Part shown: piece after piece, positions 1 through 64,000 of the stretch
Position numbering within the stretch: the stretch's first letter is position 1
How the letters are laid out: each line of letters starts with the position of its first letter
Source of the DNA: Lachnospiraceae bacterium
GTDB lineage: Bacteria; Bacillota; Clostridia; Lachnospirales; Lachnospiraceae
Assembly (NCBI GenBank): GCA_015057525.1
Contig: SVEE01000001.1
Span: 124,001-188,000 of the forward strand
DNA length: 64,000 bases
Direction of reading: 5' to 3'
Position numbers and translations under genes: made by a program
The notes under the pieces: generated by a model
What the model was told of the DNA's origin: nothing
The model's database searches: none
Seen by the model: only the letters and a program-made list of their open reading frames with translations

Positions 1-648
1 GCATCCCTCCCAAGTCCAGAGTCTGCCATTACAAATAAAGCAGGATTTGTGGTTAACACAATTATATTTATAGTAGCAATAGTGTTACTTATTACACATT
101 CAACAACAGGTCTTACAGTTTCTTGTATAGGTACAATTGTGGCTGTTGCAACTATTATTGCAGCTGGTAAGGATGCTATAACATTACTTAAAAAAGTGGA
201 CTATAAAACCCTAGTATTCTTTATAGGACTTTTTGTGGTTATTGGTGGTTTAGAAACAACTGGTGTGCTTGAAATTTTAGCAGGCTTTATTGGAAAAATA
301 AGTGGTGGAAATGTTATGGTGATGATAGCAATTATAATTTGGCTTTCGGCTATTGCCAGTGCATTTGTTGATAATATACCATTTGCAACAACAATGATTC
401 CTGTGATTAAGAGTCTTTCAGTAGCCTATGGTGTAGATTTATCTGTTCTTGCTTGGACTCTTGCCATGGGTACAGATATTGGAGGAAGTGCAACTCCAAT
501 AGGTGCATCAGCTAACGTTGTAGGAATATCTATTGCTTCAAGAGAGGGTTATATTATTAAGTGGGGAACCTACTGTAAGAAGATGGTTCCTGCTACATTG
601 ATTGTGGTGTTCATTTCAATGCTGATTATCTACTTTAGATACCTCTAA
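1..648 (+). CDS. SLC13/ArsB/NhaD-type membrane permease, C-terminal part (5' end outside window)
   Basis: The reading frame is open from base 1 and stops at 648, so this is the last ~215 residues of a longer transporter. The fragment is almost wholly hydrophobic, with about six membrane segments. It carries two marks of the ion-transporter superfamily that includes ArsB, NhaD and SLC13 permeases: a DNIPFATTMIPV stretch after an Ala-rich helix, and the re-entrant-type loop GTDIGGSATPIGASANVV. The family moves anions such as arsenite or dicarboxylates, or exchanges Na+/H+; the substrate cannot be read from this fragment. The GTG near base 49 is internal, not a start. Identity as a permease of this superfamily is firm, specificity unknown. 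Confidence 0.85.
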   Translation, partial: ASLPSPESAITNKAGFVVNTIIFIVAIVLLITHSTTGLTVSCIGTIVAVATIIAAGKDAITLLKKVDYKTLVFFIGLFVVIGGLETTGVLEILAGFIGKISGGNVMVMIAIIIWLSAIASAFVDNIPFATTMIPVIKSLSVAYGVDLSVLAWTLAMGTDIGGSATPIGASANVVGISIASREGYIIKWGTYCKKMVPATLIVVFISMLIIYFRYL

Positions 649-755
649 AAGTGGTCAAATACTACGTTAGTTATATGGTAAGAAAAAATAATATATGATA
701 TACTCTAACCGTGTTTTGAATTAAATTGAATGGACGATATAGAGAGGGGAATAAA

Positions 756-1439
756 ATGGGATTTAAACTAAAGGAGTCTGCTGAGGTAGAAACAAAGGAT
801 TACAATGTAGATGATGTGGTGGAAGATTACACAGCTATGAATGAGTACAACAACGCCATGAATGAGCTTGACAGGAAAATATTGGAAGCCAATATTCGTA
901 AAGATAAAATTGAAGATTACCGAAATTTATCTCATGTTGAGAAAACTAATAGGATACGAAGAGGTGTATGGAGTGGTGTAGGTCTAGGTTCTAGTAGAGA
1001 TTCTGGGATGGGCTTTATGTTTACCTATATAATATGTGGCATAATGGTAATTTGTGCTATGGTATTTTTCGGTAAGGCTATAGCTAAAAACAAGGAAAGC
1101 AAGCTTGATAGTGTTGAGGTTATAGGTGTTATAACCGATATGGACAGGGAAGAAAAACGCGTAAGAAGAAACGGCAGATATAGATGGGTTACTGAGTACA
1201 AATATACCTATGAGTGGGAAGATGAATATGGAGTGCTGGTTCAAGGAAGCAGAACCTATAGTAGTCCAACCTTCGTTGTGGGAGAGAATGTACGTATAAC
1301 AGTCATGGCTGATGATTATTCTGTTGAAATAGATTCACCGGAATCTGCTAAACGAAAGATGGGAGCTTATGCTTTTTCTGGAGTATTATTCCTGGGACTT
1401 GCGGTATTTATGTTTGTTAGGCAAAAGAAAAATGAATAA
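756..1439 (+). CDS. DUF3592-type membrane protein
   Basis: The 227-residue product is read from ATG 756, which sits behind a strong AGAGGGGA site; the in-frame start further upstream has none. An acidic, probably cytoplasmic N-terminus (~85 residues) with heptad-like charged helices leads to a first membrane helix (about residues 90-112). A beta-rich soluble segment follows, containing the DUF3592-like pattern (VIGVITDM, YTYEWEDEYG, VGENVRITV), and then a C-terminal helix (about 205-224) ending in RQKKNE. DUF3592 proteins have no assigned biochemical role. The gene stands alone and is followed by strong hairpins, so it is probably monocistronic. Confidence 0.7.
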   Translation: MGFKLKESAEVETKDYNVDDVVEDYTAMNEYNNAMNELDRKILEANIRKDKIEDYRNLSHVEKTNRIRRGVWSGVGLGSSRDSGMGFMFTYIICGIMVICAMVFFGKAIAKNKESKLDSVEVIGVITDMDREEKRVRRNGRYRWVTEYKYTYEWEDEYGVLVQGSRTYSSPTFVVGENVRITVMADDYSVEIDSPESAKRKMGAYAFSGVLFLGLAVFMFVRQKKNE

Positions 1440-1471
1440 TCTTTGCTGACATTTGGAGCCGCTTTTGGTGA

Positions 1472-1508
1472 AAAGATATAATGAAATATAATTGAAAATT
1501 ATATCTTT
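1472..1508. terminator. AT-rich hairpin downstream of the DUF3592 gene
   Basis: An 11-bp perfect stem (AAAGATATAAT / ATTATATCTTT) with a 15-nt loop lies just past the stop codon. It has no T-run, so termination here would be weak; it may act together with the stronger hairpin that follows. Confidence 0.4.
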
Positions 1509-1518
1509 GGGTTTATAG

Positions 1519-1582
1519 AAAAAAAGTTGTACTCAGTACCCAACTTATATAGATAAGCAGGGTATTGAGTACAACTTTTTTT
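1519..1582. terminator. Strong bidirectional Rho-independent terminator
   Basis: A long stem pairs AAAAAAAGTTGTACTCAGTACC with its near-complement ending in seven Ts; the A-run on the other side lets it work in both directions. It closes the transcript of the DUF3592 gene. Its right arm is also the left end of a dispersed repeat seen again near 13.4 kb. Confidence 0.85.
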
Positions 1583-1680
1583 ATGTAGACCCAATTTTTG
1601 TTGCAATAGTTTACATAAAATCAAATTATTGTTATGAAATGGGTATGGAAAGAAACATATTCGCTATAGACCCTATGATG
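1560..1680 (+). repeat. Dispersed intergenic repeat, copy A (121 bp)
   Basis: This block aligns without gaps for its first ~60 bases, and over the same total length, with 13424-13544. Shared anchors are GGGTATTG, ACAACTTTTTTT, ACCC, GTTTACATAA, a second GGGT and a closing CTA-GA-CC. Both copies lie in gene-free spacers and can fold on their GGGT/ACCC pairs. It contains no coding frame. A bacterial intergenic repeat or small structured RNA is possible. Confidence 0.6.
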
Positions 1681-1681
1681 C

Positions 1682-1713
1682 AAAAATGATACAAAATGAT
1701 ACAAAAAAGATAC
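1682..1713 (+). repeat. Short direct repeats upstream of the lipoprotein array
   Basis: Three consecutive units of the type AAAATGATAC, with slight variation, stand about 110 bp before the first lipoprotein start. The position suits a regulator-binding site, but no regulator can be assigned. Confidence 0.4.
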
Positions 1714-1820
1714 TTTTTTATAGTAGCCTAATATAGGATATAAATATTTTTTTAGATAATTACTTTAGAAGTGTATAAATGATGAGATTTACTTTAACAA
1801 AGCATACGAGGAGGAATACC

Positions 1821-3215
1821 ATGAATATTAAGATATATAAGCTTACGCTTTTATTAGGTATAGTGATTTTATTGTCAGGATGTGGTGAAAGTAAGAAAGA
1901 AGTATCACAAGAAACTCCTTTATCTGAGATAGATGTAGATTTATCTATGACAATGATAAAAGATGATGTGGGAGCAGAGGATTACTGGTCTGAGAGCGTT
2001 AGCACAGATAACAATATTTCGATTGAGGCAGATGTTTTTATACCGGATGCAACATCTATGCAAATCGTACAGGCACAGGAGAGATATTTTTCACCAGAGG
2101 AAAAAGAAGAGATTATTAGATTGTTTACAGATGAGACAGTATATATATATTCTAGGGCGATTTCAGAGGATATGACTGTAAGTCAGTTAGAAGAGGAAAT
2201 CAAATGGTTTGAAGAATATATGGAGAGTGCAAGCGAATATGCATCTTCAGAAGAATTAAATACTATGGAGGAATATTTACAGGAACTTTATGGATATCTT
2301 GAGAATGCACCTACTGATTATAAGGTTGCTGAGGACTATATGGGACAGTGTTTTATCTCCCAATATGGTAACTATGATTATATTTTTTCTTTTGTGGGGG
2401 ATTCTGAGTTTCCTACTACGTCAGGGTTTGTTATGGAAATACAGGATTATAAAACACGATATGACGGTAAGGAGTACGAAAAGATTTCTTTTGATATCTC
2501 AAACAGATATTCATATACTGACAATATGTGTGAGATGACAGAAGAGGAAGCCTGCGAACAGGCTAAGAACATAGCCGACTCAATAGGTGAAGGAGATTTT
2601 AAAATTATAGAAGTATTTCCTCTGAGCTGTAAGGGCTGGACAGAGGACGTAATTATACCAGATGGTTGGGATGATGAATGGAATGAAGGATATGTAATCA
2701 CTTTATATAGGGAAATAAATGATATAGAGGTTGACGGAAGATTATGGGAAAATGCGAGACAGATGATGTTAAATAGTAGTGGGGTTGAAGAACTTACGGG
2801 AGAAGAAATAAAAGAAGATGAGTATTCGTTAAATTATGGCTATGAGAAATTTGTTATCGCAATAAATGATGATGGAATAGTAGAGCTTGAGTACAGTTCT
2901 CCATATATGATAGGAGAGCCAATATCTGAGGACACAGAGCTTCTTTCGTACAATAAAATACAGGATATTATCACAGAAGAGCTAGTTGCAAATCAAGATC
3001 TATATAAAAATGTTATATTTAATAAATTGGAATTAAAATATTATCCTGTAAGGTATGAGGATAATAATGAAAGCAACTATGCGATAATGCCTATATGGAT
3101 ACTGACGAAGGAAGATATATTTGATACCAAATGCTATGTTATGGTAAATGCAATAGATGGTGAAATTATAGACATAGCTAGCAATGAAAAGATTTTTGTT
3201 TATGATAAGCAGTAG
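1821..3215 (+). CDS. Secreted lipoprotein, first and most divergent of a four-member tandem family
   Basis: The start at ATG 1821 is fixed by GAGGAGGAA just before it. The signal peptide ends in the lipobox LSGC (lipidated Cys21), so the mature ~443-residue protein is tethered to the outer membrane face. An acidic linker follows, then a helical region rich in Glu and Tyr. The C-terminal ~150 residues resemble the other three array members: an LSYNKIQDI segment, a YPVRY...IMPIWIL strand pair and VNAIDGEII. The last motif recalls PepSY/YcdB-like secreted domains, but I do not recognise a named family with certainty. It is transcribed with the next gene, 12 bp away. Confidence 0.75.
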   Translation: MNIKIYKLTLLLGIVILLSGCGESKKEVSQETPLSEIDVDLSMTMIKDDVGAEDYWSESVSTDNNISIEADVFIPDATSMQIVQAQERYFSPEEKEEIIRLFTDETVYIYSRAISEDMTVSQLEEEIKWFEEYMESASEYASSEELNTMEEYLQELYGYLENAPTDYKVAEDYMGQCFISQYGNYDYIFSFVGDSEFPTTSGFVMEIQDYKTRYDGKEYEKISFDISNRYSYTDNMCEMTEEEACEQAKNIADSIGEGDFKIIEVFPLSCKGWTEDVIIPDGWDDEWNEGYVITLYREINDIEVDGRLWENARQMMLNSSGVEELTGEEIKEDEYSLNYGYEKFVIAINDDGIVELEYSSPYMIGEPISEDTELLSYNKIQDIITEELVANQDLYKNVIFNKLELKYYPVRYEDNNESNYAIMPIWILTKEDIFDTKCYVMVNAIDGEIIDIASNEKIFVYDKQ

Positions 3216-3227
3216 GAGGAATTGATT

Positions 3228-4565
3228 ATGAAGAAAAAATATATAACTGGTGTTGTATTAATGGTTCTTTGTGCAATGACAGGCTGTGGCTCAAAAAAGG
3301 AGACAACAACCGTAGCAACAGGAACAGATGCACTTGTACTTGAGGAGATTTCTTCTGAGGAGGAGATACCAGAGACAGTAAGTGAAGAGGTTAATGGGGA
3401 ATATGGAAGTGCAGTTATAGAGGCAGAGGTAAAGCTACCAGAAAAATATAATACTTGTAGTATTGTAGAGTTGGAGACAGATTTTTATGATGATCAGGAT
3501 ATTAAAGATATAGCAACACAGATTTTTGATGAGGGAAGCTATTTTCTTTATATGCCTTACAATAACGAACAGATTGCATTTTTGCAGGGAAAGCTTGCTG
3601 AACTTGCACCGCTTGCAACTGATCCTAAGGAAATAAGGCAGTTTGAGGAGGCTCAATTTATGTTAGAGTATAACTTGGTAAATTTGGCTGAGAAACATGA
3701 TGAAATAGACGGAGAGATAAAGTTTTATAATGTTTCAGAGGATGGTATAGGTGAGGAATGTACATGTAATATATTTGGTACAATTGATGGCATAAATTAT
3801 TTCCTTAGCTTTACTAAATCTGAGGAAGAGTATTGCTTTATGGAACTTAAGAAATGGCGTGATGTGTCACATTCATATATGGATATTGGCGATGAGTGCT
3901 TTGATGTGAGGTTATCAGGAAATGCTTGTACATACTCAATAGAGGAGGCAGAAGAGCTGGCTCTTGAATATGTAAAAGGTCTAGGTTATGAAGATTTTGG
4001 TGTAGTACGAACATATAATGCTATATGTGATACAACCTATGATGGTGAAACAAATATTGTAGAAGGTTATAATGTTTATTTGGGAAGAACATATAATAGC
4101 TTTAATGTTCCCATGTCTTATGAAAATTATAATGAGATGTATAATTTAGTATATTGGGATGTGACGCAAAACGCAAATCAACGACGTATTTCAGAAGACA
4201 TCATAGAATTTGTTAAAGTTTACGTTGATAGTAATGGTGTAAATGTAGTTCAAATAAATAATCCTATGAAAGTGTCGGGGATTTTATCTGAGAATACAAC
4301 GATGCTTTCCTTTGATACGGTACACGAGGTAGCGAAAGATACCATGAAAACCATTGTTGATGAATGGCAATATACAGAGTACGTAGATAGTATTGAGTTG
4401 GGATACGATTATATTATGGAAGAAGGTAAAATAGTTCTTATTCCGGTATGGTATTACTATTCTGGTGAGGATCAGACATCTAACTATCCTTTTAGATGGA
4501 TTTTTGTTGAAATAAATGCTATTGATGGAAGTGTAGTATATAGCCAGATTTCGGATCTTGAATAG
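3228..4565 (+). CDS. Secreted lipoprotein, second member of the tandem family
   Basis: ATG 3228 lies 8 bp after AGTAGGAGG; the TTG two codons earlier is too close to that site. The signal peptide ends in MTGC (Cys20). A Thr-rich tether carries the array signature TDALVLEE. The first mature domain includes FDEGSYFLYMPYNNEQI, and the C-terminal domain ends with PVWYYY and VEINAIDGSVVYS. It is about 30-40% identical by eye to the next two members. The role is unknown; arrays of surface lipoproteins beside a two-component system often have envelope-sensing or substrate-binding functions, which is only an inference here. Confidence 0.75.
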   Translation: MKKKYITGVVLMVLCAMTGCGSKKETTTVATGTDALVLEEISSEEEIPETVSEEVNGEYGSAVIEAEVKLPEKYNTCSIVELETDFYDDQDIKDIATQIFDEGSYFLYMPYNNEQIAFLQGKLAELAPLATDPKEIRQFEEAQFMLEYNLVNLAEKHDEIDGEIKFYNVSEDGIGEECTCNIFGTIDGINYFLSFTKSEEEYCFMELKKWRDVSHSYMDIGDECFDVRLSGNACTYSIEEAEELALEYVKGLGYEDFGVVRTYNAICDTTYDGETNIVEGYNVYLGRTYNSFNVPMSYENYNEMYNLVYWDVTQNANQRRISEDIIEFVKVYVDSNGVNVVQINNPMKVSGILSENTTMLSFDTVHEVAKDTMKTIVDEWQYTEYVDSIELGYDYIMEEGKIVLIPVWYYYSGEDQTSNYPFRWIFVEINAIDGSVVYSQISDLE

Positions 4566-4570
4566 TGTAG

Positions 4571-4741
4571 AATACAAGTGAGGGTTATGATGGTAGCTGG
4601 CATTTTGACGAAAATGGAAATTCACAGAGGGACTCAGGCTCTGAATATACAAGGACATTTGCATATAAACACATTTGTATTGAAATAAACGCTTTGGATG
4701 GTACAGTAATAGAAGGTCTTATAAATGCATATGCATTTTAA
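4571..4741 (+). pseudogene. C-terminal remnant of a fifth lipoprotein paralog
   Basis: A 56-codon frame without a start codon opens right after the stop of the preceding gene and ends at TAA 4739-4741. Its translation ends with ICIEINALDGTVIEGL, which matches the family C-terminus (VEINAIDGSVVYS and LQLNAMDGSVVYS). It also keeps a SEYTRTFAYKH segment equivalent to TSRYAYENC in the next gene. The body and signal peptide are gone, so a recombination deletion within the array probably left this tail behind. Confidence 0.75.
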
Positions 4742-4764
4742 ATATTAAAAAAGGAGAAATAAAA

Positions 4765-6171
4765 ATGGGAAAACAATTTAAGAAGAAAGTATGTATGGTA
4801 GCTATGGGGATGCTACTTTTGGGATTAACCGGATGTGGTGAAGAGAAGACTACGACTACAGAATCTTCGTCAACAGATGCTACATCGACAGATGCTTTAG
4901 TTTTAGAGGAAGTATCAGAGGAAGAAGGCATAGTTGAAAATGTAGTGTATGAGTCTACAGGAAGTAAGGGTGGAGTAAATATCAATGCAGAGGTTGTTAT
5001 TCCGGAAAAAAACGATGAATGTTTGCTTTATAGCTTAGAGAAAGATAACTTCGATGATGATGATGTAAAGACAATGGTAGAAAGTATATTTGATGAAGAA
5101 AGCTACTTTCTTTATATGCCTTATACATCAGCACAGATAAATTTCTTACGTGATAAACTTACAGCTTTAGTACCTTATGCTCAAAATGAAGATGAAGAAC
5201 AGGAGTTTTCTACTGCATTATATGAATTGGATTTCCATGAAGAAAATTTGAAAAGTGGTGCACCGGATATTGAGGGTGAAATAAAATTTTATGATATGTC
5301 TGAATACACAGATTATGAAGATCTAAATGAATATCAATGTAATGTTTTTGGAACTATTGATGGAAATTACGCAATGGTAAACTTTTCTAAGAACGATTAC
5401 AACTGTCAGATGAAGCTTGTGTTGTTTGGATTTAAAACTAAAACTATGCAAAATACAGGTTCGGATTCGTATGACGTGAAAGCAACAGGAAATGCTTGTG
5501 GTTATACTATTAGTGAGGCTGAGGACATCGCAGCAGAATATATCTCTAGTTTGGGTTATGAGAACATGAGAGCAGTTAAATCCTTCGATGTTTTACTAAG
5601 CTCTGTGGTAGCCGAAAGCACATATGTAGATGAGAATGGGGAAGAGATGCCTAACTATGTGCAGGTAGAGAATCCAAACGGATATAATGTATATTTTGCA
5701 AGAGGATATGAAGGCTACACAGTGACTTATGATTCATTGCAGTTTAAGAGTATGTATGGAGCCATTTATTTTGATGAGAATGGTGAAAATGGTCAAAATC
5801 CCAGCGCTGTTACAGGAAGTGAATTTATAAGAGTATATGTTTCTGATTATGGTGTTACAGAGGTGGAAATTTGTAATCCTATGATGGAGAAAGAACTTAT
5901 AACTGACGAGGTAGTATTACTTGAATTTAATGCTATAAATCAAATTGCTATAGATTATTTTGAAGCCTTGAGTCAGGAGTATATGGATGTTTGGTATGTT
6001 GATAAAATCGAACTTGGGTATAGCATAATTGAGGATGCAGGTGAGTTTGCAATTATACCTACATGGAGCTACATTGCTAAAGTAGACCCTACAAGCAGAT
6101 ATGCGTATGAAAATTGTTACCTTCAGCTTAATGCCATGGATGGAAGTGTGGTTTATAGTATTTTAGAATAA
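4765..6171 (+). CDS. Secreted lipoprotein, third member of the tandem family
   Basis: ATG 4765 follows AAAAAAGGAG. The signal peptide ends at LTGC (Cys24), followed by a Thr/Ser tether (TTTTESSSTDATSTDALVLEE) and the family domains: DDDDVKTMVESIFDEESYFL near residue 105, LNEYQCNVFGTIDG near 185, and the C-terminal IIPTWSYIA and LQLNAMDGSVVYS. It is closest to the fourth member, with which it shares long identical stretches, suggesting recent duplication. Ligand and function are unknown. The spacing to neighbours fits one transcript for the whole array. Confidence 0.75.
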   Translation: MGKQFKKKVCMVAMGMLLLGLTGCGEEKTTTTESSSTDATSTDALVLEEVSEEEGIVENVVYESTGSKGGVNINAEVVIPEKNDECLLYSLEKDNFDDDDVKTMVESIFDEESYFLYMPYTSAQINFLRDKLTALVPYAQNEDEEQEFSTALYELDFHEENLKSGAPDIEGEIKFYDMSEYTDYEDLNEYQCNVFGTIDGNYAMVNFSKNDYNCQMKLVLFGFKTKTMQNTGSDSYDVKATGNACGYTISEAEDIAAEYISSLGYENMRAVKSFDVLLSSVVAESTYVDENGEEMPNYVQVENPNGYNVYFARGYEGYTVTYDSLQFKSMYGAIYFDENGENGQNPSAVTGSEFIRVYVSDYGVTEVEICNPMMEKELITDEVVLLEFNAINQIAIDYFEALSQEYMDVWYVDKIELGYSIIEDAGEFAIIPTWSYIAKVDPTSRYAYENCYLQLNAMDGSVVYSILE

Positions 6172-6225
6172 ATGTAAACAAAAGGTGATATTAAATGCTT
6201 TAAGTATAAAGAATTGGTGGAAGTA

Positions 6226-7614
6226 ATGAGAAAGAAATTATTTAAGATAATTAATGCATTGGCTGTTGTTATGCTCGTTGTTTTTATATCTTCCGGCTGT
6301 GGTGATGAAAACAAAAAAACTACAGTGGTATCAGGAGATGATGCGTTTGCTTTGGAAGAGATTCCTGAAGAAGAGAAAATAATGGGAAATGTCGTTTATG
6401 AATCCACAGGAAACAGTGGCTCTGTAAGTATAGATGCAACAGTTATTACTCCTGAGAAAATAGAGGATTGTTCTGTTTATAGTCTTGAGTTCGACTTTTT
6501 TGATGACGATGATGTAAAAACATTAGTAGAAAATATATTTGATGAGGGCAGTTATTTTCTGTATATGCCATACACATCAGAGCAGATAAATTTAATAAGA
6601 GAAAAACTTACAGCTATGGCACCTTATGCTAAAACACCTGATGAAACTCAGGCTTTTACAGATGCATTATATAATCTGGATTATAGAGAGGAAAATCTTA
6701 AGTCAGGTGCTCCTGAAATGGATGGCGAGATAAAGTTTTACAATATTGCTGAGTATACAGAATATGAGGATTTAAATGAATATCAATGTAATGTTTTTGG
6801 GACTATAGATGGAAAAAATGCGGTTGTATATTTTTCCAAGGATGATTACAACTGTCAGATGCGACTTTCATTGTTCGGTTATATAAACAGAACTGTTGCC
6901 AATTCGGGTGACGAGTCATATGATATAAGAGCATATGGAAATGTTTGTGGCTATACCATGAGTGAAGCGGAGGATATTGCAAAAGATTTTGTTGTTAGTA
7001 TGGGATATGAAAATATGTCTGTTGCAAAAAGCTATAATACAATTTTATATTCTATGGAAAATCAATCTTACACCAATGAAGCTGGAGAAGAAATTGAAAC
7101 CTACGTTCAGGTAAACGAAGTAAATGGTTATAATATATATTTTTCTAGAAGTTATGGGACTTATAATGTTGCATATGATGGTAGCCATTTTCAGAGTATG
7201 TATGGCACATGTTATTTTGATGAAAATGGAGAGAATCCATATAAGGTTGTAGGTCATGAATTTATAAGAGTTTATGTCTCTGATGATGGGGTTACAGATG
7301 TGGAATTTTGTAATCCTATGAGGGAAATAGAGCTTTTAGCTGATGATGTTGTACTACTGGATTTCGAGTCAATAAATCAGATTGCAATAGAAAAATTAGA
7401 TTCCATGGCTGATGAATATAAGGACGAATTTAAAATCGATGAAATAAAACTAGGATATAGTATAATCGAGGAAGATGGTAAATATGCGATAATACCAACA
7501 TGGAGTTATATGAAACATTCAGATGCAACATCAACAACTGCCCATGTGATAAATTATATTAGTCTGAATGCAATAGATGGAAGTGAGGTATGGTGTATCA
7601 CCGATCCAATGTAA
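6226..7614 (+). CDS. Secreted lipoprotein, fourth member of the tandem family
   Basis: ATG 6226 is preceded by GGTGGAAG; in-frame TTG and GTG codons just upstream are less well placed. The lipobox is SSGC (Cys25). The tether DDAFALEEIPEEE is a degenerate form of the TDALVLEE motif. The remainder follows the third member almost block by block (FDEGSYFLYMPYTSEQI, LNEYQCNVFGTIDGK, VNEVNGYNIYFSRSYG, IIPTWSYMK, LNAIDGSEVW). It is the last gene of the array, about 100 bp upstream of the response regulator. That gap includes a possible promoter, so the regulator may be transcribed separately. Confidence 0.75.
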   Translation: MRKKLFKIINALAVVMLVVFISSGCGDENKKTTVVSGDDAFALEEIPEEEKIMGNVVYESTGNSGSVSIDATVITPEKIEDCSVYSLEFDFFDDDDVKTLVENIFDEGSYFLYMPYTSEQINLIREKLTAMAPYAKTPDETQAFTDALYNLDYREENLKSGAPEMDGEIKFYNIAEYTEYEDLNEYQCNVFGTIDGKNAVVYFSKDDYNCQMRLSLFGYINRTVANSGDESYDIRAYGNVCGYTMSEAEDIAKDFVVSMGYENMSVAKSYNTILYSMENQSYTNEAGEEIETYVQVNEVNGYNIYFSRSYGTYNVAYDGSHFQSMYGTCYFDENGENPYKVVGHEFIRVYVSDDGVTDVEFCNPMREIELLADDVVLLDFESINQIAIEKLDSMADEYKDEFKIDEIKLGYSIIEEDGKYAIIPTWSYMKHSDATSTTAHVINYISLNAIDGSEVWCITDPM

Positions 7615-7646
7615 ACAAATGTTGATTTTTAATTGAGGTTAAGTTG
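7614..7646 (+). promoter_or_regulatory. 33-bp motif shared with the PlsC-operon upstream region, copy 1
   Basis: This segment matches 9738-9770 at 29 of 33 positions, including AACAAATGTTGA, TTTAATTGA and AGTTG. It contains TTGA-type direct repeats like those bound by OmpR-family regulators. It lies directly before the response regulator gene, and the second copy directly before the lipid cassette. A shared binding site for that regulator is plausible but untested. Confidence 0.5.
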
Positions 7647-7671
7647 TTTTTTTCGCTGTATGTTATATAAT
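7644..7671 (+). promoter_or_regulatory. Predicted promoter of the two-component operon
   Basis: TTGTTT (7644-7649) and TATAAT (7666-7671) are separated by 16 bp, and the start codon follows about 45 bp later. The -35 box overlaps the end of the 33-bp shared motif, as expected for a regulated promoter. Confidence 0.45.
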
Positions 7672-7716
7672 ATTATAGTATAATTTGTGGATTTTCCGTG
7701 GATTTGGAGGAAGACA

Positions 7717-8388
7717 ATGTTTCAGATACTTATAGCAGAGGATGACAGCGAATTAAGACAGCTTTTCGCCAGAGTACTTACTAAGAATGGATATGCGGTA
7801 ACAGGCGTTGCCAATGGAAAAGAGGCCTTAGACGCTGTATATAATGGATATTATGACATGATTATATCAGATATAATGATGCCTGAGATGGATGGTTACG
7901 AGCTGGTTTCTAATTTGAGAGAGGCAGGAAATACTATGCCTGTGCTCATGATAACCGCTAAGGGCGAGTATGATGACATGCGACAGGGATTTTTGTCTGG
8001 TACAGATGATTACATGGTAAAGCCTGTAAATGTTAATGAGATGGTGCTTAGAGTTGGTGCATTACTAAGACGTGCTCAGATGATAAGTGAGAGGCGACAG
8101 GTTATAGGTGATACCGTACTTGAGTGTGATTCCCTTACAGTGATTTCTAATGGGGAAAAGGTGGTGTTACCACAGAAGGAATTTATGCTTCTTTACAAGA
8201 TGGTTTCCTTCCCGGGAAAGATTTTCACTAGGCAGCAGCTTATGGATGATATATGGGGTTACGAATCAGATACAGATACCCACACAATAGATGTACATAT
8301 TGGCCGTCTTCGTGAGAAATATGGTGACAACAAGGATTTTAAGATTGTTACCATGAGAGGCGTAGGCTACAAGGTGGTTAAGCTATGA
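7717..8388 (+). CDS. OmpR/PhoB-family response regulator
   Basis: ATG 7717 follows GGAGGAAG, giving 223 residues. The N-terminal receiver has the acidic pair (AEDD, residues 7-10), phospho-acceptor Asp52 in SDIMMPEMDG, Thr80 and Lys102 in MVKP. The C-terminal winged helix has the usual pattern: LPQKEFMLLYKMV, WGYESDTDTHTIDVHIGRLREK and TMRGVGYKV. Phosphorylation by the overlapping kinase should turn on DNA binding to direct repeats. Targets probably include its own promoter and the lipid cassette (shared 33-bp motif); control of the upstream lipoprotein array is a further guess. All key residues are intact. Confidence 0.93.
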   Translation: MFQILIAEDDSELRQLFARVLTKNGYAVTGVANGKEALDAVYNGYYDMIISDIMMPEMDGYELVSNLREAGNTMPVLMITAKGEYDDMRQGFLSGTDDYMVKPVNVNEMVLRVGALLRRAQMISERRQVIGDTVLECDSLTVISNGEKVVLPQKEFMLLYKMVSFPGKIFTRQQLMDDIWGYESDTDTHTIDVHIGRLREKYGDNKDFKIVTMRGVGYKVVKL

Positions 8389-9422
8389 GAAGAAACAAAA
8401 AGAAAAAAGGATTTATATTATCCGGAATAAGTATATTTTTTACCATTTTGGTGTTTTTGGAGCTCATGGTTTCTGCTGCTGTAGCCAGATTTGTACAGTG
8501 GCTTTTGGAGGAGACTTTTAAGACAGAGGTTTCTGACACATGGCTCCTTTTCATGATTGTAGTATTGATGGGAGTTGCACTTGCCTTTTTCGTCAACAGG
8601 ATTTTCTTTAGACCAATACAAAAGCTTAATGTTGGAATGAATGAGGTTGCGGCAGGGGATTTTTCTGTAAGACTTAAAACAGGAAGTCCTATAAATGAAG
8701 TAAAAGAAATATATGACAGCTTTGACCTTATGGTAAGAGAGCTAGATGCAACGGAGGTTTTACAGTCAGATTTCGTATCCAATGTATCTCACGAAATCAA
8801 AACACCTATCAATGCAATAGAAGGCTATGCCATGCTTTTGCAGGATGACCAGTATACAAAGGAAGAACAAGAAGAATTTGTAGAGAAAATATTATTCAAT
8901 ACAAAACGACTTTCAGAACTGGTTGGGAATATACTATTACTTTCTAAAATAGACAATCAGGCAATAACAAAAAATGAAAAGTCATTTAGACTTGATGAAC
9001 AAATTAGACAGTCAATAATGCAACTTGAAACCAAGTGGACCGAAAAAGAAATAGAATTTGATGTCGATTTGGAAAAAGTGGAAATTGTCGGAAATGCTCA
9101 ATTATTAGTGCATATATGGGATAACCTCATAGGCAATGCAATCAAATTTGACCCTATGTATGGAATGATAAAAATAAGACTTTCAAGGGAAGAAGGAAAA
9201 ATTAAGTTCGTGATAGAGGACAATGGAAGCGGAATATCAGAAGATGCATTAAAGCATATCTTCGATAAATTCTATCAGGGCGACAGCTCCCACAAAGCAG
9301 AGGGCAACGGCCTTGGACTTGCTCTAGTAAAAAAGATAGTCGATATATATGACGGCAAAATAATAGCAGAAAATCTACCAGAGGCAGGCTGTAGATTTAC
9401 TGTGGAACTACCTGCGATGTAG
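8385..9422 (+). CDS. Membrane sensor histidine kinase
   Basis: It overlaps the response regulator by ATGA, so the two are translationally coupled. Two membrane helices (about residues 10-35 and 52-72) bracket only ~16 extracytoplasmic residues. This small loop suggests sensing in the membrane or through a partner rather than by a ligand domain. A HAMP domain (RPIQKLNVGMNEVAAGDF), HisKA with His136 in SNVSHEIKTPI, and a full HATPase (N box NLIGNAIKF, DNGSGIS, GNGLGLALVKKI) follow. Short-loop kinases of this build in Firmicutes often answer to cell-envelope damage with help from a transporter or lipoprotein; the adjacent lipoproteins could play that part. Confidence 0.92.
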   Translation: MRRNKKKKGFILSGISIFFTILVFLELMVSAAVARFVQWLLEETFKTEVSDTWLLFMIVVLMGVALAFFVNRIFFRPIQKLNVGMNEVAAGDFSVRLKTGSPINEVKEIYDSFDLMVRELDATEVLQSDFVSNVSHEIKTPINAIEGYAMLLQDDQYTKEEQEEFVEKILFNTKRLSELVGNILLLSKIDNQAITKNEKSFRLDEQIRQSIMQLETKWTEKEIEFDVDLEKVEIVGNAQLLVHIWDNLIGNAIKFDPMYGMIKIRLSREEGKIKFVIEDNGSGISEDALKHIFDKFYQGDSSHKAEGNGLGLALVKKIVDIYDGKIIAENLPEAGCRFTVELPAM

Positions 9423-9449
9423 GTGGAGCTAGTATTAGCTTCACCTTTT
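9422..9449 (+). terminator. Rho-independent terminator of the two-component operon
   Basis: The stem GGTGGAGCTA / TAGCTTCACC, with a 3-nt loop and a trailing T5, starts at the stop codon of the kinase gene. Confidence 0.8.
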
Positions 9450-9476
9450 TATTTTGTCTTATAGGGCAAGAATAAT

Positions 9477-9707
9477 AAAAAGTGATTTTGAAACATAGGG
9501 CACAAACAGTTATAAATCATGTAATAGCAAACATTAAAACTGCGTATTTAGCGACTGACGAAATCCACCGGTTACGAAGACTTAGGCTCGAAGGCATTCC
9601 TGAGAGACTTAGTCGAAGTTAGCGGTTAGTTTGTCAGCGCGTTGCAGTAGTTTGCAATTGCATGATATATAACTGTTTGTGCCCTGTGTGGCAAAATCGC
9701 TTTTTTC
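9477..9707. repeat. Large (~230 bp) imperfect palindrome, candidate structured RNA or MITE-like element
   Basis: The outer arms pair almost perfectly. AAAAAGTGATTTTG matches CAAAATCGCTTTTTT. GGGCACAAACAGTTATA matches TATAACTGTTTGTGCCC, and ATCATG and GCAAAC find their partners further in. Inner arms continue with ACTGC/GCAGT and CTGAC/GTCAG up to an apical AGG-CATT-CCT hairpin. The core also holds a direct repeat of GACTTAG..TCGAAG. There is no coding frame. Its GC content is higher than the flanks. Repetitive extragenic palindromes and miniature transposons have this shape; a long hairpin RNA ending in a U-run is the other option. Confidence 0.6.
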
Positions 9708-9737
9708 TATATATTCTTGCGATAAAATACAAAATTC

Positions 9738-9770
9738 AACAAATGTTGACATTTAATTGAAGTTCAGTTG
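9738..9770 (+). promoter_or_regulatory. 33-bp motif shared with the two-component promoter, copy 2
   Basis: It is 29/33 identical to 7614-7646 and lies about 45 bp before the PlsC start. It contains a consensus TTGACA at 9746-9751, although no convincing -10 follows at 17 bp. Confidence 0.5.
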
Positions 9771-9816
9771 CATTTACTAATTTATATTTGTAGGAGTAAA
9801 AGGGGAGGTGTCGTTC

Positions 9817-10452
9817 TTGAACAAGGATAAAAATCCATTCCTCAAGCTTGTTGCAATGACTATCAGAGGAATACTTAGAATATACGATTACATATGCTAT
9901 CGCCCTAAGGTGATATACACAAATAAAGATGTTAAGAAATATATAAAGAAAAACCCAGTAATATTCGTACCAAATCATTTCAGCTATAGAGATGGTCCAA
10001 CCTGTTATTTTCTGTTTAAAAACAGCTCACTTATAGTAGCAAGAGACTGGTACGAGAGAAAGTGGATAAGGCTGGCTGTATATGGAAAGCCTGTTATTCC
10101 AATAGACAGACAAGGACTTGATACAGCATGGTTGAGGGATGCTTCTGATATGTACAAAGCAGGTAAGCACATATTTATATTCCCAGAGGGGCATACAAAT
10201 TCATTTAAAGAGATAGATGAATTTAAGGCAGGCTTTGTAATGCTTTCAATAATGACAGGTGCACCTATAGTTCCTATGTATATTGATGGAAGTACAGAGG
10301 TATTTAAGGGTAAGCGTCTTAAGATATACGTTGGAGAGGTAGAGGAGCTTGACAGCGAGGGCAAGGGAATGAATGCCCAGTATCTGCAGAAAGAGTGTAA
10401 GAGATTTAGGCAGATGGTTGTGGATATGAGAGAAAAGTACGAGAAAGGATAA
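9817..10452 (+). CDS. plsC: 1-acyl-sn-glycerol-3-phosphate acyltransferase (PlsC-like)
   Basis: The start is taken as TTG 9817, 8 bp after AGGGGAGG; the GTG inside that site is less likely. The 211-residue protein has the acyltransferase block NHFSYRDG with His54 and Asp59 (HX4D), the substrate-binding FPEGHTN (122-128) and IVPMYIDGS. PlsC adds a second acyl chain to lysophosphatidic acid at the membrane. Here it opens a cassette with an acyl-activating enzyme and a dedicated ACP, only 6 bp from the next gene. Its donor may therefore be an acyl chain loaded on that ACP, and it could modify a special lipid rather than bulk phospholipid. Confidence 0.88.
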   Translation: MNKDKNPFLKLVAMTIRGILRIYDYICYRPKVIYTNKDVKKYIKKNPVIFVPNHFSYRDGPTCYFLFKNSSLIVARDWYERKWIRLAVYGKPVIPIDRQGLDTAWLRDASDMYKAGKHIFIFPEGHTNSFKEIDEFKAGFVMLSIMTGAPIVPMYIDGSTEVFKGKRLKIYVGEVEELDSEGKGMNAQYLQKECKRFRQMVVDMREKYEKG

Positions 10453-10458
10453 GGTGTA

Positions 10459-11940
10459 ATGGGAAATTATTTTTATGACATGGTAGACCCGGAAGAGATG
10501 GCAAAGTTTGAGTATCTTCCCACTTATGTTGATTTATTAGAGAAATGTAAGAGAGACTATGCAGATTATCCTGCAATAAGTGACAGAAAGACAACATATA
10601 CATATAAAGAGTTATATGAGCGTGTGGCAAGACGAAGAGAATTTATATATTCACAAGGGTTAACCCAGGGCTCAAAAATTGCTGTTATGGCAAGGAACGA
10701 TTTGGATGCAATGGAGCTTTTACTTGCAATTGCAACTGCAGGGTACACATACATTATGCTTCCAAATGCATTAAATCACGATGCACTGATGGGCATATCT
10801 ATGAAGTTCGAGCTTGCAGGAATGTTTGTTGCAGAGGAATTTATGCCACTTGCAGAGGGGCTTCCTTGTAAGGTATGGCCTACAGCTTCCATAGGTGACA
10901 AGGAGGCTGCACCAGCAGAAGTAAAGAAAGATACAATTGCAGCAATATATTTTACAGGAGGAACAACAGGTGCTCCTAAGGGTGCCGTAATGACACACGG
11001 TGCCATGATGAGAGGTGCATTTAACGGTGTGTTCCAGCCGGGAAAGGTAATGCATAAGAGATATCTTGCAATGCTTCCTCTTTCACATATATTTGGTTCC
11101 ATAAAGAGCTTTCTTGCATGTCTTTATACAGGCTCAATTGTATATACATGTACAGATATGAGAGCGGCAGTAGCAGATATTCCGGTGGTTAAGCCACATG
11201 TTTTAGTTCTTGTTCCAGGACTTGTAGATATAATTTTCTCTATTGCTAAAATGAAGGGGAAAGCATTTTTAGGTGATTTGGAAACTATCGTGTGTGGTGC
11301 GGCGCCTGTGCCTCCTCGTCTTATGAAGATTGCGGAAGAAATGGGTGTATGTATGTGTGCAGGTTATGGACTTACAGAAGGTGCAAATCTTTCTTTTGCA
11401 AACAGTGATACAGTTTCTAAGCCCGATTCCATGGGTAAGGTTTATCCGGAACAGGAATATAAGGTAGTAAATGGTGAGTTATGGATTAGGGGCGATAACC
11501 TTATGAATGAGTATTATAAGGATCCAGAGGCTACAGCTGCTGTGTTTGAGGACGGCTGGTTTAAGACAGGAGACTTGGTGGAATTTGATGAGGATGATTG
11601 TATCTATATAACTGGAAGAATTAAAAACCTTATTATACTTCCTAATGGTGAAAATGTATCTCCGGAGGAACTGGAAGAATTATTCTACAAGGAGCCAATG
11701 GTTAAGGATTGTCTTGTAAGTGAGATGGAGCTTAACGGAAACGCTGTAATAGGAATAGATATTTTGCCATTTGAACCTGCATGCCAAGGTATGAGTCAGG
11801 ATGAAATTAAAAGTAAAATGCAGGAAATCACTGACAGAATAAATAAAGAATTGCCACCATTTAAAAGAATTCTTAAGGTAGTGGTAAGGACAGAGGATTT
11901 TAAACGTACAGGTGCGATGAAGATTGATAGAAATCAATAA
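10459..11940 (+). CDS. AMP-forming acyl-CoA/acyl-ACP synthetase
   Basis: This 493-residue protein belongs to the adenylate-forming (ANL) superfamily. Visible motifs are the P-loop YFTGGTTGAPKG (165-176), A4-A5-type GYGLTEGAN, the adenylate-binding WFKTGDLVEFDEDD, the hinge ITGRIKNLI, and the C-terminal catalytic lysine in TGAMKIDRNQ. It activates a carboxylic acid with ATP and passes it to a thiol acceptor. The ACP gene 23 bp downstream makes ACP a likely acceptor in place of CoA. The substrate is probably a fatty acid, but it is not readable from the sequence. Confidence 0.88.
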   Translation: MGNYFYDMVDPEEMAKFEYLPTYVDLLEKCKRDYADYPAISDRKTTYTYKELYERVARRREFIYSQGLTQGSKIAVMARNDLDAMELLLAIATAGYTYIMLPNALNHDALMGISMKFELAGMFVAEEFMPLAEGLPCKVWPTASIGDKEAAPAEVKKDTIAAIYFTGGTTGAPKGAVMTHGAMMRGAFNGVFQPGKVMHKRYLAMLPLSHIFGSIKSFLACLYTGSIVYTCTDMRAAVADIPVVKPHVLVLVPGLVDIIFSIAKMKGKAFLGDLETIVCGAAPVPPRLMKIAEEMGVCMCAGYGLTEGANLSFANSDTVSKPDSMGKVYPEQEYKVVNGELWIRGDNLMNEYYKDPEATAAVFEDGWFKTGDLVEFDEDDCIYITGRIKNLIILPNGENVSPEELEELFYKEPMVKDCLVSEMELNGNAVIGIDILPFEPACQGMSQDEIKSKMQEITDRINKELPPFKRILKVVVRTEDFKRTGAMKIDRNQ

Positions 11941-11963
11941 GATATAAAACGGAGGATAAGAAA

Positions 11964-12194
11964 ATGATTTTTGAAAGGCTTGTAAATATTTTTGAAAGAA
12001 TAATGCCACAGGTAAATACTAGTGAAATAAAAATGGAGAGTATACTTACATCCGATTTAGGAGTGGATTCGCTTAATATGCTTCTACTTGCAATAAGCGT
12101 TGAGGAAGAGTTTGGAATTCGTTTTGAGCAGGACGCAAAATTGGAAACTGTGAAGGATATTTGTGATTACGTTGAACTTAAAGCCGTGGCATAA
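11964..12194 (+). CDS. Acyl carrier protein
   Basis: The 76-residue acidic protein has the phosphopantetheine site DLGVDSLNML, with Ser36 as the attachment residue, and the usual four-helix spacing. GGAGGATAAG precedes its start. It is a discrete carrier placed between the adenylating enzyme and a flavin reductase, so it is probably dedicated to this cassette and not the housekeeping ACP of fatty-acid synthesis. It would need modification by a PPTase encoded elsewhere. Confidence 0.92.
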   Translation: MIFERLVNIFERIMPQVNTSEIKMESILTSDLGVDSLNMLLLAISVEEEFGIRFEQDAKLETVKDICDYVELKAVA

Positions 12195-12205
12195 GAGGTG
12201 ATAAA

Positions 12206-12916
12206 GTGAAGGTACTAGTTATAAACGGAAGCCCCAAAGGGGCAAATAGTAATACATTGAGGTTAACCGATGCATTACTTGATGGAATAAGACAAAATTC
12301 AGATGCAGAAATAGAAATGCTTACAGTAAAGGATATGGATATCAAACCATGTCTTGGCTGCATGAGTTGTTGGGGACATACGGTAGGTAAATGTGTAATT
12401 GACGACGTTATGACTGAGGTTTACCAAAAGGTAATGGCTGCAGACCTTGTGGTTGAGAGCTTTCCCTTATTCTTTTTTGGAATGCCCGGCCCAATGAAAA
12501 CATTTACGGATAGAATGATGCCACTTATGGAAACCTATAAGGGGGAAGTAAGAACAATTGGCGATGATGCATTTCATGAGCCAAGATTTGACATGAGTGG
12601 AAAGAAATTAGTGGTAATATCTACCTGTGGATATGGAAGAACAGAAGAAATATATGATTCTTTAATAAAGGAATACAACTTCATTTGTGGTGCAGGTAAG
12701 TATACGGCGTTACTTTGTCCTCAAGGTGAGATGTTTGCAATACAACCACTTAAGCATCAAATAGAAGCATATTTAAAGCGCTACACAGAAATTGGTGTTT
12801 TGCTTGGTCAGGGTAAAGCGGTGCCGGAGGACATGATAAAAAAGGCATCAGAACCACTGCTTCCACAAAGAGCTTTTGAGACACTTGTAAATAATTATTG
12901 GAATTCTTGTGAATAA
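12206..12916 (+). CDS. NAD(P)H-dependent FMN reductase / flavodoxin-fold oxidoreductase
   Basis: It starts at GTG 12206, 11 bp after the ACP stop and behind AGAGGTG. The flavodoxin-like fold is shown by the opening strand and phosphate loop VLVINGSPKGANSNTLRL, the LGCMSCWGHTVGKCVIDD segment (two Cys near residues 52-55, common in this subfamily) and VVESFPLFFFGMPGPMKTFTDR. Such enzymes reduce flavins, quinones or aromatic groups. Its place in the lipid cassette suggests a redox step on an acyl or isoprenoid substrate, which I cannot specify. Confidence 0.82.
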   Translation: MKVLVINGSPKGANSNTLRLTDALLDGIRQNSDAEIEMLTVKDMDIKPCLGCMSCWGHTVGKCVIDDVMTEVYQKVMAADLVVESFPLFFFGMPGPMKTFTDRMMPLMETYKGEVRTIGDDAFHEPRFDMSGKKLVVISTCGYGRTEEIYDSLIKEYNFICGAGKYTALLCPQGEMFAIQPLKHQIEAYLKRYTEIGVLLGQGKAVPEDMIKKASEPLLPQRAFETLVNNYWNSCE

Positions 12917-12946
12917 TTATGAGCAATGGGAATTAGGAATAAAGAT

Positions 12947-13195
12947 ATGTTAGAAAAAACAAATGTGATTTATTTTGAAAATGAATTAGAGGATGAATTT
13001 TCAAGATCGCAAATTACTCCTAAAAAAATAGACAAAGATTATTGTTATTTGGGAGGTCTGGGAAGACGATTAGGAAGACTGTTTTTTTATCATATTCTAG
13101 CTAAGCCCATTGCTTTTTTGTACCTAAAAATAAAATACGGGCACAGAATTGTTAATAGAAATGTCTTGAAAGAAGTAATTAGGGCATGCGTTTAG
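12947..13195 (+). pseudogene. Truncated lysophospholipid acyltransferase, N-terminal fragment
   Basis: Starting at ATG 12947 (AGGAAT upstream), 82 residues are readable. KTNVIYFENELEDEF, ITPKKIDKDYCYL and the amphipathic FFYHILAKPIAFLYLKIKYGH followed by VNRNVLK match the N-terminal lead of PlsC-like acyltransferases of this group. The frame ends before the expected NHT(X)D catalytic block. The stop falls inside the first unit of a 38-bp tandem repeat (from 13182), so repeat invasion or expansion appears to have cut off the catalytic domain. If translated, the product would be a membrane-associating helix without activity. Confidence 0.65.
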
Positions 13196-13295
13196 GTATG
13201 AGCTTGGTTCTATAGACTTGGGCATGCATTTAGGTATGAGCTTGGTTCTATAGACTTGGGCATGCATTCTGGTATATGTTTGGGTCTATAGAGAA
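13182..13295 (+). repeat. 38-bp tandem repeat (two near-identical units plus a diverged third)
   Basis: Units at 13182-13219 and 13220-13257 differ by one base (GGGCATGCG/A..., ending in GGTTCTATAGACTT). The third, 13258-13295, drifts into TGGGTCTATAGAGAA. Each carries a TCTATAGA core related to the GGGTCTATAGA hairpins found nearby. The first unit contains the stop codon of the truncated acyltransferase. Confidence 0.85.
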
Positions 13296-13315
13296 TGAAG
13301 TAATTATGAGACCCA
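13281..13315. repeat. GGGTCT/AGACCC hairpin of the dispersed family
   Basis: TGGGTCT at 13281-13287 pairs with AGACCCA at 13309-13315 across a 21-nt AT-rich loop. The same paired motif recurs at 13371, 13503 and 57845. Confidence 0.5.
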
Positions 13316-13370
13316 CAAAATTGCATGTTGGTTTGAATTATGTGTAAATATAATGAATAATAATGACCGT

Positions 13371-13413
13371 ATGGGTCTATCGAGAATTTTTTGTTCTATA
13401 GACCCATTTTTTT
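13371..13413. terminator. Terminator-like hairpin built from the GGGTCTATAGA motif
   Basis: ATGGGTCTATcgAGAA pairs with TTCTATAGACCCAT, followed by T6. It would end any transcript from the lipid cassette that reads through the repeats. Confidence 0.7.
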
Positions 13414-13423
13414 AGTGGATTGT

Positions 13424-13544
13424 GGGTATTGGCGACAACTTTTTTTGTATGTACCCACACAGCATGTTTTGAGTTTACATAACACACAAAAATGATTCCT
13501 GCTGGGTCTAGGCAGAAAGAAAATTTCTCTAGATCCAATAACGC
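13424..13544 (+). repeat. Dispersed intergenic repeat, copy B (121 bp)
   Basis: Same length and anchors as 1560-1680: GGGTATTG, ACAACTTTTTTT, ACCC, GAGTTTACATAA, then TGGGTCTA ... TCTAGATCCA. The GTTTACATAACACA word occurs once inside (13471) and again just after it (~13551), framing a hairpin. Confidence 0.6.
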
Positions 13545-13628
13545 AACAAAAGTTTACATAACACAAAGAGGGGGCCTAGTAAAATGAAGAAACGTGGATA
13601 TAGTAGAAAACAGCAAAAAGTATGATGG

Positions 13629-13738
13629 TAATAAGCTAGTAAGAAGCTGGTAAGAAACTGGCGAGAAACTGGTAAGAAACTGGCAAGAAGCTGGCAAGAA
13701 ACTGGCGAGAAGCTGGCGAGAAGCTGGCAAGAAACAAT
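13629..13738 (+). repeat. 11-bp tandem repeat array (about nine to ten units)
   Basis: Units of the form (T/C)(A/G)AGAA(G/A)CTGG follow each other without spacers from 13629, exact in register from 13640 to 13727. The variable positions are all transitions (A/G or T/C). Eleven is not a multiple of three and no ATG-led frame spans the array, so it is not a coding repeat. A period near one helical turn would put every unit on the same face of the DNA. Role unknown. Confidence 0.85.
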
Positions 13739-14037
13739 GTAGTGAGAAGTCTCAGAAAAGGCTTCGTTTTATATGTTATAAAATATAAAAAAATATAGTA
13801 GACAGGACTTCAATATGGTATAATAAATTATATGTTCAACACATTGTATTTTTAAGGTTTTGCAACATTAATACTTGCATAAAATTAAATATAATGTCAT
13901 TTTTTATAAAAACGAATATAATACTAGAATTTCTGTATAAAAAATTCGTAGTACAAAATTCAAACAGGGAAGGGTTTATTTATGTAACTAGTTAACGTAT
14001 TTTATGAGCAAAATTTAACAAGCAGGAGGTAGCAACT
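13739..14037. other. AT-rich spacer before the EF-G-like gene
   Basis: No gene or clear structure is seen. A TATAAT at about 13819 lacks a well-spaced -35 box. The last 15 bases hold the strong AGCAGGAGG site of the next gene. Confidence 0.4.
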
Positions 14038-16128
14038 ATGAACGTGTACACAACCGACAAAATAAGAAACGTAGTATTATTGGGTCATGGCGGAGCAGGT
14101 AAAACCAGTCTGGTTGAATCAATGGCGTATTTGTCAGGGATAACCACCAGAATGGGTAAAGTTGAGGATGGAAATACCATTAGTGACTTCGGTAAAGAAG
14201 AACAAAAGAGACAGATTTCCATTAGTACCTCCCTTGTGCCTATAGAGTGGAATGGAATTAAAATAAATGTTCTTGATACACCAGGATATTTTGACTTTAT
14301 TGGAGAAGTTGAGCAGGCAATAAGTGCAGCAGATGCAGCGATTATAGTTGTTTCCGGTAAGTCTGGAGTTGAGGCTGGAACTGAGAAGGCTTGGGAGCTC
14401 TGCGAGAAATATAAGCTTCCACGAATGATATATGTTACTGGAATGGATGCGGATAATGCGTCTTTTAAGAATGTTGTTGAGACTCTTACTGAAATGTATG
14501 GCAAGAAGATTGCACCATTTCATTTCCCAATAAGAGAGAATGAAAAATTCGTTGGTTACATAAACGTAATAAGTGAAACTGGTAGCCGTTGGCAAGGCAA
14601 AGAGGTTGTTGAGTGTGAGATTCCTGATTACAGTAAGGAGAATCTTGATCTTTATAAAGAAACTCTTATGGAGGCTGTTGCGGAGACTAGCGAAGAATTT
14701 ATGGATAGATATTTCAGTGGAGATACCTTCTCTGAATTTGAAATTCGTGCGGCCCTTAGAACTAATGTTATTAATGGTACATTGGTGCCTATTTCTATGG
14801 GCTCTAATACACTTTGTCAGGGTACTTATGCTCTTATAGACGATATAATCAAATATCTTCCAAGCCCTGAAAACAAAGAGATGGTTGGATTTAACATGAA
14901 GACTAATGAGCTTTTTGTTGCCAACTATGATTTCGCTAAAGCTAAATCAGCTTATGTATTCAAAACAATTGTTGATCCGTTTATAGGTAAATATTCCCTT
15001 ATCAAGGTTTGCTCAGGTGTATATAAGGCTGGGGACATGGTATACAATAAGGATAAGGATATAGAGGAGAAGGTTAGCAAGCTTTATGTACTTTGTGGAG
15101 GCAAGCCTATTGAAGTTTCGGAGCTTCACGCAGGTGATATAGGTGCGATTCCTAAGCTTACAGCAGCAAGAACCGGTAATACTCTTTCTACTAAGGCTAC
15201 AGTTATTGAGTATGGTAAATTCGAGATTTCTAAGCCATATACATTTATGAGATATAAGGTGCCTAACAAGAACAATATTGACAAGGTTGCTCAAGCTTTG
15301 CAGAAACTTACTCACGAGGACCAGACCTTAAAGCTTGTAAATGACACAGAAAATGGTCAGACTCTTATGTACGGTATGGGAGAGCAACAGCTTGAAATAA
15401 TTCAGAGCAGACTCCTCAATGAGTACAAATGTGAAATAGAACTTAAGAAACCAAAGATTGCCTTTAGAGAGACAATCAAGAAGAAATCAGACGTGGAATA
15501 TAAGTATAAGAAACAGTCGGGAGGACACGGTCAGTATGGTCACGTTAAGATGCGTTTTGAACCATCTGGTGATTTAGAAACACCTTATGTATTTGAACAG
15601 GAGGTAGTTGGTGGTGCAGTTCCTAAGAACTTCTTCCCAGCAGTTGAGAAGGGTATGCAGGAATCTGTATTAAAGGGTCCTCTTGCAGCATATCCAGTAG
15701 TAGGTGTTAAGGGTATTTTATATGATGGTTCAGCACACTCGGTTGACTCTTCGGAGATGGCGTTTAAGCAGGCTACTAAGCAGGCATTTAAGAAAGGCTT
15801 CATGGAAGCAGGTCCTATTCTTCTTGAACCTATTATGAGCCTTAAGGTTACTGTGCCAGATACATTTACAGGTGATGTAATGGGAGACCTGAACAAACGT
15901 AGAGGTAGAGTGCTAGGAATGAATGTAGCAGGCAAGGGCAAACAGCTTATTGAGGCTGATGTACCAATGATGGAGCTTTTGGGCTACTGCACAGTTCTTC
16001 GTTCTATGACTGGTGGACGTGGTGAATACTCGTATGAGTTTGCAAGATATGAGCAGGCTCCAAGTGATATTCAGACAGCAGAGGTTACAGCAAGAGCTAA
16101 CAAGGTTGCTGAGGGTGATGAGGAATAA
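14038..16128 (+). CDS. Elongation factor G-like translational GTPase (EF-G type 2)
   Basis: At 696 residues it has the full five-domain EF-G layout. The GTPase domain shows G1 GHGGAGKTS (16-24) and G3 DTPGYFDF (about 80-87). The G4 guanine-recognition motif NKxD is replaced by TGMD (134-137). Domain IV keeps SGGHGQYGHVKMRFEP, and domain V is present. EF-G2-type paralogs lack a settled role, and some act in ribosome rescue or stress. The altered G4 could weaken or change nucleotide specificity. It stands alone between repeat-rich DNA and the T-box operon, so housekeeping fusA is probably elsewhere. Confidence 0.88.
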   Translation: MNVYTTDKIRNVVLLGHGGAGKTSLVESMAYLSGITTRMGKVEDGNTISDFGKEEQKRQISISTSLVPIEWNGIKINVLDTPGYFDFIGEVEQAISAADAAIIVVSGKSGVEAGTEKAWELCEKYKLPRMIYVTGMDADNASFKNVVETLTEMYGKKIAPFHFPIRENEKFVGYINVISETGSRWQGKEVVECEIPDYSKENLDLYKETLMEAVAETSEEFMDRYFSGDTFSEFEIRAALRTNVINGTLVPISMGSNTLCQGTYALIDDIIKYLPSPENKEMVGFNMKTNELFVANYDFAKAKSAYVFKTIVDPFIGKYSLIKVCSGVYKAGDMVYNKDKDIEEKVSKLYVLCGGKPIEVSELHAGDIGAIPKLTAARTGNTLSTKATVIEYGKFEISKPYTFMRYKVPNKNNIDKVAQALQKLTHEDQTLKLVNDTENGQTLMYGMGEQQLEIIQSRLLNEYKCEIELKKPKIAFRETIKKKSDVEYKYKKQSGGHGQYGHVKMRFEPSGDLETPYVFEQEVVGGAVPKNFFPAVEKGMQESVLKGPLAAYPVVGVKGILYDGSAHSVDSSEMAFKQATKQAFKKGFMEAGPILLEPIMSLKVTVPDTFTGDVMGDLNKRRGRVLGMNVAGKGKQLIEADVPMMELLGYCTVLRSMTGGRGEYSYEFARYEQAPSDIQTAEVTARANKVAEGDEE

Positions 16129-16201
16129 ACATTACACAGCATGATGCATAAAATAAAGGTAGAATTGCAATAATATTGTTAAAAATACAGCTAATACTGT
16201 G

Positions 16202-16230
16202 TTGACAAAATTAATTGGGTTTGTTATTAT
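16202..16230 (+). promoter_or_regulatory. Predicted promoter of the T-box/aspS operon
   Basis: A consensus TTGACA (16202-16207) and TATTAT (16225-16230) are separated by 17 bp. Transcription would start near 16237, leaving a ~235-nt leader. Confidence 0.75.
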
Positions 16231-16236
16231 TCCTAC

Positions 16237-16458
16237 TGGAGACTCAGCTTTTGTGGAAAGTCTAACAGGGATTATGCGTCATGGACTGAAAGCGCATTTT
16301 AGATAAGTAGTAAGTTTGGGAACACTCTGGTTGATTATAATTTTATATTTAAAAGAGGATACCTTTGGTATCAATGCGGGTGGCACCGCGGGTTAATTTT
16401 TAGTTTACTCGTCCCGGGAATATTTAAAATATTCCCGGGACTTATTATTTTATTTTTT
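16237..16458 (+). ncRNA. T-box leader (tRNA-sensing riboswitch) controlling aspS-gatC, gatA, gatB
   Basis: The T-box signature GCGGGTGGCACCGCGG lies at 16376-16391 and is followed by an intrinsic terminator (CCCGGGAATATT / AATATTCCCGGG, 16413-16439, then a T-rich run). Uncharged tRNA binding to stem I and the T-box would form the antiterminator and allow read-through. The downstream gene predicts tRNA(Asp) or tRNA(Asn) as the ligand; GAC triplets at 16241 and 16284 are candidate specifiers, but I could not fold stem I confidently. The T-box call is firm, the specifier is not. Confidence 0.93.
16413..16458 (+). terminator. T-box regulatory terminator
   Basis: A 12-bp perfect GC-capped stem (CCCGGGAATATT with its complement) is followed by TTATTATTTTATTTTTT. 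It is the attenuator of the T-box leader, 15 bp before the aspS start. Confidence 0.92.
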
Positions 16459-16473
16459 ATAGGAGGTTTTATT

Positions 16474-18546
16474 ATGTATAGAACACTATTCTGTAACGAC
16501 ATACGTGATGAACATGTGGGCAGTACAGTTTCTCTTGCTGGCTGGGTTGATGTTGTTCGTGATCACGGTGGAGTTATCTTTATCGATTTGCGTGACTATA
16601 CAGGTGTAACGCAGGTTGTTGTCCATGATGAGGAATTACTTAAAAATGTAAACCGTGAAACAGTTATTTCTGTTACCGGTGTTGTAAATAAACGTGATGA
16701 AGAAACGGTTAATCCTAAGATTGAAACAGGTTATGTAGAGCTTGTGGCAGATACACTTCAGGTACTTGGAAAGAGCCACAACATGTTACCTTTTGAGGTT
16801 AGAGCATCACACCTTAGCAAGGATGAGCTTCGTCTCAAATATCGTTATCTTGATCTTCGTAACCCTAAGAATCATGACAACATAGTTATGAGATCAAAGA
16901 TAATTCGCCATATGCGTAATAAGATGGAGTCACTTGGTTTCCTTGATATGCAGACTCCTATTCTTACAGCTTCTTCACCAGAGGGTGCCAGAGATTTCTT
17001 AGTACCTAGCCGTAAGCATCCTGGTAAGTTCTATGCATTGCCTCAGGCACCACAGCAGTTTAAACAGCTTCTTATGGTGTCAGGATTTGACAGATATTTC
17101 CAGGTAGCTCCTTGTTTTAGAGATGAGGATGCAAGAGCTGACCGTTCACCTGGTGAGTTCTACCAGCTTGACTTTGAGATGGCTTTCGCAACTCAGGAAG
17201 AAGTTCTTGATGTATGTGAGGATGTTATCTACGATACATTTACTTCATTTACAGAGAAGAAGGTTACTCCAAAGCCTTTCCGTCGTATCACATACGCTGA
17301 GGCTATGATGAAATATGGTTCAGATAAGCCAGACCTTCGTAACCCTCTTATTATCTGTGACCTTACAGATTTCTTCGCAGATGTTGACTTCCCTGCATTT
17401 AAGGGTAAGCCGGTAAGAGGTATTGTTGCTAACTGTCAGGGAAAATCTAAGAAGTTCTTCGAAGATTCATTAAAGTTTGCTACTTCACCAGAGGTAGGAC
17501 TTGGCGGTCTTGGTTATATTACACTTAAGGAAGGCGTATTTGCCGGTCCTATTGCTAAGTTCTTAAGCGATGCTAAGAAGGCAGAGATTATAGAGTTAAC
17601 AGGTGTGAAAGAGGGAGAGACACTCTTCTTCATCTGTGACGACAAGAAGAATGATACAGAGAAGAAGGCTGGTCATATTCGTTCATGGCTTGCAAGAAAA
17701 GAGCAGCTTGATTTGATTCGTGATGACGCTTTCGAATTCTGCTTCATAGTAGATTTCCCAATGTACGAAATTGACGAGGAGACAGGAGATACAATATTTA
17801 CTCACAACCCATTCTCTATGCCTCAGGGTGGAATGGATGCACTTTTAGGTGATGACCCAACAGAGATTTTAGCTTATCAGTATGACCTTGTATGTAACGG
17901 TATCGAGCTTGCATCAGGTGCAGTTCGTAACCATGACATTGATATAATGAAGAAGGCATTTGAAATTGCCGGATATACAGAGGATGAGTTAAAGAGCAGA
18001 TTTAATGCACTTTACACTGCATTCCAGTACGGTGCACCACCACATGCCGGTATGGCTCCTGGTATCGACCGTACAGTTATGCTTCTCACAGATGAAGAGA
18101 AGATTATGGAGGTTATTGCATTCCCACTTAACGGAAATGCTCAGGACTTATTGCTTGGTGCTCCTAGTGAGGTTACAAATCAGCAGCTTGAGGATGTACA
18201 CCTTCTTGGAAACAGTAGTGCCCTTGTTGCAAGAGGTCTTACAACAGGTGGCAAGCAGCGCAGTGAAAAGCGTGCAACCTTCTCTAACGACCAGCAGCTT
18301 AATCAGCTTTCTTTGACTGAGGTTGAAGAAAATAACATGCAGGACATTTTCAAGATGATGAAGGAGCACGAGGATGCTCTTAAAGACATTGATACTGAAA
18401 ATGTTGAAGAGATGATATATGTTATGCCTATGACAAATGTTCTTCGTGAGGACGCAAGAAACCAGCAGTTTGCTAAAGAGGACCTCTTAAAGGGTGCTCC
18501 TGAGCGTAGTGAAGACAGTTGGCAGGTGCCACGACTTGTAAAGTGA
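16474..18546 (+). CDS. aspS: Aspartyl-tRNA synthetase fused to GatC
   Basis: 690 residues against ~590 for a normal bacterial AspRS. Residues 1 to ~575 hold the anticodon-binding OB fold, the amino-acid pocket (LPQAPQQFKQL), motif 2 FRDEDARADRSPGEF, the bacterial GAD insertion and motif 3 PGIDRTVMLL. From ~600 to 690 the sequence reads as GatC: LNQLSLTEVEE, a central helix, DIDTENVEEMIYVMPMTNVLRED and PERSEDSWQVPRLVK. No separate gatC lies before gatA. The fusion would couple tRNA(Asn) mischarging to the amidotransferase, as in a covalent transamidosome. The enzyme is presumably non-discriminating, by context. Confidence 0.93.
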   Translation: MYRTLFCNDIRDEHVGSTVSLAGWVDVVRDHGGVIFIDLRDYTGVTQVVVHDEELLKNVNRETVISVTGVVNKRDEETVNPKIETGYVELVADTLQVLGKSHNMLPFEVRASHLSKDELRLKYRYLDLRNPKNHDNIVMRSKIIRHMRNKMESLGFLDMQTPILTASSPEGARDFLVPSRKHPGKFYALPQAPQQFKQLLMVSGFDRYFQVAPCFRDEDARADRSPGEFYQLDFEMAFATQEEVLDVCEDVIYDTFTSFTEKKVTPKPFRRITYAEAMMKYGSDKPDLRNPLIICDLTDFFADVDFPAFKGKPVRGIVANCQGKSKKFFEDSLKFATSPEVGLGGLGYITLKEGVFAGPIAKFLSDAKKAEIIELTGVKEGETLFFICDDKKNDTEKKAGHIRSWLARKEQLDLIRDDAFEFCFIVDFPMYEIDEETGDTIFTHNPFSMPQGGMDALLGDDPTEILAYQYDLVCNGIELASGAVRNHDIDIMKKAFEIAGYTEDELKSRFNALYTAFQYGAPPHAGMAPGIDRTVMLLTDEEKIMEVIAFPLNGNAQDLLLGAPSEVTNQQLEDVHLLGNSSALVARGLTTGGKQRSEKRATFSNDQQLNQLSLTEVEENNMQDIFKMMKEHEDALKDIDTENVEEMIYVMPMTNVLREDARNQQFAKEDLLKGAPERSEDSWQVPRLVK

Positions 18547-18556
18547 GGTGCGTAAG

Positions 18557-19741
18557 ATGAAATATTATTCAATTAAATTAGCTGACAATGGAAATATAGC
18601 AGTTGACGATACAATCCTTGTTAAGGATGCTCAGTCAGCAGCAGGTTCTCATATATTGGAAGGCTTCAAGCCTTTGTTTAGTGCTGAAGCAGTTACACGT
18701 CTTGAAAAAGCAGGCTATGTTGTTGCAGGAAAAACTCATGTAGGTGAGTTTGGTCTTGACCTTGTAGGTGAGTTTTCTTACTACGCAGAAAAGGAAGATG
18801 AGCTTAAGGGTGCGGCAGCAGAATTAATAGCTAAGGGCGAAGTAAAGGCAGCACTTGGTGTTGATATGAACGGAGCTACACGTCGTAGTGCAGCTCTTTC
18901 AGGAGTAGATTTCCTTAAACCAACTTATGGAACAGTTTCACGTTACGGAATCATTTCCTGTGCATCATCTGGTGAGCAGTTAGGTGTTTATGCCGGTGAT
19001 GTTGATGGTATCAAGGATGTTATGGACGTTATTGCAGGACATGATGAAAAGGATGGAACAAGTCTTAAGGATGAGAAGTATAACTACAGCACAGAAGAAG
19101 CAGTTGCAGGTAAAAAGGTGTGTGTAGTTAAAGAGTTACTTGATAAGGTAGACGAGGATGTTAAGAAGGATATTCTTGCATATGCAGATAAGCTTCGTCA
19201 GGCAGGTGTTACTGTAGAGGAAGTTTCCCTTGATTTCTTTGATGTAGCAAATACTACATGGCAGATTCTCATGACTGCTGAGACATGTAATAATGTTTCT
19301 CGTTACGACGGAGTTAAGTACGGCTTCCGTGCAGAGAATTACAAAAATATCGATGAGTTATATGTAAATACAAGAACTGAAGGATTTAACTTCCTTACTA
19401 AGGCAGTAATTCTTTACGGTTCAGATGTACTTTCTAAAAACCGTTATGATGATTGCTTCGGTAAATCGCTTAAGGTTAGACGTGTTATTTCTGATAAATT
19501 TGCTTCGCTTATGGAAAAATATGACGCAGTTCTTACTCCAGTGTGCAGCAAGAAATCATATGTTACATATGAGATAGATGAAGCCTTCAAGAAGGTTTTT
19601 GATGAGAGCGTATTTACAGCAGTTCCTAACCTTATAGGTGTCCCTGCACTTGTAAGCGGTGGTGCACAGCTTATGGGTAAGGCTTTCTCTGAAAGCACAT
19701 TACTTAGCTTAGCTAAAAGTATTGAAAAGGGAGGTAACTAA
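18557..19741 (+). CDS. GatA-like amidase-fold protein lacking the catalytic serines
   Basis: ATG 18557 follows GAGGTG overlapping the previous stop. The 394-residue protein is ~90 shorter than GatA and lacks the N-terminal helical domain. Post-catalytic GatA landmarks are clear: LKPTYGTVSRYGIISCASSGEQLG, IAGHDEKDGTS, CNNVSRYDGVKYGFRAEN, TRTEGF. The catalytic Lys equivalent is present (LVKDA, Lys23). The GGSSGGSA loop with the cis-Ser is replaced by DELKGAAAELIA, and the nucleophile in DTGGSIRQPA has become DMNGATRRSA (Ala107). It should therefore not hydrolyse glutamine. It may be a structural subunit, use another ammonia source, or have a new role beside a second true GatA. Confidence 0.85.
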   Translation: MKYYSIKLADNGNIAVDDTILVKDAQSAAGSHILEGFKPLFSAEAVTRLEKAGYVVAGKTHVGEFGLDLVGEFSYYAEKEDELKGAAAELIAKGEVKAALGVDMNGATRRSAALSGVDFLKPTYGTVSRYGIISCASSGEQLGVYAGDVDGIKDVMDVIAGHDEKDGTSLKDEKYNYSTEEAVAGKKVCVVKELLDKVDEDVKKDILAYADKLRQAGVTVEEVSLDFFDVANTTWQILMTAETCNNVSRYDGVKYGFRAENYKNIDELYVNTRTEGFNFLTKAVILYGSDVLSKNRYDDCFGKSLKVRRVISDKFASLMEKYDAVLTPVCSKKSYVTYEIDEAFKKVFDESVFTAVPNLIGVPALVSGGAQLMGKAFSESTLLSLAKSIEKGGN

Positions 19742-19743
19742 GT

Positions 19744-21168
19744 ATGAAGTATGAACTTGTCATTGGACTTGAGACACATGTAGAGCTCAGTACCGAGTCT
19801 AAAATATTCTGTTCATGTGGTGGACATTCCGCTGCTAAGGAGCCAAATGATTGTGTATGTCCTGCATGCGCTGGTATGCCAGGTATGTTACCTGTAATGA
19901 ATAAGCGTGTAGTTGAGCTTGCAGTTACAGCAGGACTTATGCTTAACTGTGAGATTAGCAGATATACAACATTTGATAAGAAGAATTATTACTATCCAGA
20001 CCTTCCTTGTGCATATCAGATAACACAGCTTAATCATCCGATTTGTACAAATGGTCTTGTATCACTTAAAACTTCAGAGGGTACAAGAGATATTCGTATT
20101 AAGCAGATACATATGGAGGAGGATGCAGGTAAGCTTGTTCACGTAGGAAAGGCTTCACTTGTTGACTTTAACCGTACAAGTGTACCTCTTATTGAGATTG
20201 TTACACAGCCTGATTTTAGAAGTGCAGAAGAGGTTTTAGTATACCTTAATAAGCTTAAGACAATGTTCCGTTCAGGTGGAATATCTGAGTGTGAAGAAGG
20301 CGCTATGCGTTGTGACGTTAATATATCAGTTAGACCTGAAGGCAGCGAGGAATTTGGTGTACGTACTGAGATTAAGAACATGGCTTCATTTGAGGCTATT
20401 GAGCGTGCAATTCGCTATGAGTCTCAGCGTCACATGGATGCTATTGAGTTTGAGACAGAGGAACTGGTTCAGGAAACTAGACGTTTTGATGATGTAAGCG
20501 GCAAAACATTTGCAATGCGTAACAAGGAAACAGAGGCTGATTACCGTTACTTCCCAGATGCAAACCTTATGCCAATCATCATTGATGACGAGTGGTTAGA
20601 GAAGATTAAGGCTGCTAAACCAGTTGAAATAGATGAGAAAGCAGAGTACTACAGAGAAGCTGGTATTTCTGAAAAAGAAATCGATATGCTTATACACAAC
20701 CACAATGTGAGCAAGCTTCTTGACGATGTTGTTGCAATGGGTTGTGATGCTAAGAATGTTGCAGGCTGGATTCTTACAGACTGTGTAGGTATTCTTCGTA
20801 AGAACGGTAAGCTCATTGGTGAACTTGAAATTTCCTCAGATGACCTTGGCGCAATTATCAAGATGGTAGACAGCGGTGATGTCAACAGAATGAGTGGTAG
20901 AAAGATTCTCACAGCTGTCATTGAGGAAGGTGTTGATCCAGTTGCATACTGTAAGGAAAATGCCCTTGATACTAAGGTAGATACTTCTACAATCGAGAGT
21001 ATTATGGATAAGGTATTTGCTGATAATGCCAAAGCTATTGAAGATTATAAGAATGGTAAGGTTAAGGCTAAGCAGGCACTCTTTGGTGCTTGTATGAGAG
21101 AGCTTAAGAACACAGCGGATACAGCAGTAATCAAGGAAATTCTTGACAAGAAGTTAGAAAATATATAA
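19744..21168 (+). CDS. gatB: Asp/Glu-tRNA amidotransferase subunit B
   Basis: Full-length GatB (474 residues), two bases after the gatA-like stop. The kinase-like cradle opens with YELVIGLETHVEL. The zinc site is intact (FCSCGGH ... DCVCPACAGMPG, two CxC/CxxC pairs). The ATP/Mg region KKNYYYPDLPCAYQITQ and IHMEEDAGK are conserved, as are the EIKNMASFEAIERAI segment and the C-terminal YqeY-like tail that grips the tRNA D-loop. GatB phosphorylates the mischarged aspartyl or glutamyl end and adds ammonia delivered from GatA. Its intactness beside a damaged GatA is the puzzle of this operon. Confidence 0.95.
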   Translation: MKYELVIGLETHVELSTESKIFCSCGGHSAAKEPNDCVCPACAGMPGMLPVMNKRVVELAVTAGLMLNCEISRYTTFDKKNYYYPDLPCAYQITQLNHPICTNGLVSLKTSEGTRDIRIKQIHMEEDAGKLVHVGKASLVDFNRTSVPLIEIVTQPDFRSAEEVLVYLNKLKTMFRSGGISECEEGAMRCDVNISVRPEGSEEFGVRTEIKNMASFEAIERAIRYESQRHMDAIEFETEELVQETRRFDDVSGKTFAMRNKETEADYRYFPDANLMPIIIDDEWLEKIKAAKPVEIDEKAEYYREAGISEKEIDMLIHNHNVSKLLDDVVAMGCDAKNVAGWILTDCVGILRKNGKLIGELEISSDDLGAIIKMVDSGDVNRMSGRKILTAVIEEGVDPVAYCKENALDTKVDTSTIESIMDKVFADNAKAIEDYKNGKVKAKQALFGACMRELKNTADTAVIKEILDKKLENI

Positions 21169-21174
21169 AAAAAT

Positions 21175-21224
21175 AAAAAAATACCACAACTACTTGACAA
21201 TACAAAGTAGCTGTGGTATTTTTT
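21175..21224. terminator. Bidirectional terminator after gatB
   Basis: AAAAAATACCACA-CTACTT pairs with AGTAG-TGTGGTATTTTTT. The loop and inner stem are also one of two 21-bp repeats that probably serve as PadR operators. Confidence 0.85.
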
Positions 21225-21253
21225 ATACATAGCTACTTGATAATACAAAGTAG
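21190..21253 (+). promoter_or_regulatory. Paired 21-bp palindromic repeats, likely PadR operators and promoter
   Basis: Two copies of CTACTTGAYAATACAAAGTAG (21190-21210 and 21233-21253, one base different) start 43 bp apart, close to four helical turns. Each holds a -35-like TTGACA or TTGATA. The second is followed 17 bp later by AAATAT and then, after ~50 bp, the padR start. Interrupted palindromes of the ACTTTGTATT type are typical targets of autoregulating PadR proteins. Confidence 0.6.
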
Positions 21254-21310
21254 TTATAGAAATATGCATATTTAGGAAACTATACATTTAATCGTATATA
21301 GGAGGTTTGT

Positions 21311-21637
21311 ATGGATGATACACAATTAATGAAGGGCATACTGGAGGGCTGTGTGCTGTCCGTTATTGCCAGGGGGGAAACTTACGGATACGAGATACTT
21401 ACCGAGATGGAGGCTGTTGGGTTTGACGACCTTGGGGAAGGTACATTATACCCGGTTCTCACAAGACTTGATAAGAATGGATTTATCTCATGTAGGAAGG
21501 CCAAGTCGCCACTTGGACCTATCAGGAAATATTACACCATAACTGATACAGGGAAAGAGCGATTAGAAGGTTTCAAAGAAAACTACAGAAAGATATCAGA
21601 GAGCACCAATAGAGTTTTATTTGGTGAAGAAAAATAA
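21311..21637 (+). CDS. PadR-family transcriptional regulator
   Basis: A 108-residue winged-helix protein with the PadR core: LKGILEGCVLSVIARGETYGYEI, LGEGTLYPVLTRLDKNGFI, and the wing SPLGPIRKYYTITDTGKERL. The C-terminal dimerisation part is short, as in PadR subfamily 2 (LmrR-like). These are usually repressors released by small hydrophobic molecules. It is the first gene of a small operon and probably represses itself through the upstream repeats. Confidence 0.92.
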   Translation: MDDTQLMKGILEGCVLSVIARGETYGYEILTEMEAVGFDDLGEGTLYPVLTRLDKNGFISCRKAKSPLGPIRKYYTITDTGKERLEGFKENYRKISESTNRVLFGEEK

Positions 21638-21651
21638 GGGGGATGAGAGAT

Positions 21652-22755
21652 ATGTTAGATACTTTAGCTATGGGAAACATGCTTAGTGGTGAATACAAAG
21701 AAGCTTTTCAAAAAATTGATTTATATGGTAGCATGAATAATGTTAATGTAGATGTATATGAGGATAGAATGCTCAATCTTTACGATATGTTCACAGCTGC
21801 ACAAAGTGAGGAAAAGCCAGTTGATAAGATTATTGGTAAGGACATAGAGGCATTTTGCCAGGACTATTTTAAGGTATATGAGAAAAGTTATCCTATAAAA
21901 AAGGTGATTGGAAGAATTGCATATTTGTCCATGATTATGTTTATTTTTTCTGCTATAGAGATTTTATGGCAGATAGATGAAGGCATAAAGTTAAATGATA
22001 TGAAGGTTGACATAATTCCATTTTTAGTGGGATGTGGAGTTGGAACAATATTGCTTGTGTTATGTAAACTTGCAACTAAGAACCTAATTTTTAAGAATAA
22101 TAAGATTAAGCCTATGTTTTATTATATATTTATCTTGTTGTTTATTATAATTGGTATAGTTATAGCTAATAAATTTTTGGGTGATTATGCAGTAGACTTG
22201 CCACTTCTTCCTGTGTTAATTGTGTCAGGTGTATTTTCCTTTGTATATTATGGTGTGACTGCTATAGTAAGATATAAGAAAACAGGCACAATCAGCAAAA
22301 TGACTAAAGCCGACAAGGCTGAAAGAAAAGAATTTGATAAGGAAATTGAGTTCCAGTCAGGAGTTAAGGAATCAGCTCAAATAATGGCTAAACGCTTCGA
22401 GAAGCTTAGAAAAAAGAATGAGAAAAAGGGAAAGCCCGAGTATACCTATAAAGAATTTACAAAGGTTATAGTGGACGAAGCAAAGTATACTGGGGTGTAC
22501 AATCTGATAATGATTTTAATTTTTGTAACTGCAACTGTAGTACCTGCTGTGAAATCTTGTTTAGCAGGTGAATATGTGGAGGGTGGACTTTATGCAGGTA
22601 TATTTGGAACTCTTATGTTCTTTGTAGCTAGGCTGATGGTGAAATCCTTAAATGAGGTGAAGAGGGAAAATTTACATGTCTTAAAAGAGTGTGAGGAACA
22701 AGGGATTGATGTAATAGAATACAATAAACGTATTAATGAATCAGACGAAAACTAA
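21652..22755 (+). CDS. PadR-associated multi-spanning membrane protein (DUF1048-like N-terminus)
   Basis: The start is uncertain: ATG 21643 sits against AAGGGGG, while ATG 21652 has better spacing. About 367 residues. The N-terminal soluble part (YEDRMLNLYDMF ... IIGKDIEAFCQDYF) resembles DUF1048 proteins, which are commonly encoded right after padR. Six or so membrane helices follow in two groups (about residues 85-215 and 285-330), separated by a charged cytoplasmic stretch with KADKAERKEF. The role is unknown; transport or membrane stress are the usual guesses for padR partners. Confidence 0.6.
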   Translation: MLDTLAMGNMLSGEYKEAFQKIDLYGSMNNVNVDVYEDRMLNLYDMFTAAQSEEKPVDKIIGKDIEAFCQDYFKVYEKSYPIKKVIGRIAYLSMIMFIFSAIEILWQIDEGIKLNDMKVDIIPFLVGCGVGTILLVLCKLATKNLIFKNNKIKPMFYYIFILLFIIIGIVIANKFLGDYAVDLPLLPVLIVSGVFSFVYYGVTAIVRYKKTGTISKMTKADKAERKEFDKEIEFQSGVKESAQIMAKRFEKLRKKNEKKGKPEYTYKEFTKVIVDEAKYTGVYNLIMILIFVTATVVPAVKSCLAGEYVEGGLYAGIFGTLMFFVARLMVKSLNEVKRENLHVLKECEEQGIDVIEYNKRINESDEN

Positions 22756-22790
22756 AATTTTTACAAATATACATAGGAAGGAGTCTTTTT

Positions 22791-23003
22791 ATGTTCATGC
22801 CAGATGACAATACATTTAATGATATAAGAGAGAAGTCTCTTATGCAGTGGCTTCAAGAAATGGAACAGCATGAAGATATAGCTGTCAAAGGTGGAGTAAA
22901 GCTTTGTAGAGAATATATCAATCATCTTGAAACAAAAATTAAAAGATTAGAGGATGAAAATCAGCTTAAGAACCAATATTTGAAAAAAATTAAAGAAAAA
23001 TAA
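22791..23003 (+). CDS. Small coiled-coil protein, unknown function
   Basis: 70 residues behind AAGGAG. The first half (FNDIREKSLMQWLQEMEQHEDIAVKGGVKLC) is helical. The second half (YINHLETKIKRLEDENQLKNQYLKKIKEK) is a clear leucine-type coiled coil, so it probably oligomerises. It is followed at once by a terminator, making it the last gene of the padR transcript or its own unit. No family recognised. Confidence 0.65.
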   Translation: MFMPDDNTFNDIREKSLMQWLQEMEQHEDIAVKGGVKLCREYINHLETKIKRLEDENQLKNQYLKKIKEK

Positions 23004-23004
23004 A

Positions 23005-23034
23005 AAAATAGGTGCCTATTGGCATCTATTTTTA
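23005..23034 (+). terminator. Rho-independent terminator
   Basis: AAAATAGGTGCC and GGCATCTATTTTT form a stem with a 4-nt loop and one internal G-T pair, right after the coiled-coil gene. Confidence 0.8.
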
Positions 23035-23095
23035 TTGGAAATTTTCTATTAAAGTAATATAATAAAGGATAGAGGGTTTTTAAGGGGAGAAGGTT

Positions 23096-24451
23096 ATGGA
23101 TTATTTTAATCTTAAATTTCATAATACAACCATAAAGAATGAAATCTTTGCAGGTATTTCTCTTTTTATGGCTATGTCATATATTTTGGTGGTATGTCCG
23201 TCTATGTTGTCTGAAACAGGAATGGATTACAATGGTGTATTTCTTGCCACAGTTTTTGTATCGGGTATAACCACTATTATTTCTGCATTCTATACTAAAC
23301 TTCCAATTGCATTTGCACCAGGACTTGGCTTGGCTGGCATGTTTGTGGGCTTGGCTCTTGGTCCTGCTCAGGTTCATTGGAGTGTATTGCTTCTTGCCAC
23401 ATATGTGGGTGGAATAGTTGTTTGCGCCTTTGTTAGATTCGGCGTATATGACAAGATTATGGAAATAATGGATGTGGGTTTTAGAAGAATCATAATGTCG
23501 GGTGTTGGACTGGCTTTGTTTTTGTACGGATTTAGCACACTTGGTTTGCTTGAAAAAAAGAGAGGAATATATACTATTGGCGAGATAAAATGGTTCCCAT
23601 TACTTATCTGTATAATTAGCTTATGTGCAATGTACTACCTTAAAAAATATAACTTTAAAGGGTATATTCTTGGAGGCTTGGTAATTGCATATATCATGAG
23701 TATATGTGGGGATTTTTATTCCTCCTTCCAAAATACAGGTACTTCCATAAGCGAGTATTTTAGCAAAATATTTGATATCTCATACAGCATAAGAGATATT
23801 AAAAATGTTATGCTTTCATTTCCGTATATAGTTGATGTTTTTACAGAAAAAGAAGGATTTGTTCTCTTTGTTAATGCCGTATTTGTATTTGCCATGGGAC
23901 ATTTCTTTGATGCTATAGGAACTAATACATCATCTTTTGATGCTATCAATAACAATATAGATACAAGAGTGAAGGAGACAATAAGCTTAAAGAGAGCCAT
24001 CAATGCTGACGGTGTGGGTGGAATCATAAGTGGTCTTATGGGAACATCTGGAGTTACTACATATGCAGAATCACTTGTTGGTGTAGTAAGTGGAGGAAAG
24101 ACAGGTATTACTGCAATTACAACCGGATGTCTTTTCCTACTTAGCTTTTTCTTTGCACCACTATTTACTTCTATGCCTACATATGTTGCTGCACCTGCTC
24201 TTATTTATGTAGGTCTTTCTCTTGTGCTTAGATTTAAGGAGTTTGAGAAGAGCAATAAGATATTATTTGTCTTTGGTTTGCTGCTAATAACATATATCGG
24301 AGTTACATTTAATACAGGACATGCAGTGTTATATGGTCTTATCGCATATACACTTATAAAGATACTTATCTATAAAGAGAAGCCAGTGCGCAAATGGTGG
24401 ATTATTCTGATATTTGCAACGATTCATATCTGGTTAAATTACATTGTTTAA
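23096..24451 (+). CDS. AzgA/NCS2-type purine (guanine/hypoxanthine) permease
   Basis: 451 residues with 12-14 predicted membrane helices. Family marks are NEIFAGISLFMAMSYILVVCPSML at the N-terminus, the half-helix motif APGLGLAGMFVG, the acidic MGHFFDAIGTNTSSF in the centre, and GTSGVTTYAES. Members import guanine, hypoxanthine or adenine with protons. No purine riboswitch is visible in the 90-bp upstream spacer. The gene is 12 bp from a hybrid histidine kinase and appears co-transcribed with it, an unusual pairing. Confidence 0.88.
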   Translation: MDYFNLKFHNTTIKNEIFAGISLFMAMSYILVVCPSMLSETGMDYNGVFLATVFVSGITTIISAFYTKLPIAFAPGLGLAGMFVGLALGPAQVHWSVLLLATYVGGIVVCAFVRFGVYDKIMEIMDVGFRRIIMSGVGLALFLYGFSTLGLLEKKRGIYTIGEIKWFPLLICIISLCAMYYLKKYNFKGYILGGLVIAYIMSICGDFYSSFQNTGTSISEYFSKIFDISYSIRDIKNVMLSFPYIVDVFTEKEGFVLFVNAVFVFAMGHFFDAIGTNTSSFDAINNNIDTRVKETISLKRAINADGVGGIISGLMGTSGVTTYAESLVGVVSGGKTGITAITTGCLFLLSFFFAPLFTSMPTYVAAPALIYVGLSLVLRFKEFEKSNKILFVFGLLLITYIGVTFNTGHAVLYGLIAYTLIKILIYKEKPVRKWWIILIFATIHIWLNYIV

Positions 24452-24463
24452 GGAGGACGGGAT

Positions 24464-26671
24464 ATGAGTGTTTGGCTTTCGTTTATTTTCATAGCATTAG
24501 GAACCGTTTCCTTAGTTTTAGCTATAACAAATATTATCCAAGAGGATAAAAATTCAGTAGATAACTGGTTGTTTTTCTTTTTAGGTGTATCCAGCTTTGT
24601 ATGGAATTTTGGTGTGTCTTTGTTCACCATGCAGACCACAGAGGAGGGGGCAGCATTTTGGCGTTCATTTTACCTTATAGGTGCCTTTGGCATTATATTA
24701 ATGTCGGGTATAATTATAGGAGAGTGGATAGGCGTTCCTGAACCACTAAAGAAAGCTGCTAATGCATATTACATATTTGCTACATTGTTGATTTATCCGG
24801 TGTTGTCTGTCCCTGACGCATGTATATTTGTTCAGACAGAGTACGGAATGTCATATATAACAACAAATTATTCTGGAAGAAGTATATATTTTGCTTACCT
24901 TTTAGGATACGGCATATTTATCATAACTGAAATAATTTATTGCATGGTAAAGCATACCAATACCCGTCAGCTGATAATGGCAAGAGCTTGTTTTCTTGTG
25001 CTTATCATAATGGGTGTAACACTTTTATTAAATACATTTTCTTCTAATCCTGAGAAACCAGCTTTTCCGTCTACTGCAATTGTGCAACCTTTAGCGGTTA
25101 TATTTATTTATGTATTATCGAGAAGAACAAAGATAAATAGTGTAAGTATTCAGAATTTATCAAATTATATATATGCATCTGTAGATGTGCCAATGATTAT
25201 TGCAGATGAAGAGGGACATTTGAAAATATGTAATGCAAAAGCAATTCAGTTTTTTGATATGCCAGACCAGCTTCTTAAACAGAAGAAATTGAGCGACTTG
25301 TTTGATATGAGTGGAGTGCATATGCTGGGTGGTGATTCGGAAACCATCAAGTGTATATGTACTATGAATAACAGAAGTTGTGAACTTCAGGTCAGTCATA
25401 TTAAGGACAATTACAATGAATTCTTAAGTGACATTATTGTGGTCAACGATATGACTGATACACATAGAATTATCGATGAATTAAATAAGGCTAAGGAAGA
25501 AGCCATAAAAGCTAACGAGGCGAAGAGTGCGTTCCTTGCAAATATGAGTCACGAGATTAGAACTCCAATGAATTCTATTATTGGAATGAGTGAAATATTG
25601 TTGCGTGAAGATTTGGATATGGAAACAGCAACAAACGTATTACATATCCGTAATGCTGGAAAAAGTCTTCTTGGTATAATTAATGATGTACTTGATGTTT
25701 CCAAGATTGAATCAGGCAAGTTTGAAATTGTGAACAGTGAATATGATTTTGGAATGGTTCTTCTGGATGTGGTTAATATGATAAATGCCAGAAAGGCTGA
25801 GAAGGATTTAGAGTTTAAATACGAGATTAGTGAAAATGTTCCAAGCGCATTGTATGGAGACTCAATTCGAATAAAGCAGATACTTATAAACATTTTAGGA
25901 AATGCTGTAAAGTTTACTAATGAAGGTTATATTAAGCTTAAGGTTGAGGCTGAGAAAATAAGGGATAAGAAAATAAAACTTATTTTTAAGGTTTCTGATA
26001 CAGGTATTGGTATAGAGGAAGAAAATATAGGTAAAATTTTTGACGCATTTAGTCAGGTTGACACTAAGAAAAATAGATTGGTTCAGGGAACAGGACTGGG
26101 GCTTGTCATATCAAAGAATTTATGTGAGTTGATGGGCGGCTCCATAGGTGTTGAAAGTGTATATGGAGAGGGAACAACATTTACCATGACTATGGTTCAG
26201 AAGGTTGTGGACCCTACACCTATAAACATGAAGAATGTCAGCGATATTGAAACAGCAGCTTTAGAAAATAATTTTAAGCCAAGGACTGTTAATGGTGCAG
26301 AGGGTAAGGAAGTACTTGTGGTAGATGATAATTCCATGAATCTTCTTATTGCCCAAAAGCTTTTGGAACCATATAAGCTTAAGGTAGATACTGCGGCAAG
26401 TGGTATGGAGGCTCTTTCTATGGCTAAGGAGAAAGAGTATGCACTTATCTTTATGGATCATATGATGCCAGAGATGGATGGTGTGGAGGCAACAAGGGAG
26501 CTCCGTAAGCTTGATATAGAATATTGTAAGAGTGTACCTGTTATAGCATTGACTGCAAATGCTATATATGGAGCAAAAAAAGAGCTGATGGATGCCGGTT
26601 TTAATGATTATGTTGCTAAGCCTATTGAGGTGGAGGAACTAGAGGCGGTTGTTTTGAAATATTTGGCTTAG
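24464..26671 (+). CDS. Hybrid sensor histidine kinase (7TM-PAS-HisKA-HATPase-REC), first of a tandem pair
   Basis: 735 residues. Seven membrane helices fill residues 1-225 (histidine-kinase N-terminal 7TM type), followed by a PAS-like segment ([24 protein letters not shown]), HisKA with His363 in [19 protein letters not shown], HATPase ([37 protein letters not shown]) and a receiver with Asp665 in [11 protein letters not shown]. The phosphoryl group would pass from His to Asp within the protein, then probably to an HPt protein not seen here. There is no DNA-binding output. A ligand in the membrane or a permease-derived signal is possible. Confidence 0.92.
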
Positions 26672-26716
26672 GATGTTATTTAATGACTCGAAGAGACGTT
26701 AGGAGAGAAGAGGCTT

Positions 26717-28915
26717 ATGTTTGATGTATTGGTATATTTACAAATTTTAGCAATAGTGTCAGCAGTGCTGGCTATGGTGTATATGTTTAGAGGGGGTTCA
26801 ACATATACCCAGAGACTTATGCTTTGTTTTATGATTGCAGAGATGGTTCATAATGCAGGATATTTGCTTGAACTTTTCGCCAAGACACAGAGAGAAGCCA
26901 TGATTGCTGTCAAGGTTGAATATCTTGGTAGTAGTGTGGTGGCTATATTTTTCATGATGTTTATAAATAATTATTGTGGAAAGCGTGAAAATATATTCTT
27001 TGAGCGCCTTATGTTATTGTGTGGTTGTGCAGTAATTATTATGGTTTGGTCAAGTCCTATGCATGAGTTATATTATAGGGATGTGAATTTTGTACATAGT
27101 GGTTTATATCCACACTTGAAACTTACCTATGGTCCTGGATTTTACTTTTATATGGTTACTTGTACCGTTATTCCTTGGGCAATTTCTGTTTATACCTTGT
27201 TTGCATCTTTAAGAAAAGAAAAGAGCAAAAAAAGAATAGGTAAATTATGGTTTATCATAGCTGGTGCAACATTTGAACTTTTTGTACTTGTTTTATATGT
27301 ATTCAAATTATTTCCAGAGGGATATGATCCTACACCGGCGTCATTGGCTGTTATGTTCTCACTGTTGATAATTGTTGTATGGAATAGAAAAGATTTTGAC
27401 CTCACAAGAATGGCTACAAATACGGTTTTAAATTCATTGGGAGACAGCATGATTACCCTCAATGAGAGCAGAAGAGTTCTCATGTTTAATAATGCGGCTA
27501 AGAATTTGTTTCCAGATATAGAGATACAAAAAAAAATAAAAACTGTGGAAAATTTCCCTGTGCAGTTACTTGAAGGAAACGGTCAGGAGAAGTTTCAGAT
27601 TGGTGATAAATATTATGAAGGACATTTGCACATCTTGTATGATTACGAGCAGTCTGTAAGAGGATATACAGTTTTAATTGTTGATGTTACAAGCACATAT
27701 GAATATATAAATGAGCTTAATGAAATGCGTAAGAAGGCGGAGGCTGCTAATCAGGCTAAGTCTAACTTCTTAGCGAATATGTCCCATGAGATTCGTACAC
27801 CGATGAATGCGGTTGTAGGTATGAGTGAGCTTATAATTGAAGAAAGCCGTGGTCGTAAGGTTTATGGTTATGCCTGTGATATAAAGACGGCTGCGCTTAA
27901 TCTTCTTTCTATTATTAATGATATCTTAGATTTATCTAAGGTTGAGGCAGGCAAGATGGAGCTTGTGGAGGATGAATACTTGGTTCAAGAACTAGTTCAT
28001 GATACTGTAAGTTTGGTTAAAATGATGGCAGAACAGAAGTGTCTTAAGATGAAGACTGAGTTAGATGAAAATATGCCTAATAAACTGTATGGTGATGTAG
28101 GAAGAATTCGCCAGGTATTAATTAATATAATGAACAATTCAATTAAGTTCACTAAGAAGGGTTATGTTTCATTGGCTGTTTCTGGCGACTATATAGATGA
28201 TGACATGGTGGCGGTTAAGTTTGATATTCAGGATACAGGAATGGGAATCAAGAAAGAAGACATGGCTCTTATTTTTGAATCATTCCAACAGCTTGATATG
28301 AACAAGAATCGTAAAATCGAGGGAACAGGTCTTGGACTTGCAATCACTAAGCAACTGGTAACATTGATGAATGGTGATATTCAAGTTGAAAGTGAGTATG
28401 GAAAGGGCACACGTTTTATCATTACAATAAAACAGAAGGTAGTGGATAAGGCTCCAATTAAGGATAAGCCAATTGTTATAGAAGAGATTCCTAAGAAGGA
28501 AAGCATGATGTTTAAGGCAAGTGATTTGCGTGTTCTTGTAGTTGATGATAATGTGATTAATCGTAAGGTTGCCATGGCAATGCTTAAGTCTTATACCACT
28601 AAGATTGATGAGGCCGAAAGTGGACAAGAGGCTATTAACTTAGTTAAGGAAAATGAGTATGACATAATATTCATGGATCACATGATGCCAAAGATGGATG
28701 GTATAGAGGCTACTAATATAATTAAATCTCAGTATGGTGAAATGGTTGATAAGACTACATTTATTGCTCTCACTGCAAATGCTATTCAGGGTGCAAGAGA
28801 AATGTATCTTGAGAATGGTTTCCAAGACTTCTTATCTAAACCATTTGAGAAGACTCAGCTTCATGAGGTTATAGAACGCTGGGTACCGGAAGAAAAACGT
28901 GAATACGAGGAATAA
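26717..28915 (+). CDS. Hybrid sensor histidine kinase, second of a tandem pair
   Basis: 732 residues with the same architecture as its neighbour: 7TM region (1-225), degenerate PAS, HisKA His357 in [19 protein letters not shown], HATPase (NIMNNSIKFTKKG, DTGMGIKKEDM, GTGLGLAITKQL) and receiver Asp654 in FMDHMMPKMDG. The kinase halves are similar enough to suggest tandem duplication, while the 7TM sensors have diverged, so the two may read different signals into one pathway. A spacer with a promoter separates it from the EAL gene downstream. Confidence 0.92.
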   Translation: MFDVLVYLQILAIVSAVLAMVYMFRGGSTYTQRLMLCFMIAEMVHNAGYLLELFAKTQREAMIAVKVEYLGSSVVAIFFMMFINNYCGKRENIFFERLMLLCGCAVIIMVWSSPMHELYYRDVNFVHSGLYPHLKLTYGPGFYFYMVTCTVIPWAISVYTLFASLRKEKSKKRIGKLWFIIAGATFELFVLVLYVFKLFPEGYDPTPASLAVMFSLLIIVVWNRKDFDLTRMATNTVLNSLGDSMITLNESRRVLMFNNAAKNLFPDIEIQKKIKTVENFPVQLLEGNGQEKFQIGDKYYEGHLHILYDYEQSVRGYTVLIVDVTSTYEYINELNEMRKKAEAANQAKSNFLANMSHEIRTPMNAVVGMSELIIEESRGRKVYGYACDIKTAALNLLSIINDILDLSKVEAGKMELVEDEYLVQELVHDTVSLVKMMAEQKCLKMKTELDENMPNKLYGDVGRIRQVLINIMNNSIKFTKKGYVSLAVSGDYIDDDMVAVKFDIQDTGMGIKKEDMALIFESFQQLDMNKNRKIEGTGLGLAITKQLVTLMNGDIQVESEYGKGTRFIITIKQKVVDKAPIKDKPIVIEEIPKKESMMFKASDLRVLVVDDNVINRKVAMAMLKSYTTKIDEAESGQEAINLVKENEYDIIFMDHMMPKMDGIEATNIIKSQYGEMVDKTTFIALTANAIQGAREMYLENGFQDFLSKPFEKTQLHEVIERWVPEEKREYEE

Positions 28916-28965
28916 AGTGTGCAATTATTTTTCTTGGTTTGTTTTAATTTTACATAGGTAAATGG

Positions 28966-28993
28966 TTGAAAAAAACACAAAATATGTTATATT
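28966..28993 (+). promoter_or_regulatory. Predicted promoter of the EAL gene
   Basis: TTGAAA (28966-28971) and TATATT (28988-28993) with a 16-bp spacer, 35 bp before the start codon. Confidence 0.55.
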
Positions 28994-29027
28994 TAAAAGA
29001 GGTAATAAGTTGATTTAGGAGTTATAA

Positions 29028-29750
29028 ATGGGAGAAACGTCAGTGATTGATTTTCGTGAGTTACAATTCCAACAAGAAGATTTAGAAGAGCTGATACAGC
29101 TGGAAATTGATTTTGTATTCCAGCCTATTTTTGATGCCAAGAATCTGGAGATTTCGGCTTACGAAGCATTGATGAGGCCTAAGGGAAAGACACCATTGAC
29201 CTTGATTGACGAATACCAACGTATGGGCAAATTACATGTAATAGAGCTTGCAACATGTTTTGGGGCTACCATGGAATATAAGAGACGTGGATATAGCAAG
29301 GACTTGTGTCTTAACTCATTTCCAAGTGAAGTTATGAGTCGTGACCAAATAAAATTATATTTTCAACAGTTTCCTGAGATGGATGGTCGAATTGTTGTAG
29401 AAATGTTAGAGTACACAGAGCTCAACAAATATAAGTGGTCGGATAAGAAGGATGAGATTAGCTATCATGAGATGAGGGTTTCCTTGGATGATTATTCTAC
29501 TGGCAATAACGACATTTCTGCAGTTGATTTCTTTTTGCCACATTATGTGAAATTTGATATATCAATGATATCCAACGTACATAATGATGAGGCAAAACAG
29601 GCCAAAATCCATGAATTGGTTGAACAATTCCACGAGAGAGGAATTGAAGTAGTGGCTGAGGGTATAGAGACTGTGGAAGAACTGGAATATCTGAGAAAGA
29701 AAACAGATATTGATTATTTGCAGGGATTTTATTTGGCTATGCCAGCGTAA
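29028..29750 (+). CDS. EAL-domain cyclic-di-GMP phosphodiesterase
   Basis: 240 residues, essentially one stand-alone EAL domain. Catalytic positions look intact: YEALMRP (the EAL motif), Asn in LNSF, Glu in VVEMLEYTEL, the metal-binding DD in SLDDYSTGNND, Lys in VKFDISMIS, Glu in VAEGIETVEEL and Gln in LQGFYLAMP. It should cleave cyclic-di-GMP to pGpG in the cytoplasm. No GGDEF gene lies in the window. Its position behind two hybrid kinases suggests it belongs to the same signalling circuit. Confidence 0.9.
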   Translation: MGETSVIDFRELQFQQEDLEELIQLEIDFVFQPIFDAKNLEISAYEALMRPKGKTPLTLIDEYQRMGKLHVIELATCFGATMEYKRRGYSKDLCLNSFPSEVMSRDQIKLYFQQFPEMDGRIVVEMLEYTELNKYKWSDKKDEISYHEMRVSLDDYSTGNNDISAVDFFLPHYVKFDISMISNVHNDEAKQAKIHELVEQFHERGIEVVAEGIETVEELEYLRKKTDIDYLQGFYLAMPA

Positions 29751-29791
29751 TTTGAATATACTATAACAATGGTTCAGAGGAGGTAATTAGA

Positions 29792-30163
29792 ATGAAATTT
29801 TATGTATGTGAACATTGTGGCAATATTATTGAGTATTTAAATCAGACTCCTGTGTCGGTTATGTGTTGTGGACAGAAGATGACAGAGATGGTTCCTGGTA
29901 CTTCAGATGGTGCACATGAAAAGCATGTGCCTGTAGTTACCTTGAATGGTGATACTGTTACAGTTGAGGTAGGTTCCGTAGAACATCCTATGGTGGAAGC
30001 ACATTATATTCAGTGGATTGTAATTGAAACTACTCGCGGAAGTCAGATTGCAAAATTAAAATACACAGATAAACCTAAAGCAGAGTTCAAACTTGCAGAT
30101 GGTGAAGAGTTTGTAGCTGCATATGAGTACTGCAATTTACACGGATTGTGGCAGTCTAACTAA
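29792..30163 (+). CDS. Superoxide reductase (desulfoferrodoxin)
   Basis: 123 residues. The N-terminal desulforedoxin-type centre has CEHCG and CCGQ cysteines. The catalytic iron site has the expected His/Cys ligands: HEKHVP, EHPMVEAHYI and YCNLHG. It reduces superoxide to peroxide without making oxygen, the strategy of strict anaerobes. Together with the rubrerythrin at 53.9 kb it gives a complete superoxide-to-water route. A terminator follows directly. Confidence 0.95.
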   Translation: MKFYVCEHCGNIIEYLNQTPVSVMCCGQKMTEMVPGTSDGAHEKHVPVVTLNGDTVTVEVGSVEHPMVEAHYIQWIVIETTRGSQIAKLKYTDKPKAEFKLADGEEFVAAYEYCNLHGLWQSN

Positions 30164-30176
30164 ATAAAAAATTATG

Positions 30177-30210
30177 AACCTCGCAGACAGAAGGAAGCGA
30201 GGTTTTTTTT
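30177..30210 (+). terminator. Rho-independent terminator of the superoxide reductase gene
   Basis: AACCTCGC / GCGAGGTT with a 12-nt loop and a run of eight Ts. Confidence 0.9.
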
Positions 30211-30304
30211 GTCTTAAAATATTGAGGGGGTTTTATCGGACTTATAGTTTGGTAAGATGGTTATAACAGGAAAATATACACATGATTAAAGGGAGGAAAA
30301 AATT

Positions 30305-30724
30305 ATGAATAATAAGGATGATTCATTTGTTTCAGGTTTAGCGTTGGCATTGGCGTTTGTATTTATATGCTTGATAGTGGCAGGAGTAAATGGAAGTGAA
30401 GGGGAGAAATGTATCAAGGAGTATTGCGATAGAGGAAGAGAGGAAGGTGAGATATATTGTTATCTTCATAAACCATATAAACATAATTACAGCTATGATT
30501 ATGATACTACCACAAGTAGTTCAGGTAATAGTTCAAGTAGTAGCTCAAGTAGCAGTTCCTATAAGCCAAGTAGCTCGTCTGCGTATGACTCCCATGTATC
30601 TTACGATGAGGGGTATGAAGCGGTGTATGAAGATGATGATTATGATTGGGACAGATACTATGAAGATGATGATTACGCAGCAGGGGTGGATGATGCTATG
30701 GATGAATTGGAGGTGGATTGGTAA
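30305..30724 (+). CDS. Small membrane-anchored protein with Ser-rich linker and acidic tail
   Basis: 139 residues behind AAAGGGAGG. One membrane helix (about residues 8-28) is followed by a CX4CX10CX2H cluster (CIKEYC ... YCYLH) that could bind zinc. A Ser/Thr-rich spacer (about 65-95) and a strongly acidic, Tyr/Asp-rich tail come next. Its TAA overlaps the ATG of the macro-domain gene by one base, so the two are translationally coupled. No family recognised. It may place the cassette at the membrane, by inference from context. Confidence 0.65.
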   Translation: MNNKDDSFVSGLALALAFVFICLIVAGVNGSEGEKCIKEYCDRGREEGEIYCYLHKPYKHNYSYDYDTTTSSSGNSSSSSSSSSSYKPSSSSAYDSHVSYDEGYEAVYEDDDYDWDRYYEDDDYAAGVDDAMDELEVDW

Positions 30725-31719
30725 TGCCTTTTAAAATAGTGAGGAATGATATAACTAAGATGCAGGTTGATGTGATTGTTAATACTGCTAATGAGGAGCC
30801 TATTTATTCGTATGGTACCGATACTGCTGTATACGAAGCTGCAGGCGTAGAGGAACTTCTTGCCGAGAGAAGAAAGATAGGTGTATTGGATGCTGGGCAA
30901 GTTGCAATTACTCCAGGATTTAAGCTACCGGCAAAATATATTATTCATGCTGTTAGTCCATATTACATAGATGGGAAATCAGGAGAAGATAAGAAACTTC
31001 GTTCATGCTACGAGAAGAGTTTATATATGGCACTTGAGTATGGGTGTAAAAGTATTGCTTTTCCACTTATTGCAACTGGAAGTTTTCAGTACCCCAAAGC
31101 AGAAGGTATGGAAATTGCATTGAGTGTTATTCATAACTTTCTCATGAAAGAAGACATGATGATTTATCTCGTTGTATTTGATAAAGAAGCTGTGCGTTTG
31201 TCGGGCCTATTGTATGATGATATTGAATCATATATTGATGAAAATTATGTAGTTGAAAAAAGTTTATTAGAGTATGGGGATTGTTACAAGCTTGAAGATG
31301 AAAGTTATGACGAATATGAGGTGCATGAGAAAATACAAGCTAATCGTTCCTTAGATGATTTAATGAATAATGTTGGTGAAACATTCCAACAGATGTTGTT
31401 TAGGTTAATAAAAGAAAAAGGCAGAGATGAAGTTGAGGTATATAAGGGTGCATGTAAGGACAAAAAGCTTTTTTATAAAATCAGAAATAATGTAAACTAT
31501 CAACCAACTAAACATACGGTGTATGCTTTTGCTATATCCCTAAAGTTGTCTCTAGATGAACTTAAAGATTTGTTGCAGACAGCAGGTTTTGCGGTTTCAA
31601 ATAGTAACAAATTTGATTTGATAATGACCTATGTATTTCAAAATAAAATATATGATATATACAAAATTGATTGTATTTTATATGATTTTGAGGAAAAGCA
31701 TTTCTTTGGTTGTGAATGA
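30724..31719 (+). CDS. Macro-domain protein with C-terminal helical domain
   Basis: 331 residues. The N-terminal ~165 are a macro domain: VDVIVNTANEEP (the NAAN-type ADP-ribose loop), LDAGQVAITPGFKLPAKYIIHAV, and FPLIATGSFQYPKAEG (second binding loop). Macro domains bind or hydrolyse ADP-ribose and its protein adducts. The C-terminal half (FQQMLFRLIKEKGRDEVEVYKGACKD, VYAFAISLKLSLDELKDLLQTAGF) looks like a helix-turn-helix-type helical domain seen fused to macro domains in Clostridia; its job is unknown. It is coupled to the preceding gene and followed by a terminator. Confidence 0.85.
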   Translation: MPFKIVRNDITKMQVDVIVNTANEEPIYSYGTDTAVYEAAGVEELLAERRKIGVLDAGQVAITPGFKLPAKYIIHAVSPYYIDGKSGEDKKLRSCYEKSLYMALEYGCKSIAFPLIATGSFQYPKAEGMEIALSVIHNFLMKEDMMIYLVVFDKEAVRLSGLLYDDIESYIDENYVVEKSLLEYGDCYKLEDESYDEYEVHEKIQANRSLDDLMNNVGETFQQMLFRLIKEKGRDEVEVYKGACKDKKLFYKIRNNVNYQPTKHTVYAFAISLKLSLDELKDLLQTAGFAVSNSNKFDLIMTYVFQNKIYDIYKIDCILYDFEEKHFFGCE

Positions 31720-31723
31720 TTTT

Positions 31724-31752
31724 AAAAAGTCGCTTTCCAAGCGACTTTTTTT
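31724..31752. terminator. Bidirectional terminator
   Basis: AAAAAGTCGCTT / AAGCGACTTTTTTT with a 3-nt loop. The same GTCGC stem type is reused at 36692. Confidence 0.85.
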
Positions 31753-31814
31753 ATTTGTCAAAGTAGTATAGTGACAATACAAACAAATTGAAAGTGCTAG
31801 GGAGGTATAAGATT

Positions 31815-32483
31815 ATGAGAAAAGGTTTAACAGAAATAGTTTTTATTTTGGACAGAAGCGGTTCTATGAGTGGGCTTGAATCAGATACTATTGGAGGGTA
31901 TAACTCTCTAATATCTAAACAGAAGAAGGAAGATGGAGAAGCTTTCATTTCCACAGTGTTATTTGATGATAAAACAGAAGTGCTACATGATAGAGAGTCT
32001 TTGGAAAAAATTAAGCCTATGACGGAAAACGAGTATTATGTTAGAGGTTGTACAGCTTTGTTAGATGCAGTTGGTGGTGCGATTCATCATATTGGAAATG
32101 TTCATAAGTATTCAAGAGAAGAAGATAGACCAGAGAAAACATTATTTATAATTACCACTGACGGTTTAGAAAATTCTAGCCATAGATACACCTATGATAG
32201 GGTTAAACATATGGTGGAAAGACAAAAGAAGAAGTTTGGGTGGGAGTTCCTATTTTTGGGGGCAAATATTGACGCTGTGGCAGAGGCTGGTAGATTTGGA
32301 ATAGATGCAAATAGGGCAACAAATTATGAGTGCGATAGTAAAGGGACAAAAGTTTTTTATGAAGCTGTTTGTTGTGCTGTATCTAATGTGAGGAATTGTG
32401 AAAATGTCGAGGAATTAGACGAATGTTTGTCAGGATGGGATACATCTATAAATGAGGATTATCAGGAAAGACATTACAAATAA
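31815..32483 (+). CDS. vWA-domain protein (TerY-like)
   Basis: ATG 31815 follows AGGGAGG, giving 222 residues. A complete MIDAS metal site is present: DRSGSMSG near the N-terminus, Thr in VRGCTALLDAVGG, and Asp in TTDGLEN. The rest of the von Willebrand A fold follows, with KFGWEFLFLGANIDA. MIDAS domains mediate Mg-dependent protein contacts. Cytoplasmic vWA proteins of this size are known in TerY-type stress loci, often with phosphatases or ADP-ribose enzymes, which fits the next gene 12 bp downstream. Confidence 0.88.
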   Translation: MRKGLTEIVFILDRSGSMSGLESDTIGGYNSLISKQKKEDGEAFISTVLFDDKTEVLHDRESLEKIKPMTENEYYVRGCTALLDAVGGAIHHIGNVHKYSREEDRPEKTLFIITTDGLENSSHRYTYDRVKHMVERQKKKFGWEFLFLGANIDAVAEAGRFGIDANRATNYECDSKGTKVFYEAVCCAVSNVRNCENVEELDECLSGWDTSINEDYQERHYK

Positions 32484-32495
32484 AGAGGTGAATTT

Positions 32496-33455
32496 ATGAA
32501 CAAGAATATTTGGAAAGACGGAATAATGGGCCTTGTGGTTGGTGATGCATTAGGGTTACCTGTTCAGTTTTATGACAGAGATGAACTAAAATCAAATCCA
32601 GTGACAAAAATGGAAGGTGATGGAACATTTAATCTACCAAAAGGTAGTTGGTCTGATGATAGTAGTCTAGCTATTGCTACATTGGAAAGTATTAGAAGGA
32701 ATAATGAGATAATAGCAGAAGACGTTATGGATAATTTTGTGAAGTGGTTATACGATGGTGTATTTACACCATATGGTCAGGCGTACGATATTGGTGAGAC
32801 TTGCGAATATGCTATTGAAAAGTATAAAGAGGAGAGAAATATTGATACATGTGGAAAAGTAGGTGAACGTGCAAATGGAAATGGTGGACTTATGAGAATA
32901 ATGCCAGTGTGCTTGTATGCTTATAAAAATGAGAAGAATGGGGGATTTACTGAGAAAGATGCTGTTGATATAGTACATAAGCTCACTGCTATTACACACA
33001 ATCACAAAAGGGCTTGTATTGCCAGCGGTATGTATTATTTTATGGTTAAAGCTATTTTAGAACACTGTGGTAACCTTACTGAAGTATTACAATTTGGAAT
33101 AGATAATGCTATGAGGTATTATGGAAAAGATAGCAATAATTATGAGGAACTTGGATATTATAAAAGACTGTTTTATTTGAACAAGTTTGTAGATACAAAG
33201 GAAGATGAAATCAAAAGCACAGGGTATGTATTAGATAGCTTGGAAGCTGCTGTATGGTGTTTGATAAACACTGATTCATATAAAGATTGCTTGTTGAAAA
33301 CTGTCAATCTAGGAGATGATGCAGATACGGTAGGAGCCATTGCAGGAGGATTGGCAGGTTTATATTATGGATATGATTTGATTCCTGATGAATGGTTGGA
33401 GGCTATTGTGAAAAGGGAATGGATTGAGGAGTTATGTAATGAGCAAGTAAATTAG
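32496..33455 (+). CDS. ADP-ribosylglycohydrolase (DraG/ARH family)
   Basis: 319 residues, start behind AGAGG. The family signatures are GLVVGDALGLPVQF, SWSDDSSLAIAT (the first metal-binding acidic pair), NGNGGLMRIMP, and the C-terminal VNLGDDADTVGAIAGGLAGLYYG (second metal cluster DDADT). Such enzymes remove ADP-ribose from protein or nucleic acid or hydrolyse related compounds using two Mg ions. With the macro-domain gene upstream it points to reversal or turnover of ADP-ribosylation, but no ADP-ribosyltransferase is visible in the window. Confidence 0.93.
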   Translation: MNKNIWKDGIMGLVVGDALGLPVQFYDRDELKSNPVTKMEGDGTFNLPKGSWSDDSSLAIATLESIRRNNEIIAEDVMDNFVKWLYDGVFTPYGQAYDIGETCEYAIEKYKEERNIDTCGKVGERANGNGGLMRIMPVCLYAYKNEKNGGFTEKDAVDIVHKLTAITHNHKRACIASGMYYFMVKAILEHCGNLTEVLQFGIDNAMRYYGKDSNNYEELGYYKRLFYLNKFVDTKEDEIKSTGYVLDSLEAAVWCLINTDSYKDCLLKTVNLGDDADTVGAIAGGLAGLYYGYDLIPDEWLEAIVKREWIEELCNEQVN

Positions 33456-33523
33456 TAGATGGTCTTATTAATCTATGGTATATTTAATGTAATATGTAGA
33501 AAAATCAATAAAAGGAGGATTAT

Positions 33524-34354
33524 ATGAAACCAATTCTTATAAATGACATACTACATTTTGATGATACTGATTTGAAAAAGATAAAAATACGTTTTAATCA
33601 GCCTTCACAAAATGAAGATCCTTTACAGTTATATATAAATAATCATGATGATTTGAATACTAGATATTTTCTTTGGCGAGAGAAAATGAAATATTTCGAT
33701 GAAGGACAGATTGGAATATGTTTGCTCAAATTGAAAGATGATCTATGGCTACTAACTACTATAAAACGTATAACTAAGAATTTGGATAAATTATATTCTG
33801 TTGGCTATGAAGCAGAAGAGCTTACAGAATATGAGCCTTATTTTGGTAGATTAGTTGTAAAGTTTCATAAAACATTTCAAAGTCAGATAGTGTACTATGA
33901 AAATGTACATGAAGAATTAGAGGTTGCGTATATTCTTTCCGATGTTTACGATGGTGAAGATTTTCCTGGATATGATAAGGTTAGAGTGTCGTATCAGCAA
34001 CTAGCCAACATAATAAAAAATGGAAATAAAGATTGGATAACTGCATTGGAGAATCAGAAGGCCGTATATTTGATTACAGACAAGTCTAATGGCAAGTTGT
34101 ATGTTGGTTCTGCAACAAGTGATAATGATATGTTACTGAGTAGATGGAAAACTTACATAGAAAATGGTCATGGTGGTAATGTCAGGTTGAAAGAATTAGT
34201 TGATAAAAAGGGATTTGATTATGTGAAAAAGAATTTTCAATATTCTATTCTGGAAAATTATAATGCAAAGGTTGATGATAGTGTAATACTGGAACGAGAG
34301 GCTTGGTGGAAGAAGACTTTAGAAACAGGGAAGTATGGATATAATGCTAATTGA
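33524..34354 (+). CDS. GIY-YIG nuclease-family protein
   Basis: 276 residues behind AAAGGAGG. The C-terminal ~100 residues form a GIY-YIG domain: VYLITDKSNGKLYVGSA (variant GIY...YIG), Arg in LLSRWKTYI, GHGGN, metal-binding Glu in LEREAWWK, and a terminal GYNAN. The N-terminal ~170 residues carry YEPYFGRLVVKFHK and FPGYDKVRVSY, a companion domain usual for this group. It may cut DNA or act in restriction-like defence; no partner methylase is seen. Confidence 0.82.
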   Translation: MKPILINDILHFDDTDLKKIKIRFNQPSQNEDPLQLYINNHDDLNTRYFLWREKMKYFDEGQIGICLLKLKDDLWLLTTIKRITKNLDKLYSVGYEAEELTEYEPYFGRLVVKFHKTFQSQIVYYENVHEELEVAYILSDVYDGEDFPGYDKVRVSYQQLANIIKNGNKDWITALENQKAVYLITDKSNGKLYVGSATSDNDMLLSRWKTYIENGHGGNVRLKELVDKKGFDYVKKNFQYSILENYNAKVDDSVILEREAWWKKTLETGKYGYNAN

Positions 34355-34437
34355 TGGGAAAACGAAGTAACGATAAGTGTTCTAAATGAAGAGAGGCTAA
34401 AGATGGAAGGCACATCAATTTGGCAGACGCCTGTATT

Positions 34438-34466
34438 CACTTATGAAAACTAAAATATCACTTACG
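34438..34466 (+). promoter_or_regulatory. LytTR-type direct-repeat operator, upstream copy
   Basis: CACTTATG (34438) and CACTTACG (34459) start exactly 21 bp apart, two helical turns, the arrangement bound by AgrA/LytTR dimers. The second half-site begins 17 bp before the -35 box at 34476. The site is repeated with the same geometry at 36734-36762. Confidence 0.7.
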
Positions 34467-34475
34467 TAAACCCTA

Positions 34476-34503
34476 TTTACATTCAATATCCAAAAGGTAT
34501 TAT
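34476..34503 (+). promoter_or_regulatory. Predicted LytTR-dependent promoter of the kinase/regulator operon
   Basis: TTTACA (34476-34481) and TATTAT (34498-34503), 16-bp spacer, 17 bp after the start of the second operator half-site. It would transcribe the histidine kinase and LytTR regulator, giving positive feedback. Confidence 0.6.
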
Positions 34504-34549
34504 TAACTTGTCCGGACAATACAAATAGTATATACGGAAAGGACAAGGA

Positions 34550-34594
34550 GTGCTTGGTATTCTTTTTGAGCTCTTTCAATATTTAGTTAATTAA
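34550..34594 (+). CDS. Candidate short hydrophobic peptide (possible signal peptide or leader)
   Basis: A 14-codon GTG-started frame lies between the LytTR promoter and the kinase gene and reads LGILFELFQYLVN after the start. It is amphipathic, like AgrD leaders or small pheromones. AAGGAG lies too close to the GTG to be an ideal ribosome site, with GGAAAGG a little further up. No agrB-type processing gene is nearby. Low confidence; it may be chance. Confidence 0.2.
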   Translation: MLGILFELFQYLVN

Positions 34595-34683
34595 TAAGAG
34601 CAAAAATGGACTTTTATCTTTCGTAATCAGATGTTATTTGGTATATTTATGGTAAATGATGTTTGATTGCGGAGGATAAAGTA

Positions 34684-35985
34684 TTGCTTGCCTGTCTTGT
34701 TATATCTGATTTAGTACTTTTTTTGTCAATATTATTATTTGATAAAATCATATTTAAATTTAATGTAAAAAGAGATTCTTTAAACAAAATAAAATTGATG
34801 GTTGTAGTTGTCTGCGTGATAGGAATCTCATTAGCTATAAATATTAAAAAAAATTTAGTTCTTGGTAGTTTAATATATATAGCATTGGTGTGTGTGATAA
34901 CATATATCATTTTTGATGAAAACTTTAAAACATTATTATTATCTTCGTTTTGGACAATTGGAATAATAGAAATGTTGGACAAAATGTCGGTAATTATTAT
35001 TGATGTAATATATGAAATTACAGGTATTAGTAATATAGGCGTAGCAAAAATATCTAGGGCTACTATTATATTTTTATTCGTAGCAGTTGTAGGATTATTA
35101 TATAACAGAAAATACAGTGAAGGGATAAAAACTATAGACAAGGGTAGTTTGGTCACTTTTACAGTATTAACCATTGTAGATACAGTTATTGTAATGGTAA
35201 TTGCAAATATCATTGTTGTTGATAATGAACCTGAAAAACAAATTATATATTATGTTGCTTTTATTTTTGCGATATTCGGTTTGTATATTCAGCTAGGGGC
35301 AGTAATACTCGCATTAATGCAACGTAACATATACAAAGAAAGCCAGCAACTAACTGAAAAATATCTTGAGGAACAAAAGAGCCATTATGAATACTTAGAA
35401 AAGCGAGAGATAGAAACAAAGAGGTTTAGACATGATTTGAGAAGTCATATGGAGATGCTTTCAGTATTGGCAAAGGAACGCCGATATGATGAGTTCGACA
35501 AGTATGTGGAGGAAATCAATGTAAACATAGACCGTTTTGGTAATAATGTTACTGTTCAGAATGGTATAGTTGATGCGATTATAAATAAGTATTACTCGGA
35601 AGCTATTGCCAATAATGTTAATATGGAGGTTAAGGGTAGATTTCCTGGTGATTGCAAGATTGATGCATATGACCTTTGCACCATATTTTCAAATATATTG
35701 AGTAATGCTCTTGAGGCGACAATTGAAGCTAAAGAAAAATGGATTAGCGTGGAGTGTAGATATACCGGCGACAATATTTTAGTTGAGGTAAAGAATACAT
35801 TTGATGATAAAAATACCGCTAGAAATGGTAAGATGCGAACACATAAGAAGGATGCAAATAATCATGGATTTGGTCTGGAAAATGTGAAGGATAGTATTAG
35901 AAAATATAACGGATTATGGAGTATCGATATAGAGCAAAATATTTATAAAATAACAATAGCATTTAATTATGTAAGACAGGAATGA
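34684..35985 (+). CDS. AgrC/GHKL-type sensor histidine kinase
   Basis: TTG 34684, 8 bp after GCGGAGG, is the best start (433 residues). Five to six membrane helices occupy residues 1-215. A coiled segment then leads to the SpoB-type dimerisation helix with the phospho-acceptor His in RFRHDLRSHMEML. A short GHKL ATPase follows (NILSNALEATIEA, HGFGLENVKDSI). This is the architecture of peptide-sensing AgrC/ComD kinases. It is paired with the LytTR regulator 4 bp downstream. The ligand, and a maturation gene such as agrB, are not found in the window. Confidence 0.88.
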   Translation: MLACLVISDLVLFLSILLFDKIIFKFNVKRDSLNKIKLMVVVVCVIGISLAINIKKNLVLGSLIYIALVCVITYIIFDENFKTLLLSSFWTIGIIEMLDKMSVIIIDVIYEITGISNIGVAKISRATIIFLFVAVVGLLYNRKYSEGIKTIDKGSLVTFTVLTIVDTVIVMVIANIIVVDNEPEKQIIYYVAFIFAIFGLYIQLGAVILALMQRNIYKESQQLTEKYLEEQKSHYEYLEKREIETKRFRHDLRSHMEMLSVLAKERRYDEFDKYVEEINVNIDRFGNNVTVQNGIVDAIINKYYSEAIANNVNMEVKGRFPGDCKIDAYDLCTIFSNILSNALEATIEAKEKWISVECRYTGDNILVEVKNTFDDKNTARNGKMRTHKKDANNHGFGLENVKDSIRKYNGLWSIDIEQNIYKITIAFNYVRQE

Positions 35986-35989
35986 TTTT

Positions 35990-36691
35990 ATGAGAATAGC
36001 AATAATTGATGATGAAATGCATTGGAGAGATACTACTGAACAGGTGGTGAGTCAGCACTATTCCAATGTGGAAGTTATTATAGATACATATGAGAGTGGA
36101 GAACAGTATCTAAATAGCAAAATTAAGTATGATATATCTTTTGTTGATATTGAGATGTCTGGTATTGATGGATTTGATACCATTGAAAAGGCACGAGTTT
36201 ATAATCCAGATGGAATCTATATTATACTAACAACACACACAGAGATGAGTCGAAGAGGATATCTGGTAGATGCATATAGATATATTGATAAGATAAAGCT
36301 AGTAGATGAAATGACCGAGGCTATGCAGTCAGCAGAAAGGATATTAGGTCGAAATACGAAAATCGAAGTAAATATTATAGATGTTGGAATACGGAAAATA
36401 GTATTAAAGGATATTATATATATTGAGACAGAGAAGCATCATGTATTGATTCATACAAAAGAAAAAGATATACGATGCAATAATACCATGAAAGAGCTGG
36501 AAACTATTCTGGATGAGAAGTGGTTCTTTAGATGTCACAATTCATACATTGTTAATTTGGATGAGATAGCAAGTGTAGATAAGAAAATAATATACTTGAA
36601 AAATGATAATGATATCGACATAGCGCAGCGAAAAGCTGCGGAATTTAACAGAGCATATTTGAGAAGACAATTTGAGTGTGGAAATGCGTAG
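35990..36691 (+). CDS. LytTR-family response regulator (AgrA-like)
   Basis: 233 residues. The receiver has IIDDEMHWRD, phospho-acceptor Asp53 in FVDIEMSGIDG, and a Thr at TTHTEMS. The C-terminal LytTR domain reads IYIETEKHHVLIHTKEKDIRCNNT, FFRCHNSYIVNLDEI and LKNDNDIDIAQRKAAEFNRAY. It should bind the 21-bp-spaced direct repeats on both sides of the operon (34438 and 36734) and act as an activator. Confidence 0.92.
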   Translation: MRIAIIDDEMHWRDTTEQVVSQHYSNVEVIIDTYESGEQYLNSKIKYDISFVDIEMSGIDGFDTIEKARVYNPDGIYIILTTHTEMSRRGYLVDAYRYIDKIKLVDEMTEAMQSAERILGRNTKIEVNIIDVGIRKIVLKDIIYIETEKHHVLIHTKEKDIRCNNTMKELETILDEKWFFRCHNSYIVNLDEIASVDKKIIYLKNDNDIDIAQRKAAEFNRAYLRRQFECGNA

Positions 36692-36718
36692 AAAAGTCGC
36701 CTATAGGCGACTTTTTTT
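36692..36718. terminator. Rho-independent terminator of the LytTR operon
   Basis: AAAAGTCGCC-TATA-GGCGACTTTTTTT starts one base after the stop codon. Confidence 0.92.
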
Positions 36719-36733
36719 GATACGCCAATTTAT

Positions 36734-36762
36734 CACTTGTGCAAAATGAACTATCACTTATG
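36734..36762 (+). promoter_or_regulatory. LytTR-type direct-repeat operator, downstream copy
   Basis: CACTTGTG (36734) and CACTTATG (36755) are 21 bp apart, and both are preceded by TAT. The second lies 17 bp before the -35 box at 36772, exactly as in the upstream copy. Confidence 0.7.
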
Positions 36763-36771
36763 TATGGGTTG

Positions 36772-36800
36772 TTGAGGGGTGTGTTATGTAAAGTTAAAAT
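36772..36800 (+). promoter_or_regulatory. Predicted LytTR-dependent promoter toward the NERD gene
   Basis: TTGAGG (36772-36777) and TAAAAT (36795-36800) with a 17-bp spacer. The ~210-nt spacer downstream holds only tiny frames (for example an 11-codon one near 36824), so the target could be an RNA, a small peptide or the NERD gene. Confidence 0.6.
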
Positions 36801-37013
36801 GTAAATATATGTCGAATTAGCGATGAGTAAATTTATAATGAATAAAAGAAAAATGTAGAAAACCAATAGTATGTGATTTACTGATAAGTTAAACGAGGTA
36901 ATTGTAATTTAGCAAGAAAAATCACCAGTAAAGATTTAAAATTATTCGATATTAAATGGGATATACAATTTTATAATGGTGATAAAAGAATTTTATAGTA
37001 CGAGGATATAAAA

Positions 37014-37745
37014 ATGGAAAAGTATATAATTATATTTTTTATTTGTTACGTATTATGGCTGTTTTTTGAAGAAAAAATAAAAGGTTACATAGGTGAAAAA
37101 ATAGTCGCAAATAGATTGGCAAGCTTACCTAAACAAAAGTACAGAGTACTAAATGATATATTGCTTGAAACAGAATATGGAACAACACAAATTGATCATA
37201 TAGTTGTTTCTGTATATGGTGTATTTGTCATTGAAACAAAATACTATAAAGGTTGGATTACAGGAAGTGAATATGGTGATTATTGGACACAAAATATATA
37301 CAGAAATAAATATAAATTTAGAAATCCTTTAAAACAAAATTATGCTCATGTTAAAGCGTTAGAAGATAAAATAGGGATTGAAGAAGAAAAATTCATTCCT
37401 ATTGTTGCGTTTTCTACAAGAAGTACTATAAAAGTTAAATCTAAAAAACCTGTTGTTTACATTAGTCGGGTTAAAAGAGTAATAAAAGGATATCAGGATA
37501 CTGTATTTCAAGAAAATGAATTGGATATGATGGTTGATAAAATATTGTCAGCCAATATTATATCTAAGGAAGCGAGAAAAGAACATGTAAAGCAAATTAA
37601 AACAAAAGTTAATGATAACAATGCGAAGATTGCGGCTAAAGTATGTCCAAGATGTGGGGGACAATTGGTTGAAAGAAATGGAAAGAATGGTGTGTTTATA
37701 GGTTGCAGTAATTTCCCTAAATGTAGATATACAAGAAATGGATGA
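37014..37745 (+). CDS. NERD-domain protein with topoisomerase-type zinc finger
   Basis: 243 residues. An N-terminal membrane helix ([14 protein letters not shown]) is followed by a NERD nuclease-related domain: [39 protein letters not shown] (the D and ExK of a PD-(D/E)XK fold), and [13 protein letters not shown]. The C-terminus is a C4 zinc finger as in topoisomerase I ([21 protein letters not shown] ... FPKC, four Cys). Such proteins are predicted DNA-processing enzymes and are often found in defence regions. It may be transcribed from the LytTR promoter upstream. Confidence 0.88.
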
Positions 37746-38042
37746 TAATGTTACGGCAACAAGTTGATTTTATGGAAAAGTGTGGAGAAATCAAGTGTTG
37801 TGGGATTTTGAGAGAGGATTTTTATACCAAATTTAAGCCTAAGGGAAAAGTTGATTGAGTTATGATGTGGCTCGAACGAAAAACAGTATGGGTAATATTT
37901 GCCCATAGTAGAAAGGGAAGATGCAAAATTTGCACCTTCGAAACATTAAAGCGTAAAAGATGCTTGTTAAAAGGAGATATTATAGAATTAAAATATTTTT
38001 AAGTATAATAAAGTTATAATTGATACGAAGGAGAAGAGTTAT
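37746..38042. other. Spacer without recognised gene
   Basis: Apart from two small palindromes (GGGTAATATTTGCCC and GCAAAATTTGC near 37895-37935) and the GAAGGAGAAG ribosome site of the next gene, I see nothing here. Confidence 0.4.
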
Positions 38043-38906
38043 ATGCGTGGGGAAAATAATAGATTGAGAGCGCAATTACGAGGAAGATTGTTTGAATTAG
38101 CTTTAATAAAATTGCTTGAAAGTAGTGATTTTGCCATAGTAGATCCAGTAAATGAAATGGATACACGAGTTAAAGAGTCTCGCGATGGTTTTATTGAATT
38201 TAAGGGAAGAGGTTGCTGGCATCAAATCGATTTGCCATTTGATTATAATCGCATAACACCATTTTCTTATCCAATGAGGTTAATTGGAGAACTCCTTATG
38301 TTATTTACAGTTATTAGATTGCATTGGAGCAATAGAGATAAGTCTTTGGTTTCAGAGACATTATATATAAAAGATGGTCCAATGACACTAGGAAGACAGT
38401 ACTCAAAATTAGTGCCTTCTATCAGGAGTTTCTTGCAATATGCAAAAGAACAGAATAGGCCAATACATATCATGGGATGTGAGAAATCAGGAACATATTT
38501 TGAACATCTTAGTGCCATATCAAAAACTGTAGATTTAACAGATGGTAAAATGAAATATGCAGTTTTAAATCATGGATATATAAGAAAGGAAGTTCAAAGA
38601 GCACCAGACCATGTTAACCCATATGGGTCACGAACTAACTGGGGGGAAAAAGTATTTGTTGTTTTAGATAACAATACACATATGACATTAAATATGTCTA
38701 CTGGTGAATATAATCCAGAAGATTTATTCCCGCGTGTTGAGGATATAATAGGATTAAAAAGGATATTAGCCACTCTGCCTTCATTAGTTAGTAGAAAATA
38801 TGAAGGTGCACTTTATCCAATTGAATTAGTAAATGGAATTGCATCAATGTCAAACTATCCTTCTGCAAAAATATTGCAAGATTTTGTTAGGGATGCAATT
38901 CAATAA
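38043..38906 (+). CDS. NurA-like nuclease-family protein with partial restriction-endonuclease-like N-terminus
   Basis: 287 residues. Residues 1-80 resemble a PD-(D/E)XK restriction-type domain (GRLFELALIKLL, GFIEFKGRGCWHQIDLPF, PFSYPMRLIGE), but break off where a lysine-bearing strand would be expected. From ~85 on, the sequence resembles the C-terminal part of NurA-domain proteins: SETLYIKDGPMTLGRQYSKLVPSIRSFL, HIMGCEKSGTYFEHL and VFVVLDNNTHMTLNMSTGEY. The join may be a natural fusion or the scar of an internal deletion between two nuclease genes. Activity is therefore doubtful. Confidence 0.6.
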   Translation: MRGENNRLRAQLRGRLFELALIKLLESSDFAIVDPVNEMDTRVKESRDGFIEFKGRGCWHQIDLPFDYNRITPFSYPMRLIGELLMLFTVIRLHWSNRDKSLVSETLYIKDGPMTLGRQYSKLVPSIRSFLQYAKEQNRPIHIMGCEKSGTYFEHLSAISKTVDLTDGKMKYAVLNHGYIRKEVQRAPDHVNPYGSRTNWGEKVFVVLDNNTHMTLNMSTGEYNPEDLFPRVEDIIGLKRILATLPSLVSRKYEGALYPIELVNGIASMSNYPSAKILQDFVRDAIQ

Positions 38907-38935
38907 GTAATAAAGTTTTGTTTTTTTAGAGATAA

Positions 38936-39147
38936 ATCACTTCTGGTCATAGTGACTAAGGATCAAGATTCGAATTTTAGGACATACCCTAAAGTGAACA
39001 GCCTGGATACTCAGCGGTTTTGTCGCCTAAGATTTGTACAACGTTAGACGTATCCTGTTACTTTTGTCAAACAATGGCGATGCCTATTACGGCGCCGAAA
39101 GGCACTGATTTTCAGATGTAAGTCTGGAGATTGGTGCCTTTTGTTAT
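38936..39147 (+). ncRNA. Candidate structured non-coding RNA ending in a terminator
   Basis: The ~210-bp segment is richer in GC than its flanks and has nested pairings. A TTTAGG/CCTAAA hairpin lies near 38978. A long-range stem AACAG-(CCT)-GGATAC / GTATCC-TGTT (about 38999 to 39063) encloses GCG/CGC. A GGC-GCC hairpin follows near 39077. A strong 3' stem AAAGGCAC ... GTGCCTTTT (39098-39143) has inner CAGA/TCTG pairs. No start-to-stop frame fits. I do not recognise an Rfam family. It lies between two nuclease-like genes. Confidence 0.45.
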
Positions 39148-39519
39148 GAAACATTAGCATGTGTTAGTAAACGTCATCCTAGTTCGACGTCTCAATAAAA
39201 AATCTATTAATGTCGAAATGCGTATCGGAACCCTCTGCCCGTAGAAAAAATTGCGGATTTGGAGACAGAGTTAGGATGTCTAGTAGTGCAAAGATGAAAC
39301 AGCACAAACTGAATAAGGAAATCGTGGGTGCTTCTGTGCGAAGATTATTGTGTCCGATAGGGATAGGGGAGATAAAGTGAAAGTTTCGAGATGAGTTTTG
39401 AAAAGAGGAAATGGCGAAATATGTAGTGAATAATATGGAGATTAATGGGAAGGGGTGGTATAATAATATGGATTCGGATAAAAGATATGTAGTAATCAAA
39501 AATGAACGAGGTAATGTGT
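39148..39519. other. Spacer without recognised gene
   Basis: A 34-codon frame (about 39276-39380) is present but has no recognisable family or good ribosome site. TATAAT near 39460 may belong to the NYN-gene promoter. Otherwise nothing is seen. Confidence 0.35.
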
Positions 39520-40311
39520 ATGGGTGACGATGCAAAACTTTATATGGAAATGCAGGAACCAGGAGTTTGGGACTGGGTTGAGCGTTATAATAGTAAATAT
39601 GAATATGATGAAGATGATGAATTAGAATATGAAGAAGAAGTCGTTTTTAAAAGATATTTTTTAGTGGATTATGAAAATGTAAATCGAGATGGGCTTAATG
39701 GTGTAACCAAGCTTACAAATGAGGATTGTGTGCGTATTTATTATAGTGAAGCAGCAGAAACGTTGACATTTGGATTGCATAGGAGAATTAATGCTTCTAA
39801 AGCACATTTTGACTATATAAAGGTTCAAATGCCTATTAAGAATGCTGTGGACTGTCAGATTTTATTTGATATTCGTGATTTGTCCAAAGAGAATCGCCAG
39901 GCAGAATATTTTATAGTGTCTAAGGATTCGGATTTTGATAAGGCTGTTGAGGATTTTAAAGGAAGAAAATTAAAAGTCAAAAAAGTGGAGGAGATATGCA
40001 AGCTAACAGAGAAAAATGCTACTCCTGATCAAAAAAAGATAACAACCACTAATAATACTAAAGTTGCTAAAAAGAAATCTACAAATTCGTCTCAAAAAGA
40101 TAAGAGAGAGGCACAGATTAGATCCTTTTTTGGACAACATTTTAAGAAAAAAATATATATTGAACGGAAAGAGGAAGTAATTGAATTGTTGTTAAAGGCA
40201 AAGACGAAACAAGAGGTTAATAATGGTCTTTTAAAGCATTTTGCAAATGAAACAGTAAGCACAATGTTGAAGACTTTAGAGCCATTAACAAAAGATTTAC
40301 CCGGAAGGTAG
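39520..40311 (+). CDS. NYN/PIN-like ribonuclease-domain protein
   Basis: ATG 39520 lies 8 bp after ACGAGG; two in-frame ATGs upstream overlap or crowd that site. 263 residues. An acidic N-terminus precedes a NYN (PIN-fold) domain: YFLVDYENVNRDGLNG (first catalytic Asp), AVDCQILFDIRDL, and FIVSKDSDFDKAVEDFKG (catalytic Asp pair). A Lys/Thr-rich linker leads to a C-terminal helical domain (REAQIRSFFGQHF ... LLKAKTKQEVNNGLLKHF). NYN domains are predicted metal-dependent RNases. The neighbourhood suggests an RNA-targeting defence role. Confidence 0.82.
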   Translation: MGDDAKLYMEMQEPGVWDWVERYNSKYEYDEDDELEYEEEVVFKRYFLVDYENVNRDGLNGVTKLTNEDCVRIYYSEAAETLTFGLHRRINASKAHFDYIKVQMPIKNAVDCQILFDIRDLSKENRQAEYFIVSKDSDFDKAVEDFKGRKLKVKKVEEICKLTEKNATPDQKKITTTNNTKVAKKKSTNSSQKDKREAQIRSFFGQHFKKKIYIERKEEVIELLLKAKTKQEVNNGLLKHFANETVSTMLKTLEPLTKDLPGR

Positions 40312-40428
40312 TACATAGCTGTGTAATCTAGGCGATAGTAAAGCGAGGGGCATACCTTGCTACTGCATTTGATTTCATCTGGAATATCAAAATTGAATAT
40401 TACTGAACAAAAGAAAGAAGAAATTCCC

Positions 40429-40893
40429 ATGCGAAGAAAAGACAGAGAAATTACTGATAAAAAAAGAATTGAAGAGTTTATTGCCAAGGAGCAAATAATG
40501 CGAATTGCTTTTTATGATGATGGAGAAATATATATTGTTCCTTTAAATTATGGTTATTTAATGGATGAGCAATATACATTTTATTTTCACGGTGCAAAGG
40601 CAGGGCGTAAGTATGAATTGGCGAAAAGTAGACCGAATGTGGGATTTGAGATAGACGGAAATTATTCACTATTAGAAGGCGATGTGGCTTGTGAATTTTC
40701 TGCAACCTTCCAGAGTGTAGTAGGTACTGGAAAGTTCTCTTTAGTAGAAGATAATGAAGAAAAGATTATAGGACTTAATACAATTATGAAACAGACCACA
40801 TCTAAAGCCGAATGGCATTACAGTGATGAAATGCTTGAGGCAGTGGCAATATTTAGACTAGATGTAGATAAACTGTCATGCAAGGCAAAATAG
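40429..40893 (+). CDS. Pyridoxamine 5'-phosphate oxidase-like flavoprotein (NimA-related)
   Basis: 155 residues from ATG 40429; upstream in-frame codons have no better ribosome site. The split-barrel FMN-binding fold is shown by MRIAFYDDGEIYIVPLNYGYL, TFYFHGAKAGRKYEL, NVGFEIDG and YSVVGTGKF-like strands. The order matches the NimA/nitroimidazole-resistance subfamily, whose members bind FMN and can reduce nitro drugs; many have unknown native substrates. Confidence 0.82.
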   Translation: MRRKDREITDKKRIEEFIAKEQIMRIAFYDDGEIYIVPLNYGYLMDEQYTFYFHGAKAGRKYELAKSRPNVGFEIDGNYSLLEGDVACEFSATFQSVVGTGKFSLVEDNEEKIIGLNTIMKQTTSKAEWHYSDEMLEAVAIFRLDVDKLSCKAK

Positions 40894-40936
40894 TATAACA
40901 GTGTGAGTTGGGTTGAAGTTTTAGGAGAATTTAGCA

Positions 40937-41536
40937 ATGAAAATTTACGATATTTCCCAAGAAGTGTTCAGTTGTCAGGTGTATCCCGATGACCCGGCAC
41001 CAGAGAAAAAGATAATTAAATCAATGGAAAATGGTGAAGTATATAATTTGACTACATTTAGCATGTGTGCCCATAATGGTACTCATATAGATGCGCCATT
41101 TCATTTTATTAAAGATGGAAAAACTGTGGATGAGATATGCTTAGAGGCATTTGTGGGAATGGCTTACGTAGCAGAACATCATGGGATTGTCACAGGCGAT
41201 GATGCTATAAAAATAATTGAAAAAGCAAAAAAACAGAACCCAGAAGCGGCAAAACGAATTCTGCTCAAAGGAGATGTGGAAGTGTCATTGGAGGCGGCGA
41301 AAGTGTTTGCATCTTCAGATATTTTACTTCTGGGAAATGAACCTCAGACCATCGGCCCGCAAAATGCACCAATGGAAGTACACCTTGTGCTTTTGGGGGC
41401 TAATGTTATCTTACTTGAAGGAATTCGTTTGTCAGACGTGCCTGAAGGTATTTACTTTTTGAATGCAGCACCACTGAATTTATCGGGCGCGGATGGTGCT
41501 CCATGCAGAGCGATATTGATAGATGTTGGAAGATAA
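40937..41536 (+). CDS. Cyclase-family (kynurenine formamidase-like) metal hydrolase
   Basis: 199 residues behind TTTAGGAG. The defining metal motif HxGTHxDxPxH appears as HNGTHIDAPFHF, preceded by YDISQEV and VYPDDPAP. Further family strands are ILLLGNEPQTIG and GANVILLEGIRL. Members hydrolyse formyl or cyclic amide substrates with Zn or Mn. Nothing nearby suggests tryptophan catabolism, so the substrate is open. Confidence 0.88.
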   Translation: MKIYDISQEVFSCQVYPDDPAPEKKIIKSMENGEVYNLTTFSMCAHNGTHIDAPFHFIKDGKTVDEICLEAFVGMAYVAEHHGIVTGDDAIKIIEKAKKQNPEAAKRILLKGDVEVSLEAAKVFASSDILLLGNEPQTIGPQNAPMEVHLVLLGANVILLEGIRLSDVPEGIYFLNAAPLNLSGADGAPCRAILIDVGR

Positions 41537-41597
41537 AATTCGATTTGTATAGGAGAAATATTGATGATACTCAATACAAATAGGGATAGGGGTGAAT

Positions 41598-42140
41598 ATG
41601 TACATGGATGAAAAATTTATTGAAATCATAGATGTTGATATACAGAAAGGGCATGAAATAATAGATAATAGACGAACTTCAGAATGTAATGAATTTCATG
41701 TACGTCTATTATCGAAATATACACCTATTATAGATGGGTTTGACAAGCATTTACGAGATTTGTTTTATGATAATGACAAAACATATTGTATGCAAAATAT
41801 AAAGACAATGGTGGAAAAACTAGAACTGTTTGTCGCAATGGGATACAAAAATAGATATTCTGAAAAGATACCTCAAACTATAATAAACAATAGTAATTCA
41901 AATAATATTGATTTGTCTATTACATTTGAAACTGCAAAGAAACAAGTTGAAGAAATGTCAGCATTAACGGATTCTGAAGTAGAAGAGGTTTTGAAAAAAA
42001 TAGATGAATTAAAAGAAATAGTTACTTCTAAAGATGGAAAAACAAAAAAATGGGAAAATGCTAAAGGTATTATCAAATGGATTGCAGATAAGGGTGTTGA
42101 CATTGGGTTGATAATACTTCAATTATTATTACGAATTTAA
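41598..42140 (+). CDS. Helical protein with C-terminal membrane segment, possible effector
   Basis: ATG 41598 is 6 bp after ATAGGGG, giving 180 residues. An N-terminal helical domain is followed by an Asn-rich hinge (IINNSNSNNIDLS), a coiled coil (AKKQVEEMSALTDSEVEEVLKKIDEL), a Trp-containing segment (KWENAKGIIKWIADKGVD) and a hydrophobic C-terminus IGLIILQLLL. This tail pattern is familiar from uncharacterised proteins of defence regions and could insert into membranes. No named family. Confidence 0.6.
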   Translation: MYMDEKFIEIIDVDIQKGHEIIDNRRTSECNEFHVRLLSKYTPIIDGFDKHLRDLFYDNDKTYCMQNIKTMVEKLELFVAMGYKNRYSEKIPQTIINNSNSNNIDLSITFETAKKQVEEMSALTDSEVEEVLKKIDELKEIVTSKDGKTKKWENAKGIIKWIADKGVDIGLIILQLLLRI

Positions 42141-42391
42141 TAGTAGAATAATTACCAAATACCAAGTCTTTATTTGTTGGCAGAAATGAGAATTTTGTGC
42201 TTATTGTGGGAGATATACTTGTTTTTAGATACACCTTGTAAAATAAGGCTTATTTAATGATTTGCACAAATATTAGTATATCGACGGAATTAGTCAATAT
42301 TTATGTTGGTGTAACATATAAAACCCTAAATTTCATAATTTTTTCGTTTAAGAAAATTTACTAAAAAATAGGATGCCACAAACGTAACACC
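42141..42391. other. Spacer without recognised gene
   Basis: AT-rich sequence with no supported frame, hairpin or promoter on either strand. Confidence 0.35.
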
Positions 42392-42541
42392 CTAATCATT
42401 GTCTTTGTTGTTAATCCAGTCCTTCAATACCATATTGATATACTGACTGAATGACCTATCATCAGCTTCAGCTAATTCCTTAATGCTTTTGATTACATCT
42501 TCATCTAGTGTAATGCTAACTTTATCTTTTAATGGTTTCAT
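42392..42541 (-). CDS. Ribbon-helix-helix (CopG/Arc-like) antitoxin-type regulator
   Basis: A 49-residue minus-strand protein starts at 42541 behind GGCAGGTGA. The ribbon KDKVSITLDEDVIKSI and helices KELAEADDRSFSQYINMVLKDWI are a textbook RHH fold: an alternating beta strand for base contacts, then two helices. It is the only minus-strand gene in this region. Such small proteins are usually antitoxins or autorepressors. No toxin gene lies next to it, so the partner has been lost or lies elsewhere. Three GATAAARTA repeats upstream could be its operator. Confidence 0.75.
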   Translation of the reverse strand: MKPLKDKVSITLDEDVIKSIKELAEADDRSFSQYINMVLKDWINNKDND

Positions 42542-42578
42542 TCAATCACCTGCCTTTTGTATAGCATACCACTTTATA

Positions 42579-42622
42579 TGATAAAATATTGAAAGATAGG
42601 ATAAAGTATGATAAAGTAAGAT
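42579..42622. promoter_or_regulatory. GATAAARTA direct repeats, probable RHH operator
   Basis: Three copies (GATAAAATA, GATAAAGTA, GATAAAGTA) in 44 bp lie between the divergent RHH gene and the lipoprotein gene. RHH proteins bind such short tandem sites cooperatively. Either gene could be controlled. Confidence 0.5.
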
Positions 42623-42695
42623 TGTGCAAGATGTTACACATATGTATGGTATAAGAAATAATACATATATAAAATTATTATAAGGGGATAAACGG

Positions 42696-43463
42696 ATGAA
42701 AAAGATTAAATTGATTACTATTACAGTAGCGTTTGGATGCTTATTATTGGCTGGTTGTAAAAAAGAAGAACCTTGCAATCATACCTATAATAATGGAATA
42801 GTTAAAACAGAGGCCACGTGTGTTTCAGAAGGAGAAATGGTATATATATGCTCACTTTGTAATAAAGCAAAGTATGAAGCTATACCAATAACTGAACATA
42901 AATATGTTGAAAATATAGAAAAAAAACCAACAGAAACCGAAGAGGGTGAGAAAAAATTTGAATGTGAGATATGTAAGGATACATATTCAGAGAGCATACC
43001 TAAAATAGTTGTGGAACATAAATTAGGTGATAAGGAAATGCCATATAGTTTTGATGACACCATATATATAGAAAAAATGACTGACCTATATGATTATTAT
43101 CATGGTGGTGCTACAATTAAATTGTCAAATTATGATAAGGAAAAACATACATTTGAGTTAAATATTAAACTTGATGACACTGGCGAGCAGGGAAGTATAG
43201 AACCATTTGGTGATTATGCAATAATTGTCACGTATGTGAGCGAGAATTATGAAGACATAGGATTTACAACTGATACTACGGATCCAAATTGTATGGATTT
43301 GTTATATTGTGAAAATCTGTCTTTGCACGCAGGTGGAGAGGGAGATACTTATATTTTTTCATATAATATAGAAGAATCTGGAGAAGAACCAAAGTATATT
43401 ACTTTTTATACATATGATTATGATGATGTAGAAAACTGGGTATGGGTAGAATTGCCTAAATAA
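42696..43463 (+). CDS. Lipoprotein with cysteine-pair repeat region
   Basis: 255 residues. The signal peptide ends at LAGC (Cys21). Residues 27-105 hold a repeat seen in many clostridial surface proteins: CNHTY ... KTEATCVSEGEMVYICSLCNKAKYEAIPITEHKY, then ETEEGEKKFECEICKDTYSESIP. The CxxC pairs may bind zinc or form disulphides. The C-terminal half is acidic and beta-rich with no family recognised. It is divergent to the RHH gene and ends before a terminator. Confidence 0.7.
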   Translation: MKKIKLITITVAFGCLLLAGCKKEEPCNHTYNNGIVKTEATCVSEGEMVYICSLCNKAKYEAIPITEHKYVENIEKKPTETEEGEKKFECEICKDTYSESIPKIVVEHKLGDKEMPYSFDDTIYIEKMTDLYDYYHGGATIKLSNYDKEKHTFELNIKLDDTGEQGSIEPFGDYAIIVTYVSENYEDIGFTTDTTDPNCMDLLYCENLSLHAGGEGDTYIFSYNIEESGEEPKYITFYTYDYDDVENWVWVELPK

Positions 43464-43528
43464 AGAGCGTTTACGAAGAAATTATCAAAAGGGCAGAAGA
43501 AAAAATTTAATAGAGCTCAAACTCATAT

Positions 43529-43569
43529 ATGGCGTTCTGACAAATAGAGCTGTTGGGACGCCATTTTTA
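43529..43569 (+). terminator. Rho-independent terminator after the lipoprotein gene
   Basis: ATGGCGT ... ACGCCAT with a long loop and trailing T5. Confidence 0.7.
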
Positions 43570-43583
43570 TTTAAAAAATCGAT

Positions 43584-43619
43584 TTGAATATTTTTGTCAA
43601 ATATGTCAAAAATATTCAA
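43584..43619. promoter_or_regulatory. 36-bp palindrome, upstream copy
   Basis: TTGAATATTTTTG and CAAAAATATTCAA are perfect 13-bp arms with a 10-bp spacer. A second 36-bp palindrome of the same design lies at 43660-43695, and the predicted promoter of the ATPase gene lies exactly between them. Confidence 0.7.
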
Positions 43620-43626
43620 TAAATAA

Positions 43627-43655
43627 TTGATTAGATACACCCATAGGTGTATAAT
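43627..43655 (+). promoter_or_regulatory. Predicted promoter of the ATPase gene, with palindromic spacer
   Basis: TTGATT (43627-43632) and TATAAT (43650-43655), 17-bp spacer. The palindrome ATACACC-CATA-GGTGTAT (43636-43653) covers most of the spacer and overlaps the -10 box, so a repressor bound there would block polymerase. Confidence 0.7.
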
Positions 43656-43659
43656 AATC

Positions 43660-43695
43660 TTGAATAAAATTGTCATTAGTGTCAAAAATATTCAA
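43660..43695. promoter_or_regulatory. 36-bp palindrome, downstream copy
   Basis: TTGAATAAAATTG and CAAAAATATTCAA; the right arm is identical to that of the upstream copy and the left arm differs by three bases. It covers the probable transcription start and leader, 76 bp from its twin. Confidence 0.7.
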
Positions 43696-43708
43696 GAAGG
43701 AGTTTGCT

Positions 43709-44962
43709 ATGAACATTAATCGAGATAAGTATTTAAATGATTTAGTTAATAGAATGCATAACGGCATGATTAAAGTGGTGACCGGAATCAGAAGATGTGG
43801 AAAATCATATTTGATTTTTACGATCTTTAGAAACTATCTGTTGGAGCAAGGTGTAGATGAAAAGCATATCATCTCTATTGAGTTGGACCAGCGAAAAGAT
43901 AAAAAATATCGTAATCCGGACACTATTTTAGATTATATAGAATCCCGTATTGTAGATGATAAGCAGTATTATGTTTTATTGGATGAAGTGCAGTTGTTGG
44001 AAGAATTCGAAGAGGTACTCAATTCATTGTTGCATATTAAAAACGTGGATGTGTATGTAACCGGAAGTAATTCTAAATTTCTTTCAAAAGATGTTATTAC
44101 GGAATTTAGAGGTAGGGGCGATGAAATTCATATTTATCCACTAACTTTCAAAGAATTTATGCAGGTATATGAAGGCGATATCTATCATGGCTGGGCAGAG
44201 TATGTAATTTACGGTGGTTTACCCCTTACTGTAACTATGAAGACAGAGGAACAAAAGATTAATTATTTAACCAAATTGTTTGAAGAAACGTATTTGATAG
44301 ATATTATTGAGAGACATCGAATTGACAAAATACAGGAGTTGGAGGATTTGGTTAATATTCTTGCGTCAGCAATAGGTTCACTTACCAATGTACCCAAGAT
44401 TGAAGCGACTTTTAGAAGCGTAGTACAGTCAAATATCAGCGGCAATACCATCAGACAATATATTGAGTATTTGGAGGATGCTTTTGTCATCAACAAAGCA
44501 AATCGTTACAATGTAAAGGGAAGAAAATATATAGGAACACCTTTGAAGTACTATTTCGAAGATGTCGGTCTCCGTAATGCTAGATTGGGTTTCCGTCAAA
44601 TTGAAGAGACACACATCATGGAGAATATTGTTTATAATGAGCTTAGGAGTCGTGGATACTCTGTGGATGTCGGAGTTGTAGAAAAGAGAGGTGTAAACCG
44701 GGAAGGAAAAATGGAAAGAACCTATTTGGAAATTGATTTTATAGCGAATCTTGGAAGCAAGCGTTATTATATCCAATCAGCATTTAGTATGCCGACGGAA
44801 GAAAAGAGATTGCAGGAGAAGGCTTCACTGGTTAATGTGAATGATTCGTTTAAGAAGATTATTCTGGTTAAGGATGTTATGAACGTGACGAGAGATGAGG
44901 ATGGAATTACAACGATGAGTATTTATGACTTTTTGATGAAGGAGAATAGTTTGGAGTTGTAA
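43709..44962 (+). CDS. AAA-type ATPase with C-terminal DUF4143-like domain
   Basis: ATG 43709 follows AGAAGGAG, giving 417 residues. The P-loop reads TGIRRCGKSYL, Walker B is YYVLLDEVQLLEEFE, and the sensor region is VYVTGSNSKFLS. The C-terminal half has the DUF4143 pattern, a nuclease-like fold (YYFEDVGLRNARLG, IMENIVYNELRSRGY, EIDFIANLGSKRYYIQ). Such ATPases are widespread and variable in bacteria, often in several copies, with a poorly defined role, and resemble archaeal ATPases. The elaborate palindromic promoter suggests tight control. Confidence 0.88.
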   Translation: MNINRDKYLNDLVNRMHNGMIKVVTGIRRCGKSYLIFTIFRNYLLEQGVDEKHIISIELDQRKDKKYRNPDTILDYIESRIVDDKQYYVLLDEVQLLEEFEEVLNSLLHIKNVDVYVTGSNSKFLSKDVITEFRGRGDEIHIYPLTFKEFMQVYEGDIYHGWAEYVIYGGLPLTVTMKTEEQKINYLTKLFEETYLIDIIERHRIDKIQELEDLVNILASAIGSLTNVPKIEATFRSVVQSNISGNTIRQYIEYLEDAFVINKANRYNVKGRKYIGTPLKYYFEDVGLRNARLGFRQIEETHIMENIVYNELRSRGYSVDVGVVEKRGVNREGKMERTYLEIDFIANLGSKRYYIQSAFSMPTEEKRLQEKASLVNVNDSFKKIILVKDVMNVTRDEDGITTMSIYDFLMKENSLEL

Positions 44963-45003
44963 TAAGACCTGAAAATGAGAGGAGTTATAAAGGAGAAAAA
45001 TTT

Positions 45004-45483
45004 ATGATAAAAGTATTATTTATCTGCCACGGCAACATCTGCCGTTCGCCAATCGCTGAGTTTGTCCTCAAGGACTTAACAAGCAAACTCGGCATAGCAG
45101 ACCAATTTTATATAGCTTCAGCTGCGACAAGCACGGAAGAAATCTGGAACGGGGTAGGTAATCCTGTTTACCCACCAGCCAAGGCTGAACTTGCCAAGCA
45201 TGGTATTTCCTGTGAGGGCAAGAGGGCAGTTCAGCTAAGGAAGGATGATTATAGCAAATATGATTTGCTTATAGGCATGGATTTTGCTAATATTAGAAAT
45301 ATCAATCGTATTATAGGCGGTGATCCTGAAGGTAAGGTTAAGCTTCTCTTAGAATACGCAGGTATGTGCAGAGAGGTTGCAGACCCATGGTACACAGGCA
45401 AGTTTGACGTGACCTACCGAGATGTTTTAACTGGATGTGAGGCTTTACTTGAATATCTTAAAGTCAATGGAATGATAAAATAA
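45004..45483 (+). CDS. Low-molecular-weight protein tyrosine phosphatase
   Basis: 159 residues. The catalytic P-loop CX5R is CHGNICRS (Cys8 to Arg14) at the N-terminus, and the acid/base Asp lies in DPWYTGKFD. It dephosphorylates protein tyrosines, and in Firmicutes often acts on kinases of capsule synthesis. No tyrosine kinase or polysaccharide gene lies in the window. Confidence 0.95.
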   Translation: MIKVLFICHGNICRSPIAEFVLKDLTSKLGIADQFYIASAATSTEEIWNGVGNPVYPPAKAELAKHGISCEGKRAVQLRKDDYSKYDLLIGMDFANIRNINRIIGGDPEGKVKLLLEYAGMCREVADPWYTGKFDVTYRDVLTGCEALLEYLKVNGMIK

Positions 45484-45581
45484 ACTTATTGATTAATAAA
45501 AAACAATAAAATTTAATTATAAAAAATGTGAGCTAAAATCAATGAGATAATGTGCAATACAAACCACAAAGGGGGATTATT

Positions 45582-47282
45582 ATGGGTAAATCAAAAGAAA
45601 AACCACAAGACAAGCCAGCTAAGAAGAAACGCATTTTGCCGGTACTATTTATATTGCTTCTTCTTGTGGCAATAGGAGCAGGAGTATACTTTTTTGTACT
45701 TAAGCCAGATGATGAATCAGACAATAAAAAGGAAAACAAAGACACTCAGGAATCTCAGGAGCAACAAGATTCTGATGAAGGTACTCCAACTGATGCATCA
45801 ACAGAAGCCGCAAGCGATGACACTATAGCTACAAATACGGATTCCGAGACAGATACATCTGATGAAGATTCTATTTCAACAGATAATAATTCTCGTAACT
45901 TCGTTTATAACATTGATATAAATACTGTGACTCATTCTGACTTTGAGACAGGTAAGTTCTACGGTTCTTGCGATGTTCTTACCATGACAGGCGATAATTA
46001 TCCTGAACTTACAACAGCCATTAATCAATCCTTCACTACATTTTATGCAGATTACATGGCTCAAAAAGCTGATTACATAGCAGCTTCTGCAAGTGTACCA
46101 GACGGTGAAATGTATTATTATTTATATAAGAGCGTTATACCAATGCGTGCAGATGAGAAGATTTTCAGCTTCCAGAAAAAAGAGGTAAGCTACAACGGTG
46201 GTCAGACAGAAAATATATCTATTTATGGCATAAATTATGATGTAAAAACTGGTAAGAATCTTGGCCTTGGCGACTTAGGTAATATTGAGGCTGATATGCA
46301 AATTTACATGGTGAACTTCGTCCGTGACCACAATCTGTCTTCTGTAGTAGGTGAAACTTTCGCTGATGATTTATCTGCTCTTATGGAGGAAGACCCAGCT
46401 GGCCTTCCTTGGATGCTTACAGGCGACGGCATTTACGTGATATATCAGGTAAACTACAATCAGGGTTCTATAGATATGGTAATTCCATATAATGCACTTC
46501 CTGGATTTAAGGAGGAGTATCTTCCTGATGATTACAGCTTCACTCTTATTCCAGAGTATGGATGTCAGGATGACGAACTTACTGAATTTGGATATTACAC
46601 AGACTTAAATAACGACGACATAAATGAATTCCTTAAAATCGATTACGTTTATGATGATTTTGGAAGTGGCAATGGCTTGGATGTACACATTGATAATGAA
46701 GTCTATGAAGTAAGGGATATTATATTCTATGATATTGATCCATATTTGGTTAGAACTTCAGATGGTGAAATGTATCTTATAATCACTTCGCATTATGACG
46801 GTGATACCAAGGGGGTTCATTTATATAATATTTCCATGGATGGTGTAGAAAAAATTTCAAATACATATGATTCATCCATAGATTATATTTATCTTGATAC
46901 TATTGTTATGAATACTAAGATTGATAGGTTGGGTACGTTCTTTGCAACCAGAGCTTATGTAATTGGAAGTGAGGGCTTTGAACCTATTGATGCAAGATAT
47001 GATTACAATAACGGAGAAGATGTTGAGAACAGACGTTATGCTGTTGTTAAGAAACCAGTCAAAGTTAAGCTTATGCAGGGAGACAAGTTTGTTGAAACTG
47101 AGCTTGATGAAGGAACTGTTCTTTATCCTGCGAATACAGATAATGAGTCTGTAATTGGATTTTATCTTGAGGATGGCACGTATGGAGAACTTAATTTTAC
47201 TATGAGCCCTGACCGTATAACCATGCTTATTGATGGAGAGCCAGACTATGAGATATTTGACAATCTTTTCTATGCAGGTTAA
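45582..47282 (+). CDS. Membrane-anchored protein with RsiV-like (DUF3298/DUF4163-type) ectodomain
   Basis: ATG 45582 follows AAAGGGGG, giving 566 residues. A Lys-rich cytoplasmic tail of ~25 residues leads to one membrane helix (ILPVLFILLLLVAIGAGVYFF), an acidic Thr/Asp/Ser linker (to ~115) and a large extracytoplasmic domain. It contains ISIYGINYDVKTGKNLGLGDLG, the marker of the DUF3298 fold that in RsiV binds lysozyme. It ends with LYPANTDNESVIGFYLEDGTYGE, shared with the two sigma-fusion proteins at 48.8 and 51.4 kb. It is the same sensor type without the sigma part. Confidence 0.75.
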   Translation: MGKSKEKPQDKPAKKKRILPVLFILLLLVAIGAGVYFFVLKPDDESDNKKENKDTQESQEQQDSDEGTPTDASTEAASDDTIATNTDSETDTSDEDSISTDNNSRNFVYNIDINTVTHSDFETGKFYGSCDVLTMTGDNYPELTTAINQSFTTFYADYMAQKADYIAASASVPDGEMYYYLYKSVIPMRADEKIFSFQKKEVSYNGGQTENISIYGINYDVKTGKNLGLGDLGNIEADMQIYMVNFVRDHNLSSVVGETFADDLSALMEEDPAGLPWMLTGDGIYVIYQVNYNQGSIDMVIPYNALPGFKEEYLPDDYSFTLIPEYGCQDDELTEFGYYTDLNNDDINEFLKIDYVYDDFGSGNGLDVHIDNEVYEVRDIIFYDIDPYLVRTSDGEMYLIITSHYDGDTKGVHLYNISMDGVEKISNTYDSSIDYIYLDTIVMNTKIDRLGTFFATRAYVIGSEGFEPIDARYDYNNGEDVENRRYAVVKKPVKVKLMQGDKFVETELDEGTVLYPANTDNESVIGFYLEDGTYGELNFTMSPDRITMLIDGEPDYEIFDNLFYAG

Positions 47283-47327
47283 TTATGTTAACCAGATTCA
47301 ATGACTAGTTTAGACGAGGTAATATAG

Positions 47328-48638
47328 TTGAAGATAATAGTTGCAATAGATTCATTTAAAGGAAGTATAACATCTTATGAGGCGGGAAATGCCATTAAAG
47401 CAGGCATTTTAGAGTCCTGCCCTGATGAGAATATAAAAGTGTATCCTGTTGCAGATGGAGGAGAGGGAACCCTTGAGGCTCTCTCTTTTTCATGTTGTAA
47501 TGAGAAAAATATTCCAGACGAGAATGTGGTTATGTCACAGGAGGTAAATGTTACAGGACCCCTAGGAGATAGAATTTTAGCAAAGTATTATATTTTATGT
47601 AAACCAAAAAGTCATGCACAATATGGTGAAGACATGGAACGCAAAGAGGATAAAATGTACTCATCAGTGCAACATAAAACCGCCATTATAGAAATGTCAT
47701 CTGCAGCGGGGCTTCCTCTTGTTCCAGAGGATAAACGAAATCCTCTTCACACAACTACCTATGGTGTAGGAGAAATGATACGATATGCCATAGGCAAGGG
47801 ATGTAGAGATTTTATTATAGGTATAGGTGGCAGTGCTACTAACGATGGTGGAATTGGAATGCTTCAGGCACTGGGATATAGATTTGTAGATGCTAAGGGT
47901 AATGATGTGCCTTACGGTGGGGCAGGCTTGGAGCAGTTGCAGGATATTTATTTTGAGGATGCTATGTATGAACTGTCTGGCTGTACCTTTAGAGTGGCGT
48001 GTGATGTAACAAATCCTCTCACAGGAAAAAATGGTTCGAGTTATGTGTTTTCTCCTCAGAAAGGGGCAACTCCTGACATGGTTGTGAGAATGGATAATGC
48101 CATGACTAAATACGCTAATTTAGTTGAACATGTGGCTATGTGTGACATAGGTGCTATACATGGATTATGGTCGAGAAAATGTGAAGAACTAAGTAGAAAT
48201 AACGATAAAAATGTGGTGGTAAACCGTGATTATCCTGGAGCAGGAGCAGCCGGTGGCCTAGGCTACGCATTTCTCATGTTTCTCAATGGAACTCTTGAAT
48301 CAGGCGTGGATATAGTGTTGTCAGAGCTTGGTATAGAAGAAGATATTAAGGATGCTGATTTGGTCATAACCGGTGAGGGCAAAATTGACAGTCAGTCTAT
48401 CAATGGTAAAACACCAATAGGTGTGGCTCGTCTTGCCAAGAAATATGGAAAGAAGGTTATTGCCTTTGCTGGGCTTGTGGATGATTCATCCAAAAGTTTA
48501 ACAAAGTTGGGCTTGATAGATGAAATATACGAGGTGGACAGAAAGGGCATGGATTTGCAGGATGCCATGAAGCGGGATAATGCCATAGCTAATCTGAAAG
48601 ATACGGTGAAGGATATTTTCACTTCAAATATAAATTAA
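47328..48638 (+). CDS. Glycerate kinase
   Basis: TTG 47328 follows ACGAGGTAA, giving 436 residues. It is a type-1 glycerate kinase (GlxK/GarK family): IIVAIDSFKGSITSYEAG, YPVADGGEGTLEAL, FIIGIGGSATNDGGIGMLQALG, PGAGAAGGLGYAFLMFL and the C-terminal ITGEGKIDSQSINGKTPIGVA are all present. It phosphorylates D-glycerate, feeding glycolysis. It is ~50 residues longer than usual because of inserts near residues 85-120 and 280-300. No glycerate uptake or dehydrogenase genes are adjacent. Confidence 0.93.
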   Translation: MKIIVAIDSFKGSITSYEAGNAIKAGILESCPDENIKVYPVADGGEGTLEALSFSCCNEKNIPDENVVMSQEVNVTGPLGDRILAKYYILCKPKSHAQYGEDMERKEDKMYSSVQHKTAIIEMSSAAGLPLVPEDKRNPLHTTTYGVGEMIRYAIGKGCRDFIIGIGGSATNDGGIGMLQALGYRFVDAKGNDVPYGGAGLEQLQDIYFEDAMYELSGCTFRVACDVTNPLTGKNGSSYVFSPQKGATPDMVVRMDNAMTKYANLVEHVAMCDIGAIHGLWSRKCEELSRNNDKNVVVNRDYPGAGAAGGLGYAFLMFLNGTLESGVDIVLSELGIEEDIKDADLVITGEGKIDSQSINGKTPIGVARLAKKYGKKVIAFAGLVDDSSKSLTKLGLIDEIYEVDRKGMDLQDAMKRDNAIANLKDTVKDIFTSNIN

Positions 48639-48771
48639 AAAAAGGATTGTAACTTTGATACAAGTTGAGTAAAAAGTGATATAATCATCAAGTGGTAAAT
48701 AGTGTGTAAAATTTTTTAAAATTAGACATATATAATCAAAACATAAGATTAAACCCAGGGAGGAAAATGTT

Positions 48772-51315
48772 ATGAATCAACTTTATGGAGAAATTAATAA
48801 ATTAAAACAGGGCAATTTTCAGGATTATGAAACTTTCTACAATTTAACATGCCAATACATTTACAAAATAATCAAGGATATTGTTGTTGATGACAATGCA
48901 ACTGCACAGGTGCTTACTGCTACATATAACCAGATATATCAGACAATAAACAACCTTACAGACAACAGTTTGTTTTATATGTGGGCTGGACGTATTGCCA
49001 CAGATGAGAGTCTTAAATATGTGAATGCTACCGGCAATATGTCTGTCAAGTTTGAGCCTGTAGGCGAGTTTTATGCATATCAGACGATATTTGATGACAA
49101 GGAAGCATTTGTTCCTGAAAATGTTTTGAGTGATATGGAAATTCAAAGAGTGATTCAGAATACGATAGATGGTTTATCTATTGGGTACAAGATAGTTCTT
49201 CAGTGTTTCTATTACGAGGGAATGTCTATTAATGAGATTGCTAAAAAATTAAATATTACTGAGGAGCAGGTGAGATATGCGGTTGGCTATATTAAGTCAA
49301 TATTTAGAAATATAATCAATTCTGTGCCATTTAATAATAATACCAAAATGTACAGCCTTGCCCAAATTCCAGTCTTTTGGATTATATTTAAGAATGTACT
49401 TGATTATGCAACAATGGGAGTTGTTGGAGGTGTGGCTACAGGCGGTGCTGTTGCAGGCACAGCTGCCATGACAGGCGGTAATATGGCTGGGGCAGGTGCC
49501 GCAGTAGGTGGTTCTGCAAGTGGCGGAGCTGCTGTTGGAGGAATGTCTGCAAGTGGTGGAATAACAGCTGGTGGAGCAGTATCTGGAAGTGGTGGAATAA
49601 CAGCTGGTGGTGCTGTAACAGGAGGCGCAGCAGGAGGTGCCACAGCAACAGCCGGTGGAGCGGCAGGAGGTGCAGTTGCAGGCAGTGGAGCAGCTGCAGC
49701 AGGCGCAACTGGCACAGGTATCCTTGCAACAATTGGAGGCAAAATAGCTCTTGGTGTTGCTGCAACAGCGATTCTTGCTGTAGGTGGAGTAGCAATACAT
49801 AATGCTGTGACAGAAGATGATGACGATGATAATGATAATGACGTTACAACTGAGCAGATAAGTGACGCAAGTGATACAGATGCTACACCAACAGACTTGG
49901 TTAATGAAGAAACAACAGAAGAAGTTGAACAAATTTTAGCATATGTTGAAGCTGAAGAGATATATGATATTGATATAAATAGAACTCATACTACAGATCC
50001 CAATTCAACTACGTTTTGGGCTTATTGTGATAGAATATATGTGGAAAGCACTGAGTATCCGGATTTGGCAAATAGTGTAAATACGTGGTCAGATGAATCT
50101 TATCTTCAATATGAAACAGATCTTCCAAGCTACATTGATACAGCTATTCTTATGGAGGAAAATGGTACCGATTATGGTACATATTTAGTGAGAGGATATT
50201 CTGTGGCTAGAGCCGATGATAGTGTGTTAAGCATAAAATGTAATAATGATTCTTATATGGGTGGTCCACATGGATATTTTTGGATTGATGGTGTAACCTT
50301 TGACACCCAGACAGGTCAAATTCTTAAATTAGATGATTTAGGTGATGTTAAAACTGACTTAGAAACATATATTACAAATTACATAGAAAGTACTGAAGAC
50401 ACTGAATACATGTATATGGAAACAATATCTGAGTATATTCAAAATGATACTCTTTCTTGGTTTTTGACAAGTGAAGGTGTATATGTTGTATTTAATGCCT
50501 ATGATTTAGCGGCATATGCTATGGGTTCTTTCCACATTGTTGTTCCTTATGATAAATTACCAGGAATGAATGAGAAATATGTTTTGAATAACAAGTGCGG
50601 ATTAACACAGCATTCAGGATATAGAGGATTAGCAATTGATATAGATAATGATGGTGCTACTGAATATACAAATTTTGAACAAACGGGTTATGATGAAAGT
50701 GCTTCAGGGTATACAGGAATGGACGTTATTATAGGCGACCAGACATTCTCAATAACAGGATTAAATACATACCAAACATGCGTTAAATATGTTTATAAAG
50801 CAGCAGATTCAACACGTTATCTCATTTTATCAACCATTAATGATGCTGGTGTTGGAACAATATATTTATATACATACACCAAAACAGGGGTTGAATATTT
50901 GCATCAGATAGATGGCTTTGAGCTTGGCTATATGGTTGGTGATACGCTACATCTTACAACAAGCATTAATTTACTTGGCTCATATCAGGCAGAAAGACTC
51001 TGTAAAATCGAAAATGGACAGTTTGTATTTGTAGACGATAGATTTATACTTGACAACAGTCAAAACAACCCAGGAAGAAAGTCTGTTACAACCAAGGATG
51101 TGTTGGCGGTTAAGCTTGCGTCAGATGGTTACATGGTAGATGGTGAGCTTGCAAGTGGAACAGTTATATATCCAGCTAACACTGATAATGCAACAGTTTT
51201 AGGCTTCTACCTTGAAGATGGAACCTATGGAGAAATTTATTTTGAAACTACAGACAGTGGTGTACTTTTCGACGGAAAAACAGAAGCAGAATTATTTGAT
51301 AACATAGTATATTAG
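48772..51315 (+). CDS. Membrane-tethered ECF sigma-like protein with RsiV-like ectodomain, copy 1
   Basis: 847 residues. Residues ~15-85 follow sigma region 2 (FYNLTCQYIYKIIKDIVVDD, NSLFYMWAGRIATDESLKYV). Residues ~125-185 follow region 4 with its helix-turn-helix (VIQNTIDGLSIGYKIVLQCFYYEGMSINEIAKKLNITEEQVRYAVGYI). A hydrophobic YSLAQIPVFWIIFKNVLDYA, ~100 residues of Gly/Ala/Ser and one membrane helix (~320-345) come next. An acidic linker follows, then a DUF3298-type ectodomain (VTFDTQTGQILKLDDLG ... YPANTDNATVLGFYLEDGTYGE). Sigma and sensor on one chain suggest release by proteolysis or membrane-bound activity. The architecture is read directly; the mechanism is inferred. Confidence 0.82.
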   Translation: MNQLYGEINKLKQGNFQDYETFYNLTCQYIYKIIKDIVVDDNATAQVLTATYNQIYQTINNLTDNSLFYMWAGRIATDESLKYVNATGNMSVKFEPVGEFYAYQTIFDDKEAFVPENVLSDMEIQRVIQNTIDGLSIGYKIVLQCFYYEGMSINEIAKKLNITEEQVRYAVGYIKSIFRNIINSVPFNNNTKMYSLAQIPVFWIIFKNVLDYATMGVVGGVATGGAVAGTAAMTGGNMAGAGAAVGGSASGGAAVGGMSASGGITAGGAVSGSGGITAGGAVTGGAAGGATATAGGAAGGAVAGSGAAAAGATGTGILATIGGKIALGVAATAILAVGGVAIHNAVTEDDDDDNDNDVTTEQISDASDTDATPTDLVNEETTEEVEQILAYVEAEEIYDIDINRTHTTDPNSTTFWAYCDRIYVESTEYPDLANSVNTWSDESYLQYETDLPSYIDTAILMEENGTDYGTYLVRGYSVARADDSVLSIKCNNDSYMGGPHGYFWIDGVTFDTQTGQILKLDDLGDVKTDLETYITNYIESTEDTEYMYMETISEYIQNDTLSWFLTSEGVYVVFNAYDLAAYAMGSFHIVVPYDKLPGMNEKYVLNNKCGLTQHSGYRGLAIDIDNDGATEYTNFEQTGYDESASGYTGMDVIIGDQTFSITGLNTYQTCVKYVYKAADSTRYLILSTINDAGVGTIYLYTYTKTGVEYLHQIDGFELGYMVGDTLHLTTSINLLGSYQAERLCKIENGQFVFVDDRFILDNSQNNPGRKSVTTKDVLAVKLASDGYMVDGELASGTVIYPANTDNATVLGFYLEDGTYGEIYFETTDSGVLFDGKTEAELFDNIVY

Positions 51316-51350
51316 GAGTAATTCTGCACAAGTAATAGGAGGACATTAAT

Positions 51351-53834
51351 ATGAACAATCAGCTTGAATTAGAAATACAAAAGCTAAAACAGGGAAATTT
51401 TAATGACTATGAAGCTTTCTATAATTTAACATGTCAATACATTTACAAAATAATCAAGGATATTGTTATTGATGATAACGCAACTGCACAGGTTGTCACA
51501 ACCACATATAATCAGATATATAACACAATAAATACTCTTATGGATGATAGTTTATTCTATATGTGGTCTGGACGTATTGCTACAGAGGAAAGTATTAAAT
51601 ATGTAAACTCTACAGGCACTGTGCCCATGGAATTTGAGACTGTAGGCGAGCTTTACGCTCATGATAATATTTTTCAGGACCAGGAAGCATTTATACCTGA
51701 GAATGTTTTGAACAATATGGAAGTCCAGAGAGTAATTCAGAACACCATTGATGGCTTAGCTGTTGGATATAAGATTGTTCTTCAGTGCTTCTACTACGAG
51801 GGAATGTCCATTAAGGAGATTGCGGAGAGATTAAATATTACTGAGGAGCAGGTGAAATATGCTGTAGGATATATCAAGGCAATGTTTAAGGACATAATTA
51901 ATTCTGTACCATTTAATAATAATACCAAAATGTACAGCCTTGCCCAAATTCCAGTTTTTTGGATTATATTTAAGAATGTGCTTGATTATGCCACTATGGG
52001 AGTAGTTGGTGGTATTGTCGCAGGTGGTGCTGTTGGTGGAACAGCTGCCGTCGCAGGTGGTGGACAGGCTGCTGGAACTGGTGCTGCTATAGGAGGTTCA
52101 GCTGCAGGAAATGGAATCTCGGCAGGAAGTGGTATGGCTGCTGGAAATGGAATCTCAGCAGGAAGTGGTATGGCTGCTGGAAATGGAATCTCAGCAGGAA
52201 GCGGAGCTGCAGCAGGTGGTGCAGTTGCAGGTAGTGGAGCAACTGCTGCAGGAGCAACTGGCACAGGTATCCTTGCAACAATTGGAGGCAAAATAGCTCT
52301 TGGTGTTGCCGCAACAGCGATTCTTGCTGTTGGTGGTGTAGCAATACATAATGCTGTCACAGAGGATGAGGACAATGATAACGATATTACAACTGAGCAA
52401 ATTAGCAACGCGAGTGACACAGACGCAACTCCTACAGATATGATTGAAAATACAACAGAAGAAATCACAGAGGAAATTCCAGAAGTGGTATATAAGGATG
52501 ATGCCCAGTATACATTTAAAGAGAAATCTGTAAGCCAAAATAAAGACAATGTAGGTGGATTTCAATTTGATTATCTAACTGTTGAAGGCGAGGGCTACGA
52601 GGCGTTGACTGCATCTGTTGATAGTTGGAATGAAGAAATGATATTACAGTACAACGACAGATTTGATACGATTTTTGCGCAGTTTAGTAGTGGTTGGCAT
52701 TTCTATACTGACAGCTATATTGTAAATAGAGCAGATGATAGAGTGTTAAGTGTGGAGGTTTTTGAATCTTCATATCAAGATGAGGTTAAGGAATCGGTTA
52801 TTTCTACAGCAACATTTGATGTTGTCACAGGAGATAGATTAAGTATAGATGATTTAGGTGATGTAAAGAGCGATATTAAGGCGTATGTTCTTTCGTATAT
52901 TAATACAAATAATTTGGCGGTTAATTTAGATGCAGATTATGAAAGTAAGTTGGATGCTGTTTTAGATGGAAATTTAAAATGGTCTTTGTGCGGTGAAGAG
53001 TTAAAGGTTGTATTTAAAATTGGTGATTTGGGTTCTTCTGATGCTAGCTTTTTCGTAGTATATATTCCATATGACCAATTGCCAGGATTGGAAGACAAAT
53101 ACATAGGAAGTGTGGAAAATTACTACACAGTTCTCAATGAGAATGAAGTACATTATCTTGACTTAGATGACAATGGAACTGATGAAGAAGTAAAAGCGTG
53201 GATTATTAAAGAAGAATATGGAAATACAGGATTTTATATTACTATAAATGGTAATACCTATAGCTCGTCAGTTATGCATTTTTACGTACAGGAAATGTAC
53301 GCATACAAGGTGAAAAATCAAGGGTATATACTCATTCTTTCTACAGTGGGGGATAGTGATTGGCGTAATCTATATTTTTATAATTTGACACCTAGTGGTG
53401 TTACACTTATTTGCGAGCAAGAAGGAGGAGTAGATGATTTCATTGGGAACTACGCACATGTTTCTGATAGAATACATTGCTTTGGCTCATTTAGATACAC
53501 TGTAAATACAATGATAACATCGACAGGTTATAGTATTATAGATGACAGATATTCTTTCAATGTAGCTGAGAATCTGGCAGATGAAACTAGATGTCCAATA
53601 GCTAAGCAACCTGTAAATGTGAAGATAATGCAGAATGGGACTCTTGTGGATTACGTTCTTCCTGTAGGAGCTAAGATATATCCTGTAAATACAGATTTAT
53701 CTAAAACAACGCTTGGGTTTTACTTAGAGGATGGTACCTATGGAGAATTAACATATGAGCTTATAGACTATACGAGATATATAAATGGAGTTTCGGAGCA
53801 TGAATTATTTGATAATCTCATATACGTAAGTTAA
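51351..53834 (+). CDS. Membrane-tethered ECF sigma-like protein with RsiV-like ectodomain, copy 2
   Basis: 827 residues, 35 bp after copy 1, behind AGGAGG. The cytoplasmic part repeats copy 1 closely: sigma region 2, the region 4 motif MSIKEIAERLNITEEQVKYAVGYI, then the nearly identical YSLAQIPVFWIIFKNVLDYATMGVVGG. The Gly/Ala stretch contains three 12-residue repeats (GNGISAGSGMAA type). The membrane helix GVAATAILAVGGVAIHNAV is the same. The ectodomain is diverged but keeps ATFDVVTGDRLSIDDLG and IYPVNTD...LGFYLEDGTYGE. Conserved output with divergent sensing suggests two inputs to a similar regulon. Confidence 0.82.
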   Translation: MNNQLELEIQKLKQGNFNDYEAFYNLTCQYIYKIIKDIVIDDNATAQVVTTTYNQIYNTINTLMDDSLFYMWSGRIATEESIKYVNSTGTVPMEFETVGELYAHDNIFQDQEAFIPENVLNNMEVQRVIQNTIDGLAVGYKIVLQCFYYEGMSIKEIAERLNITEEQVKYAVGYIKAMFKDIINSVPFNNNTKMYSLAQIPVFWIIFKNVLDYATMGVVGGIVAGGAVGGTAAVAGGGQAAGTGAAIGGSAAGNGISAGSGMAAGNGISAGSGMAAGNGISAGSGAAAGGAVAGSGATAAGATGTGILATIGGKIALGVAATAILAVGGVAIHNAVTEDEDNDNDITTEQISNASDTDATPTDMIENTTEEITEEIPEVVYKDDAQYTFKEKSVSQNKDNVGGFQFDYLTVEGEGYEALTASVDSWNEEMILQYNDRFDTIFAQFSSGWHFYTDSYIVNRADDRVLSVEVFESSYQDEVKESVISTATFDVVTGDRLSIDDLGDVKSDIKAYVLSYINTNNLAVNLDADYESKLDAVLDGNLKWSLCGEELKVVFKIGDLGSSDASFFVVYIPYDQLPGLEDKYIGSVENYYTVLNENEVHYLDLDDNGTDEEVKAWIIKEEYGNTGFYITINGNTYSSSVMHFYVQEMYAYKVKNQGYILILSTVGDSDWRNLYFYNLTPSGVTLICEQEGGVDDFIGNYAHVSDRIHCFGSFRYTVNTMITSTGYSIIDDRYSFNVAENLADETRCPIAKQPVNVKIMQNGTLVDYVLPVGAKIYPVNTDLSKTTLGFYLEDGTYGELTYELIDYTRYINGVSEHELFDNLIYVS
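52101..52208 (+). repeat. 36-bp in-frame tandem repeat (three units)
   Basis: Units at 52101-52136, 52137-52172 and 52173-52208 encode a repeated AAGNGISAGSGM-type block in the Gly/Ala spacer of the second sigma-fusion gene. The copy number could vary by slippage, changing tether length. Confidence 0.85.
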
Positions 53835-53934
53835 TTTTGTTATAGGATTTGATGGAATTTATTACCTGACAATGGTATAATTAATGTGCTATGAGTCAAG
53901 ACTTATAGAAATAAAAGAAAGGATAGGTATTACT

Positions 53935-54474
53935 ATGGAATTAAAAGGATCAAAAACAGAGAAAAACTTACTTGCAGCATTTGCAGGAGAGTCACAGGCA
54001 TCAACAAAATACAGATATTATGCGTCAAAGGCTAAGAAGGACGGATACGTACAGATAGCTAATATATTCGAGGAAACTGCTAATAACGAGAAGGAGCATG
54101 CTAAGATTTGGTTTAAGCTTTTACATGGTGGAAGCGTACCTTCAACTGTGGAGAATCTTAAGGATGCGGCAGCAGGAGAGAACTATGAGTGGACAGATAT
54201 GTACGCTGAGTTCGCTAAGGAAGCTAGAGAGGAAGGTTTTAATGATATCGCAGCACTTTTTGATGGTGTGGCAGCGGTAGAGAAGGAACACGAGGAGAGA
54301 TATAAGAAGCTTCTTGCTAACATAGAGGGAGACTTAGTTTTCTCTAAGGATGGCGATGTGATTTGGCAGTGTATCAACTGTGGACACATTTGCATCGGCA
54401 AGAAGGCACCAGAGGTATGTCCTGTATGTGCACATCCACAGAGCTACTTCCAGGTTAAGCCTGAGAATTATTAA
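53935..54474 (+). CDS. Rubrerythrin
   Basis: ATG 53935 is preceded by AAAGGATAGG, giving 179 residues. The N-terminal four-helix diiron domain has the ligand motifs [30 protein letters not shown], and [13 protein letters not shown]. The C-terminal rubredoxin centre is CINCGHIC ... CPVCAHPQ with four Cys. It reduces hydrogen peroxide to water using NAD(P)H-derived electrons, completing the oxidative defence begun by superoxide reductase at 29.8 kb. Confidence 0.95.
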
Positions 54475-54543
54475 AACATTTAAGGAAAATTTAATAATTG
54501 GTATAATATTATACAAGCAGAAAGATAATTATGGAGGTCTGAT

Positions 54544-56946
54544 ATGTATTTCAAGATTTTAAAACGTAGTTTAAAAAGTAAGAAATCCATCAATTTCATT
54601 CTGCTTGTTTTTATTTTGCTCGCAGCTATGTTTATTGCGGGCAGCGTGAATAATTTGATATTAATCACAGGTGGAGTTGATTCTTACTTTGAGTTGGCAG
54701 GAATGGACGATTACATCATTATATCAAGCATGGGAGGAAGAATAGAGGAGCCTCTTGAGAGTGATATAGCGATAGAAGAATTTTTAAAGAGTAATCAGTA
54801 CATAGATAACTATACTGTGGATGATGTAGCGTATGCAGGCGGTGGACAGGTATTTAAGGATGACGATACAGAATTTAGTTTGAATGGACCAGTTGTCATT
54901 TCAACTTGTACTATCCAACAACAGAAATTCTTTGATGAAAACAATAATCAGATAACTAAGATTAATGATGATGAAATTTATATTCCGTATAGAGAATTTG
55001 AAACTAATGACATAAGCATTGGAGATAAAATATATTTTGTAATGTCTGATGATTCTCATATAGAACTTACAGTGGCTGGTATTTCTAAGGATGCAGCACT
55101 TGGTGCTGATATGATGGGAACTCACAGATTTTTGATTAGTGAAAATAACATGAATAAAATCTTTGCTGATAAAGAGTATTTATACAGTAGATTTTTCTCA
55201 ATAGAATTAAATGATACAGAGGCTTTTATAGAAGAATATCAAAGCAAAGAAATGTCAACTTTATTTGCAGACAGAAAAGAGACTTTCAAAATAACATACA
55301 TAATGGATATGATTATAGCGGCAATATTTATTGTTGCATCCATTTTACTTGTTATCATTTCCATTGTAATACTTAGATTTACAATTATATTTACTGTAAA
55401 TGAAGATTACAAAGAAATCGGAATAATGAAAGCAATTGGTATTGGTGATACAGGAATCAGAAAGCTGTACATCACTAAATATGCTATCATAGCTATTATT
55501 GGTTCGATTATAGGTTTTGGAGCAAGTATACCGTTTTCTAAGGTACTCATGAAGCCTGCTTTAAAAAATATGGTGGCAGACGATGGTGGTAGTAATATTT
55601 TCTTGCAGCTTGTGATATGTGTTTTAGTAGCAGTTGTAGTTATACTTTTTGCTTACTTAAGCACAGGTAGAATCAAGAAGATGACGCCTATGGATGCCAT
55701 AAGAAGTGGAAATAATGGTGAGAGATTTAATAAGAAGAGTACATTTAAACTTAGTAAATCAAAGTCTAAGGCAACAAGCTTTATGGCAGTAAATGATGTA
55801 CTTAACGAAAAGAAAAAGTATCTTATACTTTTCCTGGCAACTATCGTTGGAATATGGATGGTTGTAATGCCGATTAACACAATTAATACCCTTAATTCAG
55901 AGAACCTTGTTGAGTGGTTTGCCATGCAGAAGAAAGATGGTATTATTTCAAGTGACACAGAATATTACGAGATAGTATTAGAAGGTACTAAACAGGTATG
56001 TTATGACTGTATTGATAAATATGAAAAGCTTTTAGAGGATAACGGTTATGCAGTTAAGGATGTATCTATAGAAATAGGTGTAAGCTCAGTAAAGTTTATT
56101 TTTGGAGATAAATCAACAAAAACCATGGCATTTCAAGGCTTTGGAAATGATATAAGTAAATATGCCTACACAGAAGGTGTAGCTCCAAAATATGAAAATG
56201 AAATTGCTATAACTCATGTTGTAGCCGAGAGACTTGGTGCAAAAATAGGAGATACAGTTTATGTAAATATAAAGGGTGAAGATAAGCCTTTTGTTATAAC
56301 TGCATTTTTCCAGTCTATGAATAACATGGGTGAGGGAGCAAGATTTTCAACTGAAGTTGACCTTGATTACACCATGATAAACTTTGCAACAGGTGTTCAA
56401 TTTAATTTTGAAGAAGAGTATTCTGATAAAGAAAAAGAAGAACTTATTGAGGAGATAGCAGAAATTTTGCCTAAAGGTTGTACTATTGATAGCTCGAAAG
56501 GAAGTTTGAATAGTATGTTAGGTGGAATTGCAGACAGACTCATTCCAATAAAATATGCAATGCTCGCTGTGGTAACACTTGTCAATATTCTTATTGTTAT
56601 GCTTATGCAGAAGATGTTTATTCTCCGTGAAAAGGGAGAGATGGCAATGCTTAAATCTATCGGATTTGCTAATAAGGATATTATTAATTGGCAGACAAAG
56701 AGAATTGCTATGGTTATTTTCTTAGGTGTAATCGTTGGAACACTTACCGGAACACCATTTTCACAAATCACTTCAGGTCAGGTGTTCAAGTTTATGGGAG
56801 CAAGTAAGATAACCTTTGATATAAATGTGTTAGAAGTTTACATAATTTATCCTCTTGCCATATTTGCGGCATCGGTATTAATGTGTATGCTCACAATGCT
56901 AAGTGTTAGAAAGATAACTGTTAATGATATGAATGAGATAGAGTAA
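54544..56946 (+). CDS. FtsX/MacB-family ABC transporter permease
   Basis: 800 residues behind ATGGAGG. An N-terminal membrane helix (~17-38), an extracytoplasmic domain (~40-255), a group of three helices (~255-385), a second soluble region (~455-655) and a final group of three helices (~660-790) give the two-FtsX-domain layout of permeases in antimicrobial-peptide or lipoprotein exporters. EIGIMKAIGIGDTGIRKLYITKYA and EMAMLKSIGFANKDIINWQTKRIA are the paired coupling motifs. It works with the ATPase downstream. The nearby two-component genes suggest a BceAB-like peptide-sensing system. Confidence 0.9.
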   Translation: MYFKILKRSLKSKKSINFILLVFILLAAMFIAGSVNNLILITGGVDSYFELAGMDDYIIISSMGGRIEEPLESDIAIEEFLKSNQYIDNYTVDDVAYAGGGQVFKDDDTEFSLNGPVVISTCTIQQQKFFDENNNQITKINDDEIYIPYREFETNDISIGDKIYFVMSDDSHIELTVAGISKDAALGADMMGTHRFLISENNMNKIFADKEYLYSRFFSIELNDTEAFIEEYQSKEMSTLFADRKETFKITYIMDMIIAAIFIVASILLVIISIVILRFTIIFTVNEDYKEIGIMKAIGIGDTGIRKLYITKYAIIAIIGSIIGFGASIPFSKVLMKPALKNMVADDGGSNIFLQLVICVLVAVVVILFAYLSTGRIKKMTPMDAIRSGNNGERFNKKSTFKLSKSKSKATSFMAVNDVLNEKKKYLILFLATIVGIWMVVMPINTINTLNSENLVEWFAMQKKDGIISSDTEYYEIVLEGTKQVCYDCIDKYEKLLEDNGYAVKDVSIEIGVSSVKFIFGDKSTKTMAFQGFGNDISKYAYTEGVAPKYENEIAITHVVAERLGAKIGDTVYVNIKGEDKPFVITAFFQSMNNMGEGARFSTEVDLDYTMINFATGVQFNFEEEYSDKEKEELIEEIAEILPKGCTIDSSKGSLNSMLGGIADRLIPIKYAMLAVVTLVNILIVMLMQKMFILREKGEMAMLKSIGFANKDIINWQTKRIAMVIFLGVIVGTLTGTPFSQITSGQVFKFMGASKITFDINVLEVYIIYPLAIFAASVLMCMLTMLSVRKITVNDMNEIE

Positions 56947-57028
56947 TTGTTGGTGGCAGATGACATGAGATGCCAGAGATTGAAGATGGCAGAATACATA
57001 TGATGCCAGGAATATAGGAGGAATAATT

Positions 57029-57817
57029 ATGGCAACAGCTTTAAATGTAAGGGATTTATGTAAGACATATATAACAAATAAGAGACAGAACAATGTTCTT
57101 AAGAATGTTAATTTTAAGATAGACGAAGGCGAAATGGTGGCAATTATGGGCCCATCTGGTTCAGGTAAGTCTACACTTTTATATAGCGTATCAGGCATGG
57201 ATAGACCTACAGCGGGAGAAGTATTTCTTGGTGAACAGAAAATAACTGATCTTAGTGAGAAGGAGCTTGCTGATGTAAGACTCGATTACATGGGATTTAT
57301 TTTCCAGCAGATGCATATGCTCAAGAATTTATCTGTGATGGATAACATTTTACTTCCAGCGTATCAGTCTGAGAAGAAGGATAGAACAAGAGAAGAGATA
57401 AATGCATATTGCAAAGAGCTTATGAGAAAGCTTGAGATAAGTGAGCTTGCAGATAACGATATAACAGAGGTGTCGGGAGGTCAGCTTCAGCGAGCATGTA
57501 TTTGCAGAAGTATGATTAATAATCCTAAGATACTTTTCGCTGATGAGCCAACAGGTGCATTAAACAAGAGTGCAGCTAACGATGTAATGCAGGAGCTTAT
57601 TAAGCTTAATCAGGAAGGTACAACAGTTATGCTTGTAACTCACGATATGAAGGTTGCAGCAAAATGTAGTAGAATAATGTATATAGAAGATGGTAATATA
57701 AAGGGAGAGCTTACACTTGATAAGCTTGATGATATAAGCAACGCAGATGAAACTCAGAAGCTGTTTAAGGAACGCCAGAAAAAAGTAAACAACTGGTTAT
57801 CAGACATGGGATGGTAG
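57029..57817 (+). CDS. ABC transporter ATP-binding protein (LolD/MacB type)
   Basis: 262 residues. Walker A GPSGSGKST (41-49), Q-loop FIFQQMHMLKNLSV, signature VSGGQLQRACICRSM, Walker B ILFADEPTGALN and switch His in LVTHDMKVAAKCSRI are complete. The family (ATPases of FtsX-type permeases) drives mechanotransmission rather than classic substrate passage. It partners the permease upstream. The C-terminal ~35 residues extend past the usual end. Confidence 0.95.
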   Translation: MATALNVRDLCKTYITNKRQNNVLKNVNFKIDEGEMVAIMGPSGSGKSTLLYSVSGMDRPTAGEVFLGEQKITDLSEKELADVRLDYMGFIFQQMHMLKNLSVMDNILLPAYQSEKKDRTREEINAYCKELMRKLEISELADNDITEVSGGQLQRACICRSMINNPKILFADEPTGALNKSAANDVMQELIKLNQEGTTVMLVTHDMKVAAKCSRIMYIEDGNIKGELTLDKLDDISNADETQKLFKERQKKVNNWLSDMGW

Positions 57818-57844
57818 AAAAGTGCTGTTTGGCTGCATGTTTTG

Positions 57845-57876
57845 GGTCTGAGATTCCCCAAATTTAGTATAGACCC
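57845..57876. repeat. GGGTCT/AGACCC hairpin of the dispersed family
   Basis: GGGTCT (57845) pairs with AGACCC (57871), followed by AATAATTTGAGTTTA, which echoes the GAGTTTACATAA word of the larger repeats at 1.6 and 13.4 kb. It lies between the ATPase gene and the response regulator gene. Confidence 0.5.
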
Positions 57877-57933
57877 AATAATTTGAGTTTAATTATGAGA
57901 TGTTTTATGATGTAGTACCAAAAGGAGAAAAAT

Positions 57934-58596
57934 ATGGCAGACATAATAGTAGTAGAAGACAATGAAGAAATAGGAGTTCTGCTTCAGGACTTTCTTATTG
58001 CTGAGGAATATGATACATATTTAGCCACAAGTGGAGAGGAAGCCCTTGAGGTGTATGAATCGGAAGGTGCGAAGCTTCTTGTTCTTGATATAATGCTGCC
58101 AGGAATAGATGGCTTTGGTGTGTGTAGCAAAATTAGGGAAAACTCCAACACACCTATAATAATTGTCTCTGCCAAGAATGATAAGGATGACAAGTTAAAT
58201 GGTCTCATGCTTGGAGCAGATGACTACATAGAAAAGCCATATGACATAGACATTTTAATTGCTAAGATAAATGGAATATTTAAGAGAAGATATTCTACTG
58301 ACGAGATTGTTTGTCAGGATATAAAAATCGATAAGGTGGGGCATCAGGTATATAAGGCCGGTACGGAAGTTCCTCTTAACGCCAAGGAATTTGCACTACT
58401 TTTATATCTTATGGAAAACAAGGATAAGGTGATTTCCAAAGATGAGCTTTTTAATAAAATATGGGGCTTTGACAGTGAAAGTGAACCTCAGACCTTGACA
58501 GTACATATAAAATGGCTTCGCGAAAAGCTTGAAGCAGATCCTAAAAAACCAGACCACATATTAACAGTGTGGGGTGTGGGTTATAAATTTAGTTAA
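57934..58596 (+). CDS. OmpR-family response regulator
   Basis: 220 residues behind AAAAGGAG. The receiver has VVEDNEE, phospho-acceptor Asp52 in VLDIMLPGIDG, SAK and EKP motifs. The winged helix has LNAKEFALLLYLMENK, IWGFDSESEPQTLTVHIKWLREK and VWGVGYKFS. It should control the adjacent ABC genes. Its kinase is the gene at 59070, separated from it by a type I toxin module. Confidence 0.93.
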   Translation: MADIIVVEDNEEIGVLLQDFLIAEEYDTYLATSGEEALEVYESEGAKLLVLDIMLPGIDGFGVCSKIRENSNTPIIIVSAKNDKDDKLNGLMLGADDYIEKPYDIDILIAKINGIFKRRYSTDEIVCQDIKIDKVGHQVYKAGTEVPLNAKEFALLLYLMENKDKVISKDELFNKIWGFDSESEPQTLTVHIKWLREKLEADPKKPDHILTVWGVGYKFS

Positions 58597-58602
58597 TTTA
58601 AC

Positions 58603-58630
58603 TTGTAATTTAATATATGTCTGATATAAT
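58603..58630 (+). promoter_or_regulatory. Predicted promoter of the antitoxin RNA
   Basis: TTGTAA (58603-58608) and TATAAT (58625-58630) with an extended TGATATAAT. The same TGATATAAT serves the toxin transcript on the other strand (58886-58894). Confidence 0.55.
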
Positions 58631-58636
58631 ACAATT

Positions 58637-58718
58637 ATAAAAGGCAATCGCCACAGAGTGGTTGACCTGGGAGAATAAAAAACCTTCCCTGAGGGTCAAA
58701 GTACAGGGAAGGTTTTCT
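58637..58718 (+). ncRNA. Antisense RNA, probable type I antitoxin
   Basis: A short transcript is predicted from the TATAAT at 58625 to the hairpin AACCTTCCCTG / CAGGGAAGGTT with T-run (58681-58718). It has no frame. Its 3' end is complementary to the 3' end of the toxin mRNA on the minus strand, since both use the same bidirectional terminator. Its 5' part (GGCAATCG ... GTGGTTGACCT) is a near copy of the toxin mRNA 5' part. Confidence 0.6.
58676..58718. terminator. Bidirectional terminator shared by toxin mRNA and antisense RNA
   Basis: An 11-bp stem with a 12-nt loop, an A-run on the left and Ts on the right; the two convergent transcripts overlap here. Confidence 0.75.
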
Positions 58719-58721
58719 ACT

Positions 58722-58805
58722 TTATGCGCATATTAAATATACGAATGTTAGTAGTGTCAGAATGAACATTCCGAAAGACATAAGGTCTCTGAAATTAAAA
58801 TTCAT
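58722..58805 (-). CDS. Holin-like type I toxin peptide
   Basis: A 27-residue minus-strand peptide starts at 58805, 6 bp after a perfect GGAGGTGAT site. It has a short polar head (NFNFRDL) and one membrane helix, SFGMFILTLLTFVYLI. This matches the putative holin-like toxin family (TxpA/BsrG relatives) by size, motif and strong ribosome site. Such peptides damage the membrane when not silenced by antisense RNA. The 5' leader carries an 11-bp hairpin (58860-58882), which would protect the mRNA end. Confidence 0.75.
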   Translation of the reverse strand: MNFNFRDLMSFGMFILTLLTFVYLICA

Positions 58806-58834
58806 GAGCATCACCTCCATTCTATGTAGAATGT

Positions 58835-58862
58835 AGGCCAACCACCCTGTAACACGATTGCC
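58835..58862 (-). repeat. Inverted duplicate of the antitoxin 5' sequence in the toxin leader
   Basis: On the minus strand this reads GGCAATCG...ACAGGGTGGTTGGCCT, matching plus-strand 58643-58668 (GGCAATCG...ACAGAGTGGTTGACCT). The two transcripts therefore begin alike, and the module is bounded by inverted repeats with identical -10 boxes. Confidence 0.65.
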
Positions 58863-58917
58863 AGTAGCAAATTGCTACTGGCATTATTATATCATAGAGA
58901 TATTTTCAAATCAGTAA

Positions 58918-59010
58918 AGTATACAAAATGTATACAAATGTAAAAAGAAGTATACAAATCATTCAGAAATGTATAAAAAATTATACAAAACATTCAGTAA
59001 TGTAAAAAAG
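58918..59010. repeat. GTATACAAA and CATTCAG repeats upstream of the kinase gene
   Basis: GTATACAAA occurs three times (58919, 58931, 58951) and CATTCAGNAATGTA twice (58961, 58991) within 90 bp. The array could bind the adjacent response regulator; it has no coding frame. Confidence 0.45.
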
Positions 59011-59069
59011 TGTACAAGCGTATAAAGAAATTGAACAGATATGTAATGAGAAAAACAAGAGGTAGAAAT

Positions 59070-60455
59070 ATGAAAAAATTCGACCGCGTATTTATCGCCT
59101 GTATTGCTATATTCATAATTGCAATAATTGGAATAAATGTATTTATAAAAAATAAAGATTTTGGTGACGGAAGTAAGGAATATAAAGTTTCTCTAAACAG
59201 AGTAGAACAAGCTCTAAAGTCCTACGAAGAAAGAGAAGGTAAGGCACCGGAAGGCCTTGAGACCTTATGTAAGATAGAGGGTATTGATGTAGGTGAGTCG
59301 ATATTAGGGCTGGAAATTGTAGCTCTTAATAACAGCAACCAACTAAAAAACTTAGTTACCCAAGACTCTCACGACTACCATCTTGTAATCACAGACAATT
59401 ACATATATAAGATAAATTATGCTCCTGATACTGATGCGAGTAAAATCATATTCTTATATGTTAATGTAATCGCAGGGATATTGCTTATAGGCGTTATATT
59501 TGTCTATATCTATATTAGAGTTAATATTATCAAGCCTTTCAACTCCATGTCCACCATGCCTTACGAGTTGGCCAAAGGTAACTTGAATATGCCTCTGACA
59601 GAGAATAAGAACAAATTTTTTGGTAAATTCGTATGGGGTATGGATTTGCTAAGAGAAAACCTTGAGGAGAATAAAACCAAGGAACTGGAATTACAAAAGG
59701 AAAGAAAAATGCTTCTGTTATCCTTGTCTCACGATATAAAGACTCCTCTCAGTGCTATAAAGCTTTATTCTAAGGCTCTTAGCAAGAATCTGTACAAGAC
59801 AGAAGAAAAACGAGATGAGATTTTGATTAATATCAGCGATAAGGTTGATGAGATAGAGGCATATATTTCGGAAATAGTTAAGGCATCTAAGGAGGACTTC
59901 CTTCATTTTGAGGTGAATAATGGTGAGTTCTATATGAAGGATGTCATGGAGGCTATTAGAGAATACTATCAGGAGAAAATGCAGCTCAATCAAATAGATT
60001 TCACCTTAAGCGAGTATAGAAACTCTATGGTTTATGGTGATAAGGACAGACTTATTGAGGTTATTCAAAATGTTATCGAAAATGCAATCAAGTATGGAGA
60101 TGGCAAGAAAATATGGCTTGATATGAGCAAGGATGAGGAGTCATATACCATCAAAGTATTTAACACAGGTTGCAAGTTGTCTGAAAGAGAGCTGCCACAT
60201 ATTTTTGACAGCTTCTTCAGAGGAACCAATGTAGATAAGCAACAGGGAAGTGGACTTGGATTATATATTTGTCGTAGTCTCATGCACCTTATGGAGGGTG
60301 GAATTACCGCAGAGCTGTTAGACAAAGATGATAAAAATACTCTTGAATCATCAGGCATGAATGGCAAACAAGTAAGTGCAAGTGATACAACTGGATTAAT
60401 GGATGGGTTAGAAAAAAGTGTTATTTGTATAGAAATCACAGTTAAATTGGCGTAG
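59070..60455 (+). CDS. Membrane sensor histidine kinase
   Basis: ATG 59070 follows AGAGGTAG; earlier in-frame starts have no site. 461 residues. One N-terminal helix (~6-26), an extracytoplasmic loop of ~105 residues and a second helix (~128-150) precede a HAMP-like linker. HisKA carries His221 in LSLSHDIKTPLSAIKLYSKAL. The ATPase has NVIENAIKYGDGK and GSGLGLYICRSLMHLMEGG, with an insert of ~30 residues near the end. It should phosphorylate the regulator at 57934 and sense the state of the ABC permease or an envelope stress. Confidence 0.9.
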   Translation: MKKFDRVFIACIAIFIIAIIGINVFIKNKDFGDGSKEYKVSLNRVEQALKSYEEREGKAPEGLETLCKIEGIDVGESILGLEIVALNNSNQLKNLVTQDSHDYHLVITDNYIYKINYAPDTDASKIIFLYVNVIAGILLIGVIFVYIYIRVNIIKPFNSMSTMPYELAKGNLNMPLTENKNKFFGKFVWGMDLLRENLEENKTKELELQKERKMLLLSLSHDIKTPLSAIKLYSKALSKNLYKTEEKRDEILINISDKVDEIEAYISEIVKASKEDFLHFEVNNGEFYMKDVMEAIREYYQEKMQLNQIDFTLSEYRNSMVYGDKDRLIEVIQNVIENAIKYGDGKKIWLDMSKDEESYTIKVFNTGCKLSERELPHIFDSFFRGTNVDKQQGSGLGLYICRSLMHLMEGGITAELLDKDDKNTLESSGMNGKQVSASDTTGLMDGLEKSVICIEITVKLA

Positions 60456-60456
60456 A

Positions 60457-60966
60457 TTATCCCTTTGGATGAAGTGATAAATCATAGAATATCCCAACGT
60501 CAGGGGAATTAAAAGAGAACATAACAAAAGCAAATGTAATGACAAAGAGAATGGCTAATGCAGTATAAGGTGCCATTCTTTTTGCTTTTTCTTGGGATTT
60601 TGATTCAATCCAAAATGCAAATATTAGGGAGAGATAATATATGGTTATGTTCCACCAGTCCACTAGCTTTCCGAATATACCCCAGGTTGTGTAAAATACT
60701 ACAATAATAAAAAGCATGCCAGATACAATACCGATTGTTCTTCGTTGAATAAAGTCCTCTTGGGTGTTGTTAATAAAAGCTTGTATTAAGGTTAAAAACA
60801 GCATAGGAAAGAAAAAGAGCTTAAGATGCTCCCAAGTGGATTCATTTTGTGCAGAGAATATGCCTACTATGGGATTTTGCCCGGACCAATCGTAGGTGAA
60901 ATGTAGCAGCGTGCCTAGAACCGCAACAAATATGAAAGGGATTAAGTTGCCTTTTTTGATACTCAT
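60457..60966 (-). CDS. DUF6512-type membrane protein
   Basis: It is convergent with the kinase gene, with stops one base apart. The start at 60966 follows AGAAGG on the minus strand, giving 169 residues. Five or six membrane helices are seen, with the recognisable opening LGTLLHFTYDWSGQNPIVGIFSAQNESTWEHLKLFFFPMLF (an Asn-Glu-Ser-Thr-Trp-Glu-His turn). This family is common in Clostridia and uncharacterised. Confidence 0.75.
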   Translation of the reverse strand: MSIKKGNLIPFIFVAVLGTLLHFTYDWSGQNPIVGIFSAQNESTWEHLKLFFFPMLFLTLIQAFINNTQEDFIQRRTIGIVSGMLFIIVVFYTTWGIFGKLVDWWNITIYYLSLIFAFWIESKSQEKAKRMAPYTALAILFVITFAFVMFSFNSPDVGIFYDLSLHPKG

Positions 60967-61120
60967 GACTTTTACCTTCTTTTTTGATGTGTTATAGTAT
61001 ATGAAGTAATGGCAACAATAATGCAAAGAATGACAGACTTATGATAAGCAAGTAAAGATGCAATCAGTGAGAGATGCAACAAGCAAAAACACTGTAAATA
61101 AGGAAAAGCAGGTAGATTAA

Positions 61121-61591
61121 ATGAAAGAAAACAAAAATATAAAATTAACAACACTTTGCTATATAGAGAAGGATGGAAACTACCTCATGTTATATCGCAA
61201 CAAGAAAAAGGATGATCAAAGTGAAGGTAAATGGCTAGGTGTAGGTGGTAAGATAGAGTCGGGAGAAAGTCCCGAAGAGTGCGTAGTAAGAGAGGTATTT
61301 GAGGAGACTGGTCTTAGCCTTAACTCCGTTAAATTTCGTGGAATAATAACATTTGTTTCGGATATATGGGACAATGAATTCATGTTTCTTTACACCTCAG
61401 ATGATTTTACAGGTCAGCTTAAGCCAGTGTGCGATGAGGGAGAGCTTGCGTGGATACCTAAGGATGAAGTAATGGAACTTCCTGCATGGGAGGGAGACAA
61501 GGTGTTCCTTAAACCACTTATAGAAGGGGTCGAGGATATTCACATAAAGCTTGTGTATGAAGGGGAGAAATTAGTTAAAGTTATAGAGTAA
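61121..61591 (+). CDS. NUDIX hydrolase (MutT-like)
   Basis: 156 residues. The Nudix box GX5EX7REUXEEXGU is complete (GKIESGESPEECVVREVFEETGL, about residues 48-70). Early strands KLTTLCYIEKDGNYLMLYRNKK and the C-terminal CDEGELAWIPKDEVMELPAWEGD place it with 8-oxo-dGTP diphosphatase-type enzymes. It probably cleans oxidised nucleotides or related pyrophosphates. Confidence 0.93.
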   Translation: MKENKNIKLTTLCYIEKDGNYLMLYRNKKKDDQSEGKWLGVGGKIESGESPEECVVREVFEETGLSLNSVKFRGIITFVSDIWDNEFMFLYTSDDFTGQLKPVCDEGELAWIPKDEVMELPAWEGDKVFLKPLIEGVEDIHIKLVYEGEKLVKVIE

Positions 61592-61674
61592 TTAAAGTGC
61601 TGAAATATTGCCTATTTTTTAGGATTAGTGTATATTATATAGTTAGGATTAAGACATTTTGGAGGATTTAGAAT

Positions 61675-61941
61675 ATGTATTATGTTCCTGATGGTACTAA
61701 CAAATGTGGATATTATGAGTGTAAGGTTTGTGGAGAGAAATTTCTTTCACTTCAGACAATGGAAAGTATAGATTGCCCTATTTGTGAGGCTGATATGGAT
61801 TTAGAGATTGGTCCAGATGAGGACATGAGCGATGTTAAGGACACTGCTAAGCTTATTCAGGTTTTAGAAGGTGAGGATGTGGAGAAAATGGATACACTCT
61901 TAAGCCTTGCTATAACAGGCGGAAATTACGATTGGATATAA
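61675..61941 (+). CDS. Small zinc-ribbon protein, unknown function
   Basis: 88 residues behind GGAGG. The N-terminus has two Cys pairs (YECKVCGEKF and IDCPICEADM) forming a zinc ribbon like that of rubredoxin-type or RNA-polymerase-associated small proteins. The acidic C-terminal half is helical. It lies 19 bp before pheA and is probably co-transcribed with it. Confidence 0.7.
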   Translation: MYYVPDGTNKCGYYECKVCGEKFLSLQTMESIDCPICEADMDLEIGPDEDMSDVKDTAKLIQVLEGEDVEKMDTLLSLAITGGNYDWI

Positions 61942-61960
61942 TATAAACAGGTGGTGCAAC

Positions 61961-62857
61961 ATGAAGATTGGCGTACTTGGACCTAAGGGTACATTTAGCG
62001 ATAAAGCGTATATTAAATTCAAAAAATATGTTAATAAGCAGTTAGAGAAAAAGGGCGAGAGCATTGACCTCGAGGTGGAATATTTTCCAACCATAGATGA
62101 GGTGTTCTTTTCAGATAGTGTGGACTTAGGATTAGTTCCAATTGAAAATACATTGGATGGCTATGTTCAAAGAACTCTTGATTTACTCTTAGAGGAGAAC
62201 GTGCACATAATAGATGAGACCATGGTTTCCGTACAGTTTTCTTTGGTTGGTAATGTTAATTCTCTGGATGAAATTGAAAAATTATTTGTGCAGTTTAAGG
62301 CTAATGGTCAGTGTAGACAGTTTATCAACACTTTAAAAGGTGTAGAGATAGTATCAACAGAGAGCAACATGGATTCCTATTACAAGATAGGTGATACTAA
62401 GGGATATGCAGCCATCGTTCCACAGCATATTGCTGAGGATGAGACAGAAAGATTTGTAGTAGACAATGTAACAGATACAGATTCCAACTATACCCGTTTT
62501 GTACTTTTTGACAAGGGTAGAATAGGTATAGAGAATTTAAAAGAAGAGTTTGGCAAGCCACATAATATGGACAACCATATAGTGGAAAAAAGAACATCGG
62601 ACAAGGTAAGAATACCGGTTTACATAATGCCAGAGGAGGACAGGCCGGGACTTCTTTTTCATATACTTAAATGTTTCTATGAGAAAGATATTAACTTGAT
62701 ATCCATTATGTCCAGACCTACTAAGCAGGCTATGGGTACCTACAATTTTTATATCGAGATAGATACTTTCTGTGACAGACTGGACGTTATAATAGATGCA
62801 TTAACCCAGATAGGTGAATACAACGGAATTAAGATATTAGGTGTATACGAAGAATAA
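61961..62857 (+). CDS. pheA: Prephenate dehydratase
   Basis: 298 residues. The periplasmic-binding-like catalytic domain opens IGVLGPKGTFSDKAYIKF, has LVPIENTLDGYVQRTLDLL, and the catalytic TRF triplet in DSNYTRFVLF. A C-terminal ACT domain (DRPGLLFHILKCFYEKDINLISIMSRPTKQAMGTYNFYIEI) provides feedback by phenylalanine. It makes phenylpyruvate from prephenate. There is no chorismate mutase domain, so it is the monofunctional form. The catalytic domain is a little longer than usual because of charged inserts (KQLEKKGESIDLEVEYF). Confidence 0.92.
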   Translation: MKIGVLGPKGTFSDKAYIKFKKYVNKQLEKKGESIDLEVEYFPTIDEVFFSDSVDLGLVPIENTLDGYVQRTLDLLLEENVHIIDETMVSVQFSLVGNVNSLDEIEKLFVQFKANGQCRQFINTLKGVEIVSTESNMDSYYKIGDTKGYAAIVPQHIAEDETERFVVDNVTDTDSNYTRFVLFDKGRIGIENLKEEFGKPHNMDNHIVEKRTSDKVRIPVYIMPEEDRPGLLFHILKCFYEKDINLISIMSRPTKQAMGTYNFYIEIDTFCDRLDVIIDALTQIGEYNGIKILGVYEE

Positions 62858-62869
62858 AGGAGGAATAAT

Positions 62870-63313
62870 ATGGCAGGAAGAGATGAACAGGCAGTAGGTG
62901 AAATAATGCTCAGCAAGGAAGATATTCTTGCCAGAGTTAAGGAGAACGGATTACGACTTACGGAGCAGCGTAAGCTTATTGTAGATATAATTGCCAATGA
63001 AGAATATTCGTGCTGTAAGGAGGTATATTTCCTGGCTCACAAGAGAGATTCAAGCATTGGTATTGCTACAGTTTACCGTATGATAAATGTATTGGAAGAT
63101 ATAGGCGCAATCAGCAGAAAGAACATCCAGAAGACCAATTGTAACGGAAGATGCTGTGACATGAAGGGCGGATGTACTGTTGTAACAGACAAGAGTAAGC
63201 AGATTGTACTTTCAGAGGAAGATATACAGGATGCCCTCAGATATATTATGGAGAAGAAGGGTTACGAAAATATAGATGAAATCAAGGCATTGCTTGTTAA
63301 TCAGGCTATGTAA
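62870..63313 (+). CDS. Fur-family regulator with a shortened, Cys-rich C-terminus
   Basis: 147 residues. The winged helix is standard for Fur/PerR/Zur: NGLRLTEQRKLIVDIIANEEYSCCKEVYFLA and IGIATVYRMINVLEDIGAI. The usual dimerisation domain with HHHH-type metal site and CxxC pairs is missing. In its place is CNGRCCDMKGGC followed by ~45 residues (IVLSEEDIQDALRYIMEKKGYENIDEIKALL). A different metal or redox input is possible, or none. It is 12 bp after pheA. Confidence 0.82.
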   Translation: MAGRDEQAVGEIMLSKEDILARVKENGLRLTEQRKLIVDIIANEEYSCCKEVYFLAHKRDSSIGIATVYRMINVLEDIGAISRKNIQKTNCNGRCCDMKGGCTVVTDKSKQIVLSEEDIQDALRYIMEKKGYENIDEIKALLVNQAM

Positions 63314-63358
63314 TATATAGTTAATTTATTAGTAAATAATAGACAGAGGGAGTATATA

Positions 63359-64000
63359 ATGAAATTTATATCGTGGAATGTTAACGGCCTTAGAGCTTGT
63401 ATGAATAAAGGGTTTATGGAATATTTTGATGAGATGGATGCAGATTTTTTCTGCGTGCAGGAGCTTAAGCTACAGGAGGGTCAGCTTGAGTGGGACAAGG
63501 CAGGATACCATGCATATTGGAATTATGCAGAGAAGAAAGGCTACTCAGGTACAGCGATTTTCACAAAACACGAACCAATATCTGTGGCTTATGGCATAGG
63601 TATTGATGAGCATGATCACGAGGGAAGAGTCATAACTCTTGAGTATGAAAACTTCTACATGGTGACTGTATATACTCCAAATTCCCAGAACGAGCTGGCA
63701 AGACTTGACTATCGTATGAAGTGGGAGGATGACTTCAGAGATTATCTCCTTGGCCTTAAAGCTAAGAAGGGTGTTGTAGTTTGCGGTGATTTAAATGTTG
63801 CTCACAAGGAGATAGATATTAAGAATCCTAAGACTAACCGACGCAATGCAGGCTTCACTGACGAAGAGCGTGAGAAAATGACTATCCTGCTTGATTCAGG
63901 ATTTACAGATACATTTAGATATTTCTACCCAGATATGGAGCAGATATATTCTTGGTGGTCTTACAGATTCAAGGCTAGAGAGAAGAATGCAGGCTGGCGT
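63359..64000 (+). CDS. xth: Exodeoxyribonuclease III, N-terminal part (3' end outside window)
   Basis: 214 codons are present from ATG 63359 (AGAGGGAG upstream) to the window edge. The endonuclease/exonuclease/phosphatase fold is clear: KFISWNVNGLRACMNKGF (Asn), FFCVQELKLQ (catalytic Glu), GYSGTAIFTK, EGRVITLEY, VTVYTPNSQNE, VVVCGDLNVAHKEIDIKNPK (Asp/Asn), GFTDEER and the start of YSWWSYRFKAREKNAGWR. It cuts at abasic sites in base-excision repair. The final His motif lies outside the window. Confidence 0.95.
   Translation, partial: MKFISWNVNGLRACMNKGFMEYFDEMDADFFCVQELKLQEGQLEWDKAGYHAYWNYAEKKGYSGTAIFTKHEPISVAYGIGIDEHDHEGRVITLEYENFYMVTVYTPNSQNELARLDYRMKWEDDFRDYLLGLKAKKGVVVCGDLNVAHKEIDIKNPKTNRRNAGFTDEEREKMTILLDSGFTDTFRYFYPDMEQIYSWWSYRFKAREKNAGWR

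Follow-up and report, generated by a model that had tools for sequence, protein, structure and literature searches.

Degenerate sigma-like heads tethered to RsiV-like ectodomains in a tandem gene pair of a Lachnospiraceae bacterium

Described systems and the gene pair

According to PMC8999054, IutY (ECF243) of Pseudomonas putida combines an ECF sigma N-terminus with a C-terminal membrane-bound regulatory part, and intramembrane proteolysis frees the sigma factor; the actinobacterial groups ECF48, ECF52 and ECF53 carry a sigma head and one or two transmembrane (TM) helices on one chain, and their release is proposed, in contrast to that of IutY, for which it has been shown. The concept of a TM-fused ECF sigma factor is thus not new, since IutY and ECF48/52/53 precede the proteins described here (PMC8999054). 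In RsiV of Bacillus subtilis, which is a lysozyme receptor and the anti-sigmaV factor, a TM helix is joined to a DUF4163 plus DUF3298 ectodomain, in which S169, P259 and Y261 are lysozyme-contact residues (PMC5014341).

The locus analyzed in this study lies in a window of 64,000 nucleotides, by which we mean the whole stretch of DNA that was analyzed. Two open reading frames on its plus strand, 48772-51315 (847 aa) and 51351-53834 (827 aa), are tandem paralogues. The initial annotation had described two tandem frames, each with a sigma-like head, a TM helix and an ectodomain on one chain, and the frames are as described. Their parts are as follows.

48772-51315, plus strand: protein 1, with a degenerate ECF sigma head, a latch, a Gly/Ala linker, a TM helix, a DUF4163-DUF3298-like ectodomain and a C-terminal beta-rich part (profiles, hydropathy, model)
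48772-49041, plus strand: protein 1, sigma region 2-like part, aa 1-90 (alignment)
49150-49341, plus strand: protein 1, sigma region 4-like part, aa 127-190, with recognition helix EEQVRYAVGYIK (Pfam, alignment)
49342-49437, plus strand: protein 1, conserved latch after sigma4, KMYSLAQIPVFWIIF (alignment)
49438-49731, plus strand: protein 1, Gly/Ala-rich linker (sequence)
49732-49809, plus strand: protein 1, TM helix (Kyte-Doolittle 2.07)
49954-51312, plus strand: protein 1, ectodomain, its first half RsiV/DUF3298-like (Pfam, model, profile)
51351-53834, plus strand: protein 2 (827 aa), tandem paralogue of protein 1 (ORF, profiles, alignment)
51351-51923, plus strand: protein 2, degenerate sigma head, aa 1-191 (profiles, AF2, Foldseek)
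52278-52358, plus strand: protein 2, TM helix, aa ~310-336 (hydropathy, AF2)
52518-53831, plus strand: protein 2, ectodomain, with no Pfam match of its own (alignment to protein 1)

The two proteins are 78% identical in the sigma head and about 33-34% identical in the ectodomain. Sequence and hydropathy bore out the annotated hydrophobic and Gly/Ala-rich stretch and the one membrane helix per protein: a single clear membrane helix was found in each, with a weak second peak (1.64) in protein 2 where the Gly/Ala stretch begins. The 26 TM codons align without any amino acid difference, and from the Lys before it and the Asp-rich stretch after it the TM helix of protein 1 is read as N-in. In both proteins the latch that follows sigma4 has the consensus K-M-Y-S-L-x-x-x-P.

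The pair resemble IutY in having a sigma head fused to a C-terminal membrane part; however, IutY serves iron-starvation cell-surface signalling, whereas the window pair carry RsiV-like ectodomains and have lost sigma contact residues. SCO4117, of the ECF48/52/53 type, has an extracytoplasmic domain (PMC8999054), as do the window proteins; the ECF48/52/53 groups have a zinc-finger anti-sigma domain between the sigma part and the TM helix, which the pair do not, and Pfam found no anti-sigma zinc finger in either window protein at E<=1. The regulatory part of IutY is FecR-like. In the open-licence literature we found no paper on this clostridial/Lachnospiraceae fusion family or on sigma-DUF3298 fusions, and the sigma terms searched for are absent from a gut sensor survey (PMC11237719); the clostridial family may be listed in the ECF re-classification.

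Sigma-like heads and the loss of contact residues

ECF-type regions 2 and 4 had been annotated in both proteins. NCBIfam NF008888 matched both heads (2e-17 for protein 1 and 2.6e-16 for protein 2, far below the model's own cut-off). TIGR02937 gave 5.3e-11 and 1.5e-10 in the per-protein searches, just under its cut-off, and 47.5 and 44.1 bits in the genome search, just passing the cut-off of 42.9 for both heads. Pfam Sigma70_r4_2 passed its cut-off in both proteins; in contrast, Sigma70_r2 found nothing in either, even at E<=1. Like ECF sigma factors, the proteins have no sigma regions other than 2 and 4, and ECF profiles match them, at the borderline of the TIGR02937 cut-off. The annotation of the heads stood on these profiles and on the fold but not on Sigma70_r2, and the Pfam domains expected along the chain were recovered for sigma4 in both proteins and for DUF3298 in protein 1, but not for region 2 in either or for DUF3298 in protein 2. 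Elsewhere in the family, Sigma70_r2 was found in 51 of 61 scanned members at 1e-3, and its cut-off was passed by L007, L010 and L012; none of seven degenerate rows passed it (L004, L005, L006, L013, L014, L023 and L063), with sub-threshold matches in L004 and L023.

A PDB sequence search with protein 2 returned sigma-H, sigma-E and SigW. An AF2 model of its residues 1-350, built from 12 rows, had a mean pLDDT of 57 overall and of about 80 in the head, with both sigma2 and sigma4 formed, a helix at the TM position and an unstructured Gly/Ala linker (pLDDT <50). The sole two strands in the head model are FIP (aa 114-116), within the sigma2-4 linker, and MYS (aa 194-196), within the latch, which presumably pair with each other. 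Foldseek matched the model to three PDB entries at E<=1e-3, two of SigW/RsiW and one of sigmaE/RseA. TM-scores were higher against anti-sigma-bound than against RNA polymerase-bound sigma factors; this preference is not pressed, since the model leaves the orientation of the domains uncertain.

Within this fold, residues expected to contact polymerase and promoter have changed. For regions 2.2, 2.4 and 4.2, we assume that individual residues act as they do in E. coli sigmaE. Both copies are altered at D47, Q50 and E51 of region 2.2 (core binding) and at N79 of region 2.4 (-10 contact), and in the recognition helix of region 4.2 (-35 contact) T167 has become Gln and R171 Ala; region 2.2 reads QVLTATY in protein 1 and DxxQ(E/D)xY in intact members. 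Rows were labelled intact, partial or degenerate by the region 2.2 triad at positions 47, 50 and 51 (protein 2 numbering), so that the conservation of these positions in intact rows is by construction, and the evidence independent of the label comprises only positions 79, 167 and 171 and the charge. Regions 2.3-2.4 carry a net charge of about -0.5 in the pair versus +4.5 in 35 intact TM rows; it is +4.3 in three sister rows and +4.6 in five soluble ECFs. The pair retain the hydrophobic core, with 36 of 43 hydrophobic, Gly or Pro positions kept and 7 of 15 polar ones, and in the three sister rows 43 of 45 polar cells are kept. The loss is not total, because region 2.3 retains Trp72, Ile76 and Ala77, and Arg176 is merely replaced by Lys. 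Since the residues expected to contact RNA polymerase and the promoter are lost, the pair appear to be sigma-factor look-alikes, and on this comparison of sequences their sigma activity is doubtful.

The altered head is nevertheless conserved between the copies. For the sigma head, NG86 gave a dN/dS of 0.13 at a dS of 0.93 and YN00 gave 0.13/0.73, about 0.18; by NG86, dN/dS was 0.07 in sigma4, 0.13 in sigma2, 0.07 in the latch and 0.42 in the Gly/Ala linker, and it was about 0.5 in the ectodomain, at 34% identity and high dS. The low head values therefore indicate that the altered head itself is constrained; low dS in the latch and TM helix could also mean partial gene conversion. These values largely refute the idea that the genes are decaying duplicates drifting to pseudogenes. 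The lost key motifs would fit such decay, as would the related paralogue L006, which has no region 4 at all; however, both frames remain open over more than 820 codons, the TM helices are identical, and rows of the degenerate clade occur in four genomes (G000, G006, G007 and G035), so that we give decay hardly any credence.

The same constraint is compatible with genuine one-component ECF sigma factors, in which the ectodomain would sense a signal at the envelope and a divergent but active head with unusual contacts and an unusual promoter would be freed by intramembrane proteolysis. ECF profiles cover both regions, with the TIGR02937 cut-off passed by both heads in the genome search, and the new 4.2 helix is largely alike in both copies; the genome has one M50 protease gene, although so do 14 of 14 control genomes, and IutY and, by proposal, ECF52 provide precedent (PMC8999054). 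Weighing against this are the changes at all six of the contact positions named above (D47, Q50, E51, N79, T167 and R171) in both copies, the loss of positive charge in regions 2.3-2.4, and the fact that regions 2.1 and 2.2 are those that contact the beta-prime clamp helices (PMC7406223). We regard an active sigma factor of this kind as rather unlikely for the window pair.

The conservation of sigma4 also bears on a further possibility, a membrane-bound DNA-binding regulator in which the sigma4-like helix-turn-helix would bind DNA without RNA polymerase; one-component regulators of the ToxR/CadC type are membrane-bound DNA binders. Sigma70_r4_2 passes its cut-off in both proteins and dN/dS is lower in sigma4 than in sigma2, as such a regulator would lead one to expect, but the Thr167-to-Gln and Arg171-to-Ala changes affect the very helix concerned, whose region has a net charge of about 0 (in intact TM members, just +0.6), and retention of the sigma2 fold is left without a reason. 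This possibility appears improbable.

The family and its promoters

Six sigma-TM genes are present in the genome that carries the window: the window pair, C5, C7, C8 and a region-2-only gene on C6. In a set of 61 genomes (this one, 36 of the same genus and 24 of the same order), protein 2 was matched in 44 at E<=1e-3. The loci retrieved from these matches, which exclude frames shorter than about 420 aa and certain others (e.g., G031:C399 and G028:C85), yielded 60 sigma-like rows, comprising 55 long frames and 5 short soluble ECFs. L025 is truncated by a contig end and contributed no row, and a truncated copy of protein 2 (L001_4068) was removed before alignment. A survey of the architecture, as the initial annotation had proposed, found it to be common to the 55 long frames, all of which come from the window's genome and its genus and reach a hydropathy maximum of more than 1.6 beyond the sigma head; the five soluble ECFs come from other families of the order and have no such peak.

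Beyond this set, a broad head profile at E<=1e-8 matched 143 of 150 genomes of the family, each from a different genus. Among the matches listed, the best 24 were in frames of at least 445 aa, a statement about length only, and 19 of them lay outside the window's genus, while the lower-ranking ones were mostly short. A narrow profile at E<=1e-20 matched 26 of 291 genomes of the class, with a frame of more than 450 aa in 10, the window's genome included. Pfam matches to the ectodomains were few at E<=1e-3 in 61 proteins (a set without L027 and with L064, which matches the contig of L012): WG repeats in two, FG-GAP in two, LRR_5 in two, and CAP, DUF3298 and EF-hand in one each; therefore, at least 52 of the 61 have no ectodomain match. 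The architecture is best seen in one Lachnospiraceae genus, and its ectodomains are diverse.

By triad status, 38 of the 55 long rows are intact, 6 partial and 11 degenerate (42, 7 and 11 of all 60 rows), L027 among the degenerate ones being merely short at its 5' end. A clade of seven degenerate rows (support, 99/97), made up of the pair, C7, C8 and a single row from each of three other genomes, adjoins three intact rows (100/99). The tree program, treekit, warned that long branches meet in the degenerate clade; in a second tree, from which six rows were removed because of their long branches, the remaining five clade rows still grouped (99/96). The first tree was built without L006 and L027, and the second also without L005, L013, L023, L034, L036 and L063. 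Four of the 11 degenerate rows fall outside the clade: L023 and L063 are placed elsewhere, and the tree does not include L006 or L027.

Upstream of many intact members we found a shared ECF-type element, CAA(C/T)-spacer-TCT(A/T)TA. Among rows with usable upstream DNA, it is present in 17 of 36 intact, 0 of 6 partial and 0 of 10 degenerate rows, counts in which the pattern was derived from the very sequences that it was scored on and near-identical orthologues were counted separately; the rows without usable promoter DNA were L061 and L046 (intact) and L013 (degenerate). Dinucleotide shuffles gave the element in 0 to 8 of 200 per row, and all 17 element-bearing rows fall in a 31-row intact clade. 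Because 17 of 36 intact rows have an ECF-type element upstream, the pattern suggests that intact members activate their own genes. The C5 paralogue (523 aa) shares the head-latch-linker-TM plan of the window pair, but unlike them it has canonical residues in regions 2.2 and 4.2 and a family-type promoter element upstream, found as a match to the looser form.

Genome-wide, the motif is not enriched, so that only its position beside sigma-TM genes is informative. The exact form CCAACC-N17-19-TCTATAT had 33 matches in the 61 genomes versus 29 for the backward control, and the looser form had 6 in the window's genome versus 10; with counts near or under the control, prediction of a genome-wide regulon from the pattern was rejected. 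In 9 of 30 examined exact matches, a sigma-TM gene has its first Met 33-208 bases downstream of the start of the motif, although three motifs among these nine occur twice or nearly so and some are orthologues. Matches away from sigma-TM genes adjoin a lipoprotein-like pair (L099 and L115) and a 182-aa membrane protein (L097), which are possible targets.

The window contains no match to the promoter motif, with about one expected by chance, and no ECF-type element lies in the 200 bases upstream of protein 1. This absence is no proof of switching, because the three nearest intact relatives, the sister rows of the degenerate clade, are also without the element (0 of 3); it may reflect ancestry rather than loss. 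A candidate housekeeping promoter was read by eye.

48655-48685, plus strand: candidate housekeeping promoter of protein 1 (TTGATA, 19 nt, extended -10 TGaTATAAT), with the candidate extended -10 at 48680-48685

Its 19-nt spacer falls outside the rule of the automatic promoter scan, which therefore did not flag it.

Possible signalling roles and the ectodomains

The initial annotation had proposed a one-component, membrane-held sigma switch. The fused architecture agrees with that proposal, which is a fair reading of the intact relatives, 38 of the 55 long rows; it suits the window pair less well, since their heads have lost the contact residues, and a pseudo-sigma receptor is the more likely description of the pair. 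We rate at about an even chance that these two proteins are pseudo-sigma receptors whose head serves as a binding module, with mimicry as the best concrete form; the probability left over by this reading and the three alternatives discussed above goes to something else.

PhyR of Alphaproteobacteria joins a sigma-like domain to a sensory part and acts on an anti-sigma factor. It is a genuine precedent for sigma mimicry, and we propose it as a possible parallel for the window heads: by AF2, Foldseek and alignment, the pair keep the sigma fold and have lost the contact residues. Pfam found no receiver domain in either window protein. PhyR itself carries a response-regulator domain, and its partner is NepR.

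The proposed mechanism builds on the architecture, the family, the residue loss, the selection and the promoter motif of the relatives, each established at the level of sequence. Intact members would probably be real ECF sigma factors, tethered to the membrane until an outside signal releases or exposes them, and many of them probably switch on their own genes. The window pair would have descended from intact sigma factors, losing the polymerase and promoter contacts while the fold, latch and TM helix stayed under purifying selection. Their head would then most likely act as a protein-binding module whose target is an anti-sigma element or an intact paralogue's latch, which would couple the RsiV-like ectodomain to another sigma factor. 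Extended to a clostridial receptor class with a pseudo-sigma output, signalling by mimicry to intact, self-activating, membrane-held paralogues, the proposal is a tentative one that we hold with less than even confidence.

If the proposal is true, one genus has adopted the sigma factor as a scaffold for receptors, placing a single intracellular module under many outside sensors, and one branch has turned into non-polymerase partners. Sigma-mimicry signalling would then extend beyond Alphaproteobacteria in a form testable on small soluble fragments, and the receptors, in which a quickly evolving ectodomain is joined to a conserved cytoplasmic module, would parallel pseudokinase receptors. For intact members, the predicted ECF-type promoter would offer a direct reporter.

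The DUF3298-type ectodomain annotated for both proteins was upheld by Pfam and fold in protein 1, and protein 2 had no Pfam match to DUF3298 at E<=1. In protein 1, Pfam gave 4.2e-9 for DUF3298 and 0.005, below cut-off, for DUF4163 (PdaC), and across the whole genome at E<=0.01 it was the only DUF3298 match; protein 2 qualifies as a DUF4163 plus DUF3298 protein solely through its 33% alignment to protein 1. The annotated (V/T)FDxxTG motif was confirmed as TFDxxTG in each ectodomain. The protein 1 ectodomain, modelled with AF2 from three rows (mean pLDDT, 67), matched 3cyg, 3s5t, RsiV 5jen (1.4e-4) and 4e72 in a fold search at E<=1e-3; the three-row sequence profile matched 3cyg and 3s5t and did not match RsiV at E<=1. 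Protein 1 therefore resembles RsiV in its TM helix, its DUF3298-type ectodomain and the match of its model to 5jen. The cytoplasmic part of RsiV, however, is an anti-sigma factor, whereas the window proteins have a sigma fold there, and the window ectodomains carry an extra C-terminal beta-rich part that RsiV does not. This C-terminal half is beta-rich in the protein 1 model and has a conserved LGFYLEDGTYGE-type motif at its end; no convincing match covered it.

A homologous ectodomain is also found in the window without a sigma head.

45552-47282, plus strand: headless receptor with a short basic tail, a TM helix and a homologous ectodomain (Pfam, alignment)

The ectodomain of this receptor is 32% identical to that of protein 1 and 30% identical to that of protein 2.

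Ectodomain diversity and partial relatives

Among the relatives in the sigma-TM family, in which a sigma head is joined to a variable ectodomain, three (L069, L070, and L073) have ectodomains that were read as WG-repeat, and that of a fourth (L072) was read as CAP; in these relatives, very different sensors are carried on one common cytoplasmic module. Two genes upstream of the pair, a receptor (45552-47282) combines an ectodomain like those of the pair with a TM segment, without a sigma head, and it may act as a co-receptor or decoy. L006, located in the same genome at C6:6947-7528, is a 497-aa paralogue that lacks region 4: its TM segment comes after a part resembling sigma2.

Promoter-like sequences near sigma-TM genes

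Judged by eye only, the AT-rich stretch ahead of protein 1 (48700-48745) looks like the family promoter's spacer, with both hexamers altered; it could be a decayed self-promoter or a chance likeness. In the same genome, an exact match to the family ECF-type element (CCAACC-N17-19-TCTATAT) lies just 3' of the intact C5 sigma-TM gene (C5:62312-62342; L082/L092). No ORF of at least 70 aa was found past it in the stretch examined; the element may belong to a small gene, an RNA, or a remnant.

Candidate targets in other genomes

Two similar lipoprotein-like genes, in L099 (G006) and L115 (G035), lie downstream of the family element, with 125 and 160 bases, respectively, from element start to first Met, and are candidate targets of this promoter. 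In L097 (G010), a 182-aa membrane protein is encoded approximately 300 bases after the element; this arrangement is preceded by two genes, one sigma-TM and one lipoprotein-like.
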